Source: a virus
IMG/VR virus record: IMGVR_UViG_3300011244_000002
Span: 1-45,406 of that record
Strand: one strand, 5' to 3'
Length of the DNA: 45,406 nt
Shown here: in pieces, positions 1 through 45,406 of the stretch
Numbering within the stretch: position 1 is the stretch's first letter
How the letters are laid out: each line of letters begins with the position of its first letter
The notes under the pieces: generated by a model
What the model was told of the DNA's origin: nothing
What the model saw: only the letters and a program-made list of their open reading frames with translations
Databases searched by the model: none
Position numbers and translations under genes: made by a program

Positions 1-649
1 TGGGGGCAACTCCCGCCCCCGCTTCTCGGCTCGGCGCAGAATCCCGCGGCACGCCCTCGGGCTCAAAAAGTATCGCGCCGGGATTGATCCCGTCTCGAGT
101 ACGGCAGCTAACGACGAACACCCTCCGCCTTCGCTGGGCCAAGCCGAAAAACTGTGCGTCAAGAATCCTCCACGCGGCGGATCTTTTGGGTCCAACAACC
201 AGACCTGCGTCCGGCCATGATCCTGTGTCAGTGCATGGCGCGAGCGGTTCGGATGATCCAACCAGCCCAGCGAGGAAACATCCGAAAGCGTTGTCTTTGG
301 TAGACAGGACGCCAGGCACGTTCTCCCAAACAACAGCAGTTGGGTTGATTCCATGAACCAGCTCCACAAAGGCCATCGTCAGGTTGCCCCTGTGGTCAGC
401 CAGTGAGCCACGCAGGCCCGCCACGCTGAAGGCTTGGCACGGTGTTCCTGCGACCAAAATTTCCACGTCGGGCAGTGCCGCCGGGTCAACGGCGGTCATG
501 TCGCCCAGGTTGGGCACGCCGGGGTAGTGGTGAGCCAGCACGGCGCACGGGAACGGCTCAATCTCAGAGAAGAATCGGGGCGTCCAGCCCAGACGCGACC
601 ACGCCGCTTCAGGTGCGCCGATACCACTGCAAAAGCTTCCGAATTTCAT
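1..649 (-). CDS. DNA (cytosine-5) methyltransferase, N-terminal part, cut by window edge
   Basis: This gene transfers a methyl group from SAM to cytosine C5, most likely to protect phage DNA from host restriction. The 216 visible residues carry the family motifs in order: motif I FCSGIGAPEAAW (6-17), motif IV GTPCQAFS with the catalytic Cys (68-75), motif VI ENVPGV (109-114) and motif VIII QRRRRVF (172-178). The target-recognition domain and motifs IX and X would lie beyond position 1. The ATG at 649 has a good ribosome site (GGAGG, 6 nt upstream). It is transcribed away from the integrase, across the att site. Because that site is judged to be attP, I treat this as a phage gene. Identity is close to certain; target specificity is unknown. 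Confidence 0.94.
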   Translation of the reverse strand, partial: MKFGSFCSGIGAPEAAWSRLGWTPRFFSEIEPFPCAVLAHHYPGVPNLGDMTAVDPAALPDVEILVAGTPCQAFSVAGLRGSLADHRGNLTMAFVELVHGINPTAVVWENVPGVLSTKDNAFGCFLAGLVGSSEPLAPCTDTGSWPDAGLVVGPKRSAAWRILDAQFFGLAQRRRRVFVVSCRTRDGINPGAILFEPEGVPRDSAPSREAGAGVAP

Positions 650-698
650 GACCGCCCTCCTGCCGCGCGGGCGGGGGAGAGGGCGGAGGGGCGTTCAT

Positions 699-976
<278 letters not shown>

Positions 977-1005
977 CGCAGACCGCACCCCGGCATGGAG
1001 GCCGA

Positions 1006-2214
1006 ATGAAGCGCCCGCCCTGGCTCCCGAAGCTCACCGGAAAAGACGAACGGACCCGCGCCGCTCATGGGCTCACACCGAAGATCGACGGCTGGTACAA
1101 GTCCATCGACGGCGACACCCGGTACATCTGCAAGCCCTGCCCGGTGCCTGAGGTGGCCCTGCTGCTGCCCGCTCGGGTAGACGCAATTCGCGAGCGGCTG
1201 AAGGGTGCCGGCGCACCACAGCAGCGCGTTACAGCCGGTACGTTGAGCCTGGAGGACGTCGCCGCCGCCTACCTCGAATGGCTCTACCAGCGGCACACGA
1301 CCGGTGTTCCCCGCAAGCTCGCCCGCCGGACGTACGACGATAACGTGCTCGTGGTTGGCAAGTTCGTCGAGATCGCCGGACCTTCGAAGCCAGCCGATGC
1401 TGTCGGGCCCGCCGCGTTCAGCGCCTACGCTCGCCAGCGTCTCGCCGGCAAGGCACCAAACACCGTTCGCCGTGAAGTCCAGTACCTGGAAGCCTTCGCC
1501 AATTGGGCAGCGCCGGGCAGCCGCAAGGCGGGTCTGCTGCTGCGCCCCTGGCAGTACGGGCAGGACTTCGCCAAGCCGTCCGCCGATGAGATCAGCGCTA
1601 GCGCCGCCGACAGCGACAAGGCGTACAGCCCCGCCCAGCTTCGCGGCGCGTTCCTGGCGGTGAAGGGGTCGCCCCTGCTGCGGGCGGTCGGCTACGTCGC
1701 CCTGTGCGCGGCGATGCAGCCAAAGGACCTCGGCTTGCTGCCCGAGGCGGTGTTGGACCTGGACGCCGGCTTGATCCGCTTCCCGCGCGGCAAGACGGGC
1801 GTCGGGCGTTTGTGTGCCTTGAACCGTGCCGCCGTGCTGGCGGTGCGTGCGTACCTGAAGGTGCGGCCGGCGGCGTCCGAGGATGCGGCTGAACCGCTGC
1901 TGTTTCGAACGGTCAATGGGAAGTGCTGCTACCGCGAGGGAACCGGCGAGGGGGCGCGGGGACGCACCGACCGGCTTGGGTGCGAGTGGAGCGCCGCGAC
2001 GGGGCTTCCGCTGTCGGGGCTTCGAAGCACGTTCGCGACGCACGCGGACGCCTTCCCGGATCAACGGGCGGTCGATACCGTGATGGGTCACAAGTCCGGT
2101 CATTCGGGTCGCTCGGTTCGTTCGAAGCACTACGCTAAACGGGTCGATCCTGAACGGGTGCGGAAGCTGCTGGCGTTCGTTTGGCCGCTGGCATGGGGGC
2201 GGAAGGCGACTTAG
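1006..2214 (+). CDS. int: Tyrosine recombinase (phage integrase), R1-less type
   Basis: It catalyses site-specific integration and probably acts on the adjacent tRNA-Ser core. The 402 residues show an N-terminal arm-binding-like region (about 25-60), a core-binding domain (about 80-190) and a catalytic domain. Catalytic residues visible are Lys263 in the hairpin GKTG, Arg340 in SGLR (where HxxR would be usual), His362 in MGHKSG and the nucleophile Tyr376 in KHYAKR. The first catalytic arginine, normally in a GLRxxEL motif, is missing: residues 237-242 read MQPKDL. I recall similar substitutions in planctomycete integrases and IntDOT-like enzymes. The ATG follows GGAGG at 996-1000. It converges with the minus-strand gene cluster. 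Confidence 0.93.
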   Translation: MKRPPWLPKLTGKDERTRAAHGLTPKIDGWYKSIDGDTRYICKPCPVPEVALLLPARVDAIRERLKGAGAPQQRVTAGTLSLEDVAAAYLEWLYQRHTTGVPRKLARRTYDDNVLVVGKFVEIAGPSKPADAVGPAAFSAYARQRLAGKAPNTVRREVQYLEAFANWAAPGSRKAGLLLRPWQYGQDFAKPSADEISASAADSDKAYSPAQLRGAFLAVKGSPLLRAVGYVALCAAMQPKDLGLLPEAVLDLDAGLIRFPRGKTGVGRLCALNRAAVLAVRAYLKVRPAASEDAAEPLLFRTVNGKCCYREGTGEGARGRTDRLGCEWSAATGLPLSGLRSTFATHADAFPDQRAVDTVMGHKSGHSGRSVRSKHYAKRVDPERVRKLLAFVWPLAWGRKAT

Positions 2215-2338
2215 TCCATTCCCGTTCAAGCCCCTGCACGAACAGCCCCGCGACGGTGTACGTGGTGTACGGTGACGCGCCGAACAACAGGCACGTATCC
2301 TTGACGTACTCCGCTAGTTGGATCAGGTCTGGTTTCAT
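2135..2338 (-). CDS. Small hypothetical protein overlapping the int 3' end
   Basis: A 67-residue reading frame whose N-terminal half looks protein-like, followed by a Pro/Ala-rich tail. Its last 80 bp lie opposite the end of the integrase gene. It would be the last gene of the excisionase/regulator cluster, starting 25 bp after the regulator stops. I do not recognise it and see no clear ribosome site, so it may be spurious. Confidence 0.42.
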   Translation of the reverse strand: MKPDLIQLAEYVKDTCLLFGASPYTTYTVAGLFVQGLEREWTKSPSAPMPAAKRTPAASAPVQDRPV

Positions 2339-2362
2339 AAGAGTGCCGGGGCCGCCAGTTCC

Positions 2363-2647
2363 TCATCGCCCCGGCGGTAGCTCATCGGATTCCCCGGCGT
2401 CCTTCTCGCGTATCGCCAGTCCGAGAACTGACAACATCTTTTCCATCGTCTCGACCTTGGCTTCAGCGTTCCCGTTCAGAAAGTCGTATACCGTAGCCGG
2501 CCGTACCTTCATCTGCTGAGCGAGCCAAAGCCGGCTCTTGCCGAGACGCTTCAACCTCTTTTCGACAGTCTCACGCACGTTGACCATTGTACGCTTCGGC
2601 GTTGTACGGTCAAGCGTACTACGCTTCGGTGGCGACTTTTCTTTCAT
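2363..2647 (-). CDS. XRE-family-like HTH regulator
   Basis: A small DNA-binding protein with a lambda-repressor-like helix-turn-helix (LGKSRLWLAQQMKVRPATVY) followed by a helix with a conserved-looking LGLAI segment. The ATG at 2647 overlaps the stop of the upstream excisionase-like gene (ATGA). An internal ATG at 2587 would give a 75-residue protein and leave a palindrome and direct repeats directly upstream, a typical autoregulatory layout. In this position it is a candidate lysogeny or integration-module regulator. The HTH is clear; the start and the role are not. Confidence 0.75.
   Translation of the reverse strand: MKEKSPPKRSTLDRTTPKRTMVNVRETVEKRLKRLGKSRLWLAQQMKVRPATVYDFLNGNAEAKVETMEKMLSVLGLAIREKDAGESDELPPGR
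2588..2629. promoter_or_regulatory. Palindrome and direct repeats, possible operator
   Basis: AAGCGTA-C-TACGCTT is a perfect 15-bp palindrome at 2612-2626. TACGCTTCGG is repeated at 2590-2599 and 2620-2629, 30 bp apart, and TTGTACG at 2587-2593 and 2602-2608. The block sits just upstream of the internal start of the HTH gene and would suit binding by that regulator. It also lies inside the longer form of the reading frame, so function is inference. Confidence 0.5.
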
Positions 2648-2973
2648 GCCTCGCATCTTACCGCCGCCGCCTTCCGCCGCCTCTCCTCGCGCCCCCGCGC
2701 CAGTACCGCCTTGAACCGCGACACCGCACGGGGCACCACCCGCAACGGCTTCGGCACGGGCTGCCCGGGGATGAACGTCCGCGACTCGCGCCAGCGGTCC
2801 AGCTCATCCCGCTCGATTCGGTAACGCGGGGCCTTCGCTCCCGGCTGCCGGGCGTCGATGGCCGCGATCTCGCGGTTGCGCACCAGGGCGAGCACCGAAT
2901 CCGTGCTCATGTTCAGGATCGCCGCCGCGCCGCCGAGGCTAACCCACGTTCGCGTTGTGCTAATCTTCGGCAT
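2644..2973 (-). CDS. Excisionase-like / MerR-type HTH protein
   Basis: The 109-residue protein starts with a winged-helix DNA-binding domain of the excisionase type: WVSLGGAAAILNMSTDSVLA, then a basic wing region and YRIERDELDRW, followed by a basic tail. Such proteins bend DNA at att sites or act as small regulators. The ATG has AGGGG about 6 nt upstream. It lies between the zinc-finger gene and the XRE regulator and ends with an ATGA overlap. Its place near int supports a directionality-factor role. Confidence 0.75.
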   Translation of the reverse strand: MPKISTTRTWVSLGGAAAILNMSTDSVLALVRNREIAAIDARQPGAKAPRYRIERDELDRWRESRTFIPGQPVPKPLRVVPRAVSRFKAVLARGREERRRKAAAVRCEA

Positions 2974-2976
2974 ACC

Positions 2977-3201
2977 TCACCCCTCTTTCCCGCCGCTGCC
3001 GGGGCCGGCGAGGTCCAGTTGCCCCGTTACCACGCCATCGCGCCGTTCTAGCGAGGAGGCAACGATTGTCCGCAGGTCGCCGGCAAGACGCGCCCCGTGG
3101 CACTTCCGGCACAGGCGATTGATTGGACGTCCTGGCTGCTCCCGGTCGGGTACTTCCGCCGGGCGTTCGTGGCAGATGATGCAAAGGCGTTTCGGTTTCA
3201 T
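2977..3201 (-). CDS. Small zinc-finger-like protein (two CxxC pairs)
   Basis: A 74-residue protein with CIICHERPAE and, about 20 residues on, LCRKCHGARL. The two CxxC pairs suggest a treble-clef or HNH-like zinc knuckle. No HNH catalytic residues are evident, so I do not call it a nuclease. The start overlaps the stop of the upstream gene (ATGA at 3198-3201) and has AGGG upstream. Confidence 0.7.
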   Translation of the reverse strand: MKPKRLCIICHERPAEVPDREQPGRPINRLCRKCHGARLAGDLRTIVASSLERRDGVVTGQLDLAGPGSGGKEG

Positions 3202-3434
3202 GTCCCTGCCCTCGCTCCGTCCGCCTCCGCTTCAACGGCCCGGGAGACCGCCGCGTCACGCTCGGACGTCAGGCGGGAGACGAGAGGCGCGAAGGCTTCT
3301 GCTATCAATCCGGCTTCGGTTGTCTTCCCGTCGTGAATCCCTCGCATGGCTTCCTGTAGGCACTGCCGAACCTTCTCCCACGCTGCCTCAGCAGCCTCCC
3401 GCACCTTCGCCGCCTCGTGCGTGGGGGTGGTCAT
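3198..3434 (-). CDS. Hypothetical helical protein
   Basis: A 78-residue, Ala/Glu-rich, predicted mostly helical protein that I do not recognise. GGAGG lies 7 nt before the ATG, and ATGA overlaps link it to the genes on both sides, so it is part of a translationally coupled early operon. Confidence 0.7.
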   Translation of the reverse strand: MTTPTHEAAKVREAAEAAWEKVRQCLQEAMRGIHDGKTTEAGLIAEAFAPLVSRLTSERDAAVSRAVEAEADGARAGT

Positions 3435-4009
3435 GACAGCGCCTCCGCCAGTTCGGGTTCGCGGGCCGCCGCTTGCCGCTCCTCAACTATGCTGGCGAAC
3501 GCGCGGAGATAGGATGCAACCGCGATGGGCTCATCAAAGTCGTCGTATCCTCGACTGTTCGTGTTGGGCTTCCGTAGCGTCAGTCCGGCCCGCTTGCGAA
3601 TCGCACGACACGACAGCCACTCCAAATGATCGAAGTCATCCAGCGACATCCCAGAGTCGCAGAGAACTTGAAACACCACCGGCATTGGAAGACCAGAGCT
3701 ACGACAGACGTGTTTGGACATCATCTCCCACGTACCAATCAGAAGCCCTCTTGCGTCTCGAAGTTCATCCTCATTTACACCCATTACGCACTGGGCGAGG
3801 ATGCCGCAGTTGCAGCAATCAGTGAGCTGCCATTCGTATCCGTCCTTCGCCTCGATCCGCGCCGCCGCCGCCCGCATCGCTTCCGGTAATGTCTTCGCGT
3901 TCATGGCGTTCTCCTCTTGCATGGCCCTGGCGATCCGCTCGACCAGCCCGTCCTCGGCCTGCTCCATTAGCCGATAGCAGGCGGCGTCGGTGAGGGGCGG
4001 CGGGGTCAT
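3431..4009 (-). CDS. Hypothetical phage protein with Cys-rich centre
   Basis: 192 residues. The start at 4009 is chosen because it makes an ATGA overlap with the previous gene and has GAGG 7 nt upstream; a longer frame exists but its extra part is Arg-rich and lies opposite that gene. A central segment NAKTLPEAMRAAAARIEAKD followed by CCNCGILAQCVMG may bind metal. I recall this kind of domain as common in early regions of high-GC phages but cannot assign a function. Confidence 0.75.
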   Translation of the reverse strand: MTPPPLTDAACYRLMEQAEDGLVERIARAMQEENAMNAKTLPEAMRAAAARIEAKDGYEWQLTDCCNCGILAQCVMGVNEDELRDARGLLIGTWEMMSKHVCRSSGLPMPVVFQVLCDSGMSLDDFDHLEWLSCRAIRKRAGLTLRKPNTNSRGYDDFDEPIAVASYLRAFASIVEERQAAAREPELAEALS

Positions 4010-4218
4010 CGCACGTCCTCGGTGATGGTCACGCGGACGACGCGGGCGCCAGGCTTCTGTGCCATCGAGGATTCCTTGGCGTCGTCCGTCAGCCGAAATA
4101 CCGACACGGGTTCGTCGCCCATGTAGTGGTCGAACCGTCCGGTACGATGCACCACCGCCCACGCCTTCGCGGTGACAGGCTTCGCGAGCTTGCGGGGTTT
4201 CTTCTGTTGCTTCGCCAT
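4006..4218 (-). CDS. Hypothetical small basic protein
   Basis: 70 residues with a Lys-rich start (AKQQKKPRKLAKP). AAGGA lies about 6 nt before the ATG. It is the first gene after the long structured non-coding block, and an 8-bp GC hairpin (4232-4258) stands just upstream of its ribosome site. Function is not recognised. Confidence 0.68.
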   Translation of the reverse strand: MAKQQKKPRKLAKPVTAKAWAVVHRTGRFDHYMGDEPVSVFRLTDDAKESSMAQKPGARVVRVTITEDVR

Positions 4219-4231
4219 CTCTCATCCTTTC

Positions 4232-4731
4232 CCCCGGCGACCCAACCGGCCGCCGGGGCTGTCGCGTACAAGTCGCGGCTCGCGTGTCGAACGCGAATAC
4301 GGCGTGTTAGAGCCGCACGTCGAAGGACGCCGCGATATAAGGGCGAGCGTGCCGCGGCTTCATGGCAGGCGCGGGCACCCTCACGTTACGGAGGGGGTCC
4401 ATGAACTCGCTCGCCCAAAGGGACGCCAGCCGGTTAAGGCTGACGGCCCGGTGCTCGATTCACCCGCCATGGCTAGAGTCGGTGTCACACCGGCCCAGGC
4501 GAATCGAGCCCAAAGGGACACCAGCCGGTTAGGACTGGCGGCCCTGAAACAAAGGCGAGTGGCCCTGCCTTATTCGTCGTATTCGGCAGGCGCCCTCTCG
4601 CAAGAGGGACGCAGCTAAGTCACTCGCCCAAGCCAGCAGCGCCCAGTCACGGACGCCGCCGGCATAAGGCCCCGCCGGGGGAGCGGGGCTGACACGCGCA
4701 ACCGACGCCGGGGAGGGGTAGCCGGCGGTTG
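4232..4731. ncRNA. Candidate large structured RNA with repeated modules
   Basis: About 500 nt without a convincing gene, in a genome where most neighbours overlap. Four long-range stems have unrelated arm sequences: 4275-4281/4310-4316, 4341-4349/4408-4416 (9 bp), 4454-4461/4501-4508 and 4554-4561/4621-4628. Five copies of a GGACGCC...TAAGG motif occur at 4325-4342, 4421-4439, 4516-4533, 4607-4619 and 4651-4669. Copies are preceded by a small hairpin of changing length, e.g. CCC-AAA-GGG against CCCTCT-CGCA-AGAGGG. Strong terminal hairpins lie at 4232-4258, 4669-4689 and 4699-4731. A-rich loops hint at the plus strand, but the strand is unproven. Size and phage setting recall ROOL or GOLLD RNAs, but I see no sequence match. 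Confidence 0.62.
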
Positions 4732-4760
4732 ATATGGTTGCGGTGTCGATGTCCATCACG

Positions 4761-5024
4761 TCACCCCACAGCTTCGCTCCGCACCAGCCCAGCGGATACC
4801 GCTCCCCAAATACGAATGGCGGCGTCAAATCGCATCTCTCTCCACTCCTTGTCCTTGATGGCCCGCTCCTTGTTGCTGTGCAGAAGCTCTACTTGGGCGC
4901 GAAGGCTCTCCAACGTCACGTCCGACTGGCTGGCGATGTCGTTGAGAATGTCAACGTCCTGACACACCAGTGCCGCGACTTGTTGAAACTCACGGGCCAT
5001 TTCTTCGGGGATTTCACGAATCAT
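4761..5024 (-). CDS. Hypothetical coiled-coil-like protein
   Basis: 87 residues, mainly helical and acidic. The ATG at 5024 is preferred over ATG 5030 and GTG 5054 because AAGGA lies 7 nt upstream. It is separated from the next gene downstream by the structured non-coding block. Not recognised. Confidence 0.66.
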   Translation of the reverse strand: MIREIPEEMAREFQQVAALVCQDVDILNDIASQSDVTLESLRAQVELLHSNKERAIKDKEWREMRFDAAIRIWGAVSAGLVRSEAVG

Positions 5025-5103
5025 TTCCATTTCCTTAAAACCCGCTTCCGCCACGATGCTCTACCGGTCGCTCGTCGCGCCAGCGGCAAGGGCGGAGGGG
5101 ACG

Positions 5104-5451
5104 TTACGCGAAGGCGTTCTCCGTGTAGAACTCGCGAAGGCGGACAAGGACGTCGCGTTTCGAGTGCGAGTCGTACTCGTCCGGATCAAACAGCCGTCGT
5201 GCATCTTCGTCCTCTATTTCAAATTCAGACGCCCAATCTGAAAAGCCGATGGCACCAACTTCGTCGCGGCGATGAACACTGCGGCTTTTCGGGTAAATCA
5301 CGAATCGCTCCGGCTGTGAAATCGCATACCAGCCGCACGCGCAACCAACGGTTCCACATTCGTCCTGCGTAACCCAATCCTTCATTTTGAATCTCTCCTC
5401 GGGCACCTGCTCGACAACCTCGATGAGCTTTTTGAATCGCTCGGCGTTCAT
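5104..5451 (-). CDS. Hypothetical phage protein with CGTVGCACGW motif
   Basis: 115 residues. The segment ECGTVGCACGWYA (about 32-44), followed by an acidic C-terminal half, matches a widespread small family in phage early regions with no known role. GGAGG lies 6 nt before the ATG, which overlaps the stop of the Lar-like gene. Confidence 0.75.
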   Translation of the reverse strand: MNAERFKKLIEVVEQVPEERFKMKDWVTQDECGTVGCACGWYAISQPERFVIYPKSRSVHRRDEVGAIGFSDWASEFEIEDEDARRLFDPDEYDSHSKRDVLVRLREFYTENAFA

Positions 5452-6686
5452 CGCGTACCTCCGCTGAAGCCTTCATCGAACCGTTCTACGTCCGCAGCCT
5501 CCCCCGCCGGCACGCCGCCCAGGCTGTCGGCGCGGGGCTTCCCCGCCGCGCCGCGTTCGGCCGCCAGCACGGAGCGGATGGCCGCGACGGCGCCGTCCCG
5601 CGCGTCCCTGTGGCCGCGGCGGTAGTCGGAAGAGAATGGGCCTTTGTCCTGGTCGAAGTAGAGGTACGCCACCGCCGCCACCAGCCGCCCCTCCAGACCG
5701 GGCGTCGGCTGGACACCCGCAACTCGATTCAACTCGTCCACAACGGCCTGCGCTTCCGCGCGGTTGTCCTTCTCCCCGTCGTCGTCGCCACCGATCTTGC
5801 TCAGGGGGATCGCGACCGCGCCGTCGCGGACGATTTCCCAGAAGAATTCCGCCTTGTCGTTCAGGCTGTAGGGACCGATCTCGCCGTGGAGGCTGGCGGA
5901 AATATCGGCCAGCTCGCGACGGTCCTCAGCGGCCTCAGCGCGGATGTCTTTCAGGCTTCGTTCAGTCGCGACGGTGGCGCGGTAGGCGGCGCGGTAGGCG
6001 GCGAGTCGCTCGTCAACCAGCTTGGTAGCTCGCGTGATGTTGCTGCTCCCGGCCACCCACGCCTCACACTGGGCGCTGCGCATGCGACAGACGGATTCCG
6101 CCAGCGGGTCGGCGTTGAGCATCTTCTGAATGTGTTCGACCAGTGCTTCGTCATCGGCTGGTCCCTTCCACGTGAAGCCGACCTTGTACCCAAGGAAGCG
6201 AACGAACCTGCCGCGTTCGTCGATTCTTTCGAGTGCCGCACGTCGCTCATTATCGACACCATGTAGCTCAGCTACCGCCGCCTCCACCACGCCGCGGCTG
6301 GGCGGGGGGACGCGACGATTCCAGGCGGCGACGGCTTCGGCTCTGCTGTTCCAGACCCGGCTCTCGCCAATGCAGCATGACCACCACCAGGCGCCACTGC
6401 GGGAACACTTGAATAGAACCTCGTCACTACCGCACCACGGGCACGCCGCGGGCTTCTCCGTCGCCTGCTCCGCCGCCGGAGCGGGGGCGTCGGCCGCCGC
6501 GTGGCGCAACTCGTGGGGGCGGTAGTAAAGCTGAACCTCGGTTGGGAGGTCGGGCCAGCGCACGCCGACGTTAAGACTGCGAACACTCACCACGGTGCCG
6601 ATGCCGGGGGGCCGGTGCTCGTACCGAACCTTGTCGCCAACCTGGAACGACGTCACTGCGGGGGGTTGCTCATTGATCGTCGTCAT
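5448..6686 (-). CDS. Lar-like restriction-alleviation domain protein
   Basis: 412 residues. An N-terminal SH3/Tudor-like segment (VGDKVRYEHRPPGIGTVVSV, about 17-36) is followed by a Lar-type zinc domain (CPWCGSDEVLF ... SCCIGESRVWNSRAEAVAAW, about 82-125), then helical regions and a C-terminal RRGHRDARDGA segment. Lar proteins of Rac and related prophages relieve host type I restriction; that role here is inferred from the domain. The start at 6686 has GGAGG 8 nt upstream. With the methyltransferase it could form a two-part defence against restriction. The unusual length suggests a multi-domain fusion. Confidence 0.75.
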   Translation of the reverse strand: MTTINEQPPAVTSFQVGDKVRYEHRPPGIGTVVSVRSLNVGVRWPDLPTEVQLYYRPHELRHAAADAPAPAAEQATEKPAACPWCGSDEVLFKCSRSGAWWWSCCIGESRVWNSRAEAVAAWNRRVPPPSRGVVEAAVAELHGVDNERRAALERIDERGRFVRFLGYKVGFTWKGPADDEALVEHIQKMLNADPLAESVCRMRSAQCEAWVAGSSNITRATKLVDERLAAYRAAYRATVATERSLKDIRAEAAEDRRELADISASLHGEIGPYSLNDKAEFFWEIVRDGAVAIPLSKIGGDDDGEKDNRAEAQAVVDELNRVAGVQPTPGLEGRLVAAVAYLYFDQDKGPFSSDYRRGHRDARDGAVAAIRSVLAAERGAAGKPRADSLGGVPAGEAADVERFDEGFSGGTR

Positions 6687-6690
6687 CGCA

Positions 6691-6828
6691 TCAACCTCCA
6701 ATCGCCCACACCAGACCGTACGCCACCATCGCCGCTGCCGCCGTCAGTACCAGAACCCATAGGCATCCCCCTGGCGTCGCGCGGCCGTCGTCGTCATCCG
6801 GGTGATAGGGGTGGTGGTACAGGTTCAT
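6691..6828 (-). CDS. Small single-span membrane protein (45 aa)
   Basis: A 45-residue protein with a His/Asp-rich N-terminus and one hydrophobic segment (CLWVLVLTAAAAMVAYGLVW). GAGGAG lies 7 nt before the ATG, and its stop falls 2 nt before the Lar-like gene's ribosome-site spacer, so the genes are tightly coupled. Function unknown. Confidence 0.62.
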   Translation of the reverse strand: MNLYHHPYHPDDDDGRATPGGCLWVLVLTAAAAMVAYGLVWAIGG

Positions 6829-6839
6829 GACGTCGCTCC

Positions 6840-7064
6840 TCAAGCTGTTGCCGTGTCCAGGAGCACCGACGACCGCGACTCGACAATGACCACCAGGGCT
6901 CGGTAGCCGCGAGCGAGATACTCTTCGGCTTTGCGCTTGGCGCTGGCTTCATCCTGAGCGAATTCGATCAATCGCCAACGTTGCGCCGAACCGAAGCACC
7001 ACACCTGATACCGCACCTCGTCGCGCTCCACCTGCGGGGGCAGGGGGATGGTTGTTTGGGTCAT
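6840..7064 (-). CDS. Hypothetical small protein
   Basis: 74 residues with a YQVWCFGSAQRWRLIEFAQ core and a helical segment that suggest a small alpha/beta fold. GAGG lies 7 nt before the ATG, which overlaps the previous stop (ATGA). Not recognised. Confidence 0.68.
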   Translation of the reverse strand: MTQTTIPLPPQVERDEVRYQVWCFGSAQRWRLIEFAQDEASAKRKAEEYLARGYRALVVIVESRSSVLLDTATA

Positions 7065-7288
7065 CGCAGCGCCTCGATTCGCTCCCGCACCCGGTCACCC
7101 AGCCGCTCCATCCATCTCCGCCACGCGAACAGCAGCCGCCTCTGCGCCGCTCTGGCGTCTTCGCCTTCCGGCAGGGGCTGGCTCACGATCTCGCGGACGC
7201 GATTCATCTCCATCATGGTGAAGCCGATGAGCCTCACCGCCTCCCGCTTCGCGCCGTCCCTGGCGCCGCTCGTCTTCGCGAGCTGCAT
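7061..7288 (-). CDS. Hypothetical helical protein
   Basis: 75 residues, Arg-rich and helical. The start at 7288 is chosen for its strong AAGGAG 6 nt upstream; the longer frame overlaps the upstream gene and is not needed. Function unknown. Confidence 0.65.
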   Translation of the reverse strand: MQLAKTSGARDGAKREAVRLIGFTMMEMNRVREIVSQPLPEGEDARAAQRRLLFAWRRWMERLGDRVRERIEALR

Positions 7289-7355
7289 TTTCTGCTCCTT
7301 CGCCCAACGCCTATCGCGGCGAGGGGCGTACGAATGTGAATCCCCCTTAGCTATC

Positions 7356-7910
7356 TCATTCCCTCGCTTTTGCTGGCACGAAGTGAACCGCACCGGTGCC
7401 GCTACGAACAGCAAGGTCCACCGTGATGGGCCTATCTCGGAATCTGCCAATCCCCTGGTTGCCAACTCGGGTTGATTTCCCAATTAGCTTCTGCCGTTCT
7501 CGCAGCGCCCGGCGACGGCCTTTCCGGACAAGGCTATCCATGCGGTTGCAAGGACTCGGCGCCTTGAGCACAAATCCGGCTTTTGGGAGGACGTCTTCTC
7601 CGCGGTCGAATGCTTCAACCAGCGCCCTCATGGTGGATGGCATGTCGAACCTCTCAACGCGCATCGAGCCATCTTCCTTTGGAAGCTCGACATACGCGAC
7701 GGTGCGGAAAAACAATACCTTTGACGCGCCGAATGAACGTTTGCAGGCTTGGGCGAAAACGCAGGCGCCAGCGTCGGTGCGGGTGGCTTGTTCTACATCC
7801 TTCTGGATGATTAGAACTCGCAAATCCTTGTCTGCATCTACTACTGGCGTATCACCCCAGAGCCTCTTGATTTCGGCGGCCGCCTCTTCCTTGTATTTGG
7901 GTTTTGCCAT
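7356..7910 (-). CDS. Hypothetical phage protein
   Basis: 184 residues. The first 120 form a conserved-looking alpha/beta region (DLRVLIIQKDVEQATRTDAG, then CVFAQACKRSFGASKVLFFR and later RFDMPSTMRALVEAFDRGE); the C-terminal 60 are very basic, suggesting nucleic-acid contact. AGAGG lies 5 nt before the ATG. No function can be assigned. Confidence 0.72.
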   Translation of the reverse strand: MAKPKYKEEAAAEIKRLWGDTPVVDADKDLRVLIIQKDVEQATRTDAGACVFAQACKRSFGASKVLFFRTVAYVELPKEDGSMRVERFDMPSTMRALVEAFDRGEDVLPKAGFVLKAPSPCNRMDSLVRKGRRRALRERQKLIGKSTRVGNQGIGRFRDRPITVDLAVRSGTGAVHFVPAKARE

Positions 7911-7973
7911 CGCGACCTCTTATAAGAATCCCGAGAACTTCCCACGCCTCCGCACCCGCCCGCGCACTACGCT

Positions 7974-8186
7974 TCACCCGGCGGCGGCGGACTCGCGGCG
8001 AGTGCCGTTGCGGCGCTGTTCCATCCGGCGCAGCGCCTCGGCCTTTACCTCTGGCGAAGCGATGTCCATCAGCTCGACAAGGAACTCCGGCAAGGCCTGC
8101 ATCTTCATCCCCATGCCGTCAGCCTTACGCTTCATCCGCGAGTGCGTCCGGGTGTTCACCGCGATGTTTGTTCGTTCGTCCTTCAT
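7974..8186 (-). CDS. Small ribbon-helix-helix-like regulator
   Basis: 70 residues: RTNIAVNTRTHSRMKRKADG, a MKMQALPEFLVELMDIA helix and a basic tail, which fits a short beta strand plus two helices (RHH). RHH proteins bind direct repeats as dimers of dimers. Four phased repeats lie immediately upstream (8213-8283), so it may control its own divergent promoter region. A GTG at 8198 preceded by AGGA is an alternative start. Confidence 0.6.
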   Translation of the reverse strand: MKDERTNIAVNTRTHSRMKRKADGMGMKMQALPEFLVELMDIASPEVKAEALRRMEQRRNGTRRESAAAG

Positions 8187-8212
8187 GACTTGTTCCACTC
8201 ATCCTACGGTGA

Positions 8213-8283
8213 GAAAACACGATTGCAACTGAAGAAAACACGAGTCTCCACTAGAAAACACGTAACCCCATTCGTCAAAACAT
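8213..8283. repeat. Phased direct repeats GAAAACACG, probable operator array
   Basis: GAAAACACG occurs exactly at 8213-8221, 8234-8242 and 8254-8262, with a weaker copy CAAAACATG at 8275-8283. The start-to-start steps are 21, 20 and 21 bp, i.e. two helical turns, so proteins bound there would sit on one face of the DNA. The array fills the divergent gap between two small RHH-like genes and overlaps the plus-strand start codon. Confidence 0.72.
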
Positions 8284-8704
8284 GTTGCTTGCCGCAAAAA
8301 AATCTGGTTTGATTTCCGACATGCCAAAGGAAGCGGAGGAAGATGAGGGGCGCAGGTCGATCAATCTCGAATTGACCATCGAGGCGGGCGACACCTTGGA
8401 CCAGTTGGCCAAAGAGTTCGGGATGGTGAAGAAGGTGCTGCTATCGCGGATTGTGGAGTGGTGGGCGGGGCAACACGAAGGGGTGCAAAAGCTGGCGACG
8501 AATCGGCTTATCCGTGGGTATGAGCTGGTGGCGCTGAAGGCGATCGTCCGCCACCTGGAGACCAGCCAGGGCGGTACACCGAAGGAGACGCCTAGCAAAC
8601 GAGACCAACCACCAAGCGGCGCCGTGGGTAATGCTCCGCCGTCAGGTCCTCCGCTGCCCGCCGAACAGCCTCCGCCCGCTCGTCAGGGGAAACGTCGGAA
8701 TTGA
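8282..8704 (+). CDS. RHH/CopG-like DNA-binding protein with Pro-rich tail
   Basis: 140 residues (127 if it starts at ATG 8321). Residues about 24-62 read as a beta strand RSINLELTIEAGD plus helices LDQLAKEFGMVKKVLLSRIV, a typical ribbon-helix-helix pattern; the last 40 residues are Pro-rich and probably disordered. The repeat array lies in its leader and overlaps the first start codon. Its end overlaps the convergent minus-strand gene by 113 bp. It may be a partner or antagonist of the divergent regulator. Confidence 0.62.
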   Translation: MLLAAKKSGLISDMPKEAEEDEGRRSINLELTIEAGDTLDQLAKEFGMVKKVLLSRIVEWWAGQHEGVQKLATNRLIRGYELVALKAIVRHLETSQGGTPKETPSKRDQPPSGAVGNAPPSGPPLPAEQPPPARQGKRRN

Positions 8705-8825
8705 CGAACAGGCGCATCGTGTCGTGGTCCGCGTGGCAGCACAGGCCGGGGTATCGCCAGCCAGCGGCGGACATCAGAAGGACTTCGTATTGAAAGGGAC
8801 CGACGCTCACAAAATCAGGCAGCAT
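8592..8825 (-). CDS. Hypothetical protein, possible degenerate ImmA/IrrE-like domain
   Basis: 77 residues. The pattern VGPFQYEVLLMS...MRLFVNSDVSPDERAEAVRRAAEDLTAEHY resembles the front part of small zinc-protease-like phage proteins, but no HExxH is present, so catalysis is not supported. GGAGG lies 5 nt before the ATG, and a TTGATT/TACCCT promoter-like pair lies upstream. It converges on and overlaps the RHH-like gene. Confidence 0.62.
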   Translation of the reverse strand: MLPDFVSVGPFQYEVLLMSAAGWRYPGLCCHADHDTMRLFVNSDVSPDERAEAVRRAAEDLTAEHYPRRRLVVGLVC

Positions 8826-9119
8826 AAGAACCTCCCCTGTTCGGTAAAGATTAAGGGTATCAAGTGGTCTGTTGGAATCAACTAGTCACTCGCGCCGCCC
8901 GTCCTCAGCCAAATGCTCATCCTCGTCTCGGTAATCGTAGATGTTATCGGACTTGGCTGGATGGGCAAGAAACGTAGTATCTTGCCGACTCGGCGGTGGA
9001 TGGGCTGTGGACAAGCTGGCGGGCGGTCGTGAGGGTCGCTACGTGAAGCCGTAGAGCTGGTTCAGCCGTTCCCGCCTGTCCGGGCACCCGATGAGGGTGC
9101 CCGGGGGAGGGAGGGGATC
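8826..9119. promoter_or_regulatory. Non-coding control region with several hairpins
   Basis: No convincing gene. Inverted repeats seen are CAGCCAA/TTGGCTG (about 8908-8960), GGCAAGA/TCTTGCC (8964-8970/8980-8986) and a 10-bp hairpin CCGGGCACCC/GGGTGCCCGG (9080-9089/9095-9104). A weak plus-strand promoter, TTGGCT with TAGTAT 16 bp on (TAGTAT at 8975-8980), overlaps the second repeat. It precedes the HTH/replication-like gene and could be an operator or replication origin; nothing in the sequence decides this. Confidence 0.45.
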
Positions 9120-9260
9120 ATGTCATTTCTGCAAACTCGTTTGGATTTTGGTAAAGTGACAACGCAGGACCGCCCACGGTTAGAGCCCGTGGGCGGTCGT
9201 TATCGGAAAGGACTTGTCACTTGCCATCCTACCACAATGGACCGCCACGTCCATATGTAA
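9120..9260 (+). CDS. Possible 46-aa leader peptide
   Basis: An ATG with AGGGG 5 nt upstream opens a 46-codon frame that runs through a 12-bp perfect hairpin and ends 40 bp inside the next gene, in another frame. It could be a translated leader that controls ribosome access to the downstream TTG start. The product has no recognisable features, so it may not be a real gene. Confidence 0.35.
   Translation: MSFLQTRLDFGKVTTQDRPRLEPVGGRYRKGLVTCHPTTMDRHVHM
9168..9198 (+). promoter_or_regulatory. Perfect 12-bp hairpin before the 9221 gene
   Basis: GACCGCCCACGG (9168-9179) pairs perfectly with CCGTGGGCGGTC (9187-9198) around a 7-nt loop. No T-run follows, so it is not a classical terminator. It ends 10 bp before the AAGGA ribosome site of the next gene and may modulate its translation or be a protein-binding site. 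Confidence 0.6.
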
Positions 9261-10156
9261 ACAAATCAACATGCGTTGACGACGGTGTTACACATGAGAC
9301 TGAGAGACGCAGGACAAACAGCGAGAAGGAACGAGACCCAGCGCTTGCGGTGGTTTTTTCGAAAAACGCCGATGTCACAACCGACACCACGGACCCCGTT
9401 CGCGTTTGGCGAAACGGCCGCTCCGAATGGTTCGCCGAGGTCATGCGCCGCCCGTACAGCGACTTCATGTTGGCGGCATTCAAGTACCACGGCGAGATGA
9501 GCACCGGCAATGCCTGGCGGTCGGAACTGTTCCACTTCGTTTGGTTCCTTCGCGGGCATCCTGAGTTCACGCCGTTACTCCGCGACCACATGGCGGCGCT
9601 GCGCAAGGTTGAGACGACGCTGAAGGGATGGACACAGGCGGCGCGAAGCCAGCGGAAGCCGATGCCCCACGGCGACACGAAAGACCACTGGAACAACTGG
9701 TTTGGCGTAGACACCCTAAACGCACAAGCGGAGTTCGCAGACGTGTGGATGAAGTCGAGGTACCTGCCCGGTCACAGCCCACTGCAACAGGCGGTCGACG
9801 CCAATCGGCGGCTTCGCCTCATCCTTCCCGATGACGTGGCGGCGATGCGCCCCCTCGGCGAAAAGAGCGAGCGGAGCGAGGGTGATTATGAGTTCTTCAT
9901 CGGCATCGCCGGACATCTGCAACTTGCCGTGGGCGATCAGGACATCAAACTGCCCTGCGAGAACCTGAGCAAGTTGATGGGCGTGTCAAAGATGACCGTC
10001 AGCCGCTACCGACGATGGGCGGTAGATGACAAGTTCATGTTGCTGATGAAAGCTCACCGCTACAACCCCCGCCGCGGCGCCGGTGACGCGACCGAGTTCC
10101 GATTCGACCTGGAGCGCTGGCCAGATCTACGAAAGAAGGCGGAGAAGACCGCCTAA
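9221..10156 (+). CDS. HTH DNA-binding protein, possible replication protein
   Basis: 311 residues. Start is TTG at 9221 with AAGGA 8 nt upstream; no ATG or GTG offers a better start. After a variable N-terminus comes a helical domain (about 60-120), and near the C-terminus a helix-turn-helix (LPCENLSKLMGVSKMTVSRY) leading into a wing-like end with ATEFRFDLERW. Architecture and position suit a replication initiator or primase-associated HTH protein, as in other phages without their own polymerase. No catalytic motifs are visible. It is transcribed rightward, against the structural operon. Confidence 0.7.
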   Translation: MPSYHNGPPRPYVNKSTCVDDGVTHETERRRTNSEKERDPALAVVFSKNADVTTDTTDPVRVWRNGRSEWFAEVMRRPYSDFMLAAFKYHGEMSTGNAWRSELFHFVWFLRGHPEFTPLLRDHMAALRKVETTLKGWTQAARSQRKPMPHGDTKDHWNNWFGVDTLNAQAEFADVWMKSRYLPGHSPLQQAVDANRRLRLILPDDVAAMRPLGEKSERSEGDYEFFIGIAGHLQLAVGDQDIKLPCENLSKLMGVSKMTVSRYRRWAVDDKFMLLMKAHRYNPRRGAGDATEFRFDLERWPDLRKKAEKTA

Positions 10157-10160
10157 AAAC

Positions 10161-10256
10161 TCACCGCCGCCGCTCCCGCCCCAGCCACCAGACCAGCGCC
10201 ACCGCCAGCAGCAGGCCGGCGGCGGTGAAGACGCCGGGAGGGATGGTTGAGAGCAT
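10161..10256 (-). CDS. Possible 31-aa membrane peptide
   Basis: A 31-residue frame consisting of one hydrophobic span (GVFTAAGLLLAVALVWWLG) and a basic end. It lies between two plus-strand genes and has no ribosome site, so it is weakly supported. Confidence 0.28.
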   Translation of the reverse strand: MLSTIPPGVFTAAGLLLAVALVWWLGRERRR

Positions 10257-10275
10257 AAACAAAAGGATCAAAGCT

Positions 10276-10788
10276 ATGCCAAGCCAAATCGGACCAATGG
10301 AGATTCGCCGGGCAGTCGAGAGGATGCCGTCTGTGTTCACCCTTCGTGAACGAACCATCTTAAAAGACCGCTTCGGGCTATCTGGTGATGAGCCAATGAC
10401 ACTTGCCGACGCTGCCAAGAAAAACGGCGTCACGAAAGCTCGCCTTCGCCAGCTTGAGCAGAAGGCAATGGCAACCGTGATGAGCGTCTTGCAGGACTCC
10501 GAACCAACGCCCGTCCACCCCGGAAGTCTTCGTGATTGGTTCGCTGGTCTGGCCATGCAGGGCTACGTCGCTACCTACCGAAGCGGCGACGGTGCACAGT
10601 TTGGAGTGTCATGCGATGAAGTCGAGGCCGACGCCACGGAAATAGCTGATATGTCCTACGTGATCGCCGACAAGATGATGGAGCGGAGAGCTAATGCCTC
10701 AAACCCTCCCGGTCAAGTTCCTGAACCTCCGCCGGCCAGCCAGAGCGCGGGCACGACCCCCACTCGGTACCCATTATCGACAAGCTGA
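10276..10788 (+). CDS. Sigma-70 region 4-like HTH protein fused to a phage C-terminal domain
   Basis: 170 residues. The N-terminal 65 form a sigma region 4.2-like helix-turn-helix (LRERTILKDRFGLSGDE, then LADAAKKNGVTKARLRQLEQ). It is followed by LRDWFAGLAMQGYVATYRSG and IADMSYVIADKMMERR, a pattern I recall from small phage proteins of unknown role, and a Pro-rich tail. The ATG at 10276 has AAAGGA 8 nt upstream; GTG at 10225 is an alternative. Without regions 2 and 3 it is more likely a transcription regulator than a full sigma factor, possibly an activator of late genes. Confidence 0.72.
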   Translation: MPSQIGPMEIRRAVERMPSVFTLRERTILKDRFGLSGDEPMTLADAAKKNGVTKARLRQLEQKAMATVMSVLQDSEPTPVHPGSLRDWFAGLAMQGYVATYRSGDGAQFGVSCDEVEADATEIADMSYVIADKMMERRANASNPPGQVPEPPPASQSAGTTPTRYPLSTS

Positions 10789-10833
10789 ATCGTTATAGGC
10801 GCGCGCCGTCAATCCGTGGGCTACTGTAGGAAC

Positions 10834-11037
10834 ATGGTAAAAGCGAAACTTGATTATGCCAACGTCACCGAGGTTGAGGCAGCGGTGAAGCGGCTCCGGC
10901 GGTGGTTGTCCATCTGGCAGGCGTGGGGCGTCGGCGTCACGATCCTACTCGCCGGGCTGCTGTTCCTGGTGGACGGCTGGCACCCGCACTTCTGGCGCGA
11001 GGTTTTCATTCACTGGCTCGGGATCGACCCCGGATAG
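10834..11037 (+). CDS. Small single-span membrane protein
   Basis: 67 residues: a charged helical N-terminus, one transmembrane helix (GVGVTILLAGLLFLVDGW) and a short aromatic end. TAGGA lies just before the ATG with short spacing. Its end overlaps the convergent minus-strand gene. A holin-accessory or membrane-exclusion role is possible but unproven. Confidence 0.58.
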   Translation: MVKAKLDYANVTEVEAAVKRLRRWLSIWQAWGVGVTILLAGLLFLVDGWHPHFWREVFIHWLGIDPG

Positions 11038-11436
11038 CGGATACATGACGTCCAGCTTCGTCGCCATGTCGGTACACCCACAGGGCCGCCCGACGATCCG
11101 AACGAACCACCGCTTGTATACCTCCCCACCTACGTTACCCAGCAGCCGCGTCAGGACCGTCCCTAAGCCCCGCTCCCCGGGCCGGGCGAGCCTTGCCAGG
11201 GTCCGAGCCGAGAAGGGCCAGCGGTCGCGGGGGACGGGCTGGACGGGCCTGGGTGGATCGCGGGCCGGGTAAGGGCCGACGGTCGCCAGGGCGAGGGCGG
11301 CAGCGTATCGCGGGTCGGCCTGGTCGTACACCAGGTGCTCACCCTCGACCGTGCCGAATGCCAGCAGGGCCTCGACAGCAGCAGGTGGCCAGTTGCGGAC
11401 CTGGGTGAGCGGGACGCGATGGGTCACGGCGGGCAT
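10945..11436 (-). CDS. Hypothetical phage protein with CGC-type C-terminal motif
   Basis: 163 residues. The C-terminal part reads LARLARPGERGLGTVLTRLL, then VYKRWFVRIVGRPCGCTDMATKLDVMYPL, a module I associate with C-termini of phage or planctomycete structural-region proteins whose paired cysteines may bind metal. The start at 11436 slightly overlaps the upstream gene. It is the last gene of the late operon. Confidence 0.6.
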   Translation of the reverse strand: MPAVTHRVPLTQVRNWPPAAVEALLAFGTVEGEHLVYDQADPRYAAALALATVGPYPARDPPRPVQPVPRDRWPFSARTLARLARPGERGLGTVLTRLLGNVGGEVYKRWFVRIVGRPCGCTDMATKLDVMYPLSGVDPEPVNENLAPEVRVPAVHQEQQPGE

Positions 11437-11708
11437 GTCATTACGGGCATCGTCGCCAGCGTGACAACGGGGCCGACGGCGACCAGGTTCCCCGCGTCGT
11501 CGTAGCACGCGATGCGGCCGGTGCAGCGGAGGAGCGTCGGCGCCTCGGGGCTGGGCTCGTAGTGGTTCTCAAGCTCGATCGCCCGGATGTCGGCCCTCTC
11601 TGCCGTTGGCGGGATCGTCGCCGGCTCGGACACGTCTTTGAAGTCGCCCAGCAGGGACGGGACGAACGGCAGGGACGCCAGCCAGGTGAGGAAGTCGCGT
11701 CGGATCAT
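11424..11708 (-). CDS. Putative secreted protein with Tat-like signal
   Basis: 94 residues beginning MIRRDFLTWLASLPFVPSLL, a twin-arginine (RRDFL) plus hydrophobic stretch typical of Tat signal peptides. The mature part is short and acidic. Exported late phage proteins are unusual. No ribosome site is obvious, and an ATG 9 nt upstream is also possible. Confidence 0.58.
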   Translation of the reverse strand: MIRRDFLTWLASLPFVPSLLGDFKDVSEPATIPPTAERADIRAIELENHYEPSPEAPTLLRCTGRIACYDDAGNLVAVGPVVTLATMPVMTCPP

Positions 11709-11723
11709 GGGGGGCATGATACA

Positions 11724-12185
11724 CTAACTTAGAACACAAGTACTTAACAAAAATTCGGCGTGGCACGCCGAGTCTGTCGGCGCAGCGCCACAGTTTGGAA
11801 CCTGCGTCGTGTACGCACCCAACGGGCTCGCCGCGGTCAGCTGCCAGATCCCAGAGAAGAACGCACCCGCCCCAGCGTCGCACGCGAACGGAAACTGCGC
11901 CAGGCCGCACGTCGCTAGTTCCCACACTCCCGAGGTACAGGACAGGCATAGTGTCACGCCGTTGCCGTCGGGTCCATAGACGCCGTTGGTGAGCACGAAC
12001 GCCCCGTTCCAAATCGTCCCGCAGTTGGCGGTGAAGCCGGAGAGCGTTGCGGTGCATGACGCGGGTACGGCGTCGCAGCCGGCGGTGCAGCAGCACGGGT
12101 CGCCGGTATCGGCGATTACCGTCTTGCCCGCGGTGTTGATCTTCCGCCGGCCGCTGCTGTCGAGTTGGACTTTCGTGCTGGCCAT
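11724..12185 (-). CDS. Cys-rich virion-associated protein
   Basis: 153 residues with many cysteines (GDPCCCTAGCDAVPASC near the start, several pairs later) and a Gly/Thr-rich beta-type composition. The GDPCCC pattern recurs, in my memory, in tail-region proteins of planctomycete prophages. It lies directly downstream of another tail-region gene and is probably a minor virion protein; no function is known. Confidence 0.6.
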   Translation of the reverse strand: MASTKVQLDSSGRRKINTAGKTVIADTGDPCCCTAGCDAVPASCTATLSGFTANCGTIWNGAFVLTNGVYGPDGNGVTLCLSCTSGVWELATCGLAQFPFACDAGAGAFFSGIWQLTAASPLGAYTTQVPNCGAAPTDSACHAEFLLSTCVLS

Positions 12186-12191
12186 GTGGGA

Positions 12192-13115
12192 TCAGCACGC
12201 GACGGTTTCTGGCGGCTCCGATACCCACAGGAGCACCAGGGCGCCCGCCTCGGTGAAGTGGCAAAGCCCGACAGTCGCCGGCACTACCGCACCGGCCGAA
12301 CGCCCCATCGCCGGCGACTTGCCCGATCCAATCGTCTCGCCGTTCATCGCGATGCAGTCGTACGTGTAGGTGGCGGCGGTCGTCGCGTCGCCGTCGCTGC
12401 CCCCGACCTGGTCGACCTGGCAGTAGAACGTCTCGCCCGGCTTCGGTCCCGCCTCGATTTGCACGACCTTCGTTCCGTTGCTGTTGACGCGGATCAGCTT
12501 CCCCGTCCAGTCGCTGCTGATGGCCAGAACGTGTGCCGCGTCGGCGTGATTGATCTCGCTAGCGTTGACAACGATGCACGCCGTCCCCGCCGCGCCCAGC
12601 GCCGCCGCGGTGATGGTGCTGCCTCCGGTGATGTCGGCAGCGGGGGCACCCACCAGCGCCGCGGTGTAGGCGCCGGCGGCCGTGCCGGTGAAGCCGGTGA
12701 TGCGGACACGGACGACGGTGTCTCCGCCCCCCAGCTCCTCCAAGAATACCGTCACGCCCTGGTACGTGAAGCCCCCATCGGTCACACCGCCACGGGGGCG
12801 CGTCGCTAGGATCTCATCGCCAACCGCGTGGGGCTGCGACCACTTGACCGGCACCTCAGAACCAAACGCCTCGGCGCCGTTGTGGAACTTGGCGAGCAAG
12901 ATGTCGGGGTAGGGCTCGGCAGCCGCCGTGGTCACCTCCATGCGGACGATCGGCGGTGAGGGCGGGGATGGGGGCGGGGGCGGGCCAACCGAACCGATGG
13001 TGAGGGACCGGCGGTCGCTCTTCTTCGTCAGCCCCGGCCCGACGCTCACGCCGTCGAGCTTGTCGCGGAGGCGCTTTAGCAGGCGAATGATCTTGCGGAG
13101 GGTAGAGCGCTTCAT
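12192..13115 (-). CDS. Tail-region structural protein with Pro-rich hinge
   Basis: 307 residues: a basic N-terminal helix (MKRSTLRKIIRLLKRLRDKL), a Pro/Ser hinge (about 44-56) and a beta-rich C-terminal domain. It sits downstream of the tape measure and tail-tip gene, where distal tail and fibre-attachment proteins lie. Specific role not recognised. Confidence 0.62.
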   Translation of the reverse strand: MKRSTLRKIIRLLKRLRDKLDGVSVGPGLTKKSDRRSLTIGSVGPPPPPSPPSPPIVRMEVTTAAAEPYPDILLAKFHNGAEAFGSEVPVKWSQPHAVGDEILATRPRGGVTDGGFTYQGVTVFLEELGGGDTVVRVRITGFTGTAAGAYTAALVGAPAADITGGSTITAAALGAAGTACIVVNASEINHADAAHVLAISSDWTGKLIRVNSNGTKVVQIEAGPKPGETFYCQVDQVGGSDGDATTAATYTYDCIAMNGETIGSGKSPAMGRSAGAVVPATVGLCHFTEAGALVLLWVSEPPETVAC

Positions 13116-13164
13116 TTAAGCTCTGGGCTTCGTTTGACCCCAAACGTGAAGGGCGAGAAGCGAA

Positions 13165-13545
13165 ATGACTTACTACGGCCCGCCGAACCCTGCGTATCCA
13201 ACACCTCAACAGCCAGCACCGCCTCCGCGTCGGGGAGCCACGGCCGTCATTTTCGGAACCGCGGGGCTAGTAATCGGGGCCGCGTCCCTTGTGGTCGCCT
13301 GGATTCCTTGCGTAGGGTTCTGTGCGATTCCGTTCGCGATCGTCGGCCTACTTCTCTCCCTCGTTGGTTTCATAATCTCTTTTGCCGAGGAATCGGGCGT
13401 TGCGGTCCCCGCGGTTGGCATGGTGGTCGGCGTGGCGGCGCTGGTTCTGCCGTTTGTCACTACCTGGGGCGTAGGGAAGATGGCGGAAAATTCCGCGACC
13501 AGCCAGCCAGCGTCGGTGCCGGCGTCAAATCCTGCGAATCCGTAG
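13165..13545 (+). CDS. DUF4190-like membrane protein, probable moron
   Basis: 126 residues: a Pro-rich cytoplasmic start and three transmembrane segments (about 27-48, 52-74, 78-100), a pattern close to DUF4190 membrane proteins. It is the only plus-strand gene inside the minus-strand structural operon, with short gaps on both sides, so it needs its own promoter. Lone opposite-strand genes in structural operons are often morons expressed from the prophage, and membrane ones can mediate superinfection exclusion. That role is an inference. Confidence 0.78.
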   Translation: MTYYGPPNPAYPTPQQPAPPPRRGATAVIFGTAGLVIGAASLVVAWIPCVGFCAIPFAIVGLLLSLVGFIISFAEESGVAVPAVGMVVGVAALVLPFVTTWGVGKMAENSATSQPASVPASNPANP

Positions 13546-13559
13546 CCGCGAACAATCCG

Positions 13560-14537
13560 TCACGCTTCACGCGGGAGGTTGAGCGCCGCGAAGTCCAGCG
13601 TCTGGTTGAGCAGGTAGTGCAGGAAGACGGCGTGTTCAGCCTTGTCTACTACGACCTTCCACTGATTGATCGGGGTCGGGTTGGCGGCCGGGACGTAGCC
13701 GGAAATGGTCAGGTCCTCCCGCATGGGGCGGCCTTCGCCGTCTAGCAGCATGTCGGTGCCAATTGGCTCCCCGAACGCATCAGCAATGTTGCCGCTCTTC
13801 ACGCCGCCACCTCCGGCGTCCTCCCCACCGAATGCCGGCTCGTAAAAGCCCTTCTGTCCTTGGTCGAGTAACCGGGCCTTGAAGTGACTGTCAATACCCT
13901 CGGCGTCGGTAGTGGTGGGGCCGCTGCGGATCTCGATCTCGTAGGCAACCTGAACCGGCGTGGTGCCGACGGGAGATGGTGACGTCGGGAGATAGCTGTG
14001 CAGCATGCATTGCCCAGCCCGCAGGTCGCGTCCGAGCAGGCGAAAGTTCGTGCCGTTGATGCAGTTCTCAAAGTTGTTCGCCATCTCGGAATCGTAGATC
14101 GACTCCCACCGCGTAACGGTCACCATGCGGCTTTGGATCGAGACGGTCGGCGGCGGGTTGAACGGCGAGCCCGCAGAATTGACGATAGGGTTCATCCATA
14201 CGTCGTGGTCAACAGGCTCCTGTGTGACGGCACGCGACCAGGAGATGACCGCCCGCTGATCGAGGGGGTTGCCGGAATTGTCGGGGTTTTCTCCGCCCTC
14301 CGGACGGTTGTAGGAAACGGAAACACGCCAGACACCACCAGGCCCAAGTTGCTCAACGTTGGGCTGCTTGGCCTTTAGCCGGCCGTCGCGGGTGTACGTG
14401 GTATTGACCGTCGGGATGTTCGGCGCCGCCAATGCTTGGTCGGCGTGCTGGGCGCCGGTGACGATCCACGAACGCTCGGCGGATTCGCCGGGCGTGTAGC
14501 GGTGGCTGGACCATTCTTCGGTAGCTAGAAGAGGCAT
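13560..14537 (-). CDS. Distal tail / baseplate protein
   Basis: 325 residues, beta-rich, with repeated WRVSVSYN, VTVTRWESIYD and WKVVVDKAEHAVFLHYLL segments. It lies immediately after the tape measure gene, the usual place of distal-tail and tail-tip proteins in siphoviruses. The assignment is positional; I recognise no specific family motif. Confidence 0.68.
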   Translation of the reverse strand: MPLLATEEWSSHRYTPGESAERSWIVTGAQHADQALAAPNIPTVNTTYTRDGRLKAKQPNVEQLGPGGVWRVSVSYNRPEGGENPDNSGNPLDQRAVISWSRAVTQEPVDHDVWMNPIVNSAGSPFNPPPTVSIQSRMVTVTRWESIYDSEMANNFENCINGTNFRLLGRDLRAGQCMLHSYLPTSPSPVGTTPVQVAYEIEIRSGPTTTDAEGIDSHFKARLLDQGQKGFYEPAFGGEDAGGGGVKSGNIADAFGEPIGTDMLLDGEGRPMREDLTISGYVPAANPTPINQWKVVVDKAEHAVFLHYLLNQTLDFAALNLPREA

Positions 14538-14554
14538 TGGGATTTCAAGGGGGC

Positions 14555-16345
14555 TTAAAGCCCCTCACCGTCGTCCGGCTCTTCCACCTCGGGCTTGGTG
14601 TTCCGCTTGATTTCCTCCTGCGCCTCAGTCTGCCGCTTCGCTTCGGCGAGCAGGTTCTCGATTAGCTTCTTCTGCTCCTGCGCCAAAGTCTGGACGGTGT
14701 CGCGGTCGCGAGCGGCGGCACCCAGCCCGGTCAAGAGGCGGCCTTGCTCGAAGCTGGCCAGGTGCGAGCCCATGCGGCCCGACCCCGACCCTTCTGGGGC
14801 CGCCGCCGCGAGAATTTTCATCCGGTCCCCGTTCGTCATCAAGCCGACACCGCCTCCCATGTTCGGCTTGGCATCGAACCCAGCGGACGCGCCCGGGCCG
14901 CGGAGGGCGTCGGCCATCGCGTCCTTGACTTTCTGGCCTATTCTGGCGGCAAGGTCGTCCGCCACCTTGCGGTTGATCTGCTTCATGAGTTCCAGGTATT
15001 TTGAATCCTTGAACTCCGCAGGCACGAACGGCCTTGATCCGCCGATTTTGGCGCCGGTGCCAGCAGCACCTTTGAAATCGCCCGCGAGCGCCATTGAGAT
15101 CGCCTCCGCCGCCGCTACTGCGTTGGCCACCAAGTCTTGGAATCCCTCCACGATCCATCTAAACGTCTCGCTGAACCCGTGTTGAATTTGCTCACTCATC
15201 TCCATAAAGCCGATCTTCGCGGTCATCCACGCGAGCTGTAAGGCTACCTCCCAATTCTCAATGTTGTGCTGGATCGCGGCCATGACGCCCGCGAACGTGG
15301 CCTGGAAGCTCCGCCAGTCCGTCACCTTGCCAAACGCCTTCTCAAAGAGGTTCCCCCCCATTCTAAGAACCGGACCGATGGCACCCATGATCGCCTTGCC
15401 GATTTCCCTGGCGATGCTACCGATCACTCTCCCGACCTGGACGGCCGCTTCCTTGATAGGACCGAAGGCCACGCGGATCAGCTCACCCACCCGCGGCACC
15501 CAGACCTGTAACGAGTCCATCGCGCTTCGGAGGCTGGGAACCATCGGCGCCAGCATCCCGGCGATGCTCCGGCCGATTTCCTCGACCACGTTTTTGAAGT
15601 CGTTCTGGAGCTGCTTCATCATGCCGGTAGGCTTCTTGGCCATGCCCTCGGCAGCGCCGGCGAAGCGGCTGTCCAGTTCCTTCAGGATGAGTTTCTGTGC
15701 CCCTTCCAGATCGCCCAGCGACATCTTGTATTGGATGGCGCCCTTGGTCGCGTCGTCGAAAAAGATGCTGGCCTTGCCCAGTGCCCGCAAGCCCTTGTCA
15801 GGATCGTTCAGCGCCTTGCCGATTGCCCGCACCGATTCCGTGAGGTCCTTTCCCATCACCGCCGACATATCGGTGGCGCTCTTGATCGCGTGCTTGAAAA
15901 CGTCGCCCTTGATGCTCTTCATCGAAGCCAGGATCGCCTGGGCGTTGGTAATCGCGTCGTCCTCGAAAATCGTTTTCTTGTGCAGTTCACTGGAGTAGTC
16001 CTTCAACTGGCCGGCGGACCAGCCGGCGGCCTCCCCCGTGGACCGCAGCACCGCCTCCAGTTTGGCTTCTGCTTGTTCGGCGTTGAAGGCTTCGGTGATG
16101 CCGTCACGGACGGTCTGATTCCAATTGGTCAGTCCGAGCGTAGCGGTAACGTTCTGGGTGCCACCGAAGATGCGGCGGGCGAAGGCCGCACCGGTACCAC
16201 GAAGAAAGCCCTCGAAGACCTGGCGCATGATGCCCTTGGTCTTCTCAGCGAATTGCTTGGTTTGCTGGGTGACCTGGGCGAAGACGGGGGCGACGCGCGA
16301 GTGGCCCCCCACGAGGATGTCCAGGCTTTTGGTTGCAGTGGCCAT
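14555..16345 (-). CDS. Tail tape measure protein
   Basis: 596 residues that set tail length and reach the injection machinery. N-terminal coiled-coil (QVTQQTKQFAEKTKGIMRQV), a helical central part with hydrophobic runs (about 255-350) including VGRVIGSIAREIGKAIMGAI, and a Gln/Glu-rich coiled-coil end. Position after the frameshifted chaperone pair confirms the call. At 596 residues it predicts a fairly short tail. A GGGGCTT/AAGCCCC palindrome (14550-14564) spans its stop codon. Confidence 0.92.
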   Translation of the reverse strand: MATATKSLDILVGGHSRVAPVFAQVTQQTKQFAEKTKGIMRQVFEGFLRGTGAAFARRIFGGTQNVTATLGLTNWNQTVRDGITEAFNAEQAEAKLEAVLRSTGEAAGWSAGQLKDYSSELHKKTIFEDDAITNAQAILASMKSIKGDVFKHAIKSATDMSAVMGKDLTESVRAIGKALNDPDKGLRALGKASIFFDDATKGAIQYKMSLGDLEGAQKLILKELDSRFAGAAEGMAKKPTGMMKQLQNDFKNVVEEIGRSIAGMLAPMVPSLRSAMDSLQVWVPRVGELIRVAFGPIKEAAVQVGRVIGSIAREIGKAIMGAIGPVLRMGGNLFEKAFGKVTDWRSFQATFAGVMAAIQHNIENWEVALQLAWMTAKIGFMEMSEQIQHGFSETFRWIVEGFQDLVANAVAAAEAISMALAGDFKGAAGTGAKIGGSRPFVPAEFKDSKYLELMKQINRKVADDLAARIGQKVKDAMADALRGPGASAGFDAKPNMGGGVGLMTNGDRMKILAAAAPEGSGSGRMGSHLASFEQGRLLTGLGAAARDRDTVQTLAQEQKKLIENLLAEAKRQTEAQEEIKRNTKPEVEEPDDGEGL

Positions 16346-16348
16346 GTT

Positions 16349-17103
16349 CTAAGAACCGAAGTCGTAAATCTTCAGAACCTTTTTCCAGTGCGCGTCTTCG
16401 CCCGTCACAATGTCCATGCAGTCGAGGAAGCTCTGCGTCTGGTCCTGCGTCCCGCCGGCAACGGGAAGAATCCCCTTCTCCGTCCACTTCACCGCCCGCA
16501 TGACCGCCCACACGTCGGCACCGATCAGCTTGTGGGGGCAGTCGGTCACGGGGATGTACCCACGGTCGTCACAGGCCGGACACCCTGCACGGTCACAGGC
16601 GGTGCAGACAAGCCAGGCAGGCGAATCAGGTCGGGGCCTGTCGTGGCAGCGGCCGGCGGTGCAGAGCTTGCAGACGCCGCCCCACTTAACGGCGCCTGCG
16701 ATTCGGAGTTTTTTCGTTCGGCTTCCGTGGGACGGTTCGCGTCCATCATGCCGTCGAGCAGCTCGCGGGCTTCGCCGGGCCCGATGAGGGATTCCAGAAG
16801 CTCGGGCTTGTATGGCAGGTCTGTCCGCCCGGGCTCGACACCGAACCGCTTGGCCAGTTCGGCGTCCCCCGTCCGCATGTTCGACCAGCCTACGAGCGAA
16901 ACCCGCAGCGTGTCGTACATGATGCCCAGCCCCTGCCGCCCGCCCGCCGCCTTCTCTAGGCGGTCGCTGAGGTCCGCCACCTCCATCCACCGCTCACCGG
17001 TGAGGTAGCGGAAGTGGAACGACGGGCGATCCGATTCGGGGCCGGTCTGGTCCGACTTCAGGACGAGCGCGAATTTCTTGTTGGGGTTCAACGCGAGCGG
17101 CAT
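16349..17103 (-). CDS. Tail assembly chaperone GT fusion made by -1 frameshift
   Basis: The frame entered by -1 slippage at A AAA AAC (16714-16708) adds 119 residues to the first 132 of the upstream protein, giving about 251 residues. The added part is a zinc-ribbon-like domain (VCKLCTAGRCH, then CTACDRAGCPACDDRGY) ending in KVLKIYDFGS just before the tape measure start. This frame has no ribosome site or credible start of its own. Lambda gpG/gpGT works this way, one gene before the tape measure. Confidence 0.82.
16546..17103 (-). CDS. Tail assembly chaperone G (unshifted product)
   Basis: 185 residues starting at an ATG with AAGGA 5 nt upstream. Residues 1-130 look folded (FALVLKSDQTGPESD, FHFRYLTGERWMEVADLSDR); after the slippery codons 130-132 the unshifted tail is a low-complexity Ala/Pro/Thr stretch. 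It follows the tail tube region and precedes the tape measure, the standard chaperone position. The chaperones coat the tape measure during tail assembly and are not in the virion. Confidence 0.82.
   Translation of the reverse strand: MPLALNPNKKFALVLKSDQTGPESDRPSFHFRYLTGERWMEVADLSDRLEKAAGGRQGLGIMYDTLRVSLVGWSNMRTGDAELAKRFGVEPGRTDLPYKPELLESLIGPGEARELLDGMMDANRPTEAERKNSESQAPLSGAASASSAPPAAATTGPDLIRLPGLSAPPVTVQGVRPVTTVGTSP
16708..16714 (-). promoter_or_regulatory. Programmed -1 frameshift heptamer A AAA AAC
   Basis: On the minus strand codons CGA AAA AAC (130-132 of the chaperone gene) form the canonical X XXY YYZ site A AAA AAC in the right phase. Slippage by -1 enters the open frame that reaches 16349. 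A GGCGG/CCGCC pairing about 30 nt downstream could be a stimulating stem. Confidence 0.85.
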
Positions 17104-17284
17104 CGGCTTCCTTCTGCTTCAGTTGGAGGAGGGGGATCAGTTCATCGCGACACGCTTCGGCGGCTGCGTTCTCGGCGGAGGTCAAGCTCGCCTTGGGCTC
17201 GGGCCAGATGCGCACGCCATCACTGAAGAGCGTGACGCCGCGGGCGGCGATGGCGGCGAGCAGGTGTTGGGCGGAAGTTGGCAT
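16994..17284 (-). CDS. TubC docking-domain-like small protein
   Basis: 96 residues. The first 55 (LLAAIAARGVTLFSDGVRIWP ... ALACRDELIPLLQ-like ending) resemble the TubC N-terminal docking fold: a helix, GVxLxxDGxxL hairpin and a closing helix DELIPLLQ. In phages this fold is an uncharacterised small protein. The remainder overlaps the chaperone gene by 110 bp in another frame and is Pro/Arg-rich. The start at 17284 is chosen over a longer frame. Confidence 0.55.
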   Translation of the reverse strand: MPTSAQHLLAAIAARGVTLFSDGVRIWPEPKASLTSAENAAAEACRDELIPLLQLKQKEADAARVEPQQEIRARPEVGPDRPRIGSPVVPLPLPHR

Positions 17285-17450
17285 TAGCGGCTCCGGGTGG
17301 AATGGACTCGGACTTGAGCATTTCGATGAATTCGCCAAGGATCTTTAGGTTCATCCGAGCATTTGCAATCGACTGACGAACTCCCTTCAACTGCGCAGCA
17401 ACGATCTCTGCCTGCGTCCGGGTGATCTGGAGAATGGTGGGGGTTGTCAA
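17220..17450 (-). CDS. Hypothetical helical protein, TTG start
   Basis: 76 residues. TTG at 17450 has AGGAG 7 nt upstream, directly after the tail tube stop. The first 50 residues are a helical, coiled-coil-like stretch (AEIVAAQLKGVRQSIANARM); the end is Arg-rich and overlaps the next gene. Its place between tube and chaperone suggests a tail-assembly accessory. Confidence 0.55.
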   Translation of the reverse strand: MTTPTILQITRTQAEIVAAQLKGVRQSIANARMNLKILGEFIEMLKSESIPPGAANANFRPTPARRHRRPRRHALQ

Positions 17451-17460
17451 TTACCTTCTC

Positions 17461-18399
17461 CTAACTGAACACGGCCTGTAAGTTGTCGTCGCCAGCCGCC
17501 ACTGCCCGCACCGACACGTATTCGAGCATGTCCAGCAGCACGCCGTCGCGGTCGCCAAGCTCGGGAACCTTGTTCAACTGGAGCGCAGGAGCAGTCACCG
17601 TGAGGATATTATTAGCTGAACTGCCGACAACCAAATTGAGCGCCGCCGTCGTCCCGAGCAGATGCACAGCGAAGTCGTCGCGGGTGCCCAGCGCCTGAGC
17701 CTCGACGCCCACCTTGAACATGATCTTCTGTTCGGTGATGACGGCGCTGTGATAGCCGCTGGCGGTGGTGACGTCTTCGCGGAGAGCGACCTTGTTTTCG
17801 ACGGCAATCTCGAACTCGCCCACCTGAACCAGAGCGGTACCGCCAACCGTTAGCGTTGCCGTTGCCACGCGGGGCGGGATCGCCGTCGGGTACGTCGGCG
17901 TCACCAGGGCGACGGACGTCGGCGGCGACCAGACGCCCTTGAACTTAAAATCGATGTCAGCCTTCTGGCCCGCCTTGCCCTTGATGGTCAGCGACTCGCA
18001 GACGGCGCCGAAAATCTGGAATAGGCGGCCGTCGAGGTAGTGATTCATCGTCAGGCTGGCGTAGGACGCCGAGCCCGTCGAGGGCACGTACGTCTGTGAC
18101 GAAACGGCGAAGCCGGCCGCCTGAAGCAACAGCCCCCACGCCGGGACGCCCGACGAGCCGAGCCCCACCACTTCGCCGCGGAACTCCATCGTCCCGGAGC
18201 GGGCACCGGGTACGCCGGGCAACGGCGCCCACGCACTCTGCCCAGGCCGCTCGGTGTTCTCGATGGTCGGCGTCGTCTTCAGGTCGAAGATATTGAAGGC
18301 GCAGTCCGAGGCGGACAGAGAGATTGGCGTGCCAGTCGTCGTTTCGAGCTTCGCGCCGAAGATGGCTTGCTTGCTCAAGAGGGGTGCAATGACGGCCAT
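17461..18399 (-). CDS. Major tail tube protein
   Basis: 312 residues, beta-rich, with conserved tube-type segments: an N-terminal GTPISLSASDCAFNIFDLKT strand region, MEFRGEVVGLGSSG, LTIKGKAGQKADIDFKFKGV and EFEIAVENKVALREDVTTAS. It forms the hexameric rings of a non-contractile tail. It follows the tail terminator and gpZ-like genes and precedes the chaperones, as in lambda gpV. No sheath gene is seen, which supports a siphovirus. Confidence 0.88.
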   Translation of the reverse strand: MAVIAPLLSKQAIFGAKLETTTGTPISLSASDCAFNIFDLKTTPTIENTERPGQSAWAPLPGVPGARSGTMEFRGEVVGLGSSGVPAWGLLLQAAGFAVSSQTYVPSTGSASYASLTMNHYLDGRLFQIFGAVCESLTIKGKAGQKADIDFKFKGVWSPPTSVALVTPTYPTAIPPRVATATLTVGGTALVQVGEFEIAVENKVALREDVTTASGYHSAVITEQKIMFKVGVEAQALGTRDDFAVHLLGTTAALNLVVGSSANNILTVTAPALQLNKVPELGDRDGVLLDMLEYVSVRAVAAGDDNLQAVFS

Positions 18400-18422
18400 T
18401 ACGTGTTACTCCGGTTTGGAAT

Positions 18423-18896
18423 CTATCGCTGTATGCGGGGGTCGCTGAGGGACGTGCGGTAGCGGCAGCGAAACTTGACGATGACGCCTTCGAACTGGTG
18501 CCCGGCGGCGTCGATGAAGTTTTCCGGTTCGTCCAGCAGCGTGTCGTGGGCGAGGTCGCCCCGGTGCGGGTCTTCCATGATGGCCCGCTGAACGTCGGTG
18601 CCGATGGTGTTCAGCCGCTGGTCAAGGGGGATCTCGGACGTCTCGGACTCGACGATGTAGCAGTGAACCTCGAACGGCTGATACCACTCGATGGAGCCGT
18701 TCTGTCCCTGCGTGGTGTCCCCTTCGATGGGGTCGAGCTGGTGAATCACGCACAGGCGGTCACGCGGTCGCGTCGTGCGCTTTGCCCGCTCCACCTCGGC
18801 GTCGTTCAGGTAGCCACCGACGACGCGGACCTTCCGTAGTTCCGCCTCGACATTCTGGGCGATCAGCTCGACAACGGGATAAGCTTCCTGGCTCAT
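18423..18896 (-). CDS. Tail terminator-like protein
   Basis: 157 residues. Pattern PVVELIAQNVEAELRKVRV, then IEWYQPFEVHCYIV, later VIVKFRCRYRTSL: the alpha-beta layout of tail terminators (lambda gpU class), which cap the tail tube. It lies between the gpZ-like gene (ATGA overlap) and the tube gene, the expected slot. Confidence 0.78.
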   Translation of the reverse strand: MSQEAYPVVELIAQNVEAELRKVRVVGGYLNDAEVERAKRTTRPRDRLCVIHQLDPIEGDTTQGQNGSIEWYQPFEVHCYIVESETSEIPLDQRLNTIGTDVQRAIMEDPHRGDLAHDTLLDEPENFIDAAGHQFEGVIVKFRCRYRTSLSDPRIQR

Positions 18897-19495
18897 GTGG
18901 TTTTGCGGCGGGCAAGCAGACGGTCAACCTGCGAAGCGATGTTCTTCATCAGCACGGGGCCAAGTGCTGCGATTTCTTCGGCCGCCACGCCCGGGGCCCC
19001 GTCGAACACGCCAAGCACGGTGGGGCCGTATCGTTCGACGATGGGACCGCGTTTGACGCGGGCGGCGCCGCGGCCCTTCCGCTCGAACACGCCGATGTGC
19101 CCGGACTTCATGCGGGCAACAAAGGTCCCCCGGAGCGTCTCGCGTTTGCCCTTGCGGACCTTGACGGTGACGCCCGTGCGGCCTTTGCCCTTGCCCGGTA
19201 GCTTCGGCTGCGGGGAAAACTTGATGAGCGGAATGGCCTTGCGGCTGAAAGTGATGGCGCCCTGCGGTGACTCCCCGCCCTTCGCACGGCGGATGCCCAC
19301 TGACTCGCGAATCACCTTCTGCTTCAGCTCGATTTCCTGGCCGATTCGCTTGACGATTCGGGAGCGGCCGGTGAGCAGCGTTTTGTTGATGGCGCCGACC
19401 ATCACCCGGGACAAGCCGTTGGTGATGCCGGCGAGGGTCTGCTCCAGGTCCTTCTGCTGGGCAGGCGTGACGGTGACGCTGATTTCAACAGGCAT
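18893..19495 (-). CDS. Minor tail protein Z-like (tail completion)
   Basis: 200 residues, very basic, with GLSRVMVGAINKTLLTGRSR and a run of KVRKGKRETLRGTFVARMKS, matching the gpZ family that helps join tail and head. It lies directly before the tail terminator, as in lambda-type gene order. Confidence 0.82.
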   Translation of the reverse strand: MPVEISVTVTPAQQKDLEQTLAGITNGLSRVMVGAINKTLLTGRSRIVKRIGQEIELKQKVIRESVGIRRAKGGESPQGAITFSRKAIPLIKFSPQPKLPGKGKGRTGVTVKVRKGKRETLRGTFVARMKSGHIGVFERKGRGAARVKRGPIVERYGPTVLGVFDGAPGVAAEEIAALGPVLMKNIASQVDRLLARRKTT

Positions 19496-19498
19496 GGG

Positions 19499-20761
19499 CT
19501 ACGTGCTGGCGCTATTCACGGTCACGTCGCCGCCGAAGTCGACCTTCGACGACTTGCCACCACTGACGCAATCGACGCCGTTCGTAAAGGTGATGGCTGG
19601 TGCGGCGCCCGCGACCGTTGGCAGTGCGGCATTGACACTCGCGTTCGGGCTGCGGCAAAAGGCGTTGGAGACGGTGCGGGCGGCGGTGTTGCCGGTGAAG
19701 TCGGCGGAGCCGCTCGCTTCAACGTTGAGCGTAGTGATGGTCCCCGTGCTGTTGAGCTTCATCGCCCCCTGTCCGTAGATGGTGGTGATGGCGCCGGTGC
19801 CCTTGGTTTCCAACGTCCCTCCGTCTTGGTTGATCGTGGTGCAGGCACACTCCAACACGAGCGAGCCGCCGGTCTGCGTGGCGGTGGCGAGCGTGATACC
19901 CGCCGCTGCCCGCACCTTCGCTTGGTCGAGAACCTGGAGGGTGGCCAACTGCCCGGTCTCGCCGGGCTTCAGGGTGCCGATACCGACGTTGGCGGCGCCG
20001 TGGACGCGAACGATGTTGCTCGCGTGCGTACCGCCCCACATCACCGGCTCTTTTCCGGACGTCCCGGAATTGCGGCTGCCATAGATATCCGTGGTGGTGG
20101 CGTTGGTGCCGCTGGCGAGGTTCACGACCGCGGCGCCAGACGCATTGCTCCCGTCGGTCGGGGCGACGTTGATCTCGCCAATGGTGAAGCTGATTGCCAG
20201 GGCGGCGTTGATGGTGCCGATGTCGAATGACCCACGCTCAATTTTCAGTTTTGCCAGGGTGATTGCCGTTTGCCGCAGCCCGTACAGAATCGCCGTCTGC
20301 ATCCGGCCATCGAGCGTAAGCGTATCGGTGCTGACCGGCTTAACGCCGGTGGAGTAGTTCAGCGGGTCGTTGAAGTCGTTGGGGCCGGAGTTGGCGATGG
20401 AAGCCGCACGCACGAACGTCTGCGTATCCCCGGGCGAGTCGTCCGATTCCGTCGTGGAGACGGTGCAGAAGAACGGCACCCCGGCGGTGTCGGCTAGAAG
20501 TCGGACGTGCGTGGTCTGGTCACTGGCGGTAATCGGGGTGAAGCGTGGATCAGTGCTGGCGTTGAAGGCAGCGACGATTGAGGCGACCGTCGCGGCGACC
20601 GTCGTTCCGCCGGCCGCGACGGAAAGCGTGGCGGTGTCGCCCGCCTCGTCCGTCAGCGTCACTAAGAATTTGTCGTTGGCCTCGATCGTGCCGCCGGGCG
20701 TAAGCGTGTCGCGCTGAGCCACGGCGGTCGGCGAAGTTCCAATCCAAAAGGGGTTGGCCAT
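19499..20761 (-). CDS. Beta-helix-like virion surface protein
   Basis: 420 residues rich in Thr, Gly, Ala and Asn, with many short repeating beta strands (e.g. ITTLNVEASGSADFTG, VNLASGTNATTTDIYG) and no charged helical domain. This suggests an elongated beta-solenoid on the virion. It sits between the connector and gpZ-like genes, an uncommon place for a fibre, so it may decorate the head-tail region. No known family recognised. Confidence 0.62.
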   Translation of the reverse strand: MANPFWIGTSPTAVAQRDTLTPGGTIEANDKFLVTLTDEAGDTATLSVAAGGTTVAATVASIVAAFNASTDPRFTPITASDQTTHVRLLADTAGVPFFCTVSTTESDDSPGDTQTFVRAASIANSGPNDFNDPLNYSTGVKPVSTDTLTLDGRMQTAILYGLRQTAITLAKLKIERGSFDIGTINAALAISFTIGEINVAPTDGSNASGAAVVNLASGTNATTTDIYGSRNSGTSGKEPVMWGGTHASNIVRVHGAANVGIGTLKPGETGQLATLQVLDQAKVRAAAGITLATATQTGGSLVLECACTTINQDGGTLETKGTGAITTIYGQGAMKLNSTGTITTLNVEASGSADFTGNTAARTVSNAFCRSPNASVNAALPTVAGAAPAITFTNGVDCVSGGKSSKVDFGGDVTVNSAST

Positions 20762-20767
20762 GTTGGT

Positions 20768-21130
20768 TTAAGCCAGTTGGAGACGGAGCATTGCTGCGTC
20801 GTGCCATTCTTTGCCGTCGCCGGGCAGGAGCACACCAAACACGCGGGCGGTCTCGCCGACGCGCCGGGAGACTGTCACCGTATCGCCGCCGACATCCAAC
20901 GAAGCCGAGGAGATGCCCGCCGTCGCGCTGTTGCGCACGTAAATCATGAGCCGCTCGGTCATCCCTCGCGGCGCGTTGGGGATGATGTCCGGCACCTCGC
21001 GAACGACAATCGCCTTAATGGTCCGGGCAACGCCGCCCAACGGGGTGTACACAATGTCTTCCCACGGCCCTTCCGTCTCGGCCATGCCGGTGGCGTCGGT
21101 CATGAGGACTGCTTCAAAGTTAGCTGACAT
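20768..21130 (-). CDS. Head-tail connector-like protein
   Basis: 120 residues: EAVLMTDATGMAETEGPWED at the start and VRNSATAGISSASLDVGGD plus VSRRVGETARVFGVLLP further on, a small beta-barrel pattern found in head-tail joining proteins. The assignment relies mostly on position. Confidence 0.6.
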   Translation of the reverse strand: MSANFEAVLMTDATGMAETEGPWEDIVYTPLGGVARTIKAIVVREVPDIIPNAPRGMTERLMIYVRNSATAGISSASLDVGGDTVTVSRRVGETARVFGVLLPGDGKEWHDAAMLRLQLA

Positions 21131-21138
21131 TGATAGCG

Positions 21139-22269
21139 TTAGATCCTGAAGACGACCACGCGGTAGGTCGCGCTGTCCGGGTCGGTCGCAGCCACGAGAT
21201 TGTTGTTGTAAGCACGGATCGTCACGGTGTCGGCGGCGCTGACAAACCCGTTGAACGCCATATTGGCGGCGGGGGCAGCGGGGAGCCCGACGAATACAGC
21301 ATCACCCACGGCGGCGCCGGTGACGGCGATGGTCAGGTCTGCGCTGGCCCCGGCGGCGATGCTGCCGAAGTCGAGGACGGCGGTAGCGGTCAGGACATCG
21401 AGCAGGGTAGCGCCGCCGAGATTGAGGCTAGCGGCAGTAAGGGCGCCATCCAGCCGAGTCGCACCGTCGTCCACCCACAGGGCGTAGCCGGTGCCCAGGC
21501 TGACGTTCGTGCCCTGAGCCGGGGCGCCAGCGATATAGACGCTGGCCGCGGTCGTGATTGTCTGGTTGGCGGCCGAGCCCGCTAGCGTCGCGATGCCGAC
21601 GAACACCCCGGCAGCGATGGCCAGCGTCGTCGGGTCGGCGTTGGTCTGCGTGACCGTCACGGTCGGGATATGCAGGTGCCGGCCGACGCTGGTAACGCCC
21701 GCCCGGTTGACCGCCGCCCCGTCCAACGACAGGAACGCCCCTGCGACGACCGCCCGCCCCAGCGCCAGGCTATCGGTGCCGGCGTCCATCACGATCATGT
21801 TGGCGTTGTTGTCGCCCTCCGCCCGCAGGTCCACGTCGCCGGCGGCCTCGTTGAAGACGATCAGCTTGGCGCTGGAGTCGTAGCGTGCCCACTCCTGAGA
21901 GTGCCCGCCGGTCTGGCCGATGAACACCTGGTCGCCGTCGGCGGTGATGGACGAAACGATCAGGCTGTTGGCGGGGATCGCAGCGGTGACGGGCGTGCCG
22001 ACGATGGCGCTGGTCAGGGCGGTAGCCGCATTGAGCGCCGCGGAGCGGTTGAGCAGGACCTGATCGCCATCGGTACCGAGCCGGAGCAGGCTATCGTCGG
22101 TGAAGACCTGGCCGCCAGAGCCTGAGGCCATCGCGGCTACCGCGACGGCGAGGTTGGCGATGTTCTGCTCAGTCAGGGCTTCGGGGTGCGGCGTGTGGGC
22201 GGGGACCGTGCCCGACGAGCTGTGGATGACGGTCGAACCGTTGGGGAGCGTGACGGTGGTTTGAGCCAT
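21139..22269 (-). CDS. Capsid or tail decoration protein, low complexity
   Basis: 376 residues, Ala/Thr/Gly/Val-rich, with N-terminal head-binding-like part (LPNGSTVIHSSSGTVPAHTP, LTEQNIANLAVAVAAMASG), a central beta region and a C-terminal Ig-like end (GAAVGDAVFVGLPAAPAANM). GAGGA lies 8 nt before the ATG. It is next to the sugar-activation genes and could be the surface that carries the glycan; that link is only positional. Confidence 0.58.
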   Translation of the reverse strand: MAQTTVTLPNGSTVIHSSSGTVPAHTPHPEALTEQNIANLAVAVAAMASGSGGQVFTDDSLLRLGTDGDQVLLNRSAALNAATALTSAIVGTPVTAAIPANSLIVSSITADGDQVFIGQTGGHSQEWARYDSSAKLIVFNEAAGDVDLRAEGDNNANMIVMDAGTDSLALGRAVVAGAFLSLDGAAVNRAGVTSVGRHLHIPTVTVTQTNADPTTLAIAAGVFVGIATLAGSAANQTITTAASVYIAGAPAQGTNVSLGTGYALWVDDGATRLDGALTAASLNLGGATLLDVLTATAVLDFGSIAAGASADLTIAVTGAAVGDAVFVGLPAAPAANMAFNGFVSAADTVTIRAYNNNLVAATDPDSATYRVVVFRI

Positions 22270-22281
22270 GTCGGAAATCCT

Positions 22282-22788
22282 CTAAAACAGCCTCTCGACG
22301 CTGACCCCCCGCCCCCTCATCCACTCGCACACCCCATCCCATATGCCCCGCTCCCGTGCCCAGCGGTTCTCGCCACGGTTGTAGTCGTCGGTGCGGTGGC
22401 CGTCGTAGTCCGGGGCGTCTGTCCAGTCCGCCCCGTACACGTCCACGTTGACCGCCCCCAGGTCCTCCGCCAGCACCAGCGCCGCCGTCGCCGTGTACGC
22501 CGTCCAGTCGCGTACGGAGCACGTCAGCCGGTCGGCGGTGTAGCCGAAGCGCTCCGCCCACGGGCTGCCGCACCGCTTCAGCCGGGCGAGCACGGCGCCG
22601 GCGGTGAAGAGGGCGGGTGAACCTTGGACCTCGGCTGAGCAGCGGGCGAACGTCGGATAGTCAAGGGCGGCCCACCAGTCACAGGAAAACCGTAGCGCGG
22701 CCCTGTTGACGGCGATCGTCACGTCCGCAGCAGGCAAGGCGGAGAGGCGAGCGAGCGATGGGCCACAACAGAGGATCGCTACACGCAC
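22282..22788 (-). CDS. GT42/DUF115-like putative nonulosonate glycosyltransferase
   Basis: 168 residues. The N-terminus MRVAILCCGPSLARL has the GPSL phosphate-binding motif (9-12), followed by VTIAVNRAALRFSCDWWAAL and, later, TAYTATAALVLAEDLGAVNV and DVYGADWT. This is the Rossmann layout shared by DUF115/MAF-type and GT42 sialyltransferases, which use CMP-sugars. GTG start at 22788 overlaps the end of the cytidylyltransferase gene, so the two are translationally coupled. Shorter than typical GT42 enzymes (usually over 200 residues). Fold is likely; substrate is inferred from the partner gene. Confidence 0.66.
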   Translation of the reverse strand: MRVAILCCGPSLARLSALPAADVTIAVNRAALRFSCDWWAALDYPTFARCSAEVQGSPALFTAGAVLARLKRCGSPWAERFGYTADRLTCSVRDWTAYTATAALVLAEDLGAVNVDVYGADWTDAPDYDGHRTDDYNRGENRWARERGIWDGVCEWMRGRGVSVERLF

Positions 22789-23459
22789 GGCGGGGCGGCT
22801 TGGATGGCGCAGGCGACGAGATAATCTTCCCGGCAATCCACGTCCGTCCCCTCCCACGCCGCAACCGGGAACAGTTGCGGGCAACGCCCGAAAAAGTAGC
22901 CGTTGACGAGCATCTGCCGCCGGGGCTGGATGAAGATCGCCCCGTCCTGGAAGCGAATCTCCGGGAGCATCGACGCGGGCGGGTGCGGCCCCGTCCACGG
23001 ATCGTAGTTCAGCGGGTGCCCGCCGTCCCAGGCATGACGCCGAACGCACGTCACGGACATCAGGGAGTCGTAGCCGAACGCGGTGACCGCCGTGTACGCC
23101 CGCAGCGCCGCCTCGTACGTCTCCGCCCGAACCAGCGGGTTCGTCGGGTGTGCCCAGAGAATCACGTCGCCGTCACTGCCCCCCACCTTCTCCGCCATGT
23201 CGCGGATCATCTCGTTGGCGGTGCATCGTGACTCGTCACAGTGGTAGGCGTCCCGCCGAATTGCGTCCGCTCCGTAGCGCTCGCCTTCAGCCAGGATCTT
23301 CGGGCAGTCCGAACCGACGACGACGCGGGTAACGGAGGGGCACCGCCGGAGCGTGGCGACCTTGTGCCCGAGTAACGTTCGCCCGGCGAAAGGCAGCAGA
23401 GCCTTGCCGGGCAGGCGGACGCTCCCGGCACGCGCGACGACGATTGCCGTAACGCTCAC
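22779..23459 (-). CDS. Acylneuraminate cytidylyltransferase-like (CMP-sugar synthetase)
   Basis: 226 residues of the CTP_transf_3 family, which make CMP-activated sialic-acid-like or related sugars from CTP. Visible: nucleotide loop ARAGSVRLPGK (9-19), VVVGSD and AEGERYGADAIRRD (46-70), HPTNPL (104-109), DSLMSV (131-136) and DVDCREDY near the end (206-213), equivalent to the Mg-binding DIDxxxD segment. GTG start at 23459 overlaps the previous stop (GTGA). Embedded between the capsid and connector genes, it is presumably expressed late. The exact sugar cannot be read from sequence. Confidence 0.82.
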   Translation of the reverse strand: MSVTAIVVARAGSVRLPGKALLPFAGRTLLGHKVATLRRCPSVTRVVVGSDCPKILAEGERYGADAIRRDAYHCDESRCTANEMIRDMAEKVGGSDGDVILWAHPTNPLVRAETYEAALRAYTAVTAFGYDSLMSVTCVRRHAWDGGHPLNYDPWTGPHPPASMLPEIRFQDGAIFIQPRRQMLVNGYFFGRCPQLFPVAAWEGTDVDCREDYLVACAIQAAPPCV

Positions 23460-23851
23460 TTCGCGTCCTTGTCCTCGAACGCCCGCTCCGATTTGGCGGG
23501 AACCGGGCCGGTCTTCGGGTGCCGCTGACCGAACGCCTCGGCCACACGGGGCGGGTGCGCCGGCTTCGCCTTTTCCTTGGGGGTCGGCTCGGGCGCCGGC
23601 GGTGGCTTCGCCTCCTCTGCCGCCTTCGCGGCTTTGGCAGCTTCCGCCTCTTCGGTCTCCGCGTCGTTCATGGCGATGGAGGAATCGAGCTTCTCTTTCA
23701 TCAGCTCGGCCTTCTCCGCCTTGCGCGCGGCAAGCCACTCCTTCTGTTCCTGCTCACGCTGGCGCAGCATAAGCGTCGTCTGGCGGTCAAACTCCGCCGC
23801 CTTGTCGGCGAGCTGCTGGTAAGCAGCCCGCAGGTCTACTGCGGTGGGCAT
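23456..23851 (-). CDS. Coiled-coil protein downstream of the major capsid gene
   Basis: 131 residues: a long charged coiled coil (FDRQTTLMLRQREQEQKEWL, Ala/Glu/Lys runs) and a Pro/Lys-rich tail. AGAGG lies 6 nt before the ATG. The GTGA overlap couples it to the cytidylyltransferase gene. Possibly an assembly protein; family not recognised. Confidence 0.68.
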   Translation of the reverse strand: MPTAVDLRAAYQQLADKAAEFDRQTTLMLRQREQEQKEWLAARKAEKAELMKEKLDSSIAMNDAETEEAEAAKAAKAAEEAKPPPAPEPTPKEKAKPAHPPRVAEAFGQRHPKTGPVPAKSERAFEDKDAK

Positions 23852-23884
23852 GGTGGTCCTCTCGGTTGGAGGTGAAATCGTCGC

Positions 23885-23918
23885 GCCTGTAATCAATTGC
23901 ACTGAAATAATTACAGGC
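23885..23918 (-). promoter_or_regulatory. Hairpin after the major capsid gene
   Basis: GCCTGTAAT (23885-23893) pairs perfectly with ATTACAGGC (23910-23918) around a 16-nt AT-rich loop, just beyond the capsid stop. No T-run is present, so it may be an mRNA-processing or stabilising stem rather than a terminator. Confidence 0.5.
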
Positions 23919-23926
23919 CCGCCGCT

Positions 23927-24883
23927 TTACGACAGGGTGCCGCGGATAGCCGCGGGCCACCAGCCGTAACCGGCACCGCGAGAAGTGTTCACACCGAGTT
24001 TCACGGCGTGATTCTCGAAGTAGAACTCGGAGCCGATGCCGAGGTACTCGTACTCGATGCCCTGCTCTTCCTGGAGGATGAACGGCTTCAGCGGGCCATC
24101 CGTTCGGAAGAGAAACACCTTGTCGGTGGCGCTGGTCAGGCCCGGGATCATCTTGACCTCGTAGGTGAAGCCGGCGGATTTCATCCCGTTCAGCGGGTTG
24201 TCAATCAGCGTGCCCGACAGCAGGTTGGCGCTGACCGCCTGCACGGCCGCCTGGAACAGCGGGACCGTTGCGACCACGACGACGAAGTGCCGGGAGTTGC
24301 CGTTGATGTAACGCTGCTTGTCGTCCTTGAACGTCATCATGTAGGCGGTGAGGCCCAGGATGACCGCCGCCATCTCGGTAGGCGTCGGCGCCGTCGCCGT
24401 GGTCACGTCCAAGGCGGGGACCGCCGATGAAGTCACCAGGTTCAACTGCGTTCCGCTCTCGCCAAAAGAGTGCGTAGCGCTGAAGAACGCCGCCGCGTCG
24501 TAGCCGTTACCGTTGGCGTTGATGAGGTCAATCAGCAGGTCTTCCCACTGGTTGACGATCGTGCCATCGACGTAGCCGCCGATGTAGGTGGCCAGCATCC
24601 CCGACTTGTCGCGGTTCAGCATGGTCTGGGGAATGACCAGCGTGCTTTCGTACGGCCGGTTGCGGATGTCGTACGTGGCCTTTGCGACCACGTTCGCCTG
24701 ACGGGCGCCGATCCACTCGCGGAGCTTGGGGTATCCGCCGAACAGGCCGTACGACTCCACGGCCCGGTCGCTATTGGGGTTGTAGTAGCTGAGCATGTTG
24801 GCCCAGCTACCCTCGAAACGCTCTTCGTTCTGAGTCTTGAAGAGCCCGATCACGTTGCGATCATCGAATCCGGTGACTGCCAT
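23927..24883 (-). CDS. Major capsid protein, Mu gpT-like
   Basis: 318 residues forming the head lattice (HK97 fold expected). The segment ESYGLFGGYPKLREWIGARQ followed by ATYDIRNRPYESTLVIPQTM is characteristic of Mu-type head subunit gpT, and the end GAGYGWWPAAIRGTL fits a capsid C-terminus. GAGGA lies 7 nt before the ATG. Gene order (portal, protease, scaffold, decoration, capsid) is lambda-like, so this is a mix of lambda-like packaging and Mu-like capsid. Confidence 0.9.
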   Translation of the reverse strand: MAVTGFDDRNVIGLFKTQNEERFEGSWANMLSYYNPNSDRAVESYGLFGGYPKLREWIGARQANVVAKATYDIRNRPYESTLVIPQTMLNRDKSGMLATYIGGYVDGTIVNQWEDLLIDLINANGNGYDAAAFFSATHSFGESGTQLNLVTSSAVPALDVTTATAPTPTEMAAVILGLTAYMMTFKDDKQRYINGNSRHFVVVVATVPLFQAAVQAVSANLLSGTLIDNPLNGMKSAGFTYEVKMIPGLTSATDKVFLFRTDGPLKPFILQEEQGIEYEYLGIGSEFYFENHAVKLGVNTSRGAGYGWWPAAIRGTLS

Positions 24884-25022
24884 TGGGGTGTCCTCGTGTT
24901 TCTGGTTTGAGGAAGCACCCTCCGCAAAGGGGTGAGAATCGCAGGTAAAAAGTGGGGGAAGGGCGCCCTGCGGTGCGCCTCTTCGGGCCGGCTAGCTAGG
25001 CCGACCCTATCCCCGCGGATCA

Positions 25023-25457
25023 TCAGGCCTGGTCCTGAAGGAACTTGGCCTGGAAGTAGACCATGCACGTTGTGCCGGTGACCCAGCGGAGCACGCGGCC
25101 GATCGCGGTGTTTCCGGTGGCGGTGAGGGTGAAAACGTTGTCATCGCTCGCGTACACAATCTCGGAAACGTCCGCGGCGCTGGTGGCACCGACGACGGCG
25201 AGCTTCGCCACGCCGGTGCTCTTGACCTTGACCTTGATGGCCGAGGCGGCGTGCCCGGTGCCGGTGTTGTCAGCGTTCTCGGTGGCGAAGCCGAGGAACG
25301 GGTCGGCGGCGGCGAGCGGGCGGGCGAGCCCGGAAGCGTTGTCTCCGACGGCGGCGCCGTCGTAGATGATGTCGTTGTCGATCATCGGGATTTCGTTCAG
25401 CTTCTCATCGTGCCCGGTCTCGAAGATCCGGGGGGTATCGACTGCAAGGGTCGTCAT
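25023..25457 (-). CDS. Head decoration / cement protein
   Basis: 144 residues, small beta-rich, with GAAVGDNASGLARPLAAADP and FLGFATENADNTGTGHAASA, the usual pattern of capsid cement proteins (DUF2190 or gpD-like). AAGGA lies 8 nt before the ATG. It directly precedes the capsid gene. The 139-bp gap to that gene holds a short GGCGC/GCGCC stem and no gene. Confidence 0.82.
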   Translation of the reverse strand: MTTLAVDTPRIFETGHDEKLNEIPMIDNDIIYDGAAVGDNASGLARPLAAADPFLGFATENADNTGTGHAASAIKVKVKSTGVAKLAVVGATSAADVSEIVYASDDNVFTLTATGNTAIGRVLRWVTGTTCMVYFQAKFLQDQA

Positions 25458-25511
25458 TGGAATGTCCTTGTGTGAGGGGTGAAAAAGGGGACGGGCGGGG
25501 AAGCCGTTTAG

Positions 25512-25548
25512 CGGAGGTTTACAAAATAGCTGATTATGTAAACCTCCG
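25512..25548 (-). promoter_or_regulatory. Perfect 12-bp hairpin before the decoration gene
   Basis: CGGAGGTTTACA (25512-25523) and TGTAAACCTCCG (25537-25548) pair perfectly around a 13-nt loop, between the scaffold stop and the decoration gene. No T-run follows on either strand. Together with the hairpin at 23885-23918 it brackets the two most abundant head genes. Confidence 0.58.
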
Positions 25549-25552
25549 GCCG

Positions 25553-26314
25553 TTACCGGCGCGTCGTCGCGAACGACTTGACCTGCCCCGCGAGGTCGGC
25601 GGTGCGATAGCCAACGTACGTCTTCTCGTCGATGAAGGCGGTCTTGCAGCCGTCATGGTCGGCCGCCCATTCCGCCTTCGCTCGCGCCGTGTGGTCGGTC
25701 ATGCTCGCGAAGTCCGGGGCTTCCGCCTGCGGCTTGCTCGCCGACGCGGCTGTACGCACGGGGTTCGGGCTCTGCGTCTCCTGCGCCAGTTCCAGTTCCA
25801 GGCGGTCGGCCCGGGCCTTCTCCGCCTTCGCCACACCGCGGACGTGGGCCAGATACTTGTCCTTGGCGTCCTCCATCGACAGGTTTGCAGTCAGGTAGTC
25901 CATCGCCACCGCCTTGTCGCCGCCGGTCAGTGACAGCAGGGCGTTGGCGTCCGCACGCACCTTCGCGGGCGGCGTGGTCGCACCGGCCGCCGGGGGCTGG
26001 TCGGACGGGGCCGGCTCGGCGGGGGCTTCGGTCGTAGCGCCTTGAGCGGCAGCGATGCCCTGCTCGTATCCCGTGGTGTACTCCGGGTCTTTGGAGTCCA
26101 CGCCATCGGGCGGCGGGACAAGCTTCTTGTCCTTGGTGGCGAAGTAGCCGTCGTGAAATCCGACGCGGAACTCAGTAGTCGCGGTGCCGGCGCCTTCGGG
26201 GGGCGCATCGGACGCGGGTGCTTCCGCCGGCGGGTCGGCGACCTTGGGCGGGGCCTTCGGGGTCGCGGTGAGATTGCGCCGCGGCGCCGGGGGAGCGGTG
26301 GCAGTGTCTGCCAT
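25553..26314 (-). CDS. Capsid scaffold-like protein
   Basis: 253 residues. Pro/Ala-rich N-terminal half with FRVGFHDGYFATKDKKLVPP, a helical segment VRADANALLSLTGGDKAVAM, and a coiled coil with a basic end. It starts at ATG 26314 (GGAG 6 nt upstream). Placement between S49 protease and decoration gene is that of lambda Nu3-type scaffolds. Confidence 0.72.
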   Translation of the reverse strand: MADTATAPPAPRRNLTATPKAPPKVADPPAEAPASDAPPEGAGTATTEFRVGFHDGYFATKDKKLVPPPDGVDSKDPEYTTGYEQGIAAAQGATTEAPAEPAPSDQPPAAGATTPPAKVRADANALLSLTGGDKAVAMDYLTANLSMEDAKDKYLAHVRGVAKAEKARADRLELELAQETQSPNPVRTAASASKPQAEAPDFASMTDHTARAKAEWAADHDGCKTAFIDEKTYVGYRTADLAGQVKSFATTRR

Positions 26315-26353
26315 GTCAGTCTCCAAAATGAGAAATGGAAATGCGCCGCGGCC

Positions 26354-27229
26354 CTACGCTGGGCCGGCGGGTTCGGTGGTGTTCAAGTACGCATCAAGTC
26401 GAGCCAGGGCGGTTTCGACGGTGCCGACACCATCAGCTAAATCGAGGTCCACCGCCTGCCGGCCAATGTGGGCTCGCCCATCAGCGAGCGCCGCGGCAAC
26501 GCCCGGGTCCATCCCCCGGCCGCGGACAACAGCGGCGACGAACAGCTCGTGGAACGTCATGAGCTGCCGTCGCTCTTCTTCAATCAGCACGTCGGTTACT
26601 TTCCCGTCGGCGCCGAGGCCCTTGAACGGAGCCGTCGCCACGAGGGTTAGCTTGTAGCCTTCTTTTTCCTGGAGCCCCGTCGTGTCTTGCAAGACGCAGT
26701 ACGCCCCAATGTTGCCCATCACGCCGGTAGCGTTGAGAAAAACGCTATCGGCCTGACAGGCGAGCAGGTAGCCGCCAGAACAACAGATGTCCGGGCACCA
26801 CGCGACGACCGGCTTAACCGTGCGGAAGGCGTAAATCTCATCGGCGAGGTCGAACGTCCCCTCGACCGTACCGCCGGGGCTCTCGACGTGCAGGAGCATC
26901 GCCTTCACGTTGTCATCGTCACGGGCCTGCCGCACCGCACGCCGGGCCAGCACGGTAGACGTGCCGCCGAACATGGCGTCGAAGCTGGTGACGTACTTCG
27001 TGAGCGGGCCGCTAATCGTGATGAGGGCCACGCCGCCATCGAGCATGGTGTACAGCGGTTCGCCCGCGTCGGCTTCGTACTCGCCACCGCCTTCGGCCCG
27101 CGCCCGCGCCAGCTCGGCGAGGTCCACGCGCATCGCCATCTCGTACATCCGGCGGAAGTGCATGGGCTCGATGGCCCAGGCGCCGACGAGGGATTGGGGG
27201 CGGCAAGATTTACGCAGCGGCTTTTGCAT
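26354..27229 (-). CDS. S49-family prohead protease (SppA/lambda gpC-like)
   Basis: 291 residues. It cleaves scaffold and head proteins during maturation. The SppA-type core is plain: LLHVESPGGTVEGT (113-124), the nucleophile Ser151 in CCSGGYLLACQAD and TAPFKGLGADGK with the probable catalytic Lys203. The 20-bp overlap with the portal end suggests coupled translation. Capsid proteases fused to the scaffold occur in lambda; here the scaffold is a separate gene. Confidence 0.92.
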   Translation of the reverse strand: MQKPLRKSCRPQSLVGAWAIEPMHFRRMYEMAMRVDLAELARARAEGGGEYEADAGEPLYTMLDGGVALITISGPLTKYVTSFDAMFGGTSTVLARRAVRQARDDDNVKAMLLHVESPGGTVEGTFDLADEIYAFRTVKPVVAWCPDICCSGGYLLACQADSVFLNATGVMGNIGAYCVLQDTTGLQEKEGYKLTLVATAPFKGLGADGKVTDVLIEEERRQLMTFHELFVAAVVRGRGMDPGVAAALADGRAHIGRQAVDLDLADGVGTVETALARLDAYLNTTEPAGPA

Positions 27230-28784
27230 TGGGAGCAGTGTTCTCGTCTGGTGCAGCCGGGTCGGGCGGCGGGTTCATTCCGCTCGGATCAGTCGCCAGC
27301 CCGGCGGCGGTCAACATCTGCACGTCCTCGGCGTTGTCCTTCACCAGCGTTGCGAAGTCATACCCGTTGGCGGCGGCGAAGTTCCGCCGGCTATCCACGC
27401 ACAGGGCGATCGCCTGCGCCGCCGCGGTAATCTCCTTGGTCGGGTCGATCAGCGCCTTGTGATTCGGTATCCACTCGAACGCGTACCAGTCCGGCGGCTT
27501 CGGTGCGGTGATGAGCCCCGCCCGGCACCACTTACTGACAACCCATGCATAAATGCGGAAGAACGTGGCGGCAAAATCGTCTTGTTCGAGCACCGCGGTC
27601 ACATCGGACTGGTTCCGGGCCGCCCGCGCACTGCTGTAGCTGACGTGTTCAAAGTCCAGCAGCAATTGCTGGATTGTCAGTCCGAACCGCAAGCCGATGA
27701 ATCGCGACAGTGCCGTAATCGCTTGGGGGAAGTTCTGGCCCGGCTGCGTCGGCGAGAACCCGGTGACCGATTCACCTTCCGCAAGGTATCGAATCGTCAT
27801 GGGCTCGATGGTTGTCGTCGCCTGCTGGATGCCGGTGGCGCTGCTCGTCGTAGCCGCGTTCCTCAAATTGTCCATCGCGTTCTGCGGATTCTTCTTCGTC
27901 ACCAAGAGGGCGTGGCAGGCGCCCGCCCGCGCGGCCATGACGGTTGCCTCCAGATACCCCACGATCTGGTCGAACAGCGTCCAGGCGCCATTGAACGCCG
28001 ACACGCCGCGGATGCCGTTGTATAGCTCCGTCCGAGTGAGGTAGATGAAATCCTTCGCACGCACATACTGCCCCTCGGCGACGTCGTGCCCCCGCTCGTC
28101 CTCGATCTTTAGCCAGTACCCGGTGGCCTGATTGCTCGCGTTCAATTCAACGCCGTCGATGATCCTGTCGTCGCCGGTACGCCGCATGGGCGTATCGAGG
28201 AACTCGCTCTCAATCACCTGGAGCCGCGGGTGCCAGATGCCGTCACGTAGACGCTCCTGTGTGAGCAAAAGACCCGCGTCGCCGTCGCGAAGCTTGCCCC
28301 GGTAGAACAGCCGCTGAATCGCCCCGAACGTATGAGCGTGGCGGATGTCAGCGGTCTTTCCTTCCGTCCAGAGCTTCCACCGTGCCGCCACCTGCTCGTT
28401 GAACTCGGGACTGGAGCTGATCGGTCGGGCCCGGATGCCCGAGCCGATGACGTTTTCCGTTGCCCGGTCCAAAGCGGCACCGGCAAGCACGTTGTTTTTC
28501 TCCAGGCTTCGCGCCCGGTCCCGCATCGACCGGAAATCCTCACGCAACAGCCGCTCGCGGGTGCGGACGCTCGCCGTCGTGGTCGCCCATCCCGTATCAA
28601 CCCGCGTCGGTGCCGCTCCGCGGTAGGTCGCTCGCCGGGTTCCCGGTGTGGCGACAACCTCTTTGAGCATCTTGAGCTGCTCGCGGGCAACGAAGTTGCG
28701 TAGGCGCAGCTCGGCGGGCGTCTCTCCGGGCTGGAGATAGCGACTAGAGCCGGACTCGGTTTTTTGTTTGGGCGAACGGGCCAC
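27210..28784 (-). CDS. Portal protein, lambda gpB family
   Basis: 524 residues. It forms the dodecameric DNA channel at one capsid vertex. Family features include TRERLLREDFRSMRDRARSL near the start, LQVIESEFLDTPMR (about 162-175), YIRAKDFIYLTRTEL-type beta segment and LIDPTKEITAAAQAIALCVD. It lies between the gpW-like and protease genes in lambda order. Confidence 0.92.
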   Translation of the reverse strand: MARSPKQKTESGSSRYLQPGETPAELRLRNFVAREQLKMLKEVVATPGTRRATYRGAAPTRVDTGWATTTASVRTRERLLREDFRSMRDRARSLEKNNVLAGAALDRATENVIGSGIRARPISSSPEFNEQVAARWKLWTEGKTADIRHAHTFGAIQRLFYRGKLRDGDAGLLLTQERLRDGIWHPRLQVIESEFLDTPMRRTGDDRIIDGVELNASNQATGYWLKIEDERGHDVAEGQYVRAKDFIYLTRTELYNGIRGVSAFNGAWTLFDQIVGYLEATVMAARAGACHALLVTKKNPQNAMDNLRNAATTSSATGIQQATTTIEPMTIRYLAEGESVTGFSPTQPGQNFPQAITALSRFIGLRFGLTIQQLLLDFEHVSYSSARAARNQSDVTAVLEQDDFAATFFRIYAWVVSKWCRAGLITAPKPPDWYAFEWIPNHKALIDPTKEITAAAQAIALCVDSRRNFAAANGYDFATLVKDNAEDVQMLTAAGLATDPSGMNPPPDPAAPDENTAPNAKAAA

Positions 28785-28787
28785 GGG

Positions 28788-29024
28788 TTAGACCGGTCCT
28801 CCGAATGAGCCGAGCACGGTGTCACCGTTGTCCAGGCTCGCGTCCGCAACCTTGTCTTCCAGAATCGCCACCGTCTCCCAAAGCGCCTTCAGGTCCGCGC
28901 GCGTGAGGCTTCGCCCGCCAATGCCGTACGCCTGCCCGCCGGCAAGGATGTCGGCAATGGCCTTGCGCGTGAGCTTCAGTAGCTCCGCGTCGGTGAAAAC
29001 TTGTACGCCGGTGTCGATTGCCAT
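28788..29024 (-). CDS. gpW-like head-tail joining protein
   Basis: 78 residues: FTDAELLKLTRKAIADILAG and SLTRADLKALWETVAILED form the two-helix pattern of lambda gpW, which lets tails join filled heads. ATG 29024 has AGG about 8 nt upstream and lies at the TerL stop. Size and position match the family. Confidence 0.82.
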   Translation of the reverse strand: MAIDTGVQVFTDAELLKLTRKAIADILAGGQAYGIGGRSLTRADLKALWETVAILEDKVADASLDNGDTVLGSFGGPV

Positions 29025-29026
29025 AA

Positions 29027-31021
29027 TCAGTGCCTTCCCCGCCACCCATCAGCCCAACTTGACGACTCCGAGCGACGCCCGCCCCACGCTTCCTCCGCGG
29101 GTACAAGCGACGGCTCCGGCGCCGGGGGGGGCGGCGGTGCCTCAATGAGCCGCATACCAGCCGCGTGCCCCGCGACACACGCCAACGCTGTCGCGTCAAG
29201 CCAGTGGTTCGCGTCTCGGATCTGCAACCACGTCGAAATCATCCCGTCCCCCGCCCGGAACTCTTCCACCTGCTTCTCCGCCGTGAGGTGCTTGGCGTAT
29301 GACTGGTGCTGACCCGGCTTCTGTGCGGCGAAAACAGTCAGCCCGCCCGGCTTGCCAAGCGGCGCCAGCAGCCGGGCGTGCAACCAGCCCTTCCAATGGT
29401 CCGCGTTAACCTCAACGTACCGGTGCCCATCCGCCAGCTTCACTAGGTTGTAGTGGTCGCCTACGCCCACGACCTTCGATCCGGTCTGCCGCTTGTACTG
29501 CCCGTCGTGGCGCTGCCCGGCACCGAATCCGCGTGAAGCGAAGTACTCGGCGCCTGACTCGTCGGCAAAGCGATACACCGCCTGCTCCTGCCAGCCCGCG
29601 TCAATGAACACCAGGGCGGGAACTTTCTTCACGCCACCCAGCGGCCAGCCCTCTTTGATCTTGTCCCGCCACTCCCGCAGGGCGACGAGCACCGCCTCCT
29701 CAATCCCCATGTGGTCGCTGGGGACCTCGGCCACCGAGTAGTCGATGACGTGCGGCGTCGCCCCCGGCAGCCACGCTACCGCGGCCCAGTGGCACAGGCG
29801 CTTGCCGACGTCGCAACCCACCGTAACGGCTATCGTGCCGGGCGGGCAGATGCCGCGGGGCCACGCTTCCGGTGCCCGGCTGGCAATCACGCCGGGGTCA
29901 AGCGCGAACACGTCTGACGCAGCCGGCTTCGTGGGCAACACCCAATGCCGCTGCCGTAGTTCCGTCTCCGCCGCGTCCTCATCCGCCGCCCGCTGCGCCT
30001 TCCATTCCTCCGCGGCGACCACCGCCAGCCGCCGCGGATTGATAACCGTGTTCACCGCCGTCCACCGATAGCCCAGCGTGTCGGTTCCCGGCAGCGGGCC
30101 GCTCACCGTTCCATCAGCGTTCACCGTCTGGCCCCGGTGAACCACCACCGCGGCGTAGTTGGCGTCGATGCGTTGCTGATTCGTCCAGAGCCCCCCGCAA
30201 GCGGGGCAGGCTATCGCGGCCTTCTCTGCCGCCTCCGTGCTGGTCGCCGCGTCCTGCCACCCTGAGAGGTGCTCGCGTTCGGGCGTGACGTATGCCTTGC
30301 AGTGCGGGCACGGCAGGGCGAGCCGGCTTTGCGTGCCCTGCTGGTACTCGCTCCACGTCCGGCCCGTCTCAGTCGTCGGCGTACACTCGGCGATCAGTTG
30401 TTCTTCACCACCAGCGAACGCCAACAGGCGCCGTTCGAGCTGAGAAAACTTGTCGCCCTCCCGCGACTTCGCGCCGACCTTGTCGAACCCATCCGCCTCA
30501 GTCACCAGGAGATTCTTGCTGGTGAACGATGACCGGGCCTGGTCCCCGCCGCCGGCGGTCATGAACCTCAGTGCCGCCCCGTTCCGAAAGCGGTACAAAA
30601 TCGACTCGCCTTCCTTGCTCCCGCCCCCGTACGACGGCATCAAGCTCTTGTACCGGCTGGAGTCGATGATCGGTTTCAGGTCGAGCTGCCACTTGTCCCG
30701 CACCAAGTCGAGATTGGGGACACCTAGGATAACCGTCTCTTTCCGCTCGAACAGGAAATACAACGTCGGGATGACGAACCCGTAAAGGCTCTTGCCGTCC
30801 TGGTTGTTCGCGGTCAGGAACGCCCGGCGCCACCGACCACTGTAAAGCTCCCTAAGCCACAGCCGACCGGCGGGATGGCGATCGCCCCGGAACCTTCGGC
30901 CCGCGAACCGCCCCGTCGGCAGAATGATCTCGTCTTCCGCGAACTGCTCGAACGTGCGGAGCCGCGACGTCTTCAGTGCCGCCGCCAAGCCCTGAATCAG
31001 TACCGTTTCTGACTTCGCCAA
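29027..31021 (-). CDS. Terminase large subunit, lambda gpA family
   Basis: 664 residues from TTG 31021, which has GGAAG 6 nt upstream. It pumps and cuts DNA during packaging. Seen: ATPase loop TANNQDGKS (about 69-77), Walker-B-like NLLVTEADGFD, a zinc ribbon (CPHC ... CPACGG), the nuclease acidic VTVGCDVGK and FIDAGWQ strands, and the gpA-type NHWLDATALAC end. A longer frame upstream to 31141 is Arg-rich and lies inside TerS. The gpA family implies cohesive-end packaging. Confidence 0.94.
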   Translation of the reverse strand: MAKSETVLIQGLAAALKTSRLRTFEQFAEDEIILPTGRFAGRRFRGDRHPAGRLWLRELYSGRWRRAFLTANNQDGKSLYGFVIPTLYFLFERKETVILGVPNLDLVRDKWQLDLKPIIDSSRYKSLMPSYGGGSKEGESILYRFRNGAALRFMTAGGGDQARSSFTSKNLLVTEADGFDKVGAKSREGDKFSQLERRLLAFAGGEEQLIAECTPTTETGRTWSEYQQGTQSRLALPCPHCKAYVTPEREHLSGWQDAATSTEAAEKAAIACPACGGLWTNQQRIDANYAAVVVHRGQTVNADGTVSGPLPGTDTLGYRWTAVNTVINPRRLAVVAAEEWKAQRAADEDAAETELRQRHWVLPTKPAASDVFALDPGVIASRAPEAWPRGICPPGTIAVTVGCDVGKRLCHWAAVAWLPGATPHVIDYSVAEVPSDHMGIEEAVLVALREWRDKIKEGWPLGGVKKVPALVFIDAGWQEQAVYRFADESGAEYFASRGFGAGQRHDGQYKRQTGSKVVGVGDHYNLVKLADGHRYVEVNADHWKGWLHARLLAPLGKPGGLTVFAAQKPGQHQSYAKHLTAEKQVEEFRAGDGMISTWLQIRDANHWLDATALACVAGHAAGMRLIEAPPPPPAPEPSLVPAEEAWGGRRSESSSWADGWRGRH

Positions 31022-31511
31022 GCGTCTCTTCCAACGCACGAAGGGCCGCGGCCTCAAACTCCGCCACGCCCTCGTTGTAAATGTCCGCGGCTTCGTTCCC
31101 CGCCAGCAGCGACAGCCGATCCCCGGCCGCCCGCATGGCACCTACTCCCGCCAGAACCGCCGCCCGGATCGCCTCGCCCTTCACCAAACCCCGCTCCCGC
31201 TCGGCGATGTCCATCTCAACCATCGTCGCCCGCCCCAGGCGGTAGCGCTCAAGAGCCGGGGAGGTGCCGCCGGCCATCAGCGGGTCATCCGGGGTGGGGG
31301 AAGCCTGCCCGAGCTTGTGGGCCACCCATGCGTCGATGGCCGCGCGGCACTTAACCTTGACGCCCAGCTTGCCGGCACCGCGAATTGCATCACTCGGCAG
31401 AAGAGGCCGAACCGTGGCGGCAAACCCTTGAGGCGTTACGCCAAAAGCTTGAGCCATCAAATCGAGCGAAAACCATCCTTTATCGGGATTGGCCACAACG
31501 TTCCCAAGCAA
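30852..31511 (-). CDS. Terminase small subunit, Nu1-like
   Basis: 219 residues as read. An N-terminal winged HTH (WFSLDLMAQAFGVTPQGFAA) binds packaging sites; a helical part (IAERERGLVKGEAIRAAVLA, SLLAGNEAADIYNEG) precedes an out-of-character Arg/Pro-rich tail of about 56 residues that overlaps the TerL start by 170 bp. No good ribosome site marks TTG 31511; GTG 31496 and ATG 31457 are alternatives. The 116-bp gap upstream (31512-31627) is the only break before the packaging operon and may hold its promoter, though none is clear. Confidence 0.82.
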   Translation of the reverse strand: MLGNVVANPDKGWFSLDLMAQAFGVTPQGFAATVRPLLPSDAIRGAGKLGVKVKCRAAIDAWVAHKLGQASPTPDDPLMAGGTSPALERYRLGRATMVEMDIAERERGLVKGEAIRAAVLAGVGAMRAAGDRLSLLAGNEAADIYNEGVAEFEAAALRALEETLGEVRNGTDSGLGGGTEDVAAPHVRAVRGRRDHSADGAVRGPKVPGRSPSRRSAVA

Positions 31512-31627
31512 TCAAATCGAACAATCGCCATAATATGGGCGAAAGTTTTCAGCCCGCCGTAGACCCGCGTTAGCCCCCGGCCCCGTTAAAAGTACCTTTT
31601 ATTGCGATTGTCATAAGTGCTTGTACT

Positions 31628-31783
31628 TCACCAGTGCCGCCCGTACCCGAAGTAGCCCGTGAGCAGTAGGACCAACAGCACGAGGCACACCAGCCACAGG
31701 GCATTGCGGCGGTCGGGCCACGCGATGCCACCGCCTCCGCCGAGGGCAAGGACCAGGATGATGAGGATGATGAGTAGCAGCAT
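31628..31783 (-). CDS. DUF3309-like small membrane protein
   Basis: 51 residues with two hydrophobic spans (LLLIILIILVLALGGGGG and LWLVCLVLLVLLLTGYFGY) joined by WPDRRN, similar to DUF3309 peptides. Its ATG shares the A of the upstream stop (TGATG). A lysis or membrane role is possible but unproven. Confidence 0.66.
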   Translation of the reverse strand: MLLLIILIILVLALGGGGGIAWPDRRNALWLVCLVLLVLLLTGYFGYGRHW

Positions 31784-32220
31784 CACGGGCTCCCTAGGAA
31801 CTCCCACCCTTTGGTCGGCTTCGCGGCCGGCGCCGCGGCGGGTATTGCTGGTTCGGGGTGTGGGTCGCCAAGCTTGGGAAGCCGGCCAACAAGGCAATTG
31901 ATTGCTTGGGTCGCCACGTCCATCTGCCGCATCGCTTCTGGTGACCCCAGCTTGGTCAAGTCCTTGGCCCACCCCTGCAACTCGCCATGTGTCCCCACAG
32001 TCGTTTCGGCTTTGAACGCCATAGGGCCAGCGCGGGTCGGCGATTCGCTCTCCTGTGTCACCTCCAACCTATCCGCGACCATCGTGAAGCTAACCACGGG
32101 CAGGTCGTGACGATTGAACACAACCTTAATGTCGTGAGCGTGGACGCTCTGCCCATTAATGACAAGCAACACCGGGCGGCCAAAGCGGTCAGTCTTGATC
32201 TGAATGGTTTGTGGGTTCAT
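31783..32220 (-). CDS. Hypothetical protein, tail-fibre region
   Basis: 145 residues: a beta-rich start (IQIKTDRFGRPVLLVINGQS, IKVVFNRHDLPVVSFTMV), a helical part and a Pro/Ala-rich end. Not recognised; may be a fibre chaperone by position. Confidence 0.6.
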   Translation of the reverse strand: MNPQTIQIKTDRFGRPVLLVINGQSVHAHDIKVVFNRHDLPVVSFTMVADRLEVTQESESPTRAGPMAFKAETTVGTHGELQGWAKDLTKLGSPEAMRQMDVATQAINCLVGRLPKLGDPHPEPAIPAAAPAAKPTKGWEFLGSP

Positions 32221-32229
32221 GGCCGTATC

Positions 32230-33153
32230 TTACGCCGTCCCCGTGATATTCGGGATGATGCTCATCGTCCCTTTCATGAGCGTATTCTTTTGCGTCGCGT
32301 CCGCGGTCAGCACCGCCTCGATCTCAAACACCCACATGTTGGGGCTGCCAGGTGCCAGGGCCGCGGTAGTCGTCGCCGACAGGTTCGTAACCTGAAGCGT
32401 CTGGGCGCCGGCGGGGGCCACCACACTCAGGACGTTGGTGAAGAACCGCGTACCCGAGATGCTCGCCAACATGCTGCTGACGGCGTTGGCTTTGAGCGTG
32501 ACGGTCCACAACGTCAGGTCGGCGGGCCACACAGCACCGGTCGGCTTCGGAATGCTCAGCACCTGCCCGGTGGTGCTGTTGTATGCGTCGCCCTGCTTCA
32601 AGGCGATATGGCCGTTGCTGTACCCGCCGATAACCGCCTGGACACCGCCAGCCGTGATGAGGCTCGTCTGCGACTGGATGATCGCCAGCGTTACCCCCGC
32701 ATCCCCCAACGCCTTCCCCGCGGAGTCCGCGATGGCGTGGCCGGCGAGGAGTTCGTCCCAGATCGCGTCGGCGATGGTCGCGTTGGTCAAAGGTGCATCC
32801 ACCAGCCTGAACCCGATGTCCACCGCGTAGAAGTCCGTCCCGCTGGCGTCCGTGATGGTGACGACCGCCTCCCATGCCCCGGCGGCAAACACCGCGTCGG
32901 CGATGTCCAGCCGGTACAGGCCCGGCGCGTCGGTGCTGTGTATTTCCTTAAAGCCCCAATCGCTATGTGCGTCAGTAAGAGCAGACAGCGAAGCCGGCGC
33001 GACATCCGAGACGGTCACATCGTTATCTGTCTCGACCCGCGAATAAGCAATGTCGATGTCAGTATGGGCCAAGCCCGTCGCCGGCGCGCCCGTGGTCAAG
33101 TTGACCTTGACGAATACGGTGTAGTCGGTTTGTCCTGCGATTACGTCGCGCAT
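32230..33153 (-). CDS. Baseplate / receptor-binding-type protein
   Basis: 307 residues. The N-terminal 110 form a BppU-like beta domain (DYTVFVKVNLTTGAPATGL ... DWGFKEIHSTDAPGLYRLDI, AWEAVVTITDASGTDFYAVD), typical of upper-baseplate proteins that anchor receptor-binding parts; the rest is beta-rich. It lies next to the esterase fibre gene. Confidence 0.68.
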   Translation of the reverse strand: MRDVIAGQTDYTVFVKVNLTTGAPATGLAHTDIDIAYSRVETDNDVTVSDVAPASLSALTDAHSDWGFKEIHSTDAPGLYRLDIADAVFAAGAWEAVVTITDASGTDFYAVDIGFRLVDAPLTNATIADAIWDELLAGHAIADSAGKALGDAGVTLAIIQSQTSLITAGGVQAVIGGYSNGHIALKQGDAYNSTTGQVLSIPKPTGAVWPADLTLWTVTLKANAVSSMLASISGTRFFTNVLSVVAPAGAQTLQVTNLSATTTAALAPGSPNMWVFEIEAVLTADATQKNTLMKGTMSIIPNITGTA

Positions 33154-33156
33154 CGG

Positions 33157-34809
33157 CTATTGAAGCAGGCCACCAGATAGGTTCGCACCAACGCCACCAC
33201 CGCCGCCGCCGCCTCCCGACCCCAGCCCCTCGGTCACCGTCGCGAACCAGTGATAGGCGTCGAGCTGCCCGATCATGTTGTATCCCGCCTGCGTCGGATG
33301 GATTCCGTCTGTGGTCAACGAAGGCATGTCCGCGAACAGGTCGTACACCCACGGGTTGCCGGCATAGACGCGAACGCCGGCGGGGTTGTCCGAGGCAGCG
33401 GCGATTTCCCGCTGCGCCTGCTGGTAGAGCCGCAGGGCGGCATACCGGTCGGCGGGGGCGATGACCCGCGCCGCGAAGTAGTCCCAGGCGAAGGTCTGAT
33501 ACAGCAACCAGATCCGCGCGACCGTCGGGACGTTGGCCGTTACGTAATCGACCGCCGCCTGGAGCTTGTCCTTGAACGTGCCCGCAGCGACCGTGCCGGC
33601 ATCGTTAATCCCGATACGGGCCTGCCAGTCGGTGCTGCCCGCGGCGACCATCGCGTCCTTGTGGGCGATCAGCGTCGCGGTCGGCGTGAGGTCGGCGTTA
33701 ACGAACGCCCCAATCCCGCCGCCCGCTACCCCGCTGGCCCCGGCGGCGATGCCGGTCGTGTTGAGCAGCCCCTCCAGCGTCGTCCCCATCGTCGTCACCG
33801 ACTGCGGGGAGCCACCGCTGGTGATCGAGTCGCCCGACTGGTAAATGATGGGCACCACCAGCGCCACGGGGCGGGTGGTGCGGCCGGTGGCCTGGAGCAG
33901 GTAGTCGCTGGCCGCCGTCGCGGCCACGCTGTCGGTGACGATCTGCTTGTAGACGTACCGGGTGTCAGCGGTCAGCCCGGTGTCGGTGAACGACAGCAGG
34001 TTGTCGGTGCCGGCGATCTTGTTGCCCGCGTTGGGCGTGTCGTTGATCGAGGCGAGCCGGTGATTCGTGTACGTGTACGGGTTGGTCCCGCCGCTCGCCG
34101 CAACGAAAGTCACCGCGAGGCTGTTGTGCGTTCGTGCGGCGACGCTCCCGACGCCCGGCGCCAGGGCCACGTCCACGCCGCCGTCGAAGTTATCGAAATG
34201 CGGGCCAGTGGTGTCACTGGCGACGTGCCCGTACGTGAATAGGCCCATCTTGCCGCGGGCCGAGATCGCGCTATCGGTCACGCTCAGACAATTGATCTGT
34301 CCCGCCTGCCAGGTGCCATCCGATTTCAGCCACTGGCTGTTACTGGACCGCTGGACACGGGCATAGATGTTCGTCCCGTTGACCCCAATCGTGATCGTGT
34401 AGGTAACGCCGGTGGCGAACGTGTGCGTGACCGTGCCGAGGGTCGTCTCCGCGCCGGCGACCTTCTTGCGAAGCGTGAAATTTGTCGTTCCCGCCGCCGC
34501 AGTCCCCAATATGGCGGAGTAATAGGTATTGGCTGATGTTGAAACTCGAATCGCAGGACCACCGATAGACCCGTCTTCGGCGCCAACCAGCACATCCTGA
34601 ACCTGCACTTCGTAGATGTCGGCGCCGGGATCTTCGCTTCGGTAGTAGAGCCGGTTCTGCCCAGCGGTATTGCTGTTGCGGCAGCGGCCATTCGTGGAGT
34701 CGATAATCAGGGTCGCGGCGGTGTACGAACCGTGCCGCACCCAATTGGCGTTGTAGACGTTGAGCGCGTCGCCGCTTGTGCCGGTGAATGGGTCGGTTAC
34801 GTGAGCCAT
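33157..34809 (-). CDS. Tail fibre with SGNH/GDSL esterase domain
   Basis: 550 residues. A concanavalin-like lectin domain (about 1-210, FTGTSGDALNVYNANWV), a fibronectin-III-like strand region (215-310) and a C-terminal SGNH hydrolase: nucleophile Ser328 in SGDSITSGG, a GINDAG segment and DGIHPTQAGYN with Asp501 and His504. Such virion esterases remove acetyl groups from host surface glycans. It ends in a Gly-rich tail (SGGGGGGGGVGANLSGGLL). Confidence 0.83.
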   Translation of the reverse strand: MAHVTDPFTGTSGDALNVYNANWVRHGSYTAATLIIDSTNGRCRNSNTAGQNRLYYRSEDPGADIYEVQVQDVLVGAEDGSIGGPAIRVSTSANTYYSAILGTAAAGTTNFTLRKKVAGAETTLGTVTHTFATGVTYTITIGVNGTNIYARVQRSSNSQWLKSDGTWQAGQINCLSVTDSAISARGKMGLFTYGHVASDTTGPHFDNFDGGVDVALAPGVGSVAARTHNSLAVTFVAASGGTNPYTYTNHRLASINDTPNAGNKIAGTDNLLSFTDTGLTADTRYVYKQIVTDSVAATAASDYLLQATGRTTRPVALVVPIIYQSGDSITSGGSPQSVTTMGTTLEGLLNTTGIAAGASGVAGGGIGAFVNADLTPTATLIAHKDAMVAAGSTDWQARIGINDAGTVAAGTFKDKLQAAVDYVTANVPTVARIWLLYQTFAWDYFAARVIAPADRYAALRLYQQAQREIAAASDNPAGVRVYAGNPWVYDLFADMPSLTTDGIHPTQAGYNMIGQLDAYHWFATVTEGLGSGGGGGGGGVGANLSGGLLQ

Positions 34810-34895
34810 CTACTTACTTAGTTCGCCCCCGCCCACGCCGCCACCTTCGCCCGCCAGGCCGGCGGTCACGCCAGCCCCGCCACCAGCACAGTCAT
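34810..34895 (-). other. Two tiny overlapping ORFs in the gap before the esterase gene
   Basis: The stop of the 34892 gene overlaps an ATG (ATGA) that opens 9 codons; that stop overlaps a GTG (GTGA) opening 19 Gly-rich codons which end in TAG directly before the esterase ATG. Together the two read like the Gly-rich end of the esterase fibre. This is either a reinitiation ladder or a remnant of a lost gene end. Confidence 0.35.
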
Positions 34896-35149
34896 GATTT
34901 CACGCCTCGCAGCCACTCCGACACGCGACGCTTGACGGTGGCCGCCACGGCACCTGTGGCGAAGTACGCCAGATCGCCCAGTGCGGCGGTTTCGGGATTA
35001 TCCGGGGTCACTATCCCGAGCCCAGTAATCCACACCTTGCCGCCGCCTTCGACGGTGGTGAAACACTCATCGAGCGCTTCGCGAATGACCGTCTGCAGCT
35101 CGTCACGAAAACGGTGCAGTGCCGCGACCTCTTTTGTCATCTGTGGCAT
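34892..35149 (-). CDS. Hypothetical protein between fibre genes
   Basis: 85 residues: a helical start (VAALHRFRDELQTVIREALD) and a compact end. The start at 35149 shares its A with the tailspike stop (TAATG). Family not recognised. Confidence 0.62.
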   Translation of the reverse strand: MPQMTKEVAALHRFRDELQTVIREALDECFTTVEGGGKVWITGLGIVTPDNPETAALGDLAYFATGAVAATVKRRVSEWLRGVKS

Positions 35150-36903
35150 TAGTTCAGCCCCACCCACTCCCGCACCCGCTTGACGTGAGGCGCCGCGTCC
35201 GCCGCCGCGACGTCGCCGGCACGCAGACGATCTACAAGAGTCTTGACCCACGAACCGTCCAGAGCCGGGCAGGCGGCATGGCGTTGCACGTTGAGCTTGT
35301 CGATGTTCGTGCGGTTGCCCTTGCGAATTACCTGCGCGTCAGCCCAGCCAAAAGCGTGGTTGTCGGCACCTTCCGCCGACACGTCGCCTTCCCACGGCCA
35401 GCCTTGGTTCGGATCTTTTGACCGCGGCCCGATGTTCAAGCACGGGTGCGGCACGTCAACACCTTTAGACGCGCCGGGTGGCAGGGCGAACACGTTACCG
35501 GCAATGACTCCCTGTGAATGGAAGTCCAGCCCGCCCGTGCCGTGCTTTTCTCCGCCGTAGCCAGCCGCGGCGCCACCAGAGATGACCGCGTTGCCCACGA
35601 ACGCCGTATGTTCCGGACCATTGAGCAGCGCCCCGATGGGCTGGTCGATCATGCAGCAACCGCGAACCGCGCCACCGTCAGGCCGAACCTGAAAACCCAT
35701 GAACCCATTGCGGATCGCAAGGCAGGCGAGGAATTTCCAGTCACGGGCGCCGGTGTCGTAGATCGGCCCGTTCGCCTTGTCGCGCATCAAAGACCCGTTC
35801 GCGTATGCCGCGTGCTCGAACATGGAGCGTTTTGCATTTGTCTTGTCTGACTCCCACCCGTTGCCCACGAACGCCCACCGTTCCCACGTCACGTCGCGGG
35901 CGAATGCGCCGTAGACTCCCTGCCCAAGGTACCCGCTTCCGATGTTGTCGGCCGACACTCCATCGGACCACCGGTGATGCTCGCTCAGCCCGCCGATGGG
36001 CTTGTGGGCGTACGTCACGCCGTTGGAGAAGCCACGGAGCAGCACCCGCCGCACGGTCAGGTTCTTGACGGCGGCGCTCAAGTAGATCGCAGCGTTACCT
36101 GACGTGCCGCCCTCGCGGACGATATGCACGTCCTGCACCAGCACGTCACTGCACGGCTTGGTGAAGTGGATGCCGTGGCTCGACTCAGGCGAAATCTTCG
36201 GCGGCGCCCCGGTGCCCCATGCACCGATGACGATGCCGCTGACCGCCACGTTGAACTGCCGGCGCCACGACCCGCCGCGCTCCAGCAACAGTTGATCGCC
36301 CGTGCCGAGCGTCGCGGGCGGCTGTTCGCCCTTGCGGACCTGGTGCCGCTTCGCCCCGGCGGGCAGCGGCGGCAGTTCTCCCGTCGGCGGCGGCTCCGGG
36401 TCGGGCGTGCCGATGACGGGGGCGATGGTCACCCGCGCCACCACGAACTCGCCGCCGTCCAATCCGATCTTGGCCAGGGCCGCCGACGCGAACCCACGGG
36501 CGCTCAACTGGTAGCTGCCGGCGGGCACGAGTAACGGCTTGGGGCGCCCATTATCGTCAGTGCTGAGCGTCAGGGGGCGCACCGTCTCCACCCGGTCAAT
36601 CGCCGATGGTTCGACGAGCGGCGCGCCTACCCGGTTGAGCCAAAACCTCACTGCCGGCGCATCGCTGATGCCGACGACGGTTTCGCCGGGCTTGAGCGTG
36701 TCACCATCCACCACGTTCCGGAGCGTCTTGCCGGTGCCTACTTCGCTGACCACAAGCGTCACGGACGGCACGCCGGGGGGGGGCGGCGCGTCTGGGTAGA
36801 ACCGCTCAACCACTGCCACGTACACGCCCAGCGATGCGCTCGCCAGTGGATAGGCGGCGCGGGCGGGGGCCAGGAGCAATTCCACGGGGTGGGGCATGTT
36901 CAA
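35149..36903 (-). CDS. Right-handed beta-helix tailspike, putative depolymerase
   Basis: 584 residues: N-terminal virion-binding part with two small beta domains (to about 170), then a parallel beta-helix with successive short turns (DVLVQDVHIVREGGTSGNA, KNLTVRRVLLRGFSNGV, VTWERWAFVGNGW, AFVGNAVISGG). This fold is common in phage polysaccharide lyases and hydrolases; no catalytic residue can be fixed. A second start at 36897 is equally likely. It adjoins the esterase fibre. Confidence 0.8.
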   Translation of the reverse strand: MNMPHPVELLLAPARAAYPLASASLGVYVAVVERFYPDAPPPPGVPSVTLVVSEVGTGKTLRNVVDGDTLKPGETVVGISDAPAVRFWLNRVGAPLVEPSAIDRVETVRPLTLSTDDNGRPKPLLVPAGSYQLSARGFASAALAKIGLDGGEFVVARVTIAPVIGTPDPEPPPTGELPPLPAGAKRHQVRKGEQPPATLGTGDQLLLERGGSWRRQFNVAVSGIVIGAWGTGAPPKISPESSHGIHFTKPCSDVLVQDVHIVREGGTSGNAAIYLSAAVKNLTVRRVLLRGFSNGVTYAHKPIGGLSEHHRWSDGVSADNIGSGYLGQGVYGAFARDVTWERWAFVGNGWESDKTNAKRSMFEHAAYANGSLMRDKANGPIYDTGARDWKFLACLAIRNGFMGFQVRPDGGAVRGCCMIDQPIGALLNGPEHTAFVGNAVISGGAAAGYGGEKHGTGGLDFHSQGVIAGNVFALPPGASKGVDVPHPCLNIGPRSKDPNQGWPWEGDVSAEGADNHAFGWADAQVIRKGNRTNIDKLNVQRHAACPALDGSWVKTLVDRLRAGDVAAADAAPHVKRVREWVGLN

Positions 36904-36956
36904 AAGGCTGGCGGCGGGTGAGCGCCGCCAACCCTCGGGGAAGGAGGAGGAATCGT

Positions 36957-37226
36957 TTACACCGGCGGAGTCACCGGGTCGGGCAGCGGGTTCTGCGGGT
37001 CAGTCCCGGCGGCTTCGGCTTCGCTGATGACGGCGTCCAGGGCCGCGTCGTCTGCCGCCTCGTCGGCGGCGCTCTTACCTTCCTCGGTGGCGGGCAAGCC
37101 ACCAGCGGCCACCTGCGCCCGCAGGGTAGCGATGGTTTCCCGGGCTTCGCGGAGCGTAACCACCCATCGGTCGGTGGTTGTCTTGATTCGGTCAATGAGT
37201 GCCTGTGTGGCGGCAGAGATTGCCAT
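36957..37226 (-). CDS. Small helical protein with acidic tail
   Basis: 89 residues with helix AISAATQALIDRIKTTTDRW and an Asp/Glu-rich end. ATG 37226 has AAGGG 5 nt upstream. A GTG at 37301, overlapping the upstream stop, would add a hydrophobic N-terminal segment (KLAQLAAALFVARKL), so two forms may be made. Confidence 0.65.
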   Translation of the reverse strand: MAISAATQALIDRIKTTTDRWVVTLREARETIATLRAQVAAGGLPATEEGKSAADEAADDAALDAVISEAEAAGTDPQNPLPDPVTPPV

Positions 37227-37297
37227 AACTACCCTTTCAAGTTTGGTGAGCTTTCGCGCCACGAACAGCGCGGCGGCGAGTTGTGCGAGCTTGAGAA

Positions 37298-37837
37298 TCA
37301 CGCCTTGCCCTTCTTCTCCGCGTCGGTGCCGGGCGGGACATCAGCCTTCCCCTTCTTCTCCGCGTCGGTGCCGGGCTGGACATCGACAATGAGCTGCGCG
37401 GCGGCGTGGGACAGAGCTGCTCGCTCAGCTTCGATAGCGGCAGCAGAAGTTTCCATGTCATCAGGCGTTAAGTCCGAAACCCTCCGCTTAGCGTCCGCCA
37501 CTTCACGCAGAAGCACACCCCTGTCGTGGTTGGCAAGCGTGTGAGTCGCAGTGGTGACCTTAACTACGCCTTCCACCTTTTCATCCACACACTTCACCCC
37601 TTTGGCCAGCTTCGTAGCGGCTGCCAAATTGTCCTGCTCCATCTTGAGTGTGGCCAGCTTTAGCTCTGCCTGAACCTTGTCAGCAGCCAACTGGAGCTTT
37701 TTGAACTCGAATCGCTGATTGAGCCAAATGCCCACCAGCCCAATCGCCGGCACTACCACGGCAATCACCACGTTCCCGTCCACCGCCGCCAGCGCCGTGC
37801 CGACAGCGGTCACCCCAATAATCACCAGGCTTTTCAC
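37298..37837 (-). CDS. Membrane-anchored coiled-coil protein
   Basis: 179 residues: two hydrophobic segments at the start (VIIGVTAVGTALAAV, VVIAVVVPAIGLVGIWL), then a long coiled coil and a C-terminal tandem repeat of 14 residues. ATGA overlaps link it to the genes on both sides. It resembles holin- or spanin-associated proteins by layout only. Confidence 0.68.
   Translation of the reverse strand: MKSLVIIGVTAVGTALAAVDGNVVIAVVVPAIGLVGIWLNQRFEFKKLQLAADKVQAELKLATLKMEQDNLAAATKLAKGVKCVDEKVEGVVKVTTATHTLANHDRGVLLREVADAKRRVSDLTPDDMETSAAAIEAERAALSHAAAQLIVDVQPGTDAEKKGKADVPPGTDAEKKGKA
37302..37385. repeat. 42-bp in-frame tandem repeat, two copies
   Basis: Two nearly identical 42-bp units encode DVQPGTDAEKKGKA and DVPPGTDAEKKGKA at the end of the coiled-coil gene. 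Copy number may vary between relatives. Confidence 0.85.
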
Positions 37838-38388
37838 GCCTCGCCCTCCACGACCGGCGACGGCGGCGGCCCCTCGGGGTCGGGCAGCGGCGGCACCTCC
37901 ACCTCGGGCTGGTCGCCGGCGGTGTTCAGCCGGTACTCGGACAGCAGGGCGTCCCGCTGCGCCGCGTCGTCGGCATCTTCGACGACAGGGGCGGTGTCCT
38001 TCATGGCGGCGATTTCAGCGGCGGCGATGTCGAGCCGGACCTGCATCCGCCCCACCTCGGCGGTCTGGCGCTCGGCCTCGGCACGCCAGCGCTCGGCCTC
38101 TTCCTTCTGCATCTCGCCGCCGGTCTGTGCCAGGAGCGCTTCCTGCTCCGCGGCGGCGAGCTTGTCGCGTACCCACTTGATGGCCCGTGAAAATTCGTTC
38201 ACGACGATTCCTTTATGCTTGGGGTCGATCTTGTCCGCCAGCCTCACCAGCCCGCCGATTTCCAGCGTGTCCACGGCGTCGCCGAAGATGGCAATGCGCA
38301 GGGCGACGGCCTCGCGGATGATGCTGCCGGCCAGCTTCTGGTCGGCGTGGTCGATGGTGCCGCGCAAATGGGGTCGTTTGTCGGGCAC
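37834..38388 (-). CDS. Coiled-coil protein
   Basis: 184 residues: a compact N-terminal domain (IREAVALRIAIFGDAVDTLE, KHKGIVVNEFSRAIKWVRD), a central coiled coil and a Pro/Glu-rich end. Not recognised; part of the overlapped run 36.9-39.5 kb. Confidence 0.64.
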   Translation of the reverse strand: MPDKRPHLRGTIDHADQKLAGSIIREAVALRIAIFGDAVDTLEIGGLVRLADKIDPKHKGIVVNEFSRAIKWVRDKLAAAEQEALLAQTGGEMQKEEAERWRAEAERQTAEVGRMQVRLDIAAAEIAAMKDTAPVVEDADDAAQRDALLSEYRLNTAGDQPEVEVPPLPDPEGPPPSPVVEGEA

Positions 38389-38391
38389 ACG

Positions 38392-38580
38392 TCAGGGCAA
38401 CGGCAAAACGTAGATGCTGACTCGCCGCACGGGCTGCGGGGTGCGGGTTGACTCTGGCGGCTTCTCATTGCCGGCGCGCCAGAAGCAGATGGGTTCGGGT
38501 CCGGGAAAACCGGAGAATTCGTGCCCATTGTAATGCCACTCGACGTGCATGAGCGTCAGGTCGTAGCGTCGCATCATCAC
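38392..38580 (-). CDS. Hypothetical small protein
   Basis: 62 residues with MRRYDLTLMHVEWHYNGHEF at the start and a basic end; the start overlaps the upstream stop. Not recognised. Confidence 0.55.
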   Translation of the reverse strand: MMMRRYDLTLMHVEWHYNGHEFSGFPGPEPICFWRAGNEKPPESTRTPQPVRRVSIYVLPLP

Positions 38581-38876
38581 ACCCCCAGCACGCGCAGCCC
38601 GATGGAGATCGCCGCGTCCACGATGCCCGCCAGCCGCTGGTCGAAACTGTCGGCGCGATCGACGGCGTGCCCCGCCGCCTCCAGGATGATGTTGTCCTTG
38701 GCAGCTTGGGCGATGCGCTCGAACCCGGGCTCGCCCCGTGCCAGGGCGAGCTGGCGGAGCTGCTTGGCGGTGTAGTCGGCCAGCGCCTTGCCGGCGACGA
38801 CGAGTTCCCTGCCGAAGTCCTTGGCGGCGGCACCAAACAGGACGGCGAGTTCTTTGCCGAGGTCGTTTTCGTTCAT
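38577..38876 (-). CDS. Hypothetical helical protein
   Basis: 99 residues, all-helical in appearance (LGKELAVLFGAAAKDFGREL, TAKQLRQLALARGE, LAGIVDAAISIGLRVLGV). Not recognised; lies in the putative lysis region. Confidence 0.62.
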   Translation of the reverse strand: MNENDLGKELAVLFGAAAKDFGRELVVAGKALADYTAKQLRQLALARGEPGFERIAQAAKDNIILEAAGHAVDRADSFDQRLAGIVDAAISIGLRVLGV

Positions 38877-38894
38877 GGCAGTGTTCCAGTTACT

Positions 38895-39038
38895 TCATTT
38901 CGTCCAATCTTCATCGACTCGCTCGACGCACTCATGCGGCACCCACACCCAGCGCTTGCCCCAGAACCACCCGCAGACCCGTGCCCACCGCCCGCCCCGC
39001 AGCCGCCGGTACCATTGGAAGTTTGCAAGCATTGTCAT
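38895..39038 (-). CDS. Small Trp/Arg-rich protein (47 aa)
   Basis: 47 residues rich in Trp and Arg (WYRRLRGGRWARVCGWFWGK). Its ATG overlaps the stop of the lipoprotein gene (ATGA). The amphipathic, aromatic makeup suggests membrane contact; function unknown. Confidence 0.55.
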   Translation of the reverse strand: MTMLANFQWYRRLRGGRWARVCGWFWGKRWVWVPHECVERVDEDWTK

Positions 39039-39472
39039 GGCGTCGCCGGCACCCCCACCTGTTTCCGCAGCTTGACCCCGAACTGCCGCACCCGCTCGCG
39101 GAGCGTGACGGCGCCGTTCGGGCCGATCTCCTTGCGGTCGAGCTGGGTGGAGATGCCAAGTTCGGCGTACTGCTCGACGACGGGCCAGTCCTCCAGGGCG
39201 AGCGGCCAATTGGCGGCGCGGACGTTGGTGGCGAAGCGCTCCAGGATGGCGCGGTCCACGCCCGGAGCCTTGGCGGCGTCGTCCAAGACGCGCGGCGCGA
39301 TGCCTTGAAGCTGTGGGCCCAGCACTTCGTCACGGGCGGCTTGGCCGGCGCACCCCGCCAACAGTGCCGCCGCCAAGGCAGCGAAGATGACCACCCAGAG
39401 CGCCAGCGCCGCCCGCTCGACGGAGTTGCGGCGGATGCAGGCACGGGCGGAATCGTATCGGCGGAGTGTCAT
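39035..39472 (-). CDS. Putative lipoprotein
   Basis: 145 residues. A basic N-terminus, hydrophobic stretch and lipobox ALLAGCAGQ (Cys at about 41) mark a lipoprotein signal; the mature part is a soluble helical domain. A small lipoprotein after a holin-like gene can be an outer spanin, which would suit a diderm host, but it is larger than typical Rz1. Confidence 0.66.
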   Translation of the reverse strand: MTLRRYDSARACIRRNSVERAALALWVVIFAALAAALLAGCAGQAARDEVLGPQLQGIAPRVLDDAAKAPGVDRAILERFATNVRAANWPLALEDWPVVEQYAELGISTQLDRKEIGPNGAVTLRERVRQFGVKLRKQVGVPATP

Positions 39473-39489
39473 GGGTTGGGCCTTTCGAT

Positions 39490-40071
39490 TTACGCGTGCG
39501 ATCCGGGATGCCGTATCGTCGGCTTCCAGGCTGGCGCCGCCGCCGCTGGCTGGGCCGCTGCGGGCTTCGCCGCTGCCGGGGCAGTCCGAATGGCGGTGCG
39601 CGGCGGGGACGCGGCAGCGTTCGCGGCAGGGGCAACGGCTGACGACAGCGGCCCCGGCTTCACGTTTCTCAGTGCCGCAACCCAGCTAGCGAACTCTTCC
39701 GGGTAGGGGAGCGGCGCCGGGTCGGGCGCCGGGGGCGGCGCCGCCTGCTGGGTGTTGGACGCCTGCTGGACGTTCGTGGGGGAGGCGCCGGTCTGCACGG
39801 TCACGGATGCCGCCTGGGGTGCGGAGGGCTGCGACCGCTTGCCCTCGGCATACTTTTGCATGGCATCCTCGGCGCCATTGAGTACGATCACCGCCCCCCA
39901 GAGCCCCCCGACGGTCATCGCGAAGTTTTCCCACATTTTCCGCTTCTGTTCGCGGTCCTGATTCGGATCGGCAAAGAGAATCGGCATCAGCGCCATGATG
40001 GTGCCGAGGGTCGCCGCCATCGCTTTTCGCGAGCGGAGCAGGCCGATGATGCCGTTGAGGTTCGCGGTCAT
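39490..40071 (-). CDS. Holin-like membrane protein with Pro/Ala tail
   Basis: 193 residues. Two hydrophobic helices (AMAATLGTIMALMPILFA and FAMTVGGLWGAVIVLNGAED) lie in the first 70 residues; the rest is Ala/Pro-rich and probably disordered. GGTGG lies 8 nt before the ATG. Holin is the most natural guess given two spans and neighbouring lipoprotein and membrane genes. Confidence 0.6.
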   Translation of the reverse strand: MTANLNGIIGLLRSRKAMAATLGTIMALMPILFADPNQDREQKRKMWENFAMTVGGLWGAVIVLNGAEDAMQKYAEGKRSQPSAPQAASVTVQTGASPTNVQQASNTQQAAPPPAPDPAPLPYPEEFASWVAALRNVKPGPLSSAVAPAANAAASPPRTAIRTAPAAAKPAAAQPAAAAPAWKPTIRHPGSHA

Positions 40072-40196
40072 GGCTGAAACCACCGTCGAACGATCCAATC
40101 CCCAAGCCTGTCCAGGACGAACGTCCAAAAGTGGTACATGACAACCGTGAGCGGCACGACCAAGGCTGCCCAGATGAGGATGATTGGAATTCTCAT
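40068..40196 (-). CDS. Small single-span membrane protein (42 aa)
   Basis: 42 residues with one transmembrane span (PIILIWAALVVPLTVVMYHF) and a basic end. Its stop overlaps the holin-like start (ATGA), and its ATG coincides with the 3' end of the tRNA-like element. A holin modulator is possible. Confidence 0.6.
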   Translation of the reverse strand: MRIPIILIWAALVVPLTVVMYHFWTFVLDRLGDWIVRRWFQP

Positions 40197-40294
40197 GCGG
40201 CGTTCCGGGATCGAACCGGTTACCTTCCCAAGCTCTCACCTCCCCGCCATGCGGGGCGAGTTTCCAGGGCGCTCTACCAATGAGCTACCGCCGC
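40196..40294 (-). tRNA. tRNA-like element with abnormal anticodon arm
   Basis: Read on the minus strand it has acceptor strands GCGGCGG and ACGCCGC (6 pairs), a standard D arm (TAGCTC, ATTGGTA, GAGC) and a T arm with TTCGATC loop (4 pairs); no CCA is encoded. Where a 17-nt anticodon arm should be, there is about 40 nt with a CCCCGC-ATG-GCGGGG hairpin and only weak CCC/GGG pairing at the base. No anticodon can be assigned with confidence. It may be a decayed tRNA, a tRNA with an insertion, or a tRNA-like regulator. Confidence 0.55.
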
Positions 40295-40425
40295 GGAAGC
40301 AAGCATCCCCGGGCCCGACCCGAAGTCGTCGACGCGGTTTTTGACTCAGAAACGCAGGTCGACGGCGTTTTCAGCGTGAAAATCGGCGGTCCCGGCGGAA
40401 GCCTTCGACGGGGTCGTCGCCAGTT

Positions 40426-40442
40426 GTCAAGCATTCCTTGAC
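40426..40442. repeat. Inverted repeat GTCAAG/CTTGAC
   Basis: GTCAAG (40426-40431) and CTTGAC (40437-40442) are separated by 5 bp and overlap the stop of the winged-helix gene. A minus-strand TTGACA motif lies here. It may be an operator or a weak terminator stem. Confidence 0.4.
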
Positions 40443-40738
40443 GACTCGCCATCCCGCTTGCGATTCCAAAACCCACACGACGGCTGGTAACCTGGCTTGG
40501 GCACCGCAGGCGGCGCCGCTGGCGATTCCAGCTCCCTCCGCGCCCGCAGATAATCCTCCCTTGACAGTCGCAGCTCCGTGCCCCTGCCGGAACTCATGAT
40601 GTTGTAGCCGGCCTGCAACAGCTCCGACGCCAAGTCACGCAGGGCGGGGCGGGAGACGCGCAGGTCGTGGGCCAGGGCGGCGCAGGCGGCGGGGTTGGGG
40701 GAGAGCAGGGCGAGCAGGTCGGCGGCGCCGGGGGTCAT
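40427..40738 (-). CDS. Winged-helix HTH protein
   Basis: 103 residues. A winged-helix pattern covers LSPNPAACAALAHDLRVSRP, ALRDLASELLQAGYNIMSSG and TELRLSREDYL, similar to HTH_11-type domains of BirA. It probably acts as a small regulator. It directly precedes the tRNA-like element and the lysis-type genes. Confidence 0.68.
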   Translation of the reverse strand: MTPGAADLLALLSPNPAACAALAHDLRVSRPALRDLASELLQAGYNIMSSGRGTELRLSREDYLRARRELESPAAPPAVPKPGYQPSCGFWNRKRDGESSRNA

Positions 40739-40747
40739 TCAGGATCC

Positions 40748-40960
40748 TCACGCGACCCGCGAGGTGAAGGCGGCAGGGTATCCGTTGGCCAGGATCTTTG
40801 CCGTTCCCCGCTTTACTAGGCGCTTCGCCTTCATGTGGTTTACACCGAGGCGCTGCCCGATTCGGCGGTAGGACATGGCGTCGCTGTAACGGAGAGCGCA
40901 CGCCTCCACCTCGCTCGGGTCGAGCCCGTGCAGTGGGTTGTCTTGTCGTTCGTTGTTCAA
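40748..40960 (-). CDS. Sigma-region-4-like small HTH protein
   Basis: 70 residues from TTG 40960 (no clear ribosome site; true start uncertain). PSEVEACALRYSDAMSYRRI followed by GQRLGVNHMKAKRLVKRG is a sigma region 4 or LuxR-like HTH. It begins just after a terminator-like hairpin that closes the previous gene. Confidence 0.58.
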   Translation of the reverse strand: MNNERQDNPLHGLDPSEVEACALRYSDAMSYRRIGQRLGVNHMKAKRLVKRGTAKILANGYPAAFTSRVA

Positions 40961-40963
40961 GGG

Positions 40964-40994
40964 AAAAGCGAGCCTCTCACTTATAGGTGAGAGG
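40964..40994 (-). terminator. Terminator-like hairpin after the 40981 gene
   Basis: CCTCTCAC (40973-40980) and GTGAGAGG (40987-40994) pair perfectly around a 6-nt loop that contains the TAA stop; on the minus strand a short T-run (TTTT, 40964-40967) follows after six bases. It could be an intrinsic terminator or attenuator. Confidence 0.55.
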
Positions 40995-41649
40995 GTGTAA
41001 CACTTTCGCGCATCCTCCGCAGTTCTGCCTTGCGGCAACGCGGGCAAAACCTTTCCCCAACACGCCTTAGCTCATTGCACTTACCGTCGTGCCCCTGGCA
41101 ACCGGGAAGTGTGGCGGGCGGCTTGGGGATCCGCTCGCCGTCCTTGTCGCGGGGCGGCTTCACCAGCCGCAGGCTCGCCGACATGGCTTCGCGTGCCGAC
41201 ATTCGCACTTCGCGGGGCGGGTAGGACGCCCATCGGTCTGGATCCGGAACGTCGTCGTCGTCCGGATCCGGCCGGGGAAGGAACCAGTCCGGGGCCCCGG
41301 CGATCATCGAAGGATCCTGGGCACTGAACCAGAGCATGGCGTAGGTGAACAGGCCCAGCAGCGTCGCGGGACGGTCGTACTCGTCTGCGGGGATCCCTTT
41401 TGCGGCTGCCAGGACGCGGACAAGGTTGTCCATCTTCGCCCCGGCGCTGACGGCGTGGGCATGGTCGTAGCTGAATTGGATGTCGTCGGGGAGGTCTTCG
41501 GGGTTGACCTTGGCGGTCTGGATCCGGACTGGCTGCTCACCCACCGCGGAGGGGATCCCTCCATCCCCCGGATTCAGCCGGCGGTTCTCGGCTTGGGCGG
41601 CGTCCCGGAGCCGGTCTTTCCGCCGGCGCTTCGTCGCGGTGGTTGGCAT
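40981..41649 (-). CDS. Hypothetical protein with C-terminal zinc motif
   Basis: 222 residues: basic N-terminus (TKRRRKDRLRDAAQAENRRL), a helical middle (DNLVRVLAAAKGIPADEYDR, LGLFTYAMLWFSAQDPS), an acidic Pro/Asp-rich linker and a C-terminal metal site (CQGHDGKC ... FCPRCRKAELRRM). Probably nucleic-acid binding. Upstream a minus-strand TAGAAT with weak TTCGCG 18 bp away may be its promoter. Confidence 0.66.
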   Translation of the reverse strand: MPTTATKRRRKDRLRDAAQAENRRLNPGDGGIPSAVGEQPVRIQTAKVNPEDLPDDIQFSYDHAHAVSAGAKMDNLVRVLAAAKGIPADEYDRPATLLGLFTYAMLWFSAQDPSMIAGAPDWFLPRPDPDDDDVPDPDRWASYPPREVRMSAREAMSASLRLVKPPRDKDGERIPKPPATLPGCQGHDGKCNELRRVGERFCPRCRKAELRRMRESVTPSHL

Positions 41650-41693
41650 GGTGCCGGGATTCTATCACAACCTGCGGTATGGCGCGAATTTGA

Positions 41694-41723
41694 TTGCACT
41701 ATTCGCAGTGGAGACGCTACAAT
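41694..41723 (+). promoter_or_regulatory. Promoter of the 41730-41820 small RNA
   Basis: -35 TTGCAC (41694-41699), an 18-bp spacer and -10 TACAAT (41718-41723). The predicted start, about 41730, coincides with the first base of the segment that pairs with the terminator loop. Confidence 0.7.
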
Positions 41724-41729
41724 CCCGGC

Positions 41730-41820
41730 AGAGTTCCCGGTGCCCGATAATTTCGCAAACATCGCCGCCGCCCTCGTGAGCCCGAAACCCGGGAACTCTC
41801 TCACGAACGGCGGTTTTTTT
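41730..41820 (+). ncRNA. Candidate 91-nt small RNA with loop-pairing 5' end
   Basis: Bounded by a sigma-70-type promoter and a strong intrinsic terminator, with no reading frame of note. The 5' end AGAGTTCCCGG (41730-41740) is perfectly complementary (11 bp) to CCGGGAACTCT (41789-41799) in the loop of the terminator hairpin, so it can form a pseudoknot or an alternative fold. It lies opposite to and upstream of the minus-strand gene at 40981. Seen: promoter, pairing and terminator; inferred: transcription and regulatory role. Confidence 0.72.
41768..41820 (+). terminator. Intrinsic terminator with seven T
   Basis: CCGCC (41768-41772) and TCGTGAG (41774-41780) pair with CTCACGA (41800-41806) and GGCGG (41809-41813) around a 19-nt loop, followed directly by seven T (41814-41820). 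Confidence 0.82.
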
Positions 41821-41856
41821 GCGCCCACCATTTCGGGTTCTCATTACCAAACGCTC

Positions 41857-42102
41857 TCACCCAGGAACAGCAAAGAGCGAGGTCGTCTGAAAAGCGCCCC
41901 CCGAAGCGTCCGGCTGCCGTGTGGCGGTCGCGACGTGGAGCAGGTTATGACCACCGATGCCGTAGCCGGGGTTAACGCGAGTCTGAAGCCCTATCAGCAC
42001 TACCTGGGGAAAAACCGGTGTCGCGTCCCACTGCGCCCGGTCCTCATCCACAGCTTGAAGACCTGTGCTCGGGTAGATGGTTGAAGTTCTCAGCAGACTC
42101 AT
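41857..42102 (-). CDS. Possible hypothetical protein
   Basis: 81 residues with ordinary composition (DEDRAQWDATPVFPQVVLIG, GYGIGGHNLLHVATATRQ). The ATG has GAGGA directly adjacent, too close to be ideal. Not recognised; may be real because the segment is otherwise empty. No other feature is seen in 41821-42160. Confidence 0.42.
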   Translation of the reverse strand: MSLLRTSTIYPSTGLQAVDEDRAQWDATPVFPQVVLIGLQTRVNPGYGIGGHNLLHVATATRQPDASGGAFQTTSLFAVPG

Positions 42103-42160
42103 TCCTCATCGCAGACAGGGCAAGACCCTGAAGATGAGGCATAGGGGCATCGGTGCGTAC

Positions 42161-42226
42161 CTACCTCCGCTCCCCCAGCAGCCGCTCCACCGCATCCATC
42201 GGCGTGGCGCCAAGCCCGACCCGCAT
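42161..42226 (-). CDS. Possible 21-aa peptide
   Basis: A 21-codon frame with an ideal AGGAG 7 nt before its ATG, encoding GLGATPMDAVERLLGERR at its end. Its DNA shares a CCAAGCCCGACCCG stretch with the 3' part of the next gene upstream (about 42329), which hints at a small duplication. Too short for certainty. Confidence 0.35.
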   Translation of the reverse strand: MRVGLGATPMDAVERLLGERR

Positions 42227-42308
42227 CGCTGCGCTCCTACCTCAAGCCCTCCAGCGTCCGCTGCTTTGGTTCGCCCTTGCGATGTGGCGCGCAACGATCC
42301 GGTGAAAC

Positions 42309-42539
42309 CTACTCGCAGGCATCGTAACCGTCCAAGCCCGACCCGACAGTTACCTCCGCCGCTCCCCCGGAAAGCGCCACCGCGTGCGTCTCCCGCAGCC
42401 GCCGCACCGCGTCTGCCTCCTGCTCCCGCAGGGTGTCCAGGTGCTTGCCGTCCTCGGGCCAGCGACCGCAACGCATGACCACGGCGATGGTGGCCCGGAT
42501 GTCCTCCAGCTCGGCGATGATGCTGTCGGTGATGGTCAT
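42309..42539 (-). CDS. Hypothetical helical protein
   Basis: 76 residues: an amphipathic start (TDSIIAELEDIRATIAVVM) and a helical middle (LDTLREQEADAVRRLRETHA). AAGGA lies 6 nt before the ATG. Function unknown. Confidence 0.66.
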   Translation of the reverse strand: MTITDSIIAELEDIRATIAVVMRCGRWPEDGKHLDTLREQEADAVRRLRETHAVALSGGAAEVTVGSGLDGYDACE

Positions 42540-42632
42540 GACTTGTCCTTGACGGGATCAGTGAAGTGTTACAGCAACAGAGCCCGCCCCGCGCCGCCCC
42601 GAGGGCGAACGGCGCGTGGCGGGGAGGGCCGG

Positions 42633-43037
42633 TCAGGCGGTGGCGGGACGGCTCGTCGGCTCGGACGGCTGGATTAGCTTGCCGTTGATCGTAGCGCCAA
42701 CCCACCACTGCCACCAGGACCGCGTCAGATCGTCGCCAAAAGTGAAGAATGCCATGAGGCTGTCCGGAGTGAGAGTGACCTCGCCGAGCGTGGGCTTGCT
42801 GTACGGCTGCACGTCGGTAATGCGTGGCACTGCGTCGTAGTCGGCCCCGATTCGCTCCGCTCGCTGTGACCGAGACCGATTGCGAGTCTTGTTGTGCCGC
42901 CAGAGCCTATCGGCATGCGCTTGGGCATCCGGTCGCGACAAAAACAGCTTGGTGCCGCCAACCTCAAGCCCCCCGGTGTACGAGACGGAGTACATCACGA
43001 CCGATTGTGGCTTGTCGGTGCTGGTCGTCGTCGTCAT
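42633..43037 (-). CDS. Hypothetical protein
   Basis: 134 residues: beta-type start (SVVMYSVSYTGGLEVGGTKL), a basic middle and LMAFFTFGDDLTRSWWQWWV. GGGAGG lies 6 nt before the ATG at 43037. Family not recognised. Confidence 0.64.
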   Translation of the reverse strand: MTTTTSTDKPQSVVMYSVSYTGGLEVGGTKLFLSRPDAQAHADRLWRHNKTRNRSRSQRAERIGADYDAVPRITDVQPYSKPTLGEVTLTPDSLMAFFTFGDDLTRSWWQWWVGATINGKLIQPSEPTSRPATA

Positions 43038-43152
43038 CTTGATCCTCCCGGCCCTTTCGGGTCGGCTCTCCCAGCGATTCACCCGGCTGGGTCGGGGGTG
43101 TCAGGACAAGGCCCGTGCCGGATGCGACCCCGGCTTGCGCTGGCGGGCGGGC

Positions 43153-43422
43153 TTAGTTGTTTGTTACTCGGACGATGTGCTCTTCATCCCACGGCAGGTT
43201 TCCGGCGTCGTCTCCAGCCGAATCGTTTTCGTCTTCAGTGAATCCCCAGTGGACCAGGAACTCTTCTCCATCGGCGCCGGTCATCCGGTCGCAGAAAATA
43301 ATCATCCCGGGGAAGCCCGCGAGGTTTTCTGGCTGAGCACCGTTGCGGCTTGCTGTGAGCGAGTCGAAATCGACGGTCAGGTTTTCGCTGCGGTTCTGAG
43401 TTTCGACTTTTAGGAGTCCCAT
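43153..43422 (-). CDS. Hypothetical acidic protein
   Basis: 89 residues, acidic, with LAGFPGMIIFCDRMTGADG and EEFLVHWGFTEDEND. AGAGG lies 8 nt before the ATG at 43422. A clear promoter (TTGACA-16-TACTAT) stands 59 bp upstream, so this gene opens the leftward right-arm operon. DNA-mimic type anti-defence proteins share such acidity, but there is no specific match. Confidence 0.7.
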   Translation of the reverse strand: MGLLKVETQNRSENLTVDFDSLTASRNGAQPENLAGFPGMIIFCDRMTGADGEEFLVHWGFTEDENDSAGDDAGNLPWDEEHIVRVTNN

Positions 43423-43480
43423 CTGTCTGTCCTCTCCGTCGTCCCGGACGGCTCGGCTCAACCGTTTGGTTGATGGAGTA

Positions 43481-43508
43481 ATAGTACCCGATCCAGAGCC
43501 GTTGTCAA
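43481..43508 (-). promoter_or_regulatory. Leftward promoter
   Basis: On the minus strand: -35 TTGACA (43508-43503), 16-bp spacer, -10 TACTAT (43486-43481). A palindrome AAGATAATCTT (43507-43517) touches the -35 and may be an operator. Confidence 0.72.
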
Positions 43509-43555
43509 GATAATCTTACCACTAATTATTCACCGTCAGATTTGGCAAGAAAAGC

Positions 43556-43584
43556 TTGACAATGACACGGGTTACGGCAATAAT
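43556..43584 (+). promoter_or_regulatory. Rightward promoter for a leaderless mRNA
   Basis: -35 TTGACA (43556-43561), 17-bp spacer, -10 AATAAT (43579-43584). The expected start, 7 bp on, is the A of the next ATG (43591). The -35 boxes of this and the leftward promoter form an inverted repeat TTGTCAAG/CTTGACAA. Confidence 0.72.
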
Positions 43585-43590
43585 AATGGC

Positions 43591-43791
43591 ATGACCACGA
43601 AGAAAAAGCGGACTGGCCAGGTGCCCCGAAAGCGTGCCGACGGAACGGGTGAGGTTACAAAGTACCTGCGGATGCCGATGCTCATGGCCGATGCCGTCGA
43701 GGTCTACCAGCAGCGGGAGATGATGAGCACCGATGCGCAGGCGATCCGGGACTTAATCAAGCGGGCACTCAAGACGGAGGGGCTGCTGTGA
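43591..43791 (+). CDS. Small RHH-like regulator, probably leaderless
   Basis: 66 residues: basic start (TTKKKRTGQVPRKRADGTGE), strand VTKYLRMPMLMADAVEVYQQ and helix AQAIRDLIKRALKTEG, a CopG/ribbon-helix-helix-like pattern. No ribosome site precedes the ATG. Divergent from the leftward operon, with shared promoter DNA and a palindrome, it may control both promoters as an early switch. Confidence 0.68.
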   Translation: MTTKKKRTGQVPRKRADGTGEVTKYLRMPMLMADAVEVYQQREMMSTDAQAIRDLIKRALKTEGLL

Positions 43792-43942
43792 GGGACTCAC
43801 GCCTGCACGTCCTCACAGCCCAGCACTTCCGCCGCTCGTGCGCCGCCACCATCGCCCGCCGCTCGGGCGTGTCCGGAAGCTCTTGCGGCGGCGCCTCCGG
43901 GCGGGCGGTCGTGGTCAGGTAGGGCTGGGTGCGGAGGCTCAT
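43769..43942 (-). CDS. Possible hypothetical protein (57 aa)
   Basis: A 57-codon frame with a reasonable sequence (PPQELPDTPERRAMVAAHER) but no ribosome site; its end overlaps the RHH gene. It is the only candidate in 43792-44010. Confidence 0.33.
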   Translation of the reverse strand: MSLRTQPYLTTTARPEAPPQELPDTPERRAMVAAHERRKCWAVRTCRRESLTAAPPS

Positions 43943-44010
43943 GGGTTCAACTCTGCTGCTAGTGGTCCTGACCTTCGTGCTTCGCCGGCCCAGCGCGGCG
44001 CTGAAGCGGC

Positions 44011-44586
44011 TTATGCGCCGGGGCTAGACGTCACATTGGCGGTTCTGCGAGGCGGTACCACCGGATACTCCGAAGCCGCCAACGCCAAGATGGATCGGCA
44101 GATCGCCAGCGGAACGCGGTTGTTCCACTCGGAGTCCTCTTCCTCCTGGGTGGGCTCGGGCTCTTCGCGCGTGATGACGCCGGCCCAGCCCTCGGCTATT
44201 ATCTTGTGATTGCCAGACCGAATCTCGCAGTACATCGGCGGCTCAGCCGCAGTGCCGTCCGGCGTGTAGAGCGTCCAGCTTCGGTGCTTCATGCCGGCAA
44301 CGGCGTTCAGGGCTGACAACGCGGCGGCGGGATCGGTGCTGACCGGCAACCAGTGCTCGCGGCTCACCAGCTTCGAGCTTGGCGTCCCGCCATTGTGGGT
44401 GAGCCAAAACTTCAACACCTCTCGCATGCACTCCGGGCTGTAACCAGGGAACCAGCTCACGTCCTTCGTCCCTGGCTCGTCTCCGTCCGTTTCAATGCCG
44501 TACTCCACGCTGGCGGGAGGGATTCCCGCAGCTTTGCACACGCGAGCGTCTAGTTCGGGGCCCGCGATAGTCTGTTCTTCGCTCAT
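44011..44586 (-). CDS. Phage ABA-sandwich-like protein
   Basis: 191 residues. The central pattern LPVSTDPAAALSALNAVAGM, then WTLYTPDGTA... and VPLAICRSILALA near the end match the phage ABA sandwich domain found in many early-region proteins of unknown role. Start ATG 44586. Its neighbours are likewise small early-type genes. Confidence 0.72.
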   Translation of the reverse strand: MSEEQTIAGPELDARVCKAAGIPPASVEYGIETDGDEPGTKDVSWFPGYSPECMREVLKFWLTHNGGTPSSKLVSREHWLPVSTDPAAALSALNAVAGMKHRSWTLYTPDGTAAEPPMYCEIRSGNHKIIAEGWAGVITREEPEPTQEEEDSEWNNRVPLAICRSILALAASEYPVVPPRRTANVTSSPGA

Positions 44587-44595
44587 GGGCGCACC

Positions 44596-44799
44596 TCAGT
44601 TTCCGATCCTCTCAATGGTGACCGTCACCCGGACGCGCCGCCCCGGCATGAGTCCCTGTGGAGTCCACGTCTCGACCTGATCCTTAGTCCTCCCCAGGGC
44701 AAAATCGCGGATCGCAGCGCGAACGTCCCTCAGTGTTTCCGTGAGGGGCAGATTCGGCGTCTCGTACGCGTCAAACGTCGTGGTGGCTTTCTTGTTCAT
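44596..44799 (-). CDS. Hypothetical small protein
   Basis: 67 residues, with LRDVRAAIRDFALGRTKDQV and GRRVRVTVTIERI. GAGGA lies 6 nt before the ATG, which overlaps the previous stop (ATGA). Not recognised. Confidence 0.66.
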   Translation of the reverse strand: MNKKATTTFDAYETPNLPLTETLRDVRAAIRDFALGRTKDQVETWTPQGLMPGRRVRVTVTIERIGN

Positions 44800-45050
44800 G
44801 CTGGTTCCTCCGTCACCGCCCGCTCGTAGGCAACCAGGGCGGAGTTACGGGCGACAATGCCGTCACCATGTTCTCTGTCATTCGAGGCGTTGCGAATCGC
44901 CAGCGCCGCCTTCGCCACCCGCTCAGCGAGGGCGAGCCGGGCAAGGACGGCGCGGAGGGCGCGGAGGGCGGCGCGGTCCAGCATGTAGGTCTCATCATCG
45001 ACCGCAGCAATCGCCCGCACCCGTTCAAGCTGTTGTTCGTACGTCATCAT
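44796..45050 (-). CDS. Hypothetical helical protein
   Basis: 84 residues, a single long Ala/Arg/Leu-rich helical region (RAALRALRAVLARLALAERV). The start at 45050 (or the adjacent ATG at 45047) overlaps the upstream stop. Not recognised. Confidence 0.64.
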   Translation of the reverse strand: MMTYEQQLERVRAIAAVDDETYMLDRAALRALRAVLARLALAERVAKAALAIRNASNDREHGDGIVARNSALVAYERAVTEEPA

Positions 45051-45394
45051 TCGTTACTCCCAACCGGGGCAGTGGGCGGGGCGGGGGACGCTACAGGGGG
45101 CTTGGGCTTGGGCTTCACCGGAAACGTCTCTCCCATCTGCTCAAGTGCCGTCTTCAGTACGCGCTTGCGGAACGTGTTGCGAAGGTCACTATCGTAGATC
45201 GTTTCGTCGGCGAGAACGCCGAGTGCGATAGCACCAAGCCCCATCAGGGGCACCAAGGGCGGCGGCGTGATAATCTTCACGCCCGCGGTGTCCTTGACCT
45301 CAACCACCAGATACCCGGCATTTTTGAGGCTCCTCCGCGTCGGCGCATCGAGGTAGTCATGCATCACCAGCAAGATAGGCTTAATCGAATTCAT
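45047..45394 (-). CDS. Hypothetical protein at the right edge
   Basis: 115 residues from ATG 45394; the last bases of the window supply GGAG 8 nt upstream. The N-terminus (SIKPILLVMHDYLDAPTRRS, then LKNAGYLVVEVKD) is a compact alpha/beta unit, followed by a hydrophobic segment (LVPLMGLGAIALGVLA) and a Pro/Lys-rich end. Function unknown. Confidence 0.68.
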   Translation of the reverse strand: MNSIKPILLVMHDYLDAPTRRSLKNAGYLVVEVKDTAGVKIITPPPLVPLMGLGAIALGVLADETIYDSDLRNTFRKRVLKTALEQMGETFPVKPKPKPPVASPAPPTAPVGSNE

Positions 45395-45406
45395 TCTGGT
45401 CACTCC

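Follow-up and report, generated by a model that had tools for sequence, protein, structure and literature searches.

A non-coding element of about 540 nt, highly structured and internally repeated, occupies the gap at 4219-4760 of a temperate phage genome and is most likely an RNA made from the minus strand. Its non-coding nature, its fold and its repeats come directly from computation; its function we infer. Our best reading, to which we assign a probability of about 0.4, is a modular structured RNA that would be co-transcribed within the early operon, excised or protected from the message, and would act in trans as a multi-site scaffold or decoy.

The window, the whole stretch of DNA analysed here, is a complete IMG/VR record of 45,406 bases. 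Its minus strand carries genes for a lambda-type portal, a GpA-like terminase and a tape measure protein; a tyrosine integrase is encoded on the plus strand (1006-2214), and small helix-turn-helix genes lie at 2363-2973. The virus is temperate and siphophage-like. Two other genes gave marginal matches: a 412-aa early gene (5448-6686, minus strand) weakly matches Lar-like restriction alleviation proteins over a short stretch, and a gene in the structural half (33157-34809, minus strand) has a weak GDSL lipase/esterase domain match that lies under the Pfam cut-off. Among cultured phages the terminase has only remote relatives. Relatives were also found at 16 loci of bacterial genomes, 15 of them titled as Planctomycetota or a group thereof and one simply as 'bacterium'. 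Beside the integrase, 3.4 kb from the element, the 3' half of a tRNA-Ser gene is present from the anticodon (CGA) onward, at about 777-836 on the plus strand, with identity of up to 94% to Planctomycetota tRNA-Ser genes. A tRNA 3' half near an integrase is the usual sign of attP, and this half is probably the attP core. It was unusable for placing the host below phylum, since tRNA-Ser is too conserved.

The element fills the space from the stop codon of one minus-strand gene to the ribosome-binding site of the following one. The following list gives its predicted helices and motif copies and the two flanking genes (all coordinates are on the minus strand; values are pair probabilities).

4219-4760, minus: whole structured non-coding element, intercistronic, supported by the codon statistics and by the fold z-score
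4761-5054, minus: upstream gene, 97 aa, no family match, its stop codon abutting the element
4006-4218, minus: downstream gene, 70 aa, no family match
4691-4747, minus: stem Pa (GACACCGCAACC / GGUUGCG-CGUGUC) with an inner hairpin, 1.00 with and without flanks
4669-4689, minus: hairpin h1 (GCCCCGC/GCGGGGC), preceding motif copy 1, 1.00
4651-4669, minus: motif copy 1, CCUUAUGCCGGCGGCGUCC, from the motif scan
4632-4663, minus: hairpin h2, 13 bp with three G-U and zero A-C, from the pair analysis
4553-4629, minus: stem Pb (GGGCGAGUG/CACUCGCC), within which lie two hairpins as well as motif copy 2, 0.88-0.94
4607-4619, minus: motif copy 2, CUUAGCUGCGUCC, from the motif scan
4514-4545, minus: unit-3 hairpin, GGGCCGCCAGUC-CUAACC-GGCUGGUGUCCC, containing motif copy 3 (4516-4533), 0.96-0.99
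4450-4511, minus: stem Pc, 14 bp, GCUCGAUUCGCCUG/CGGGUGAAUCGAGC, 0.99
4420-4449, minus: unit-4 hairpin, GGGCCGUCAGCC-UUAACC-GGCUGGCGUCCC, containing motif copy 4 (4421-4439), 0.98-1.00
4341-4416, minus: stem Pd (GGGCGAGCG/CGCUCGCCC), 0.97-0.98
4325-4342, minus: motif copy 5, CCUUAUAUCGCGGCGUCC, with a CGUCCUU segment able to base-pair to the Shine-Dalgarno region of gene 4006-4218
4297-4318, minus: hairpin h7, 0.97
4262-4296, minus: hairpin h8, weaker, 0.67-0.86
4232-4258, minus: hairpin h9, 11 bp, just before the ribosome-binding site of gene 4006-4218, 1.00

With a codon model trained on the phage itself, no gene was called in 4219-4760. All of the open reading frames listed inside the gap had negative coding scores except for one of 31 aa, and the largest on the minus strand (4529-4828) scored -0.05 per codon, whereas called genes of comparable size score +0.11 to +0.46. 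Coding on either strand was rejected on negative coding scores, including that of a 75-aa frame starting near 4756. The original prediction had described some 500 nt without a convincing gene and had named protein coding on either strand as one outcome that would overturn it; the codon statistics indicate that the gap is truly non-coding.

The minus strand of the gap has a minimum free energy of -292 kcal/mol, with a z-score of -7.5, compared with -4.2 for the plus strand (100 shuffles); a smaller set of 15 shuffles gave -6.3 and -5.1, respectively. Since 78 other stretches of this phage, equal in length, had a mean z-score of -0.17 (sd 1.22) and a minimum of -3.4, the predicted fold is by far the most stable of the phage. 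It is only this shuffle-based z-score that sets the region apart, as its total inverted-repeat content is within the range of coding windows. Most of the main helices had pair probabilities of 0.85-1.0, and most stayed in that range when flanks of 150 nt were included; the outermost closure, CGUGAUG/UAUCGCG, was lost with flanks, falling from 0.90 to 0.01. Together with the codon statistics, the z-score and the helix probabilities support the earlier proposal of a large, repeated, structured non-coding element. Four long stems with unrelated arms had also been proposed: the stems are found in the predicted fold, but GGGCGAGUG and GGGCGAGCG have 8 of 9 bases in common, so that the arms are not all unrelated. 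A pseudoknot between GCCUUAU and AUAAGGC (4670-4664 with 4573-4567) is possible, but better stems compete with it. Elsewhere in the phage, a second gap with a strong minus-strand fold, at 8705-9349 (minus strand), has a z-score of about -5.1 (12 shuffles); its hairpins are GACCGCCCACGG/CCGTGGGCGGTC and GGGCACCC/GGGTGCCC, and its loop CTCTAACC recalls the motif loops.

On the minus strand the repeated motif reads CYTWA...GGYGTCC, and its five copies have their first A/T-rich base at 4667, 4618, 4532, 4437 and 4340, giving spacings of 49, 86, 95 and 97 nt from copy 1 to copy 5. In 2000 shuffles the pattern occurred on average 0.02 times and at most twice, a contrast that is somewhat overstated because the pattern was written after the copies had been seen. 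Five of the six matches on both strands of the whole window fall within the element. Units 3 and 4 are identical at 33 of 37 positions (89%, E 9e-7). The motif had been given previously as five copies of GGACGCC...TAAGG; five related copies are indeed present, but that form is exact in three only, the others being GGACACC...TTAGG and GGACGCA...TAAG.

Of the four differences between units 3 and 4, three affect the stem; each of the three leaves the minus strand with a G-U or G-C pair, where the plus strand would have an A-C mismatch. All of these stem changes are one-sided wobble changes, with no pair altered on both sides. In the best stems of the region the ratio of G-U to A-C is likewise 7:2, compared with 239:268 elsewhere. 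Because the unit differences preserve wobble pairs and G-U is in excess, small as these numbers are (3 of 3 and 7:2), the RNA most likely comes from the minus strand; judged from these base changes, it would be read leftwards, on the strand opposite to that used originally to write the motif.

Searches for relatives covered covariance models and several sequence sets. The Rfam models, ROOL and GOLLD among them, gave no hit at gathering score and nothing meaningful at E values of up to 10, which bears out the earlier statement that no known motif is present. No homologue was found by blastn against phages and plasmids, no homologous region in IMG/VR through the neighbouring proteins or the integrase, and no homologue in 21 terminase-related phage records, many of them fragments, which were searched with a unit model and, for 12 of the 21, also by DNA. 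Only isolated weak hairpins were recovered by DNA or unit model from 14 genomes with a terminase relative and from two partly overlapping draws of 392 and 398 Planctomycetota genomes; the unit model was built from two units of one sequence and picks up close relatives only, and the host is known to phylum only. Several kinds of match were rejected. Exact matches to the motif pattern in IMG/VR fell inside open reading frames with no other motif copy present; these matches, as well as short GC-rich DNA matches in phages, plasmids, terminase relatives and Planctomycetota genomes, were judged to be chance. The covariance-model matches to units 3 and 4 consisted of one weak hairpin per genome, several of them terminator-like, and never two together. 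A possible second copy within the phage, at 36898-36934 on the minus strand (26 bits to the unit hairpin), is a single hairpin followed by UUUU with no module; it is terminator-like and lies between genes 36957-37301 and 35149-36897. Structured gaps in one relative, G005, were considered as a parallel, but the strongest includes an apparent tRNA, as judged by eye, and so provides none. Since no homologous region was found in the searched sets there is nothing to covary with, which leaves the earlier proposal of a conserved RNA structure unsupported by data, and within those sets the element is an unconserved orphan represented by one sequence.

GOLLD RNAs have a universally conserved 3' region, and the cage of ROOL is homo-oligomeric. 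ROOL and GOLLD are large structured phage RNAs of unknown function that are often located near tRNA islands and form RNA cages, and many GOLLD members are over 800 nt (PMC12286853). The element resembles ROOL as a large structured non-coding RNA of phages and prophages, and GOLLD in being large, phage-encoded and multi-stemmed. The original comparison with both families holds for size and phage context only. The element is not matched by the ROOL model, and its phage is temperate, with no tRNA or tmRNA gene in the window (ARAGORN) and only the attP tRNA-Ser half; it also lacks an Rfam match to GOLLD, is shorter at about 540 nt and has no tRNA island. Because the covariance models fail and no tRNA gene is near, we do not file it with either family. 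Type III toxin-antitoxin systems, with ToxI-like repeats, similarly have tandem structured repeats upstream of a small gene. However, the repeats of the element are irregular, and neither the 70-aa neighbour nor the gene at 4761-5054 matches a toxin, defence or other family in Pfam, NCBIfam or PADLOC, so that no toxin gene is identified beside the repeats.

How might such an element work? All adjacent genes are on the minus strand, no promoter-like site was found in the gap or nearby (the scan covered sigma-70-type sites only), and there are no terminator-like sites on the minus strand in 3900-8900, which suggests co-transcription. As the element extends from a stop codon to a ribosome-binding site without a terminator or a sigma-70-type promoter, a polycistronic early transcript is probable. 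The element would thus be transcribed as part of the leftward early operon and may fold during transcription as a string of very stable helices, each independent of the others. Each repeated module would join a stem whose sequence varies to an invariant CYUWA...GGYGUCC element, with 86-97 nt separating three of the modules. The RNA would then most likely be excised or protected from the mRNA and act in trans. As a stable multi-site RNA it could serve as a scaffold or a decoy, its repeated element binding a partner from the phage or the host, or further copies of the same RNA. Size, repetition and analogy are what point to this putative trans role.

The location of the element also fits a cis-acting intercistronic leader controlling translation or mRNA stability for gene 4006-4218 and later genes, which we consider possible though unlikely. 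It takes up the whole space between the stop codon upstream and the ribosome-binding site downstream, and motif copy 5 could mask the latter site until a partner binds or ribosomes arrive: AAGGAU has a predicted openness of 0.14 in the full RNA, compared with 0.93 if the RNA starts at 4340. However, the masking pair falls to 0.66 with flanks, in the truncated fold opening of the Shine-Dalgarno sequence closes the AUG, and masking one site needs far less than five modules over 540 nt. We prefer action in trans because the four further modules would be superfluous for masking in cis. It is doubtful that the element works at the DNA level, with tandem sites or hairpins to which a DNA-binding protein of the phage attaches (iterons for replication or partition, or else a mobile palindromic repeat). 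All five motif copies do share a single orientation and the plus strand also folds better than its shuffles, but a DNA function does not demand the preference for G-U over A-C on the minus strand in unit differences and strong stems, and a mobile repeat should have extra copies, of which there are none in the window, the relatives or the searched Planctomycetota genomes.

Antitermination by put RNA involves the zinc-binding domain of the RNA polymerase beta' subunit. An attenuator or antiterminator array with a role like that of the HK022 put RNA, itself a structured RNA of a temperate phage early operon, as the element would be, appears improbable. The unit-3 and unit-4 hairpins end in CCCUUU and resemble planctomycete terminator hairpins, and terminator-like hairpins (L181, L188 and L189) are among the best chance matches that the unit model gave in Planctomycetota; this hairpin form may, from its sequence, be common to planctomycete terminators. 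Yet the U tract is just three long, an intrinsic terminator or attenuator should have a stem followed by a U-rich tract and the minus strand has none in 3900-8900, and put RNAs are about 70 nt, with two stem-loops near early promoters (PMC9378689), whereas the element is about 540 nt and mid-operon. Among the host hairpins, that of L181 at about 1500-1540, GGGGGGACGTCAGCC-TAACCG-CTTGGCGTCCCCCC-TTTTTT, is terminator-like and close to units 3 and 4 in sequence. Finally, palindromic debris or decayed sequence of no function in a GC-rich genome would agree with the lack of demonstrable conservation in the sets searched and with an inverted-repeat total like that of coding windows, but is highly improbable given the tandem motif and a z-score far beyond background.

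Few large structured phage RNAs of the kind of ROOL and GOLLD are known; those studied are abundant, and their function is unknown. The further step, that the element stands for a new class of RNAs in Planctomycetota phages, large, modular, structured and acting in trans, whose CYUWA...GGYGUCC modules bind a partner or one another, is tentative and on balance unlikely; as one sequence without relatives, the element is a good candidate and not yet a class. If true, it would be a further, unrelated RNA from a poorly sampled phage lineage and would show more than one origin for such RNAs, with internal repeats that offer a defined module to test.

Follow-up and report, generated by a model that had tools for sequence, protein, structure and literature searches.

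A candidate terminated small RNA of a planctomycete-type phage with a 5' end complementary to its own terminator loop

INTRODUCTION

Known regulatory RNAs of phages include antisense, sponge and immunity regulators, among them the lambda OOP RNA, which is antisense to the cII mRNA (PMC12197685). Few small RNAs from phages of Planctomycetota appear to have been described in the literature. Here we analyze a viral sequence of 45,406 nucleotides (IMG/VR record IMGVR_UViG_3300011244_000002, hereafter the window), in which a 91-nt small RNA is predicted on the plus strand at positions 41730-41820. Like OOP, the candidate would be a short phage transcript that runs from a putative promoter of its own to an intrinsic terminator, lies in a regulatory region and opposes a neighbouring operon. 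Unlike OOP, it is located in a gap between genes, would be antisense only to possible read-through transcripts and contains a putative helix between its 5' end and its terminator loop; an OOP-type overlap with a coding mRNA was not found at 41730-41820.

The lambda 6S late leader (pR'-tR') runs into the late genes. It shares with our candidate the layout of a short phage promoter-to-terminator transcript with a sigma-region-4/Q-like gene nearby (in our window a weak phrog_79 match). The late genes of the window are however encoded on the other strand, with the terminase, portal, major head and tape-measure/tail genes all found on the minus strand between 14 and 31 kb, rather than downstream on the strand of the RNA. 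Terminator loops are contact sites in the Bacillus subtilis type I antitoxin RNAs SR4 and SR5 (PMC7430163), and the terminator loop of our candidate may likewise serve as an RNA contact site. The trans partners of SR4 and SR5 are overlapping toxin mRNAs, whereas the loop partner in the candidate is its own 5' end, and no toxin open reading frame is seen at its locus.

RESULTS AND DISCUSSION

The initial annotation had proposed a promoter, a start at 41730 and a strong terminator with a T7 run that together define a 91-nt RNA, and we recover each of these elements at its coordinates. The putative promoter (41694-41723, plus strand) is composed of a -35-like hexamer, TTGCAC (41694-41699, 3/6 matches), and a -10 box, TACAAT (41718-41723), separated by an 18-nt spacer. 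The spacing from the -10 box places the predicted start at a purine 7 nt downstream of this box, A41730, and the T-run defines the 3' end. The promoter thus combines a good -10 box and a duplicated start-site element with a poor -35 box, and it is not listed by a standard, stricter sigma-70 promoter scan. The -10 box and start-site element TACAATCCCGGCA (41718-41730) is an exact copy of the pattern TANAATCCCGGCA, which occurs at only two sites. The second site, TAGAATCCCGGCA, is found on the minus strand (41652-41664), where it immediately precedes ATG 41649, and a 13-nt inverted repeat (92% complementary) spans both divergent start sites. Independent support for the promoter comes from TANAAT, which is present in only six copies in the 45-kb window, counting both strands; two of these are arranged divergently here, 54 bp apart, and each is followed by CCCGGCA. 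This arrangement makes a control element shared by both transcripts likely. From the minus-strand -10 copy, transcription would begin ∼3 nt ahead of ATG 41649, and an almost leaderless mRNA is hence predicted.

The terminator, located by folding and a terminator scan, is a G+C-rich hairpin of 13 pairs with one internal loop (41765-41813) and a terminal loop of 19 nt (41781-41799), followed by a T7 run (41814-41820), of which the window has only one other. It belongs to a strong class that appears with a frequency of 0.075 per shuffled window. The proposed complementarity between the first 11 nt and the terminator loop proved to be exact: the 5' arm AGAGTTCCCGG (RNA nt 1-11, 41730-41740) is the complement of CCGGGAACTCT (nt 60-70, 41789-41799), which lies in the loop and abuts the 3' arm of the stem. 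We refer to this putative pairing as the S1 helix. Its arms form an exact 11-nt inverted repeat, bounded precisely by the predicted +1 at one end and by the terminator stem at the other. Such a repeat is by itself unremarkable, because ∼1.7 cases are expected per shuffled window; the window contains 11-nt inverted repeats within 80 nt at four places (seven overlapping 11-mers). The complementarity between loop and upstream sequence is remarkable, since among 480 terminator-like sites from shuffled windows such pairing never exceeds 9 nt, and only 4 of 20,000 dinucleotide-shuffled versions of the 35 nt at the 5' end reached 11 pairs or more (about 2e-4). The sequence anatomy of a self-contained, terminated RNA gene with predicted pairing of 5' end and terminator loop is thus well supported.

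We calculated a minimum free energy of -32.1 kcal/mol for the 91-nt RNA, compared with a shuffle mean of -24.4 kcal/mol (z is -2.47; 4 of 200 shuffles fold equally well). When energies are followed by transcript length, the minimum for lengths of 70-80 nt is the S1 fold (-24.3 kcal/mol); at 84 nt (-31.2 kcal/mol) it is replaced by the terminator fold, which is also the nested minimum of the full RNA. The S1 duplex alone amounts to -19.8 kcal/mol, as does the terminator stem minus its inner pairs, and a shorter S1 (nt 1-6 with 65-70) fits the nested minimum fold with no pairs broken. Pseudoknot formation carries a usual energy penalty, and by our own sum the S1 helix together with the terminator stem is estimated to lie close to the nested minimum when this penalty is included. 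Of the two folds originally suggested, a pseudoknot or an antiterminated alternative, the pseudoknot and a transient alternative are both energetically possible. The term antiterminated is weak, because S1 uses the loop rather than the stem arms and so need not block termination, and because the full RNA prefers the terminator fold; an antiterminator in the strict sense is rejected, as S1 leaves the stem arms free.

The RNA is located in a 660-nt gap (41650-42309) that shows only weak codon-position G+C bias and lacks a typical coding signal. Codon-position G+C is flat over 41660-41839, although a long plus-strand frame crosses this stretch, and neither the list of open reading frames nor codon-position G+C reveals a credible minus-strand gene overlapping 41730-41820. 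The initial annotation placed the RNA next to a minus-strand regulator region. This description fits the second gene on that side (40748-41047), a possible regulator with a sigma-70 region-4-like helix-turn-helix (PF04545, E 1.1e-5; phrog_3512, E 1.9e-4), but not the adjacent divergent gene (40981-41649, 222 aa, Cys-containing C terminus), which has no family match. A perfect 8-bp inverted repeat, CCTCTCAC/GTGAGAGG (40973-40994), is found at the junction of these two genes and has a tail resembling that of a terminator on the minus strand. On the other side, an A+T-rich divergent region (43461-43591) has good TTGACA promoters on both strands and is flanked by a small, weakly phage-repressor-like gene (43591-43791; phrog_4738, E 0.0011), and probably represents a genetic switch. 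Leftward read-through from this region at 43.46-43.59 kb would be antisense to the RNA.

Relatives of the terminase are found in three metagenome-assembled genomes (MAGs; Pirellulaceae, Planctomicrobium and Phycisphaerae) and in 12 viral contigs, and the planctomycete MAGs suggest that the phage host is probably a member of the Planctomycetota. The RNA itself has no homologue in viral contigs, genome contigs, phages or plasmids, nor in about 390 genomes of the same phylum as a Planctomycetota MAG, where the DNA matches are short, G+C-rich and at chance level. No relative of the RNA or of its flanking genes is present in 12 related phage contigs; judged by terminase, the closest relative (56% identity) is a fragment and stops short of the RNA region. 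The neighbouring proteins have no credible relatives in the collections searched, and the best match of the 40981-41649 protein in other genomes is spurious, as it overlaps a DnaJ-like gene. The initial annotation had called for a search for the same pairing pattern in related phages. The exact two-arm pattern is absent from viral contigs, and the loop-stem pattern CCGGGAACTCTNTCACGA is matched in six contigs, with the second arm in 0/6. A terminator scan of related phages returned an array of palindromic GGGGAATTCCCC repeats and a long near-perfect hairpin, neither of which corresponds to this RNA. In one related phage contig (L022, G007), a palindromic GCGGGGAATTCCCCGC repeat array (4330-4520) lies inside an open reading frame. 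No Rfam family reaches its gathering score in the window, with sub-threshold snoRNA-like matches all outside the RNA, and a tRNA search of the window was negative. The RNA is so far known from only one phage.

Target prediction for the loop, also proposed at the outset, yielded no significant target. The best site (7925-7947) lies on the minus strand in the 5' UTR of the gene that begins with ATG 7910, where complementarity to the terminator loop would give a duplex of -30.7 kcal/mol upstream of AGAGG and the start codon; 6% of shuffled seeds perform equally well (p about 0.06), and we rejected this weak candidate as not significant. The recurrence of CTCTCAC is likewise at chance level. The regulatory or decoy role suggested at the outset is unproven, as the searches returned neither a homologue nor a significant target.

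Divergent promoters can yield short terminated RNAs. The transcript could accordingly be a functionless by-product of the divergent promoter, or the terminator could shield the region with no function of the RNA itself, an unlikely explanation with which the singleton status of the RNA and the target search are consistent; the precise 11-bp pairing of its 5' end with the terminator loop is in turn unlikely to arise by chance.

We also consider it unlikely that the repeats represent operator DNA rather than RNA structure, with CCCGG/TTCCCGG sites at the divergent promoters bound by a phage regulator and the complementarity a by-product of inverted operator copies. The 13-nt inverted repeat over both start sites and a second, 11-nt inverted repeat with CCGG cores are in line with this view. 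Read on its other strand, the 7925-7947 site in front of the 7910 gene is also similar to the start-site element through a gapped relative, ATCCCGAGAACTTCCC; this pattern was picked after the fact, and it suits an operator equally well. However, the exact limits of the 11-nt repeat at the +1 and the terminator stem are predicted by RNA pairing and not by operators, and one arm is found deep inside the terminator loop.

A leader attenuator, with the RNA serving as 5' leader to a rightward gene and conditional termination at 41820, is quite unlikely: an open plus-strand frame does start at ATG 41947 after GGAGCAGG and extends to 42084 with weak codon-position G+C bias, and the RNA has two alternative folds, but the encoded peptide matches no family and resembles frames of other sizes only weakly, a minus-strand frame (41857-42102) overlaps it and competes as a gene, and the 5' pairing leaves the terminator stem arms unused.

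We tentatively favor, as a possible though less than probable reading, a base-pairing small RNA of a planctomycete-type phage with a self-masked loop, encoded at a divergent promoter pair. The two promoters would share the element TA(C/G)AATCCCGGCA, the rightward one driving a non-coding RNA of ∼91 nt that ends at the strong intrinsic terminator and the leftward one the 40981-41649 operon, and one protein acting on the shared element could control both transcripts. During synthesis, the RNA 5' end (nt 1-11) would pair first with nt 60-70; the terminator stem would form next, with S1 either displaced or retained as a pseudoknot. The loop GGGAACUCUCUC may act as the base-pairing seed, masked by the 5' end, which would itself be shielded until a target or a protein opens the loop. 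Likely targets would be leftward phage transcripts or other mRNAs, and cis read-through from 42-45 kb would be perfectly complementary to the RNA. What the sequence shows are the elements, their rarity and the predicted energies; transcription, folding in vivo, targets and regulation are inferred. We regard as improbable the more elaborate version of an RNA switch, in which the 5' end invades the terminator loop and a single pseudoknot couples termination and stability to exposure of the seed, under joint regulation with the divergent leaderless operon. The candidate, a terminated phage small RNA, is ordinary in kind and neat in its details, the pairing of the 5' end with the terminator loop and a shared divergent promoter element, and it is unproven as a whole. 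Should the pairing prove real, it would provide a compact example of an RNA 5' end and a terminator loop regulating each other.

Two further features of the window were noted. Three copies of AGAAAACACG(A/T), spaced by 20-21 nt, precede a small gene on the minus strand (7980-8186); these iteron-like repeats (8212-8263) are possibly an operator or a replication origin. A 550-aa phage protein (33157-34809) that contains a GDSL lipase/acylhydrolase-like domain is encoded adjoining the packaging genes.
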